From positions 1-38,901 of the forward strand of contig NW_003156735.1 of NCBI RefSeq assembly GCF_000003605.2: a stretch of DNA of 38,901 nucleotides, given 5' to 3'. The notes below the pieces were generated by a model that saw only the letters and a program-made list of their open reading frames with translations, did no database searches and was not told the DNA's origin. Positions 1 to 38,901 of the stretch are shown here, in pieces (the stretch's first letter is position 1; every line of letters starts with the position of its first letter). The DNA is from Saccoglossus kowalevskii (taxonomy: Eukaryota > Hemichordata > Enteropneusta > Harrimaniidae). Position numbers and translations under genes: made by a program.

Positions 1-3000
1 TAATCCAGTATGTGTCAGTATCTAGAATTAGTCATTTAGAATGTACTAATTGGTTACCAGTCCAATAGGCAACAGTCAGCCATAGTGGGACACCGATAAC
101 ATTTTGCATATGTATCTTATCAACCACAATTCATATAATGCACATTATTAGAACAATCTAATATCTAAAAAGTTAGTTCTTCTTCTTTTGATGAGTTACC
201 ACAGAGAATGATATTATTATTATTTGCGCTCGTGATGCAATTAGTCATCTTCATTTATTGCGATAGTGTTTCCGAAAGTAGAAATGTATTTGTTACTGTT
301 ATAGCATCTTTGAAACTGTAATGTAATGTCATTATGCGTAATCATGTAGTCTGAAGTAACCGTGTGTACAATACTGTAACATTAAATCACGATATATGTG
401 TGACACAGTAAGAAGAATACTCTTCATATTCGATACTGTAGCATGGTGTAACTCAGTATTCAACACTGTAACAGAAAGGTAACTGCGTATCCCTCCTTAA
501 TTGTGAATTTATTGTATTACCCGACCTTCTGATTTCTAGTTACCATAGCGACCACAAATGGATTGCAGCAATGAATTATTCCTAGTTCCGTTTCAATTGT
601 GAAATGGCGATTTTTCTCGCTACCACGATCATGCATTCATGTTATTTTCAGGATAATAACTATTTCAGTTGAACTTATTATGGAATGAAAATCTCGTTAT
701 CAGGTGTACTATTCTTCATATTTAAATTATTATATAAAAAAAAATGAATAATATTTCAAGAACAGTAGTTGAGAACTTTTTATAGCGCGCATGAAACATA
801 GCCCCTCAGGGTGTTAGCGATTTATATTAAACGGCCGTTACTAGTTAATATATAAATTTTCTGACCTTTTCTGTTCCAGTTTAAGCACTTTAAGTTTTTA
901 TTTTCCTTATCTACAGTCGTCGTTGCTTGCAATAGTAATTCTTATTTGACAATCTAATGTGGCGGACAATGTGACAACAACGAATGAGGAACTATGACAA
1001 TGCGTTAGCAAAATGGCGTCTGGCAGATAAGAACATGGTGATTATTATTATTATTATTATTTGTCAATTTAATTTTTTAATCTCACATCCGCGTTTCATA
1101 TCACTCTTCCAACTCACTCATTTTACCTATTAGACTCAAGTCAACGGCTCAAGCAAAATCTCCGCAATATAACATATACGTGAAAGAAACGTTCCAAATC
1201 CTAAAAGCTAAACATTTTGCATGTTATCAAGTGGCAATCAAGTTTCCTATTACTTGTTATTCAACCAAACACTATAAAAAGATGCAAACAGACATCAGGC
1301 AGTTATCTGGAATTTCGAAAGTTTTTTTTTTATATGCATTGTATTTAAATATCAGTTATCATACATCACATGCATCGAATTAGAAACTGGTCTATGGGAA
1401 AAAAATAATTACGTAATAACCCATAAATAAAATGTACATTCTTGTCTCCGTGCTAGAATCAGGTAATAGTTTGTTCTAAATTGATACAAAGAAAAGCTAG
1501 ATTTGGCATTTTGTTATATTCAGGAATACAATAACTTTCACTTTATGAAATAAATTTTCTTTGATACTTTCTTTGATACTTTTTAATAATAAAAATGTTT
1601 ACTGTGACAAAGAGTGAAATGCACGTTACCCTACAAATGTAATGTTCACAAATAGAAACAATCTGCAAGAGAACAATATATCCACACATTCTGTTGGATA
1701 TTAGGTGCAAAATATATTGATAGAAAAGATACGTTACTGAAATGCACTTACCTGTGTCAGCAGATTGGATACAACATAGAAAAAATGACTTGTTTTAAGC
1801 ATACTACCTGTTTCCCGTTGTCTGTTATTTAACGGAGATAACAGATTGAAGCTCTTCTTTTTTTAAATACCGTCTTTACTGATGCTAAGATTGATTTGAT
1901 GTTGGGAAACAGTCTTATTAACATAACTATGTGTGAACTGTTCTATTAGTACTTGCTGATTTATATGCAACAAGAGTGTAGTAATCGCACAATCTAGTAA
2001 GATGGTGTAAAACCGTTATCTGTCGAGCATGTCTTCGAATGATGCGCTTGATTTAGCTGAAAATGTATTCAAACGAATGTAAATTTCAGCAACGTAATCC
2101 TGTATTCAAGATCATCGATTGTGTCTACTTTTGAACGAACGTCTGAAAATTGACTTGTTTAACACTCAACTATCGATTGATTTCACAATCGTTGATTATT
2201 CAATTCAATATATTTAATTGTATTCTAAGGCTTTTTGACTGACTCGTATTATATTTATGTGTGCGTAATAGTTAATTTATTATGCTCTTAAGTAATTAAT
2301 ATTTAGTACAAACAAAGCAAAAATAACGAAAATACTACACCCATTCTTCAGGTGTGTCATGCCAGTCAATGGGAATGAACAAATCGGTACACGTAACTTA
2401 CTGACACATACTGGATTGTATACCATACAATAGATGCGATTGTTAGTTAGAAAATTAGTTCAATAGCAAGATTTTGAATCCGATCCTAGACACTAGCGAT
2501 ATTGAGAATCCCCGGGAGCTTGGGGGAGTATTACATCTCTCTTTTGTTGCTAATATTTCTCATTGAATGTATGTATTTTATGTCCCTAACAAAAAATAAC
2601 AAAAAAAATTAGTCTGTACCTTTCGTGGAATTTATGCAAATAAAATATACATATCTAATTCATATTCCGTTAAATATGCTTAATGTTAATTTGATAGCAT
2701 GTCCGACATATTCAGCAGTGTATCATTTATTTAACATAAATCGATTATTAATTAATTAATTAACCACATAGTAATAAAGCATTGATTTCATGAACGAGCA
2801 AAGTCCTTATTTTCAGGACTGTCATATTTGATATATTAGGTGTGACTTGACACTCACGCACAAAGACGCCTCAGTCATATTATTTTGTGTTTTTGTTATT
2901 CAGTATTATAAACTCACTATTCACAGACAAACGGTACAACAGTACCATATATTTGTTTCCAGTAACGTTTTAAACAATTACATAGGTGTTTTCTACGCCG

Positions 3001-3600
3001 CACATAAAGAGTTCCATATTACAGAACTTGGGGCGGCTCTGGATTTATGTTTTACATTATATAAATGTTTGTGTTTTTTGTGGGGGGGGGGGTCTAATTG
3101 CCAATGTGTGTATGGCTGTAAAGTATTGCGATGTCTCTATATGCACAAACTATACGTCTAAAAGTTTCCCGATAATACCCAATAGTTATATGACCAACAA
3201 TCATGTATGTATTATATATATAATCAAACCATTCAAGAAAACAATATTTGTTTCATTTAAAAAGATTAAAAACAAAAGATGAATTATTTTAAACATTTCA
3301 TAACGCTTCAAGCTTGTGTTAAATATGCACTAGTATCTAATTGGTTATGGGTGATTCTTTCGATTTTGCATAATTCTAATTTTTCTCCGATATCAAAAAG
3401 GTCATCAAAAAGTATTAATATGTAAACAGATTCTTTCTCATCGAATCAAATACACAGCGAAAGGAAATAATTTAGTCTATGCGGCTTTAATATTCTCTGA
3501 ATTTCAGTTCGAATCCGGTAGAGTGACCTCCTTCGTCATTCAACACAGAGTGTGTGATTTAATGATACCAAATATCGGATATGAACCGACAAGATGAAAT
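1..3600. other. Gene-free AT-rich stretch
   Basis: I see no supportable gene here. Open frames at 1180-1383 and 2847-3282 lack domains, plausible starts or paired splice sites. The stretch holds a short ATT trinucleotide run near 1040-1062, a TTAA-rich tetranucleotide run near 2746-2763 and an 11-base poly-G tract at 3082-3092. A near-perfect minus-strand splice donor (ACACAG|GTAAGT) sits at about 1751, with no convincing exon attached. Confidence 0.6.
3082..3092 (+). repeat. Poly-G tract (11 G)
   Basis: An uninterrupted run of 11 G follows a T-rich segment in otherwise AT-rich DNA. Such runs are length-unstable and can form G-quadruplex-like structures. It lies inside two overlapping chance open frames and splits them into glycine-rich readings. 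Confidence 0.9.
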
Positions 3601-3643
3601 TGAGTTATTGTGAATATGATTATTCATGACATTCACTGATCAA

Positions 3644-3681
3644 TATATAAAGGTGTTGGAAATCGGGAGACACACCATTCC
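3644..3681 (+). promoter_or_regulatory. Candidate core promoter: TATA box plus initiator
   Basis: TATATAAA at 3644-3651 is followed by CCATTCC at 3675-3681. The second motif matches the metazoan initiator consensus YYANWYY, with its A at 3677, 33 bases from the first T of the TATA box. Both motifs and their spacing fit a focused RNA polymerase II start on the plus strand. TATA-like strings are common by chance in AT-rich DNA, so the pairing is the main support. A possible signal-peptide exon lies 117 bases downstream of the predicted start. Confidence 0.35.
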
Positions 3682-3793
3682 TTCATAGACGTTTGATGAA
3701 TTCCCCGCGCGCATTTTTTCACAGTTATAATTAAATTAGAATAGCACATTGTGTCGTGGCTGTTTTATCCTCTCTGCCAAATCCATTGATGAA

Positions 3794-3863
3794 ATGTATC
3801 TACTGGTTCTGCATTCTCCTGTAGCGTACTGCATCTGTATGTTGTTGGCGTGGTTTGCTGCAG
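3794..3863 (+). CDS. Possible first coding exon with a signal peptide (partial, unassigned)
   Basis: The ATG at 3794 (G at -3) opens a strongly hydrophobic stretch of 23 codons beginning MYLLVLHSPVAYC and ending LLAWFAA. This resembles a signal peptide. The exon could end at a good donor, CAG|GTAAAACAG, after 3863, leaving one base of the next codon (phase 1). A TATA/initiator pair lies upstream at 3644-3681. Two short upstream ATGs (3697 and 3789) open frames of about 10-12 codons, which weakens the case. If unspliced, the frame runs on to 3994 and turns lysine-rich and unremarkable. No partner exon is proven. The strong acceptor at 6188/6189 is phase-compatible and would add a Cys-containing tail and then a stop, but that join is speculative. 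The product is unknown and chance hydrophobicity is a real alternative. Confidence 0.2.
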
Positions 3864-4302
3864 GTAAAACAGTACTACAAATGGAGAAAGAAATCAGAAT
3901 TTTTTTTATGAAAATAAGACACATTTTTTTTAAATATGAAATATCATCAACAGTATTGGTCACCAATAACCGAAACGGCCATTGGTTGCCATAGTAACAC
4001 AGATACATTGGATATTAAAGCTTCGATACACAGTGCGTGTTCGAACGTCTTTTAAAACGAACACTGTATTTTAAACTCGTTGCGGACGTCACGTGGGAGC
4101 CATACTAGGTTAGTTATACATACACATACAAATGCACACAAAAAATATCTTTCCTGTTCGTTCATTCGCATGAAACTTGTATTTTAGTGGTAGTGAAATG
4201 TTTAATTGTGAAGTGTTTTGACGTTCAATTCGGTAACGAAAAATAATGCAACTATTCTTGTGTTTAGGGGTTTATGGGGTAACAATAGAAACATAAAAAA
4301 TA

Positions 4303-4327
4303 CTGAACTGAACTGAACTGAAAAAAA
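4303..4327 (+). repeat. Short CTGAA tandem repeat running into an A tract
   Basis: About four copies of ACTGA/CTGAA are followed by seven A residues. Short microsatellite tails of this kind sometimes end non-LTR retroposons, but no recognisable element body precedes it. I call it only a simple repeat. Confidence 0.7.
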
Positions 4328-4394
4328 GCACTTCACGTAAAGCATGACATCAACTTAAAACGATGTATTAAGACTGTGTGCATCAGAGTGGACA

Positions 4395-4402
4395 TATATA
4401 AG
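4395..4402 (+). promoter_or_regulatory. Candidate TATA box
   Basis: TATATAAG is followed by a GC-richer segment (AGCCAGCGGCG). That places a predicted start near 4421-4427. A modest donor-like CCA|GTAAGG follows at about 4440. No coding exon follows: the first downstream ATG (4510) gives eight codons. It could be the promoter of a gene with a non-coding first exon, or chance. Confidence 0.25.
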
Positions 4403-4449
4403 CCAGCGGCGTTCTTTACTACACACAAGATAGTTCACCAGTAAGGTTG

Positions 4450-7400
4450 TAGGTGTAAAACAAGTCGACATAGGCGATATCAACGCGGAGTAAACATCTA
4501 ACACTTGGCGATGGTTATCAAAACACCGATAATGTAAGGGGTCGATTCGGAATCAATTCTACCCTCGAACAAACCCCTCATCCAATATGGCGTTGCGGGT
4601 TGTGAATCATTGTTAGTAAACTCAAGCTACTAAGTCTTCATCATAAATTAAAAAAATATATATATATATCAACATTCTAAATTGCATCTCAGCTAAAATT
4701 AATTTGTATATCTAATATAAATATTCTTGCATATTTAAATAGCAATTCGATTACCAAAGTTCGTGTCAGTGATACATTGTATATCATAGATCTCCAACAT
4801 ATTTGGTACAATAGTTCATCAGAAGTAAGAACTTGACAATGCTCCAGATGACACCAGGTTCATGTGGGACTAAGCTTACTCATCAAAAGTAGTTGTTTAT
4901 GCCAATTATTTTAATGGTAAATAATTAGTTTTTGATCATTCCGAAATTATAATGTGTTTATTATATATTTGTTTTGTTCATATTGGCGAATATTGTACAT
5001 TTCGTTTTTCTTTCAAATGTCGTAATAGGGTATGTGGTGATGTGAGTATTGTACTGTCTGTCCAGCCTCGTTTCCGTTATCAGTTACCGAGAATGGTACA
5101 GTGAATCTACAATATTAACATAAACATTATCAATAAAACCAGACTGTTATGCCGCACCATACCATGCTAATAATAAAGAAATACAGAGTTACAACTAATT
5201 GCGCAAAGAGGATTACTAGTAGTGGATTCATAACCAAAATAAGTAGAAGATTACAACGATGTAAAATCGGGAAAATTAAAATTTCCCTTTCCCCAAGAAA
5301 CCATTATTAATCAGAGGGTCAGGGGCTCGCCGTTACGAAGCGAAGAAAAGACTTATGTAAGGTAAGCTGACACTGGTGGCATACATACGTCTATATTGAG
5401 ACGAAATTGAATTATATAAATATATAGAGAGATGACTATTAATTGCCGCTCTTATAACCAATAGGGCAGAATATATGTTTGCTATTATATTGATATTTTA
5501 TTTTATTTGAAATTTCAATATGTACCATATTTCCCATGAGTCTTACTTGTTATCATCAACGGTATATTCCATTTCGTACTGATGATGAGATTTCGAACAG
5601 CACCTGCCATGTGCATAACTCCATGGGATGAAGTTTTATTTATACAATTCAAAATACAGGTTTATGCGTGCTATCACCTTTTATCTAACCTATTTCCTTC
5701 AGTCTGATGTATTTAGATCGAACAAGTGTGCATTTTGCCACAGGAAACTTATGTTTCAGATTACGTGGCAGGGTTGTGTAATCATATTTTGATAAACGCT
5801 TGTGGATCTTACCCAAGTTACCAACATCAATTCTCTGTCAGTGGTATATGTATACACTTACCCATAATAGGAAGGTGTGGTCTTGTTGGTGTTAGGGTTT
5901 GAACACGTGGTCTGTAGGAGGGACACATCAATTAGCGTTTCTAATATATCCATTTCCGGTTTGAAGGGATGCCTCATTAAAATACTTGAGGAGTGTGATG
6001 CAAAAAAAAATATAATTTACAGACGCGATCTGCACTGTAGTCAACTTGTAGTAAAGGTTAACCGTTGATGCGACAATCTTTGAGTCCTCATAGCTGTAAG
6101 TGAATCTTATTTGTGTGTACTGTGTTATTTCCCGCTTGCATTGAATAATATGTAGTCTGTAAATATGTGTGCCTCTCTTATATTACAGAAGTAGAGAATC
6201 CGTGTCCTCGTTCCAAACATGCTCTGATTGGTCATTTGCTTTCATGACGTTTACCCTTCACATACACTTAGCACGATATATTATTAGTCATGGGGACTAC
6301 ATAGAAGTCAAACTAATATTGCAGCCCAATTACAAATTGACGAATTCGCTAATGAAACAGAAGGTCGACTTTTTTATTACCTCTTCAATATACACATCCC
6401 AGGCCGTTTTAAACATCAATATTTCTTTCCACGCAATTGATTCGCAACTCAATTTAAAGGGTTAAAGAGCGTTTACAAACTCATCAAGAATACAAATCAC
6501 GTCACATGTATATTGGCATTAGTCCCATGTGACTTCAATTAAAATTGCCACACACGTACTGTGGGGGGATATACGTTGTTTGACACTCGTAAATATACAC
6601 ACATGCACACGGTAATTTCGATCGATATGTCACAGATACATACCTGGCTATCAACATGAGTTATTAACAGATACTGTGGAGTGGTTGATTTCGTTAACAC
6701 GTGTCACGTATTATTTCATTAATTGAGACATTTGAATTCAGATGGCTCGGAAAGCATTGTTTACGCTCGACTTGCAAGGAACTGTTCGTAGAAGATTTCG
6801 AAAAAAAACAGGCAAGGAAATATTTCAGTTCAAGCATTGTCGACAGTAAAATATTAAAACCAAGAAAATAAGTGTAACCCGTGAATAAACAATAATGAAA
6901 TAAATAAGTAATCTTCATGCATGTTTCCCGCTATATGAATATCCTTCCGTGATTTCGGTGTCTTTGTTTGATCTTAGATAACATGTAGTCAGTGAATACG
7001 CGACTGTTCATACACGCCGTAGACAAAAAGACGGTCATGGAAGCTTACGCAGAGCGCACCGAGGGAAGGTTAGCATGTTTATTATCAATGATAACATGAT
7101 TTTGTTATTGCAATGTTTAACATGACACAGCGTTTTCTGAAATAGCGACACGCTTGTTAAATTGCACAGCACACTTTGAGAGGTGTAAAAAATAATTCAA
7201 TAATTGTGATTATTTACAATGATCTCAATTTCTCTAGGCACAAAAAAACAAAACAATAAACACCTGTCAGTTTATCATTGTCAGTCATTTTTTATATTCC
7301 CGGTGTTCCCCTAGAATGAGTGGCCACATGATCACGACGGACGTACACAGTCTTGTCATCTCACGCAAGTCAGATCGACCTTGCCTAGGCCTGTTAGTGC

Positions 7401-8270
7401 ATAGTCATAGCTTTCATTAATTATTTGCAGCTGATAAATGTCTAGCTGATTTTGATTTGCAATAAACGAAGGTCCCACATATAGAAATGTTTATAGAGGA
7501 TGTCAATATTAGATCTGTACCATACTTGTCTCTATATTTAACGTGGGCGATAAATCCAATGTTCGAAGTTCCTGTCTTAGCTATAGCTATACTAGTAGAA
7601 AATAATATATTGACCATCAAGATGAACCGCAATTAACTAAGTACAGCCAGTTGAGAACCCTAAAATCAGCTGCCAGTGCGTGGTCAATCCGATGTGGATG
7701 TAAGCTCATTCCCACTCGTGTCTTAGTACGTTTTGCTCTGGGTCCCGTTGTTAAATTCAGTAAGCAATGATTGAGAAATCTATACCAGCAGCGATTTGTA
7801 GATACCTACGTGCTAGCTTGCAGGGACAACAGTTGACGTTGAGTGTGTTTGTGTGTGTGATTATGGAAAAGAACGAATTCAAAATGTCATTTCGGGGATT
7901 TATACTACTCCCGTGATTGAATCTGACACATTCTTTACAAGAGTGTAGAAGTTCAAACAACTGTTGTTGCTATTCGATATTTGATATTTCTAACATGTTC
8001 ATTTCTAGTTCCTCAGGAATATTATTCGTGTTGAACTATCATAATGTCCCACGCATATACCCTACCGAAGATGGATAACGAGATTTGAATGCAGGAATCA
8101 ATGTTCTCTGGTTTGTTATTATATAAAAAGAAAAGTCAACGATCGAACCTATGTGTGTGGGAAATATGAAATGTAATATAAAACAATAAGTTATTCAACG
8201 AACTGGAATTTGCATTGCAAGTATTACAATTGTGACAAATCTAACTTCCTATGTTAGCATCCTACAGTGA
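4450..8270. other. No supportable gene; scattered open frames
   Basis: The open frames at 5877-6068, 6169-6465, 6694-6918, 7417-7632 and 7757-7960 show no domain. The most exon-like is the plus-strand frame after a pyrimidine-rich acceptor (CTCTCTTATATTACAG) at 6188. It stays open to a stop at 6463-6465, but its composition is unremarkable and it has no partner exon that I can see. The rest is AT-rich non-coding DNA. Confidence 0.5.
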
Positions 8271-8274
8271 GAGA

Positions 8275-8351
8275 CACGTGAATGATGACGTCACGTAGCT
8301 TAGAACACAGAAGGGTGACGTAACACGCCGAATGTGAAGTGTATTATAAAT
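8275..8351 (+). promoter_or_regulatory. Clustered E-box, CRE motifs and TATA-like site
   Basis: A palindromic E-box CACGTG (8275-8280), a perfect CRE TGACGTCA (8286-8293), a CRE-like TGACGTAA (8316-8323) and TATAAAT (about 8345-8351) lie within 77 bases. This order resembles a cAMP-responsive promoter on the plus strand. No exon follows that I can recognise, so it may be a distal element or coincidence. Confidence 0.25.
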
Positions 8352-9133
8352 TGAGATACAATAATAGTTCATATTTGAATTCTCGTCAAGCTTCGGAACT
8401 ATTTGCTCCAAAGTGGGGCATTACCTCGATTTTGTTATTGTATTTTAAGTCGTTAACGTACCGTATATTTCATATGCAGATTGTGTAAATACGATGTGTT
8501 GTTCTCATTTTGCATCACAAGCAGTGTGACACTAAGAGATATTGATGTCCATTTCCAGTTAAGGCTGTTAAGTATCCGTCATATTAGGGAATGGAAATTC
8601 AATTGCATAATTCTTGTTTGTCTTAACAATTTTTTGTGAACGACCTTTTTGAAAGTACACATGTGTTCAACTGTAAAGTACAAGGATTCGATATTTACAT
8701 TTTCACGACACTGTAGCATTCCAAGTGAAACTTTGTTTTAATTTCCCAAGGTCGTGATAACATGTTTCTATTACTTTGGTTCATATTTGCATTTGTTTGC
8801 CCTCACGGAAATGCATTACAATGCAGCAGCATTGTTTCCATTTCAAATTGATTTCCATTTCACCTGATGTTGTACAAAACTAATGCAAAGACGGACCACG
8901 TTTGAATTATAAATCCATTCAAATGAATACAATTTCAAATAGTACTTTTAGTAAATATTGATGGTTATTTTGTGAACTTAGTTTTACCCAAAAATATCGC
9001 GGATCGTTTCTTCATTTTTTATATTTTGTAATAGATGTTACATCTTTATGTCTGCGATATCGTGTTGTAAACTGATGTAAAACGTTCGTCAAAAGGGTAA
9101 TTCATCTATGTATGAATCCCTAGACCTTTGCAG

Positions 9134-9209
9134 GTGATACAATTAATACAAGTACTCAACAACCGACTCATTGTCGATAAAGTTGTAGACTGTGTACGAG
9201 TAGCAGAAG
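9134..9209 (+). CDS. Possible 76-base internal exon (unassigned)
   Basis: The segment is bounded by an acceptor-like ACCTTTGCAG and a strong donor, GAAG|GTAAGCG. Frame 1 is open throughout and reads VIQLIQVLNNRLIVDKVVDC then VRVAE plus one base. The other two frames contain stops. The sequence reads like a helical protein fragment, but it is too short to place in a family. No exon before or after it was identified. An exon of this size arising by chance between splice-like sites in 39 kb is quite possible. Confidence 0.2.
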
Positions 9210-10104
9210 GTAAGCGTCCAATAACTACGCTAAAACTGTGAGATAAAATGATAATACACCAGCGCATGATCGAAGTGATATGTTTAATTAACATGAAAAT
9301 CTAGATGAAACTATTGACATAAACTACAACATTGTCATAAATTATTTACATTGCGTGCACTTTATTTCTGCCCAGTGACAAATAAAAAATACACATCATG
9401 AAAACAAAATGAAATTTTGAGTTTAAATTAATAAGAACGTGCGACAAATGTGTACGACTGCTCGAAGGTATCCGGTCTGTTCTAGGGCGTCGTTACTAGC
9501 AATAGGTAAATCATGATTGGGAAATAGACCAACTGCGCCGTGCACCACACCGATATTGCAAATAAAGTAAAATGTTATCCGAGGCAAACCACATAGACGA
9601 GAAGGAAACGAATAAAGATTATCTGAAAGAATAAAATGAAAATTGTAATTAGGTTTTGTGTGGCAAGACTCTAGTAACCAATCTAACATCACTCAAATGT
9701 CATTTAGTAGAATTGTCTTTGCCAAATAATAAGTTTAATTTTAGAGTCGTACACGACCTTTGAAAACAAAGATTGATGCTATAGATCTTCTTCGTTTTAA
9801 ACAACTCACCGAACAATGAATATTTTAAAAAGAATAGAAACATCAAAGTGTACATTGACGTACATCGACGTCGTGGCTATTGTCCAAATGCATTTGCCTG
9901 GAGCAAAACAGTTGTATCAATGTCATCGAAAAAACAGCAACATGTTGGCTTCTGGTAGTTGCCATTGTTGTTTAATATATCGTTTAATTGTGGCACATAA
10001 TCGATAATCGATGAACATGACTTTTAAAAAAACATCCTGTATTGCAATGTATTACTATTGATAATAACATTCTATTCACTATACGTTTAACACCGCATCA
10101 TGAA

Positions 10105-10132
10105 GTAAAAGTAAATGCAATGCGCTTTTATT
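10105..10132 (-). terminator. Polyadenylation signal of the neuropeptide gene
   Basis: AATAAA on the minus strand at 10127-10132 is the first canonical hexamer downstream of the precursor stop codon, about 380 bases away. T-rich sequence follows, as expected for a downstream element, so cleavage is predicted near 10105-10115. A donor-like site directly after the stop leaves open a spliced 3' UTR with another end. Confidence 0.4.
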
Positions 10133-10509
10133 AAACGTCACAATTATTCTCGAATCATTATTCAAATAAATATACCGGTGTACACTAATTACTTGCTTAC
10201 TGGAAAAGTCGAACAGTAACATGTTAGTTTCACTACAACACTGTACTGTAGTAGTGACATCACGTCCTATCATAATCGCAATCCACGCGACTGAGCATGT
10301 ATTGAAGATATTCGAAGTACATGTCTGTGACAAATTTTATCTTTCATATTTGCATTTACTAAAATGCGTTACAGATGGCGCCAGTATAATTGCAAGATAA
10401 ACGCGATTGGTTACGTTTCATTGCTACGTTGATAGTCCAAAAATACGTCTCAGATTTAAGCTATACAAATTTGGCTTCATATTAACAATGTATAAATTAA
10501 TATAATTAC

Positions 10510-10776
10510 CTATTCTTGTACATCGGCGGTGTTTTCAGCTCTGTCCATGAGTACGTCAAATGCTTTTCTCAGCGTGAGTAGATTTTCCAAAGATTGTGTG
10601 ATCAATTCGTCTATCTCCGCAACTGATGATATATAATCAGATGTTCTCTTTCCAAACATCGCCGTGCCAGAGCTCTGGTAAGAGTGTAGTCTGGATGACT
10701 TTGCTGAAACGTTGACAGAGTGTATCAACAGGCACATGGCCATTAAAGCGGCGGTGATGACTGTGACTTGACGCAT
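10510..10776 (-). CDS. Amidated neuropeptide precursor, single peptide, family unassigned
   Basis: This is a complete 88-residue secreted precursor. Residues 1-25 form a signal peptide with a hydrophobic core around ITAALMAMCLLI and a likely cleavage after NVSA. Residues 26-41 are the predicted peptide KSSRLHSYQSSGTAMF, or LHSYQSSGTAMF if Arg29 is also cut. Gly42-Lys43-Arg44 is the amidation donor plus dibasic cleavage site, giving a Met-Phe-amide C-terminus. Residues 45-88 form an acidic, Leu/Ile-rich, probably helical associated peptide with a further RK at 70-71. The only Cys is in the signal peptide. This layout is typical of GnRH/AKH-, allatotropin/orexin- and SIFamide-type precursors, but none of their core motifs is present. 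The ending distantly recalls echinoderm SALMFamides, without the SxLxF pattern. The ATG has G at -3, and the predicted spliced 5' UTR has no upstream ATG. The family is unknown; its nature as a peptide precursor is well supported. Confidence 0.75.
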   Translation of the reverse strand: MRQVTVITAALMAMCLLIHSVNVSAKSSRLHSYQSSGTAMFGKRTSDYISSVAEIDELITQSLENLLTLRKAFDVLMDRAENTADVQE

Positions 10777-10827
10777 GACTTCAAATTTCTTGTGAAATAA
10801 CCGTGTAATAGATGACGGATAATAAGC
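10777..10827 (-). other. 5' UTR part of exon 2, with splice acceptor
   Basis: On the minus strand the intron ends TATTTATTTTAG (AG at 10828-10829), a good pyrimidine-rich acceptor. It is followed by 51 bases of leader without any ATG, then the start codon at 10776. The leader joins the non-coding exon 1 at 13250. Confidence 0.6.
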
Positions 10828-13249
10828 CTAAAATAAATATTACATATATTAAATGGCGAGAAAAGATTGTGAAGGATGTCTGTTCAACTAAAATGTAAAT
10901 CTCAAGGATTATCGAAATCTCTACATATACCTTTCTAACCACAGCCACAGAACTTAATCAAGATTCAATGACTTGAGGAGAAAAGGGATTAACATGGAGC
11001 CGTTCCCATGACTTATAACCCGAGTTGCTAATCGCAGTAATTTGTAACTTGCTGTTATATAATACCGCGATTAGTATGATAAATACGAATCAAACACACA
11101 ACTGTAATTTTATTAATCGAAATGAGATTGCTCAACTTACCCACCGACTTATCTTTTTACCTATTTTTGTAACCGTATAAATGAAAATCGGTGTGTTATT
11201 TTGAATGTACACAATTATTTTAGTTTCGTATAAAACTTGAAATTCACCAGTTACGAATACTGATTTTCCTTCTTAAACGATTGATTTCATCACGGGGGTC
11301 ATTATTGAACTTGTACTAGAAAAGGGTGAAACGATACGTTTTAGCATTTATCTATTTCTAGTCGATATGAGTTGTTGTCACCAGAGTATTGTAAACTATT
11401 CTGTTTTTAAATTGTAAGTTATATTCATTATAATGTTCGAATACTGCCATTGCGTGAGCAATTAATATACACGATAATCGCGTCCATAATACACGTATAT
11501 CAATTAAGCCAAACCTTTCAATACACACGTGTTTAGCAACGATGTTAGTACAAAAGAAAAATATATAAATTACGATTATCGACGATATCAGCATGTCTTT
11601 CAAAGTAATCAATGCACCATTGTGTTTCAAAACATTCTAACTGACCTGTAATGTCACTAAGATTACTTTTACCCAAAGTTAAATTGTAATCAAAAGCCCA
11701 TCTTTTGTGTACCGATTCAATTTCATTTTGTGTCTGTGGCAATGCACTGACATGTATCGGTGCGTCAAAGGAGCAATACGACGGCGATTGATATATACAT
11801 ATATTAAATGAGAAATAACTCGTTTTATTACCCGATCAATCAATCATATACTGAATGTATAATGAGGACATTCTATCAACAGTCCAATTATTTTGGGGAG
11901 AAAACATCGTGGCGCCAACAAAGATCACTTAATAAAATTACTCGGAGTGATTGATATTTTTACACTGCCCGGTAATCACTCGTGGTCAATGAATCACGCC
12001 ATAATGTGATTGCTGAAATTCTACTCACAAGAGATGACAGCCGATAAAATCTTGTGTTTTAGAGTACTCTCTACAAGGATTGTAATTCACCTGTTCTACT
12101 TTATCGTTATAAGGCTGGTTCTATAATGCATATCTTTTAAATATTGCCAACAGGATGATTCACGTGATGCCGACAATATGAATACTATATTAAAAAATAT
12201 ACCTAGCAAGAGTAGAGGTTGGTGTTTCTGTCACGCCATGAGCATTTCATGTTATAGTGGAAATATTTGTTAGCACAGTGCAAAGTTGAAAAAAAAACGC
12301 TAAATCGTTCATTATAACAATGAATTCGAATAGCATGCATGGGAAACGAAATGTAGAACTTCGATATGACTACTCATTGAAGTCATGTATAATGTAATAT
12401 GCTAAGGCTTTATCCGTGTGTGCATATTCGGCTAATCAAAATTATACGTTTATGCGATCACACATGCTTCCTGTTAACGGTTAACTCAACACGACGACTG
12501 CGATAGGTGACTCGGCTTAACTCAATACACGTACGTGCGTTGAAATCGACAACGATCACAGGTATTGTTTATTTGCGTGACGTGTAATGCATAACATCAC
12601 GTATGAATTTGACACCTCGTTGCTATATTTGTGTCTTATGCTATAGCCTGGCGATTTCGAAAAAAACGGTGAACCGATTGTACGATTGAAACGTATTGAT
12701 TCAAATTTAGCGATACACCATTCAACGTAATCATCCACAAGGATTCCGCAAGCAACATGCTTTTGTTTCACATTAAATATGAATTGCGTCAGAAACCGCA
12801 TGAAATATATTATATTTCTTCAAGTTCAATGAATTAAATAAAGTGCCTTGAATATTATATATGTGCAAAGTTTATTCTTTCAAAGGATGACTGACGAATT
12901 ACTGCAGCATTCTAGTTTCTGATAAACAGTGACCGGTAAGACTTTATATCAAATTTCCTATAGTTTACATGATTGAGCCAAATTAGAAATAATAAATTTG
13001 TAAATGTGTTTTTCGTAATGTCCTAAAACTGTAAACAGCGATGATTTGCGTTACGGCGAACTGATTAAATAATTCCCGATGGAAAGCGTGTGGTAGGCGA
13101 TAGTTCGCACAGTGAAACTAATACGACATGGACACTAATGGAGATATCGTATCGATTGATGCTAAACAGATTTATATTAACAGAAAATAACAAATGTCAC
13201 ATGTATGCACAGGCACATAACAACTGTATAAACTAGCTTGCCAACTCAC
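10828..13249 (-). other. First intron of the neuropeptide gene
   Basis: This intron of about 2.4 kb separates the non-coding exon 1 from the coding exon. It has a consensus GTGAGT donor and a TTTTAG acceptor. Open frames inside it (11358-11742 and 12556-12801) show no protein character. Large 5'-UTR introns in peptide genes often hold enhancers, but I see no specific element beyond AT-rich sequence and scattered homeodomain-type cores. Confidence 0.55.
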
Positions 13250-13343
13250 CTTTTTAAACAGCTGTAGCCAACGTGTATGACACTTGCTATTTCGCTCACT
13301 GAATAGACGTGCTACGGTGTGTACCAAGTTTCGAGTCACTTGT
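13250..13343 (-). other. Non-coding exon 1 (5' UTR) of the neuropeptide gene
   Basis: The predicted exon is about 94 bases, from the start site at 13343 to AAAAAG|GTGAGT, with the donor beginning at 13249. It contains no ATG on the minus strand, consistent with a pure leader. The start is inferred from the TATA box 24-31 bases upstream and a CA dinucleotide at 13344-13343. Confidence 0.55.
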
Positions 13344-13366
13344 GCCAGCGAAGAGCGATTCGAGCT

Positions 13367-13374
13367 GTTTTATA
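13367..13374 (-). promoter_or_regulatory. TATA box of the neuropeptide gene
   Basis: TATAAAAC reads on the minus strand, with its first T 31 bases upstream of a CA initiator-like pair at 13344-13343. It is followed by a short leader that ends in a consensus donor. The correct order and spacing of TATA, start, donor, acceptor and ATG make this the strongest promoter in the window. Confidence 0.55.
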
Positions 13375-13476
13375 CGTTGGCGAATGCGACGCTACGAATT
13401 AACGATTAGTTAGAACGGAACACCGGTTGGTTGATTTCAGCTCATTAGATCATTATGCCCCATCTGAACGTGGTGA

Positions 13477-13483
13477 TGACGTA
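13477..13483 (-). promoter_or_regulatory. CRE-like half site upstream of the neuropeptide promoter
   Basis: TGACGTA (TACGTCA on the minus strand) lies about 135 bases upstream of the predicted start. CREB-type sites at this distance are common in neuropeptide promoters. Activity-dependent control is an inference from the motif alone. Confidence 0.3.
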
Positions 13484-13499
13484 GGAGTGGAACTTCAGT

Positions 13500-16400
13500 G
13501 CCCTTCCTTAAATGGTATGGTGATTCTTTTGAATATATCCGCACGGGTACAAATAAATAAATAAACAACAAATCAAAAGACAGGAAACTACAGTAACTGT
13601 GATAAATGCGGCGACATTATTCCTAGATCAAACTGACGCTTAACCACTATGAGGAAGTGAACAACCCAATCACTGTACCGCCCCTATTTTGATAATAGAA
13701 TAGTCCAATGCATGCTGTGAACAATCTGTTTTTGAAGTACTCGTTTTCTAGAAACATTAATATCGTACTGTGCTGTAGTATCCCACTAATTTTGCCGCTG
13801 ATATATTATATTATGAAACTAAACTAGTCCCTGTACGCGATACAAATGGTGATCACGCCTCAAAAGCAGAAAACACAAAATCCTTATTGATTGTGTCATA
13901 AATATACGTTTCCACAATTTTGAAAAGTAAAGCTTCGGCAGGTTTTCATGGTAAATTGATTTTGTTTCTCTTTGCGCCCCGGGAGTTTAATACGTAATTA
14001 TAATGTGTTATTTTATATCACAAGTCTTGGTAAGGTATTTCTGGATGTCAGGCATTTCATATTGCCACATGATCCAACGTGAGTAATACATATAACCAAT
14101 TGCGCATTGGAAGGCATATATTCTCGTTATTTCCCAAATGGCTGGGTAATCACGTGAACGCAATCCATAAATCTGTATTTGCGTGTTCTCCTGGTACATT
14201 CGTTTTCAGTGTTTTAGCACCACTGAGTCAGGAACATGGTAATACCATCTTTGATTGAGAAAATGCAATCACCAAAATGTTCAGGTCGAGACAGAATGTC
14301 TAGGATCACCACTACGTTGCTGGAAGATGAGCGATTTCAATAGTTTCTGTCATTTAGTGGCCTGTGACATCTGCGGAGTGTAACATATATCGTTCAAAAA
14401 AAATAGATCATATAACGTTCCGATTTTCTCAAAGTAAATAAAATAATACACACGTCCAAAAGTAAAATTAATATAGTATTAAGCAGCTCATAACGTAAAT
14501 ATTATCCACTACCATAATGTACAGTTTAAATAAAACTGTGCCGTGCCGACTTTTATTTTAATTTTGTATTTTTTCGATTATATAGTCCCTCATGGCACCC
14601 GAATCTGTCATTTCATTTGTAAACAGTATAATGAGACGTTTATTCTTGAATGTTTAATTGGCAACTTGCATTCATCTAAATAGTTCATTGTGTTGACCAC
14701 ACTAGACACTCAACTACGCTCAGTTGAATCCAGCTTAATTAATTTTGTCGATTTCCGCGTAAGCTACTATTTTACGTTGTGCGCATGCGTACGTATGTGT
14801 GTAAATTAAAAATGCTGTCTATATTCCGAGCTTGAACTTTATTCTAGTAACGTTTTCCTGCATACATTTAACGTCGGTTTTCCCATGCGTTAATTTGCTT
14901 GGAAATAACAGAGATACACATCACAAATACATTGTGACGTCACAGATTATGTATAGATGGGACTGGTGTCATCACTCGATATGATGCACCATAGAAATTA
15001 AGGAACACGTCTGAAAGCATTACTAATTATGCTGAAGTTAATATAATGCTGTTCCTATAATATGTTCGCCTACATATCGTTTAAAATAAGTTTATTTATA
15101 ACTTGTTATTGAAGTATTGATTCAGAAATGAAATCACACAGATCAACAACCGTATCCTCAAATTCAATAATATACTAGTACTCTATAATACTACAAAAAC
15201 GAAGTAGTTAACCATGTTTGAATATATACCGAATTGAACGTTAGCATTTCTCGAAAAGTTGGGAATCATTTATTTTTATAAAGTATGAATCGCGGTGAAT
15301 GCGCACCTATGTTGTCATCAATGTTTGATTTACGTACAGTCGTGTGTTATGTATAGCCGTGCGTCAGTTTTGTGTTATATACGTAGTTCTTCACATGTTA
15401 ATCTTTTTAAAAAAAATTAAATGTTTTTTTACATGCGGCCACATATATACGTAATACCAGAGATATGATATGTCTACTTGGTACGATTTAATAATAAAGA
15501 TTATGTTATTACTACGGTTTGATATGCGTACTTATCTTGGCTATATCAGTAACCAAATGCTACAATCTCGGCACACACTAATGACGTTTTCATTGCAGAC
15601 ACATATCGATTGCCGAAATACTGCGTTGATTAATCTAATTACAATGACACGGTAACCTTGTTGTGATGCAAAACAGCCTAGGTTACATTATAAGACCCTG
15701 GAGTCTACTCATAGCAGAACGATTATCGATATATTGCAAAGTAAAAAAAATCGAATTTCGCTCGACGAAGCTGTGATAAAGTATACATCTCAGCATATAT
15801 TACGACAATTGGCATTGATTGTGGAAAGCGATTTAGATTCACCAAGCGACGAGAAACACGAACGTAGTTTACAACTTCCTTTAGTGAGCATAGTTGTTGT
15901 TCCGAGCAAGATAGCAACATTATTTTTGTTTTCGGAATATAAATTCCTTCCTATTACATATACATTTAGTTTGAATAAGTTCTACAGTACAAACTCGCGT
16001 AGGATATCAGTATAGTTGCTCCAAACTATAGGCTTTCGACTTATTAACAAATGAACTATATTATTATATATTACCAATCTTTATATTTCTGATATCAAAA
16101 TAATATTTTAGAACTCGCTGTGCTCACAATCGTTAAGTTACATTATCAATTAAAACATTGCCACAATTCCCAAGTAATTGGTAGTACATGATGACGTAAC
16201 AAATTTGAACATTCGAGTAATGACTGTATAACAAATTTTTGTAATGTTTTTTTTCCATCACGAACGTTACATAATGTTTACGTTGATTTCATGCATGGAG
16301 CAATTGCTCGCCGGATCTTTCCTGATAGGTATACATGGAAAATCTCCTTAAGCACGAACTAACGCGGATGTCATTGTTTGATCGAGCGAGAAGTCTCTAA

Positions 16401-16500
16401 CGCGCGGAACACCAAACATCGAATGAAAATTTATTTGAGCTTCTGGCGTTACAAACGACCACAAGCCTTACTCCACCGGGCTTACTGATTGCACTGTACA
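13500..16500. other. No gene seen; intergenic
   Basis: Open frames at 14008-14199, 15470-15655 and 15723-16015 lack domains and splice context. A perfect CRE octamer TGACGTCA lies at 14935-14942, outside any promoter I can recognise. Otherwise this is AT-rich sequence. Confidence 0.55.
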
Positions 16501-16517
16501 AATTAAGTAAATGGATA

Positions 16518-16539
16518 CAATTTCAACTAGTTGAAATTG
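16518..16539. repeat. Perfect 22-bp palindrome
   Basis: The arms CAATTTCAACT and AGTTGAAATTG meet without a spacer. An outer pair, AATTAAG (16501-16507) and CTTAATT (16540-16546), extends the symmetry asymmetrically, with a 10-base bulge on the left. It could form a cruciform or be a dimeric protein site. No flanking element is recognisable. Confidence 0.8.
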
Positions 16540-16559
16540 CTTAATTTTTTTTTTCGTTT

Positions 16560-18250
16560 TTGATTTGATCCGTAATGAATGTTCAACTCCCGTGGTAGCT
16601 ACGGATAATTTCATCATTTTATACGTCCATTCGGTACTTTATAAATCGTTTAATCGAGCGTTGATGCGAATTTCGTTGAATACTTTTAGTTAAAATAGCA
16701 GAGTGAAACAGGATCAAATCGCGTATGGTGTTTTAATATCACTACTGTACAAAACTGATACTGCTTAATTGCACTAAAGCAAAATCGACCACGTATCGTT
16801 TCTATTCACGCAGAACAAATGTTATACAAATGAACACACGCCTGGTACAATAATTCGAGAGTTAACGACATTGCGTAATACCGCTGAAAGAAGTTCATAA
16901 TAGCGACGACATGTTCATAATTATCGAATTTCTGCTTTCCGACAGACACTCTATATTCGTGAAATTACATTTTCAGGAGTAGCAATATAGTGCAAAAAGT
17001 GTGTTTGGTTATGCGTTTTTCAAAAAAATGTTCACATTAATAAAATTGTATATATAATTCACAAAAAGGAAGCAGGCATGACTGGTGTTCTGGTATAACT
17101 AGGGGGTACAACAACCCACTTAGCACAATAGGATCACGGCATTTTGTGGACTCGTGCAAGCACTACAACAATATGAGGTTATCGCCTGATATCACTTGTT
17201 CGCATAGACGGTTGATAAGAGTCTCGTCAAGGGTTAGTATTATCCACGAACCGAAGGTGAGTGAATTGTATAGCCCATGACGCCACGAGTTTCAAACAGC
17301 TATACGATCTACTCAATCAAAATGACACTAAGCTTACGAATCATATGCTATTTTGCGTGACGACGTCTAAGCGTGTTGCTAGTAGATACGACCACCGTTG
17401 TTTTTTTTTTAATCGGCAGAAATGATGTCCTCATTTGCAATTTCTTTTTCAAAAAGACTTTCAGTTTTCATTTTGATGAGTTTATTGTCATTGCATTATT
17501 CGTGTAATCGATTTTATTCAATCTAAAGTTCTCATATAGCAACGATGAAAACGGTCATGTCAAACGATATGGTTTTCGTCGCTTACAGTTCGAGTACGCA
17601 GAAACTGATGACGTTTAACGTGCATATCGTTACGTCACTACTGTCGAAAATATGTACCATTGACATGTAATAAAAAATGTTATCTAATAAACACTACAGT
17701 TGAATTGTGGGCTACATTTGAGCCATTGTTGCCAGAGTTATATTCTTATACAGTTACATTCGCCCTCGCTTAAGTAATATCCCAGAATGCTACACAAACA
17801 CGTCAATACATCCCAATTATCGGAATTAAATCCTTCGAAGCACGTGCATTCAAAAAATCTAAGTGTTATAAAAGTTTAGATTCATGTCGAAATTTAGGTC
17901 AGAACGACCTTGAACGACAGGAAATGCACATACATCGTGTCATCTTTAAATTCCGGTGAGCGACTGAATAATATAATCCTACACCCTAAGAGCCTGGAAT
18001 ACGATTTTTTTCGCACGAGTTGGGAAAAAAAAAGTCCCTAACAAGTGTGAGAAATATCATTCCAGGCTATGGTGTATTGAATTCTTTTTAATATAACCTC
18101 TAAATACTTTATAAAACAGAGAAAACAAGTTTAATGCGTGCTTAGGGTAGTTGCAAGCCGACTCAAATTTATGAATGTATTATTCCGCAACACAAAACGT
18201 ACTCCCTATCATTTGCTGGATGTACGAATGTCAAGCAGATAGACGAGTAT
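16560..18250. other. No supportable gene; one long start-less open frame
   Basis: A plus-strand frame is open from 17044 to a stop at 17278-17280 and contains a strong donor (CCGAAG|GTGAGTGAA, after 17256). It has no early ATG and only a weak possible acceptor. Open frames of this length are common by chance here. Nothing else stands out. Confidence 0.45.
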
Positions 18251-18270
18251 GAATAAATACATATTTATTC
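18251..18270. repeat. Palindrome carrying AATAAA on both strands
   Basis: GAATAAATA and TATTTATTC are separated by two bases (CA), giving 9-bp perfect arms. AATAAA therefore reads on both strands, so the site could act as a bidirectional polyadenylation signal next to the CpG-rich pocket that follows. Confidence 0.6.
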
Positions 18271-18273
18271 CAG

Positions 18274-18398
18274 CGGCTGACAAAAATCAATGCTGCTGAC
18301 GTTTCACGCGCGCGCATACATGATGAAACCTGTACTGCCAGCACACACTCCGTGAAGAGATTCCACTGCCGAACGATTCATGCTTTCTGCCGGCGAAG
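18274..18398 (+). CDS. Weak candidate exon in a CpG-rich pocket
   Basis: The segment lies between an acceptor-like TTTATTCCAG and a donor GGCGAAG|GTATGA. One frame is open through all 125 bases, starting RLTKINAADVSR and ending in an Arg/Cys-rich tail. It is clearly richer in GC and CpG than its surroundings. The protein sequence has no motif I know. The minus strand of the same pocket also holds short open frames, so coding strand and status are uncertain. Confidence 0.12.
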
Positions 18399-18455
18399 GT
18401 ATGACAGTTTTAAGAAAAGACTTTGCATTCTGTATTTTTTGTTAATAAGAAGAGC

Positions 18456-18563
18456 TCATTCGTTTAGTTTGCCATTGTCGTCCTTCCACACGGCGCGGTA
18501 ATCGTTATTTCTATAGCCGGTGACAGCGCTAGCTCGTATGTTACGCATCTCGTCCACGGTCAT
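18456..18563 (-). CDS. Tiny protein-like ORF (35 codons), unassigned
   Basis: On the minus strand, ATG at 18563 to TGA at 18456 encodes 35 residues beginning MTVDEMRNIRASAV and ending KDDNGKLNE. Composition is soluble-protein-like, and the other two frames of that strand have stops. An AATAAA lies about 190 bases downstream at the palindrome 18251-18270, so it could be a terminal exon or a decayed coding fragment. An in-frame stop precedes the ATG by three codons. No strong acceptor was found. Confidence 0.15.
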   Translation of the reverse strand: MTVDEMRNIRASAVTGYRNNDYRAVWKDDNGKLNE

Positions 18564-19019
18564 TGGACGGTATTATGGGCGTCTTTGCCGATCTTCCAAA
18601 CATTACTAAATCAGAGAACGTTTTACTAAACCGTTTTAAGTACGCACATGTATACATAATGTTGGATCGATTTGATCCCACATCGGTGTTCTCACACTCC
18701 TAGCGGCCAGGAATGAGAGAATAACTGGATTCGTAGCAACATCCATATTTTCATATTAAAAGTATCGTCTTTGATTGAATTGTAACCCAGGACAAATAAC
18801 TTGGGTCTATTTATACCATATACGCTACCCTCGAAGGTCACTGTATTTTAATGTTGCCATGGTGATTAACTAGTCAGGGAAACTAGTCATGTAATATGAG
18901 TATCGCACCTTTAGACATAGTTACATCAAAATTGAAATCATTGCTGCTAAACACCGTATACAGTATTCGTCATTGGTAATGACGTCATTTTGAATAGGGT
19001 CATGTATGGACACCAACGT

Positions 19020-21100
19020 AAAACAATAATTTAAAATTGTAAAAAGTAACGCCTCAAACTGAAGCTAGTGGAATGATCTACAATATCACAAAATTGTAAT
19101 GGTTTATATCGTTAATTTACATATTAATGCTAAATCTTGATGGAATTTCACTTACAGCTCATATTACATTCTAATCTGAATCCCCAATGATCAAAATAAG
19201 AATCGACAAATAGAATATTCCTGAATACAACTCACGAATCTACAACCGCAATAATGAGAGAGAAATTTCACCAATAGCAATCATTACTGGTTCAATTATA
19301 AGAAATCACAAAAGCCATAATTATGTTAATTAAGCTAATCATTATGCAAATTGTCTATTTTTTATTCAAACCATAAACTTATAATCAGATTAAGTGTTTT
19401 GTGGCATCTAATACTAAATTTCTCAATCAGAATATGTTCGTTTCCGCTAGGTATATGAGTTTTGCAGAAGTTAGCGTTAATGAGGCAATTAGCATGAACG
19501 CACCAATTGAGTGATTTAACCATGAATGTAAAATCTTCAAGTAAGTCATCAAATTAAAATTTATGTAATGTCTTCAAATCATTATCTATTTATTGACTTA
19601 GATTAGCAATTTGATTGCATTTAGTCGGGCGCACCTCACTGTACAGTGATTAATTGCACTTATAATATGAATATATTTATATATTTTCACCATATAGACA
19701 ACTGCGATGCTAACGACGATGTCATACAAAATGAATGTTTTATTTATTAAAAACTAATATAGCAGGAATATGCAAATTTTCATATCTGTATATCGATATT
19801 AATGTTGATTTATGTTTGCGACAATTACTCTTTACATTTGAAATCCGGTACAGCGTCTGACACCAACACCACTTCCTGAAATACAGTTGTGATGATATTT
19901 TAGTTGTTTTCGTTGTTTATAAAGTCAGTACAGTGATAAGTATATTATATTTTCAAGTAAGGCGTATTTAAAATCATAGAGAAATGCTGTTTAAACAGTT
20001 ATACTGTCAATAACGGTGTTTAAATACAATTTTAACAAATCAATCTTACAAATTGCGTTTGTTCACATAATAACATAATCCCATTCCATTGAATGAACAT
20101 ATAATACTATTGAACAAATATGAACTATTTCAGAAACCTTTAGAAAGTAAAAGCAAATATTATTGACAGTCATGACGAAGCTTGTAACAACATTACTGTG
20201 AATATGAATTCAAGTATGAATGTGTATGCATAATATAGCTCTATATTACTTAATTGTTTACAATGATATTGAGTGATTTCATACGTTATTCTATTAACTA
20301 CTGTCAATTAAAACCTAATAAAAATCAATAAAATATGATATCTGGATAAAGGAAAGTAGCTGAGAATGGTATAATCATATGCTAATTGTTTATATGTCCA
20401 TGGTAAATAATTCTGTATGCCATCTTTGTTTTTACGATGTCAAGTAATTTCCCAATCTGTGGATGACAGACAACTATATGTACTAACTTCGTGCAACCAT
20501 GCCATGCTGATCCCGAATTTACATCAATTATTTATCAAAGATGTATGATAGTATGCGATTTAAGAATATGCAGGTAATTAATATTAAATAATTGATTAAA
20601 ATTAAAATAATTGTAATCACTTATCGAATTAGTTGTTTATGATAATTATTTGTTATTAAATGATTAGTTGTTAGTAAACACACATTTTAGTAGACCCTTC
20701 AAGCATTCTTGGTTTGTATTGAATCAATTAAGTTGTGCGTTCATGCCATATATTTTACAACAATGTCACCATGACAACTCACCCAACTCCGTGTAGACAC
20801 GCGTATTCTGATTCTGTAATTACAGAAGGATTAACCAGTTCTGAGACAACATTTATACTACCTAGCCATGCATTACAAATTACGAAATGTTCGGACTATA
20901 TGGAAATAATATGGACAACATTTGACAACAATTGACGGCTTTCTTAACGCTTTAAGTTTTATATATTGTAATTGAAAAAAAAACTGCATACAAATGAGTA
21001 CTGAAAGCGAAGCCGACACAGAAACCTAAATATACTGTCAAAACGATATGCAAATCATTTACAAATATGATTTGCATAATTAATTGCGATATGGAAGAGC
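19020..21100. promoter_or_regulatory. Homeodomain/POU-motif-rich region, candidate enhancer cluster
   Basis: This 2-kb stretch has no usable open frame and visibly fewer CpGs than its flanks. It carries dense TAATTA/CAATTA-type homeodomain cores and octamer-like POU sites. Examples are TTAATTAAGCTAATC followed by ATTATGCAAAT (about 19325-19351), GTTAATGAGGCAATTAGCAT (near 19474-19495), and a TAATTA-rich block at 20575-20680. Octamers facing each other lie at 21047-21078. The texture resembles developmental conserved non-coding DNA. Regulatory function is inferred from motif density; conservation cannot be seen from one sequence. Confidence 0.35.
21047..21078. repeat. 12-bp inverted repeat of a POU octamer
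   Basis: TATGCAAATCAT (21047-21058) and ATGATTTGCATA (21067-21078) are perfect inverted copies separated by eight bases. Each contains the octamer ATGCAAAT or its complement. A homeodomain-rich ATAATTAATTGC follows immediately. It could bind two POU or POU/homeodomain proteins facing each other. Confidence 0.7.
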
Positions 21101-21605
21101 AAAACATAAAACTCTAATTTAAAACCTTGCTTGGTATTTGTTTGGGTATGTTTATTTAATGATTGTATATATTTCAAAATTGCACCACTATTGATGACGC
21201 CATATTTAAAAAAAAAATACCATCTCAATCAGTTGAAAACAAGTAAATCATGAAAGAAAGATGTCTAAATAAACACATGAAATTAAAGAATCGCTTTATA
21301 AATTCGCAAAAATAGATACGATATAATGACAAATGTCATAGAAAATATACACCCATTGCCAACTGTGAACCATAAACCGCACACTCAGCGTTGTTTTGTG
21401 TAGTACGGAAAAAAAAAACAGTTATAGTATAGGAAGAAAATCAATTTCAAACCATTCGCCACTGTAAATCATAAGATTTGTCGCAGAAACACCTTGGATG
21501 TTGTCAAATTTCGACACGCCACGTTAAAAGGCAAATCTTAAAACACCATATTAAATTAGACAAGTTAATCTCATGAAAAAAAGTTCGCTTTGATAACGCT
21601 CGTCT

Positions 21606-21781
21606 NNNNNNNNNNNNNNNNNNNNNNNNNNNNNNNNNNNNNNNNNNNNNNNNNNNNNNNNNNNNNNNNNNNNNNNNNNNNNNNNNNNNNNNNNNNNNNN
21701 NNNNNNNNNNNNNNNNNNNNNNNNNNNNNNNNNNNNNNNNNNNNNNNNNNNNNNNNNNNNNNNNNNNNNNNNNNNNNNNNN
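21606..21781. other. Assembly gap (176 N)
   Basis: This is a run of undetermined bases. The gap ends in a long TA dinucleotide repeat, which probably caused the break. Open frames across it are meaningless. Confidence 0.99.

Positions 21782-21836
<55 letters not shown>
21782..21836. repeat. TA dinucleotide microsatellite
   Basis: There are 55 bases of uninterrupted TA repeat abutting the assembly gap, so the true array may be longer. Confidence 0.97.
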
Positions 21837-21839
<3 letters not shown>

Positions 21840-24800
21840 CTTGAGTGCTTGCCACTATTGTGCTACGTGATTTGGCACCTCACTTGTACGGTCACTGAAC
21901 GTGAAATAGAATAAAACTCTGCATGACAAAGTTCTTATATTGGCCAATATATTGAGTGGGTTAACAAGATACATGCGTAGGTTCAATGATAGGTAGCATT
22001 TTTATTTTATGCCACTTAAACGATCTATTTTTATACCAGTTCCTGAAAACAAAATACATAGCGAGGTTCTTGGTTCTCACAAGATCAACTTTTTGTTTGA
22101 ACGATTCAACTAAAACACCAATCTTCGTTAGTGAACGGTAACTGCTGGCGGTGGCCGACAAAACCACGGAAACCTAAGGTGTTAATATAATGAAATATGT
22201 GTTGTCGGCGTGCGTTTAGAGAGATCGATCAATGGGAATTGCGTTTCTGTAACTCGTGTTCACCATTGGTCTTGTGTGATTTGTTACCGACGTGGTATGA
22301 GCGTGAAATGAACAACTACATGGTCGGCGAACACATACGCTGCTTTGTAGAATAAATCGATTCTCGGATATAGACACCACACCATATTGGCTATCAATGA
22401 CAGCAAAATACGACAGTGTATGTGAGTTTAACCCTGATTATATTGTGTCGAAGCTATTTTAGTATTCAGGAAAAGTGCACTGAGGTAAGACAATCCGAAG
22501 ATCGAAAGTACAGCACGAAGTCGTTGTCAAATCATAATTCTAATGCTTGATTCTGTGTTTGATTATTGGCATTTTCGTAATAAACGAATAAACACGACGA
22601 ACGCTTTTAACTGTTTATTCAATAAATGGAACGAGCCTATATGCGTACAAGAATCATCGCAACATTATATATATATTACCGAATGTAGAATTAATTTTAC
22701 CTATCCACGTGAACGTGAACCCGTTTTCTCCAATTTGTTTCCAAATCAGAACCGTATCATGTCTCATATTAAACTGTCAACACAGAAACTGATCCGCTTT
22801 TAATCTCAAATTAATACTAAATATATGAAAATCTTATTAACCCCTATAGTCTATCAATGCGGCTACCATCGCACAGGTGGCTATTTTTTTATATAAATCT
22901 AATTACTTTTTTATAAAACGATCGTCGTGCTCTCGCGTGACCTTTATTCTTGAAAGCTCAGTCATTAAAAACGCAGGTCACATCAAATAAATGAAAATGT
23001 CATATCTACGTATATTCCAATTTCTGACAAACTGTCATAGGTAAGCATGAATGTACAATGGAATCAGCTACTATGCGGACAGTGACTAATCTCACCTGCA
23101 CAACTAGGGAGATTGTTTTTGACATGTGACGATCGCGGCTGCAATGAGCCGAGGATGAAATAAGATTTTTGGAGAAGATTCTGTAAACGTCGGAGGCCTA
23201 TTCACAGCTTAGATCTTTGTTTTTCCTTCCAATAATGTACTGTGCCTTCCGCGTTCATGGTTCACTTGTTGTGTGCATGTTCGTATATCACTGTGTACGC
23301 AGGGCTAACATCGTGTATTCTACCGCGTCGTTAATGCATTCTTGTTCAATCGAAGTGTATCTGTGTATATCTTCAAATTGAAAGACCGTGATTTCACACC
23401 GTATTATCCGAGAGCTTTGGTGCAATACTGGAATACCCAGCAGCGTCATAGTAAATAAGAAATCGTTCTGAGCGGTGCTAATGACAAAAAAAAAGTTCTA
23501 GTTTAGAAAATTTCTAATGCCTTCAATTTTCAAGTATACTATATATATATACTGAATGTAATTATCAACTCAATGATTCTGTCCATGACATTGAACATCA
23601 GTTTTTATTCAGTAATGAAACGTACAAAGTCAGCGATATACAGTATGTTTCCTTGACATCGTGAATGGGCATACCAAATATAATACAAATAATTTTGCCT
23701 TAGTAATAAATTCCCAACACGCATAGCGTATTTTCGTCGCCACTATCCCTCATAATCGTTTTAACGTTAACTAGTTGTATTTGATATCAAATACCTTCTG
23801 AAAGATTCTTAATAATTCAAGAAAAATAAAAATCCTATGATATGATTTAACAAACCAGATTGGTTTGAAAAGAATCGGCTGCTACTTGTGCATTCAGTTT
23901 CGGAAAGTGCAATGGTGATTAACAAGTTTTAAATCGCAAAACTAATAAGCAAAACATACTCACACTAAATCAGACACAAAACAGCGTCTTTTACATTTGT
24001 TTCCGTAAATCATGTTCCTCGCGATATTAAATGAACACACACTGTAGAAAGTTCTCGATACGCATATGTAAACATCACCTAGGCAGCTGGGTATTTTGGT
24101 TGAACACAATTTTCCATCTATTTACTCGTTATTATCATTCATATTTATTCATTTGTTACCACATAAAATAGTTATTACTTATTTATATCACATGGAATAC
24201 ACATAAGGAACGCATGACACGTCATGTAACTGTCTATGAAAAATAATGCGTGCACACGTTCTGTCAATTGTTATCTTTGTATTCAAATATAACAGAGGCA
24301 TTATTACGTAACTGTTAAGGGTAATTTATTCATGGTGTTTATAATCATTTAGTTATAATAAGTGTGTCTGTTATGTATACTAATACTTATAGCAGTACGT
24401 GTGGCTTTTAACACATTTTTCCACAATATTTTTGTTTTATTCTATTGTCGGAAAGGCTACGTACAAATGCCATTTTGTTTTGTAGGTTTTCAGTGTTTTT
24501 AGTCTGAACTACATTATTGGTATTCATACATCAGTAAAACACTCAATCATAAAGGGCATAACACGTTTGTAAATTCAAAGCGAATTCCTTCAGTAAGCAT
24601 TGCATTCTTTCTATCTTCTCATTCAAATGAACACAGCTTTCTTGTTCTGGGGGGGGGAGGGGGTGATTGCAACTGCATCTTCGCTTTATGGTCTTGATGA
24701 TGATAAATACGCACAAATCGTTTAGTTGTTAAGTATTTTGATCGCTGACGATGCGAATCAATCACTCAATGCAACAATCAGAGACTGCTCTTACACATCT

Positions 24801-26070
24801 TATCACGTGACCGAGCGCGATCAATCGTGCTCTTCTGTCAAAGAAGGACAAAATTACTTCCGCTTACCGTAGATTGTATTTAATTGTTTGGTAACTAATG
24901 GAGAATCGGCAAATACGTCTTGGGACTTATATGCACAATATTGTTTAACTCCCTCCATTTGCGGACAATTACAGCCCTTAAATGTAATAATTTTACAACA
25001 ATACGTTTAAAGTTAGTGTACGCTGTACATTTGGTCCGTATGAAATTCGAATATTAGTTAAACAATAATATGTAGGGCGATGTCTATACAACATTCGACA
25101 AACTCGCTGATACACACTCGTAACATGTATGTAAATATCCTCGCAATCCTGATGTAAACTTTCTCTTAAGAACTAAAAGATAGCTATGTAAATGCACAGA
25201 CAGTGCATCGCATGGGATTGCCTGTTTTCTGGAATAACGTTAGCATCAAATGGAGCAGCCTTCTTTGTACGCACACACGAGAATCTCGTTTCACGTAAAG
25301 TGGTCGTAGGTAATGGAAAGTAAGAAAAGAGCAGTCTACAAAATTGGACTTCTTAATAGCTTCAAATACGTCAAGTTTTTTGAAGCTTCCTTTCTCTCTT
25401 GTTGTACTGTGTTCGCAATTCCTGATGGAGGGTACAAATCAATCTTAGATTATCGATCGACCACCTGAGCTGCGACGACAAGAACACTGGCTACATGGTT
25501 CAACTCCATGAATAATATGACGTCGTAGTCTGAATAGCGGAAATGGTGTAACAGACCTGGGACTATGTGTCTGCACTCACAAACAGCAACGGAAAGTAGG
25601 AAAGCAAAAGAGAAATCTTTAAAAAACAGACAGGGTTTGGGCCTGTGGTAGCTAGGTGGAGCTCGTCGCCTCCATGCATGCGCGCGAATTTGTCACTGCA
25701 ACTATAGTACGGTTCAGTTCACATTTCCTTACTCACTTTGTCCGCAATGAAATTGACACGTTGTGCACTTTTTTGCAAACGTGTACTGATAGAATAATCA
25801 ATTGGCAGTAAAGTAGAAATTAAAGAAGATTAATAATCGAAAATCATATGGATTCCAATGTCAGGAACATAATCTAACTACAACCAAAGCACAGTGACAT
25901 TACAAACCATGGGCAAATCAGTAAAAGATATACACACGACCAATAGGCGATGTTAGGTGCTAGTACATATTGCTCCACATGATTCTACGTAACAACCACG
26001 TGTTTTATGTGACAAACCCAATGCCTATCCCCGCGACATCTATGTCATCTGATATTTAAATGATATAACA
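21840..26070. other. No supportable gene; intergenic
   Basis: Open frames at 21961-22167 (-) and 22543-22803 (+), and a 52-codon Cys-containing frame at 22197-22355 (+), have no domains or consistent splice sites. A strong minus-strand donor (GTGCAG|GTGAGA) at about 23094-23099 could end a leader exon, but no start or partner exon is evident. The rest is AT-rich non-coding sequence with a G-rich tract near 24650. Confidence 0.5.
24649..24663 (+). repeat. G-rich tract (G9-A-G5)
   Basis: Nine G, one A and five G form an isolated purine tract comparable to the poly-G run at 3082-3092. It is length-unstable and may be quadruplex-prone. Confidence 0.9.
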
Positions 26071-26079
26071 TGTTTGTGA

Positions 26080-26177
26080 GGGCAATATCACGATTTGTTG
26101 CCAAAGACGAGGGCATCGTCAATATTATGGCCATGACCAACAGTCCGAAGGCCAGACAACAAATCGTGATATTGCCC
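26080..26177. repeat. Perfect 21-bp inverted repeat with a 56-base loop
   Basis: The arm at 26080-26100 (GGGCAATATCACG...TTGTTG) is matched exactly by its reverse complement at 26157-26177. The loop (26101-26156) is GC-richer than the surroundings and contains a small ACGA/TCGT stem. A transcript of either strand would fold into a long hairpin. The symmetry also explains the overlapping open frames on both strands here. It could be a young hairpin-RNA or microRNA-like locus, a small foldback element, or an inverted duplication. Neither arm matches a microRNA seed I know. Confidence 0.85.
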
Positions 26178-26179
26178 GA

Positions 26180-27170
26180 ATCACTTCGACCAAATATCCA
26201 CCATGCACAACTACACCTAACATACATCAATCACTGCCAATCTCCCACAAAATAACAACACTTATATTAGAAATATGCAATATTTATTTCATGTAACTTA
26301 ACAAGTGACATATTACTTAATTGGATACATACATACTTTGTACATACATTGAAAAAAACACACGAAAGACACAGTAAACGTTACTTTCAGCTGTGTGAAT
26401 CAATCAATTTATCGAGTATAACAGTGTTGCATTGAATTAAGAACTTATCAAATGCAAGTTATTTCACCACTCGCCAGATAAAAATGTCAGAACGCATTGG
26501 AAGTGACTTTCTCACGCACGTTCTACAACTTTATCTTCATTCATAAGTCACTCAGCTTAGAGCGTTGCTGGCGTGGCACGCGTAGAGCTCTCACGGCGTA
26601 GAACGCACAACAGCGATTCCGGATGTGACGTATCAGAGGCGGCTTCTTCGTACATATTTACTTCATATAAAGAATACCCTAAACATCAAAACAGAGTATC
26701 TTACTTGATATCCATTCTGGCACGTTCGTTGTCTATTTCGGATGGCTAAACTTTCTTCAAAACCTTGAAAGCACCCCGAAAGCAACAGCCAGGACAGCAG
26801 CAGTGCTGCGAACGACAAATTGTTATGCGCGGTAGTTTGCGTGACGTCATCCATGTGACATACCATGTAATATCCACCTGACAGGCATTATACTATGTAA
26901 TATCCATTTTTAGTAAATTTTTAAGCTCAAACTCGACAAATCAAATAACGCATCTATGGTATTACCTTATAATACGTGTGTAATACTTGTGTGAACACCT
27001 TCAAATGAATCAGAGAATTTATTATTGAGAATTGGTATTGACGTGAATACAATCCAATTTTTCTCGAATCTCAACAAAAAAAATATGACGCGCCCCTGTA
27101 ACTCAGTATGAAATTCCTGATACAAAGTTTGAATCGGTTCCAAACACTTTTAAATATTAGAATTTAGCAA
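26180..27170. other. No gene seen
   Basis: A minus-strand frame at 26663-26866 contains a hydrophobic leucine-rich segment but no domain or clear start context. A perfect CRE octamer lies at 26842-26849. The rest is plain AT-rich sequence. Confidence 0.5.
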
Positions 27171-27174
27171 ATTG

Positions 27175-27366
27175 TGAACCAAAATGGCCACCAGTAAGCC
27201 ATATAAATGAATGTGCATATGTAAATCACAATACTAGTCATTGTGTTAAGTTTGAATGTGATAGGTTGAAACATGACTCGGGAAGCACGGACGAACGAAC
27301 TCATGCACAGACGACGGACGGACGGATGGTCGGACGGAACCCAAATTAATAGTCTCCGATTTTTGA
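27175..27366 (+). mobile_element. Dispersed repeat fragment with ACGG-rich core
   Basis: The order of motifs is AAAATGGCCACCAGTAAGCC, then TTAAGTTTGAATGTGATAGG with GGTTGAAACATGACTC, then imperfect GGAC/ACGG tandem copies (27288-27337). It ends with a CCCAAATTAATAGTCTCCGA tail running into a T tract. I recognise this arrangement from dispersed non-autonomous repeats in marine invertebrate genomes, where the tail is often followed by a pyrimidine/purine hairpin. Here the element looks degenerate. The boundaries are approximate and the class is not determined. Confidence 0.5.
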
Positions 27367-27369
27367 CTT

Positions 27370-28680
27370 TGTTCAGAACTACAGCAGTATGTATATAGAA
27401 GTTGAATGAAAATAATGCACATACTTTAATCGACATTAGCTATGCAAGCAGAGAAGACAAGATTCATTTGACATTTTATTAAAGTATACTCTAACAATTT
27501 ATTACAACGGAGTAATGCTGACAGCAATGGGTAGATAAATACGTAAAATGTTCATCACAAGCAGACAGGCACTGTCAACCCAAACAACTCACAATACGTT
27601 CGTTACTGCAATAAACCATCGCCATTGGTGTCACCTGCGGAAATAGACACGTATTCTTACGTACGTTCGAACGTTTGAATTTACTACAGTACAGGTAATC
27701 GAGCGTTTCTTGATTTGTGCTGTTCAGGTTAACTATTAGAATCCAGTGTATGATTTCGTTTGTTCTACATCACTCAACGTTACACGCATCAGACCTTTAT
27801 GTAAGCGGATTTCTTGTGAGTCATGCACTTACGTGAATTGCATTTTGCTGTGGTATGTTTAACGCATTTCTCCGACTTCCAATTCACCCGATATACAAGG
27901 TTGCCGTCCCTATTGGGATTTAACATTTCTAAATCGGCTGCTTTTCCAATAATTCAATACATATTTTACATAACAAAAATACAATTATGTAATCCCAGTA
28001 CCTCGAAATTGAGTGATGTATTTGTACTTTTGTACTAGGTTTAATAAATACAGATGTAAAAATGACGTGATGTGATGTAATTGACACACAAACAGAACGC
28101 ATACACACATAGCTAGGACTATAACTGGGAAACGGGAGGACGTTTACATCCGCATCACACCAAGAAAAAAAATATAGCCTAGTTATAAAATTGTGACAAT
28201 AAGTACGTTGTGATAATTCTAATCGCCGCACAGGTAGCAAGCTGCCACACCTACGTCACACACGAGATTTTAAAATCCCAATTTCAAACCCACAAACTAT
28301 TGCTGTCATTTTATATTCAAAATGATAGGGTGTTCAATCATGTCCAAATGATTACTCGAAACGAGAATAATCAATTTCATCAATCAGACAAGCACGCTGG
28401 ATATAGTTTCAAAATATCGTGCTCATTATTCAAGATGACAGTTCAGTACTCAGACACCTGGCATTTGGAATAGATATGGCTACGTCAGTAATGACCCTTG
28501 CCGCGACGTAGTAAATGTATTTTTTTGTCTACAAAAGTATCCTTCGATGATTGATTTTTTCTGATTTCAAACAACAGATTAAAGAACTGCAAAATTATAC
28601 ACTGCACAGAACATTTTCTTTCCATCATTGTCTTCACAATTCGTGATAGGGCTAGCACGTTTTATATTGAATGAATCAAC
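27370..28680. other. No gene seen
   Basis: The overlapping frames at 27823-28473 on both strands have no domains and poor starts. No promoter or splice pair was convincing. Confidence 0.5.
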
Positions 28681-28682
28681 CT

Positions 28683-28685
<3 letters not shown>

Positions 28686-28715
<30 letters not shown>
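28686..28715. repeat. TA dinucleotide microsatellite
   Basis: Thirty bases of uninterrupted AT/TA repeat. Confidence 0.95.
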
Positions 28716-28717
<2 letters not shown>

Positions 28718-28719
28718 CC

Positions 28720-31700
28720 GAATAGCGGAAATTAACACGAACCCCAGTTTGGGTGGAATATAAAGATTCGCTACGCTAGAAAGTAAAAAAAAACTACGAG
28801 TTTTATGAGATTCCAGTCATGCATTTCAACAACGTGCAGTAATACGTACTGGATGGAATTAAACAAGTACGATACAATGAACAATGAAATGCAATCATGA
28901 TCAATAAAATTCTGATAATCTCATCAATTTGGGTAGATGTATTCACTTCAATATGTGACGTATAATTCAGATGCTGCCCATACATATGCAGAGAATATTT
29001 ACAATACAAATGTTTCGTAGTCTACAATCGTCAGCGATGTAGATATGATGATTTATTTGTTTCAGTATTTGCCAATACTGATAGTACTGCCATGTATCAC
29101 GATGACGGGGCGTGACAGTGTGTTACAGATACCAGGTTGATAAACACTGTGGATTAAAAAGGAAGTGTAGGGTTTGGTTTATCATAAAATCATGACGCTG
29201 TTTTACACAACAGTCACTTGCAACTTTTGCGAGATATAGGAGTGGTGGTACAAAATTGAGATTTTCACGCGGTTTCTATGGTGCAATTTTTATATTGATA
29301 TCTAGGGGTTTTGCTCATGGGAACCCCATGCTGTTTGACCATTTCAAATAATGTAATGCTAACACATGCCCCTTAAATACAATAAAAAGTTATTTTCTAT
29401 AATACATTTAATAGATGAGAAGTAACCTGCTTAGTGGTGCTGAATGTGAATTCGGCTCTAAAAAAAAAACAGAGGTATATTCCAAATTGCATCATCAATA
29501 TTACACGCCTATTAAATATTAATGAAGATTGTTAATATAAAAACGTTTCAATCTCGACGTTTCAAAAAGTTGTTTACTATCAATATCGGCTTTATTTATG
29601 TGTCGTCCGTGTTATGCAACACCGGAAGTGTGTGTTTTAACAGACGAAAGCAGACTAGACTCGGCACTCGACAATGCTGCGTATATCGTACTTTATTTGA
29701 ACTTGAAATCAATCGACGAATACTGCACGATTAACGCATGTACATGATACCCGTTTCTATTATTCTCCAGTGAGCCCCCGATACTAAGTTGTTGACAAAT
29801 AAAGACATTTGGTACGCCATGTCATGGGGTCTCACTAACTCAAAATAAATTGTAATACTATATGCCTTGTAATCGGCAAAGAAAACCCACAGGACTCGTC
29901 TCATTCACTTCTTATTGTACGGTGTATATGGCAGCGTTCCATTGATATTCCTCGCCTAGAAATATATATGAAATATAATCATCCTTAGTTATAATTGAAA
30001 TAAGGAAATATACATACCACTATATTGTCCTGGCAGCCAGTAATTATATTCATTAGAAATTGCATGCATCTTGACATTTAAATCTCTGGCGATTTTATTT
30101 CGTTTACTTTAATGTTTTAAATAAGATACTTCTGTCTTTAGGGGACACGAACATAATGCTCAGTTATTTCAGATTTCTGTCTAATTCATAATTGCTTTCC
30201 GAAACAAATATCAAATGTAAAGACAACGTCGCCGGAGATTGGTGCGTATGAGCTGCATATATTTTTTTTGCGAACAATTTTTCATACACAAAAAGAAATT
30301 ATACCATTTTCAATTATCTTCTCTTTCGCATTGATGCGAATAAAATGCCCTGTATCATTTTTGCAAATGTCAGGTGAAGTTACGGAAACTTAATTAAACT
30401 TTTCGCTACACGTCATTATTAAAATGTGCCAACCTATATCCTTATTTCAAACATCAACTTGTCAGGATATGCCCGCAATGTAATATGCTCGATGATAGAA
30501 AATAGACAGGTTTTGCATGATCTGATATTATATAGGTATGGTTGCTTACTGTACTGTCACCGTTCTGAGTTTTTTTCAAATATTAGCTTCGAATACACGA
30601 TAAATAGGAACACGTTCCGTCTGAATGAATAACGTTCTTCGGATGCGTTATCCGATCGAGCTTCCACAATAGGTTGTTGCGTAATGTCATTCATACACGT
30701 ATTAGCATGTTCGCTTTAAGACAACCACCGGTGACATATCTTGGTCGTTCATGTACAGCAAGTAATCTTATTTTATAACATAACATTTGCATAATAGTAT
30801 CATACATTGAATGTAATAAAACAATGACCGTAATGATCGCGCATGCGCGTAGCTCAATTACAACTACACGTGATATTCAAAACAAAAAAAAGAACCATAG
30901 TGGCATAATCAATAATATTATTTTGAATGTTTGTATTATCATTGACATTTTAACGATATAATGCCATTGCATAATTTCAGCAGTAAAGTGGCCTCCATCT
31001 GCCGAATATATCATTAGTGTACACGTCATAAAATAAGTAGATTCACACATGTGTGTCTCCAATGGCGACGATTGCTTGATTCACATACTGCCCCACGGTT
31101 TCTGTAACCGCTGTCGTAAGTATTCACGCTTCAAAGGTGCGTGCGTGTTTTTTTCATTCCACTGTTCAAAAGTGTTTCGATTACAGTGATGACCGTGAGG
31201 GCCTGCGTAGTAAATCACAACTTCGACAACGCAATGTCAACAAAAGTATTGGAAATAGATATTCTTTCAATGAAAATTACTTTGTACGTAATTAAGTCCA
31301 ATAACATTTCAAATGTTCATTTCATAGTTAATTTAACTACGCGTTTATTATTTAGATAGTATTCTTAATATATATAATAAAAAAATATATAGAATGTTCA
31401 TTATGTTATTTCAACTTTACTCAAACATTATACTCCATCGCTCCATAATTAGTGCCTAAATTGTATTTATTGTAACGGCGTAGCGATACAGAAGGCAGAA
31501 TACAATTTATATCGCAACTACCTGTGCTCCAGACTAATACAGTTCACTGAATTCACAATTCATTTTACTTTACAGTAAATTTAACTCATTGTGACTGATG
31601 AGACTCAGATTTGGATGCCTAATTCCAGAATGAACTTTCACTCCTTGGATTTGAAGAAAGTCGTTGTGTTTACACCCAAGTTCAGAGTTCAGTATTGTTA

Positions 31701-34370
31701 TTGATGGCCTGTCAGGGTGAATTTCTTGCCCCATTAGATCGAAATGTAGTAATGCGCTCTTAAAACGACGGGAAAAAACATAAATGTGTGACATCAATTT
31801 CACAAAAGATATAACAAGGTACTAAACTCCAAATATGTTGGTTATTCCGGGATTAATTGTAGAACTCATAATTCCTGAGCAAATCGTTAAAATTGGTTCG
31901 GTAATATTTAATACTTAGTGTATAACTGTTCATTGTGATATCCAACACTGAACACTCCGTGCTTGTTACGAAAATATATATTGCGCTCATTGTTATCGTG
32001 AGAACGGTTTCTTAGCAAACAACGATACAACATTTTTAGTATATTTTTACAATAAGTCATTAAGATAGCAAGTATCACGTGAGTCGCAATATATCATTTT
32101 CTGTCGTCGCAAACATTTGCAATATGAGAATTTATTTATAATATGAATCTATATACACGAATTCCAACATTAACTAAATGAACATTGTTGTGTTGATCGA
32201 ACGTTTACTCTAAAAATAGTTCTGCAGCTCTCCATCATTCTTACACAAATATAGTAATACGGTATATTTTATTTATATGTAGACTTCGAATTTCGGGATC
32301 CTATCTGCGAATCGTAGACAATTGCGTTACCTTGGTGGGTTACTGGTGGCTTGATGCATCACTGATTTAAAAAGCGGAGATAATTGCAAGACATACATTT
32401 AACTGTTAACATTCAAAGAGATACTTATCCAATTTCTAAAAATAGACATAATTATGTATTGGCATAGCAATGTCATGATTTCAATTAATCACACGTTGAC
32501 GATCGTCGTCACCATCATCATCGTTGTGTAATAATATATCAAATGGGTTTTTTTTCAAGTTTTAGACATTTTTCAATTACTTTCCAGTTGATATTAATGT
32601 TCAGTACTTCTTTCCTACTGAGTCTATTTATTGTCATGATTTATATAATTACGATGAAAAAAATGAATACAAAAAACAGAAATTGTACAAAAGTAATCAT
32701 GTGATAAAACAACTGCAGAATGGAGCAAAGGTAACATTCGTTAATGGTGATGTTGTTCTCCTATATTCACCGCTTTTTGTTAACACACGAAATACGATTA
32801 CAAACGCTGTGAAAAAATACGGCTGGTGAATTTGAGACACGGTGCCGGTAAAATTGTAACACGATACTTACTACAGCGTAGACTGGGTGTAGCTATCCCA
32901 ATATTGATATCACTAAGAGCAATACATGGTTGAATGTTTCGAATTGTCACGCAACAGCAACAGGTCATTATTTATTCATGTGAAATATGGAATATAAATA
33001 ATGAATAAAACTGTGCATGTGGTTTTTATATACTTCAATGAACTTCAGCATGGGGTGTTCGGTACAGGAGTAATACATTATACGTTGCTCTCTACCAGCA
33101 ATTTATTTAACCTCTTTTTCTGCGAATCGATACAACAGCCACATCCGTCTTTGATATCTCGATTACGCTTGTCGCATGACTATGGCGGTTGTCAGACATT
33201 GGCTATGTCATCGTCGATACTCAGCCAATTAATCAGCTGATTATTTCCACCTCCGAGCTACTTCAAATCGATGGAGTCGAATTTAAGAAAAAACGACGGC
33301 ATTAAAACTAACGCGTCTCCGCTCGAGGCTGAATGCAGACGAGCTTCCAATCTTCTCTAAACCTCGCGTTTCCGTTGACAACCAATTTTCTACTTCGTTG
33401 CACGTCAAACTTTTTGCTTAATGTTCATTCATTTGGGACATTTGTTTCAATAATTGTCCTTTCTTCAGATTTTTTTCTCGAAGTGATTCTCTTCTCTTTC
33501 TGATTTTCACGATCAATTTAGAACATTGCGTAGGTAAAATCAACGACCCTTTCGCTCCCAATTACGGTTGTAACTAGGGACTCCTTCATTTTAGATGCTA
33601 TTATGTCGTTACTTGTAAGCTAACAAGACGAACAATTTGCAGTTTTAACATTGAAGTCGGATATAAGATGACGTCTTGTCTATTAGACACAAAATCCCCT
33701 CAAAACACATACGCATGAAGTTGCGTACGTACACGGACATGTAATTCGTCTTTACTGGATATAGCAAGCACATATATTACGTCACAATCGCAGTATTTGT
33801 TCGTTTTATATTATTTTTGATAACATTTAAATTTTCCAATTCATTTAGATAAGCGTGGTACTACCAATATACTCAGTTAAAGCTAAGGAGTGTTGAAAGT
33901 ACAAGTCAAAAAGGGAAACAAATACACGTAGATCTATAATAGTATACCCTTCACTTTTGTTCCCACAAATCTGAAACCTATTTACGCGTCCACAAGCTCT
34001 ATTAAGCGTGAGATTGCTATAATAAAGAAAGACATAACTTAACAGAATACGTCATGCTATATTGATTTCATTTACGAGTGTTTTTTTATAGGAAGACACC
34101 GCGCGAGGAGTGACTTTCCACTATTTATAGGAAAAGATCGGTACGAGGGGCGGATTTCACTGTTTATGGATGACAAGTGTTATAGGTGACATCATTGTGA
34201 GTTATTCTGGCGTAAAATAACGAATTTGGCACGACTTGCTCTGATCTTAACGAGATCATCAGAACGGTAGTCACGGAGCTTAATTGTAAGAAAGAAGAGT
34301 GAGTCTCATAAGTTTTGTAGATATATAGGAATGTGTGATAATATTCGGTTCTAGTAACATCTGAGACTGT
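28720..34370. other. No supportable gene; intergenic
   Basis: Open frames at 28803-29009, 29522-29734, 30426-30632, 30877-31062, 31141-31359, 31570-31803 and 33001-33240 are domain-free. A fair acceptor (TTTATTTGTTTCAG, ending near 29066) precedes an open frame of about 70 bases ending near a weak donor, which is not enough to call an exon. A sharp NRF1-type palindrome lies at 30838-30849. Confidence 0.5.
30838..30849. promoter_or_regulatory. NRF1-type palindromic site
   Basis: CGCGCATGCGCG is a perfect palindrome and a full match to the NRF1 consensus YGCGCAYGCGCR. It stands alone in AT-rich DNA. NRF1 sites usually mark TATA-less housekeeping promoters, but no exon is evident nearby, so function is unproven. 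Confidence 0.4.
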
Positions 34371-34373
34371 GTT

Positions 34374-34514
34374 ATGGCGAAGTCAAAGTTTGTAGTAAAC
34401 TGTGTCAATTTCTCCGTAATTACTGCAATTATACTGAACGCTGTTGATGCACAAACCACAAAAAAAAACTTTTTAGAAAATTACGCTCGATTAACTTCAA
34501 GGCTTCGAAAATAA
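34374..34514 (+). CDS. Possible 46-residue secreted peptide precursor, unassigned
   Basis: The ATG at 34374 has a favourable context (G at -3 and +4) and opens a 46-codon frame. Residues 1-26 look like a signal peptide: basic MAKSK, a hydrophobic core through VITAIILNAV, and a small-residue VDA cleavage site. The remaining 20 residues are QTTKKNFLENYARLTSRLRK, with a Lys-Lys processing site and a basic C-terminus. There is no amidation Gly. The stop overlaps an AATAAA hexamer (34510-34515), so an mRNA end just after the stop is possible. No TATA box or exon structure was identified upstream. A short chance frame with a hydrophobic start is the main alternative. Confidence 0.3.
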   Translation: MAKSKFVVNCVNFSVITAIILNAVDAQTTKKNFLENYARLTSRLRK

Positions 34515-34519
34515 ACACC

Positions 34520-34955
34520 GAATTTCCTGTGATTATTCACTCTCTATACGCAGATAAAACTACTTAGTCAATCTACCTCGAGGCATGATTAGAGAACAAT
34601 TTATTAGACACATTTTTTTAGGAAATTTACAGAGACCGATATACATTTAATACGCTTTCAATTGATCCCCGAGACAACTAATAACGACAGAGGCCAGCAA
34701 TGTCAAAACAGTTGTTTTCAACAGTCATTGTGTTAACTAAGCTCGTTTACATATTGTTATATCGCAAACAAAAGCACCCATAAAATCATCTGTGGCATTG
34801 TACATTTTCTATTTAAATGATTGAATGAATATTTCGTATCATTTGAAGAGATGGGTACATTGAAATGACATACCAAAACATACATGACACACTAAGCTTG
34901 ACTCAACTAAAATCCCAATCATTTGTGGTTTTGTAATTTAAATGAAAATGAGCAA
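34520..34955. other. No gene seen
   Basis: AT-rich non-coding sequence between the small secreted-like frame and the tetranucleotide array. No signal was recognised. Confidence 0.6.
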
Positions 34956-34960
34956 AGGCC

Positions 34961-35105
34961 ATGAATGAATGAATGAATGAATGAATGAATGAATGAATGA
35001 ATGAATGAATGAATGAATGAATGAATGAATATGAATGAATGAATGAATGAATGAATGAATGAATGAATGAATGAATGAATGAATGAATGAATGAATGAAT
35101 GAATG
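34961..35105. repeat. ATGA tetranucleotide microsatellite
   Basis: About 145 bases of (ATGA)n in two blocks. The phase slips by two bases at 35030/35031, after 70 bases of the first block. Twelve bases encode four residues, so the minus strand reads as a Ser-Phe-Ile-His repeat. That explains the two overlapping open frames here; they are not genes. Confidence 0.97.
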
Positions 35106-35109
35106 TCAT

Positions 35110-38100
35110 ATATTATCAGCCTCTCTACTATATTAAAAATTATATATAACCACATCACGGCCAACATGTTTCATGTGGCTTTGAAGCGTGTTCTATGACA
35201 AACTACGCACAGAAAAAAAAATGCCCTCGCAAACAGCAATCAACACACGCAGTTCAGATGGCATATACATGGTAAACAATAGCAGGTTTAGTAATAACAA
35301 AAAAACACTGAATCAAATCAAAGAAGTTGGAATGTGCATAGATGAAAAACATGACTGAGCCTTGTTTTGTGAAAGACAAGACTGTTTTCTCATCGAATAA
35401 ATTAATCTAAGCTATCCCGCTTTTTTTTTATCAAAATGCGACGAAAGAAGGTAATTTTTACAATAATCTATCGTCTTTATCAGTTGCTAGACACTCAGTC
35501 GACTACACATATGCTTACAAGTATTCTTTTGCTAATCGAAAAACATCTAGAAGTTACGGAGCCTCACAGGAATACCAAATGGCGTTCTCCTTCTTCTAGA
35601 CATTCAGTTGAGTGTTCACGTGACGCTCGCAAGCACTTTAGTACTGTACTGTGTCATGTTTGTGGAGCATTATAATGCTTTCTACTTTAAACGCATTCTT
35701 TCATTTCCAAATGCTTTGCAAATAAAGTACGGTTTAATCTTAATACACAGCGCTGGGATGTTCTTTCCTGATGCCTCTGAAGTTCAGTGTTCTATCCGTA
35801 GATTGCTGCAGGAGTTTGCTATGTCGATGACTGTGTGTTTCGTCAATGCGAACTGAAAAGGCTCTGTAGTTATGACCTCCGATTTTGGACCTTTTTGTGG
35901 CTTTAGAATTTCGAGTTTTTATGCTTTGCTGATGTAGAATTCGTTCTTTCGCACGAGTGGAGCAGTTTAGACAAATATTTGCTGTTCAATATATCTTGTT
36001 ATGTTGCTGACAGCTTTTTATCTCCTACAGTGGATCTCTAGTCGCCATCTTCTTGCAGGGGACGATATGAAAACGAGATGTGGGCCGCCCTCGTGTTGTT
36101 TATTTCAATTGAGTAATGACATAGCGACTTGAAGACAAGCAGAAATCAACAAGCACGTGGGTGCCCTCTTTTGCGGTTACACTCAGCAAATGTGGCGACC
36201 ATACAGTACAGTTGTCATCACACACAATGTTTGACACTGTATAGTAAAACACGTGACGTAACTTGTTTCAACCAGCTCCCCAAATGAGTGATATCCAGTG
36301 ATAACGTTTGTAATAACATAGCCAACTCAGATCGCTTAAAACAAATGCCGTTATGTCGGAATTATTAGCATATTACAAATTAAATATTAAATAACGTCAT
36401 TCAGTATTATTATGACATCACATGCGTAATTCCGTTAGCGTTTGTTTTTTGTTCAACGCGCTATGCTATGATATCTGTAGAAACAAGTCTATAGAGTGAG
36501 TGAGTCTTTTATTATTAATATTCGAACGTCACACCGATGTCATTACGTATTCGCGGCGAGTATTACGTGATTTTTTTTTTTGGAAAGGGCGATAACCCAA
36601 TTTATGCGTGTAACACAATTATGTTACTTTGCGCGATACAATTCATTGGTTTAGAAAAAATATTGACGCAGACATGGAAAATACTAAATCAACAAATTTA
36701 TCATTAAAAGAGACGTGTACTAAATTGAATGTGATCCCATTTGAATTATCGCTGCATGAATTCAACGCACCCAACGTTTGTTAGTCACGATATGATATTT
36801 TGACGTTCACACATATCTACCCTGCGACGATTCCATGCAACAGTCAACGTGGGCAATAAACGCAAATTGAAGTTACGTGTAGGTCCGTGTTCTCGATTAT
36901 TTAAAGGAGGGGGTTATTTATTATTTGCATCATGGTGGGCGATTTTGATAATATTATTCGTAGTTGCAAAAAAAATCTACTAAGACAAACAATAAACATA
37001 AATAATCAAAATAATCACTTGGTATTGAATTGAACCATTGGTATTGATGTTTGCATGGATGTTACTTGGTAGTACGGTCGAATACCAATAAACCATCCTG
37101 TGAATTTTATATTTGAAATCTGAAATATTTTTAGACTGTGATATAGAACTATCTAAACAAAAATATCTTGCAAGATTTCAAGATAGACATTGTATGACGT
37201 GGGGGAAAAGAATAGAATTTCTTCCTTATTACTATCCGTCATCTTCACAAAAAATGAATTCTAGTTCTCGTCTATATCATATAATCACAAATGTACAGAA
37301 ACCATTAGAAAATTCGCCGACATTCACCACCACCTAGACATAGGGGAATTTGAAACCGCGGATGTGGCGATAGCTAGCAAATACATTGCCATATCGATTT
37401 TGAGGCATGAAACAAACAAAAAAATATGAGTCGAACATAAATGAAATGAATAGTGCTAGGGATCGAAATATATCCCATATGATACAACGGACATATCAAT
37501 TTTATATACGATCATACTGGCCACGAATACTCGGCGTTATATTGTGGTAGTTTGGCGACAGCGATTCGGCTTGCGCATCTAGTATTTGTAGGTCCACTCC
37601 TATTACATGCTATTTCGAGCTGTCAATATTTGAGTCGCATTGAGCAAAGCGTCTATCTGTAGTGCGGGGCTCATTGCTGCTTATATGTTCGTAATTGTTC
37701 TGTTCTTATTTTTATGTGCCCTGTCTGTGATATCTATATTTTAAATACGCCAACGTTCTATTGACTGCATGATTCAATATGTATGTGAGGTTCTCGTAAC
37801 CATGTTCTTTGTAGGAGTATAATTATTTTCGCGAACGTGATGGATAAGTTGAATTTAATCTGATTTATTAAAGAGTTCCGGGAAGAGTAGAATCCGCGTA
37901 CAAGATAAGATGACCGCTATTTGACGCGACATCCACTTCTCCCGATACGCATTGGCATTGCTAACAAAAGCGTATGCTTTGAAATCACATATCTGATGGT
38001 ACTTGGTAAGTCAATAACTGTTTACTACTCGACTGTGTAGGTTTAAGTAATGGAGCACCACTGTTACTGAGGATGTTCCGGCATAGAATCGCCGAGGGCC

Positions 38101-38285
38101 GATTCTAAAGCCAGGAAGGAAGATGGTTCTCTACCCTAAACCACAATAAATTTGAAATAATGTGATACAGCAGTAAACACTGTAAGTTTTCTTGTGTAAA
38201 AGAACATTGCATCGATTAGCAGAAAAAAATAAACTTATACATACATATGTAATAACAGGCCACTTGTTACCTTCCCTGGCAACTT
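35110..38285. other. No supportable gene; intergenic
   Basis: The plus-strand frames at 35436-35856 have slightly higher GC but no domain. A good acceptor (GCCATCTTCTTGCAG, ending near 36058) precedes a short open frame ending in a stop about 60 bases later, with no partner. Frames at 37113-37337 and 38131-38343 are unremarkable. Confidence 0.5.
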
Positions 38286-38291
38286 GCATAC

Positions 38292-38353
38292 TTAGCTCAG
38301 TCAGTAGAAAGAGGAAACGTGTTTCAGTCCTGGGTCTTGCCATAAGAAAAAAA
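38292..38353 (+). mobile_element. tRNA-like remnant, possible SINE head
   Basis: TTAGCTCAGTCAGTAGA (38292-38308) matches a polymerase III A box. GTTTCAGTCCTGG (38321-38333) resembles a degenerate B box, and an A-rich run follows. The A-to-B spacing is too short for an intact tRNA, and no cloverleaf forms. A decayed tRNA-derived SINE is the simplest reading; chance is possible. Confidence 0.25.
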
Positions 38354-38452
38354 AGTCTCTATTTTTAATTGAGGGAGAAGTTGCACTCTAAATTACAAAT
38401 CAAAGACAGATGTCGTCATGTGAGAACAACGTCGGTCTGAAAGAAGGATATT

Positions 38453-38519
38453 TTCTAGAATTCCCTTCGGCACTTCTAGAACAATGGATTTCTAGAAACC
38501 CCCTTAGGTGGTTTTAGAA
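38453..38519. promoter_or_regulatory. Four spaced TTCTAGAA-type motifs
   Basis: TTCTAGAA occurs at 38453-38460, 38474-38481 and 38490-38497, with a variant TTTTAGAA at 38512-38519 (spacing 21, 16 and 22). TTCnnGAA is the two-unit core of a heat-shock element. The segments between motifs 1-2 and 3-4 share a CCCTTnGG-like block, so this could instead be a decayed tandem repeat of about 21 bases. Confidence 0.4.
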
Positions 38520-38524
38520 CTGGC

Positions 38525-38901
38525 TTTTGTTGGCGGATTACCGCACAATACACTAGTGTGACGTCATGGTCGTGGTTTAGTATGTACTAATTAACACAAA
38601 TGTTTCGGATGAAAGCAAGATTCCAAGTGGGTGGAAATCTGTGAATGGGTCCGAGGTGCTGATCACGATTTAAATTATTCATTGCAAAACTAATTGTTTT
38701 ATATTAGCTGATGTAAATTCATGTCAGTCGTAATTAATGATTAATACGTCAAGTACAACTATTATAATTATGACCGAAAGAAGCTAAGTGTTTCCATTAC
38801 AGCCGATACGGATAGTTCTGAACAAAATAAATAAATATATTTCATTGGTAAGTTCCCGCTTAGGATATTGTTCACCTGTATGGATACGAGTTATCATACC
38901 T
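38525..38901. other. No gene seen
   Basis: AT-rich sequence to the window end. It contains a perfect CRE octamer at 38559-38566, close to the TTCTAGAA cluster, and nothing else that I can support. Confidence 0.6.

Follow-up and report, generated by a model that had tools for sequence, protein, structure and literature searches.

On the minus strand of the analysed window, the first 38,901 bases of a 904,863-bp contig of Saccoglossus kowalevskii (NW_003156735.1), lies a predicted two-exon gene for a short secreted precursor. A sequence scan finds a TATA box there (13374), followed in turn by an ATG-free leader, a splice donor, a splice acceptor, an ORF of 88 codons and an AATAAA signal (10132) (Table 1). 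The initial annotation had described such a series of landmarks, and every sequence element in it could be located; its signal peptide and helical tail are predictions.

Table 1. Proposed gene, predicted precursor parts and nearby regulatory-like site (window coordinates)
Feature	Position	Strand	Basis or remark
TACGTCA, CRE-like half site	13477..13483	-	script match; ~100 bp upstream of the TATA box
TATA box (TATAAAA)	13368..13374	-	sequence; context CGTATAAAACAG at 13376-13365
Proposed exon 1, ATG-free 5' leader	13250..13343	-	start site placed from TATA spacing only
Proposed intron, GTGAGT...ATTTATTTTAG, 2,422 nt	10828..13249	-	sequence only
Proposed exon 2, coding part: 51-nt leader and whole CDS	10510..10827	-	ATG 10776, stop TAG 10512-10510
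Predicted signal peptide, residues 1-25 (MRQVTVITAALMAMCLLIHSVNVSA)	10702..10776	-	crude hydrophobicity model and -3,-1 rule; predicted cleavage site
Predicted mature peptide KSSRLHSYQSSGTAMF-amide, residues 26-41	10654..10701	-	sequence
Predicted Gly-Lys-Arg amidation and cleavage site, residues 42-44	10645..10653	-	sequence
C-terminal tail, 44 aa	10513..10644	-	net charge -7, no Cys; computed
Poly(A) signal AATAAA	10127..10132	-	AATAAAAG at 10132-10125

Two CA dinucleotides, at 13344-13343 and 13342-13341, lie 31-33 nt below the TATA box and are candidate transcription starts, and no ATG occurs in the leader tested (13340-13250 plus 10827-10777). The donor reads AAG/GTGAGT, with 13250 as the last base of exon 1 and GTGAGT starting at 13249; matches to the pattern [AC]AGGT[AG]AGT number three on both strands of the window. 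The acceptor, TTTTAG, makes 10827 the first base of exon 2. The 88 codons of the CDS occupy 10776-10513, with the TAG ending at 10510, and the frame is open upstream as far as the acceptor, giving 105 codons in total. The G+C content of the CDS is 0.447, compared with 0.334-0.388 in the 1-kb blocks from 9001 to 14000. On sequence grounds, the proposed two-exon, TATA-promoter gene model holds, and the 3' UTR would end near 10105, the end given in the initial annotation. Directly 3' of the TAG stop (window 10513-10504) there is a donor-like GTAATT, so that the 3' part may have a more complex structure, perhaps with another intron in the 3' UTR.

The precursor is laid out as MRQVTVITAALMAMCLLIHSVNVSA / KSSRLHSYQSSGTAMF / GKR / TSDYISSVAEIDELITQSLENLLTLRKAFDVLMDRAENTADVQE. 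Where the signal peptide ends is uncertain: cleavage between residues 25 and 26 (VSA/K) fits the -3,-1 rule, and the crude script picked residue 20. Were the peptide to be cleaved after Arg29, the predicted alternative product would be LHSYQSSGTAMF-amide, and the calculated [M+H]+ values are 1785.8701 for KSSRLHSYQSSGTAMF-amide, 1657.7751 for the form lacking Lys26 and 1327.6099 for LHSYQSSGTAMF-amide. The predicted peptide is rich in Ser and lacks amphipathicity (moment 0.14, mean hydrophobicity -0.12), and the tail is amphipathic in helical projection (moment 0.23-0.47 in 18-residue windows), with a possible Arg-Lys cleavage site inside it (LTLRKAF). An acidic, Cys-free amphipathic tail beside a non-amphipathic peptide is what one would expect for a spacer next to a bioactive peptide. 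The general features of amidated precursors, namely a predicted signal peptide, a Gly-dibasic site and a short secreted ORF, are all present, and the window contains one such ORF.

A search with the precursor against its own genome, comprising 572,110,611 bases (572 Mb) in 4,830 contigs, returned one full match. The sole other match up to an E-value of 10, at locus L003, had an E-value of 9.75 and 25% identity over 56 residues; its frame has a hydrophobic start, but lacks both a G[KR][KR] site and a peptide-like block. The claim of a single-copy gene made in the initial annotation thus agrees with one full genome match within one search, in which copy counts are lower bounds, as only the best candidates (2 of 2) were scored. 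Neither a Pfam scan of the precursor nor a phmmer search of the PDB gave a match. In the prokaryote and viral contigs, respectively, 91 and 18 stretches fit a pattern and none was confirmed, a silence that means little for the candidate gene, because these collections are of prokaryotes and viruses. A six-frame Pfam scan of the window, carried out in chunks, such that a domain split at a chunk end could escape, found no family above the cut-off and three weak matches (E-values of 0.11, 0.13 and 0.22); the ORF therefore shows no sign of belonging to a known domain protein. The window gave two Rfam matches far below the gathering threshold (E-values of 0.62 and 1) and no tRNA with ARAGORN. Thus, the window yielded no further recognisable gene, a statement that covers genes with Pfam domains only. 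A scan of the promoter for sigma-70 sites and terminators, which are bacterial signals and uninformative for an animal, found none.

To what extent such an ORF could arise by chance was assessed with a crude precursor model, which requires a hydrophobic start after a basic residue, a -3,-1 site, G[KR][KR] four or more residues further on and a length of 50-250 aa. The 88-codon ORF was the single ORF in the real window that passed. Among order-2 Markov windows of equal length, 130 of 3,793 (~3.4%) held a passing ORF (133 ORFs, 30 of them at least 88 aa long); the order-1 simulation of 150 windows yielded a mean of 0.04 passing ORFs per window and one ORF of at least 88 aa. No ORF passed in 52,434 non-N bases taken from other stretches of the same genome (L003-L013). 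The unit formed by a TATA box, an ATG-free leader and [AC]AGGT[AG]AGT occurred 49 times in 256,568,552 random bases read on one strand; in the window, with both strands counted, its sole occurrence is at the candidate gene. Both tests were devised post hoc, with the gene already seen, so that these figures overstate significance and are used here as support, not as proof. By amino-acid composition, the ORF ranks first in the window with a score of 9.4; the maximum in 100 random windows has a median of 8.9 and reaches 10.8 at its 95% point. The score falls inside this null range, and composition alone is accordingly no proof of coding, a neutral result. The possibility that we are dealing with a chance ORF or a decayed gene from which no peptide is made draws on this composition score, on the share of random windows holding a crude-model ORF and on the selection of the feature among many windows. 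Against it stand a frame intact over 105 codons and the alignment of the TATA box, ATG-free leader, consensus donor, acceptor and poly(A) signal with the ORF, and we consider such an origin very improbable. The locus is probably a genuine gene, found in one copy, that encodes a secreted amidated peptide.

The candidate was compared with known peptide families by their motifs. Allatotropin-type peptides of protostomes start with GF and end in ARGF-amide or similar; the candidate ends in GTAMF-amide and has no GF start, a hint that it may not be of this type. In SIFamide-type precursors, one peptide follows the signal peptide and is itself followed by a GKR site, as in the candidate, and bombesin-type precursors have a helical tail. 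The tail was the reason for considering the bombesin type, in which the peptide adjoins the signal peptide, as predicted for the candidate too, and the echinoderm and chordate genes have a phase-1 intron within the peptide codons (excerpts of PMC12002301); this type was rejected because the candidate peptide is encoded, in our model, by one uninterrupted exon. GnRH-type precursors, as described in part of PMC4772807, hold a single amidated peptide adjoining the signal peptide, then a dibasic site and a tail, an arrangement that the candidate shares; their peptide bears an N-terminal pyroGlu (Gln) and a GWxP motif, and KSSRLHSYQSSGTAMF has neither an N-terminal Gln nor a Trp. SALMFamides derive from multi-peptide precursors and have S/TxLxF/Y-amide or F/YxF/Y-amide ends (PMC4772807, in part), and the candidate precursor has one peptide, with A at -3.

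It could be argued that the peptide comes from a known bilaterian aromatic-amide family, be it kisspeptin-type, SIFamide/IMFamide/SMYamide or allatotropin/orexin, and has diverged strongly. The kisspeptin-type motif, NxxSxxLxF-amide in the excerpted text of PMC4772807, where the starfish precursor bears two peptides, agrees with the candidate at two of four positions (S at -6 and F-amide at -1); at the other two, N (-9) and L (-3), the candidate has Y and A, respectively. Similarly, the MF-amide end resembles that of IMFamide, NYKNAPMNGIMFamide (PMC4926255, in part), and the AMYamide end of the SIFamide relative of Locusta (excerpts of PMC4237046), but the peptide is without the NG core, and the 44-aa tail, with no Cys at all, is without the Cys pair, six residues apart, common to the IMFamide and SIFamide tails in the former source. 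The deuterostome orexins described in part of PMC4772807, apart from vertebrate OX-B, have four or six cysteines, against none in the candidate peptide, a comparison that does not cover the Cys-free OX-B. The initial annotation, which had reported the layout of such families and the lack of their core motifs, was right on the latter for GnRH, SIFamide and the cysteine-bearing orexin, each of which was tested. We regard descent from one of these aromatic-amide families, with divergence of this extent, as unlikely. The layout is also common to some amidated host-defence peptides, in the precursors of which a signal peptide is followed by a short basic peptide, then GKR and then an acidic tail, and the gene might accordingly encode a secreted product other than a neuropeptide, for example, a peptide of host-defence or venom type that is amidated and has an acidic propiece. 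Genes for peptides of this kind are often multicopy, whereas one copy was found here, and the Ser-rich candidate is not amphipathic, which speaks against a membrane-lytic role. A defence or venom function appears, on this evidence, to have a very low probability.

The best reading is that the gene encodes a secreted amidated neuropeptide that is either lineage-restricted or fast-diverging, in the latter case an old family member beyond recognition, and we put the probability of this at about 0.74. Peptides of comparable status have been predicted in crinoids, where the precursors PCNP2-PCNP20 are without known homologues and several contain one amidated peptide (excerpts of PMC9793003). PCNP2 and PCNP5 have a signal peptide and one amidated peptide nearby, for which the authors, in the same excerpts, found no homology in other echinoderms. 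The crinoid peptides IHKGTQW-NH2 and GHPKSNFILMP-NH2 follow a basic cleavage site (PMC9793003, in part), whereas the candidate peptide is predicted to come directly after the signal peptide, and by eye there is no sequence similarity between the crinoid orphans and the candidate. Given the single-peptide orphan precursors in crinoids, a further orphan of this kind would not be surprising.

If the neuropeptide reading is correct, the two-exon, TATA-promoter gene would give rise to a short secreted precursor, the signal peptide of which would be cleaved in the ER, exposing Lys26. A proprotein convertase would then cleave at GKR and the basic residues would be trimmed, leaving a Gly that peptidylglycine alpha-amidating monooxygenase would convert into the C-terminal amide. 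The product, KSSRLHSYQSSGTAMF-amide or the shorter form, would be stored with the acidic tail in dense-core vesicles; the tail would act as a spacer, and the Arg-Lys pair may split it in two. By analogy with other precursors of this kind, we would expect neurons or endocrine cells to release the peptide, and its receptor to be, most likely, a G-protein-coupled one. Transcription, splicing, processing, amidation, cell type and receptor are all predicted for the candidate in this scheme.

Among the literature matches listed, judged partly by title and including few subscription journals and no supplements, no described peptide with the candidate's end was found; the string 'amfamide' occurred inside 'SLAMFamide' in one reference list. 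Together with the negative Pfam and PDB results, this provides a lead that the candidate peptide may be undescribed, as proposed in the initial annotation, the interpretation of which is supported in part. That '...SSGTAMF-amide' founds a one-lineage family with an orphan receptor of its own, unrelated by descent to the described families, is a tentative proposition, to which we give somewhat less than even odds. The peptide, if made, would lengthen the list of lineage-limited neuropeptides and not introduce a new kind of biology, and the picture of how neuropeptides are built and processed would be unchanged. It would supply an orphan receptor with a defined ligand, the masses of which are exactly known, and would help to test how often, within one lineage, single-copy amidated peptides newly appear or change beyond recognition.

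Besides the CRE-like half site upstream of the TATA box, full CRE palindromes, TGACGTCA, are present at five window positions (8286-8293, 14935-14942, 18980-18987, 26842-26849 and 38559-38566). Five is to be compared with 0.85 expected, and this number was reached in none of 100 shuffles; elsewhere in the genome, nine were counted in 70,137 non-N bases (L003-L016), which are equally rich. The CRE enrichment looks genome-wide, and since TGACGTCA is common across the genome, the half site near the TATA box is weak evidence and the full CREs were not counted as specific to the gene. Another site, GTTGCCATAGTAAC at window 3985-3998, resembles the RFX X-box consensus. The pattern was copied from the window, which makes the exact match circular; with up to two mismatches allowed, it matches once in the window, where 0.28 matches are expected, and at least once in 22 of 100 shuffles.

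The dinucleotide composition of the sequence is characterised by a CpG observed/expected ratio of 1.17, that is, without depletion, and a CA/TG value of 1.22. An (ATGA)n microsatellite of 145 bp (36.8 copies, 97% matches) occupies window positions 34961-35105, and farther stretches of the same contig contain long N gaps. In L004 (6213-7112), two minus-strand ORFs appear by eye to belong to a broken non-LTR retrotransposon reverse transcriptase, and L007 (798-2056), likewise judged by eye, is a minisatellite, the frames of which read as repeats of THSYVCPFHYS or similar.
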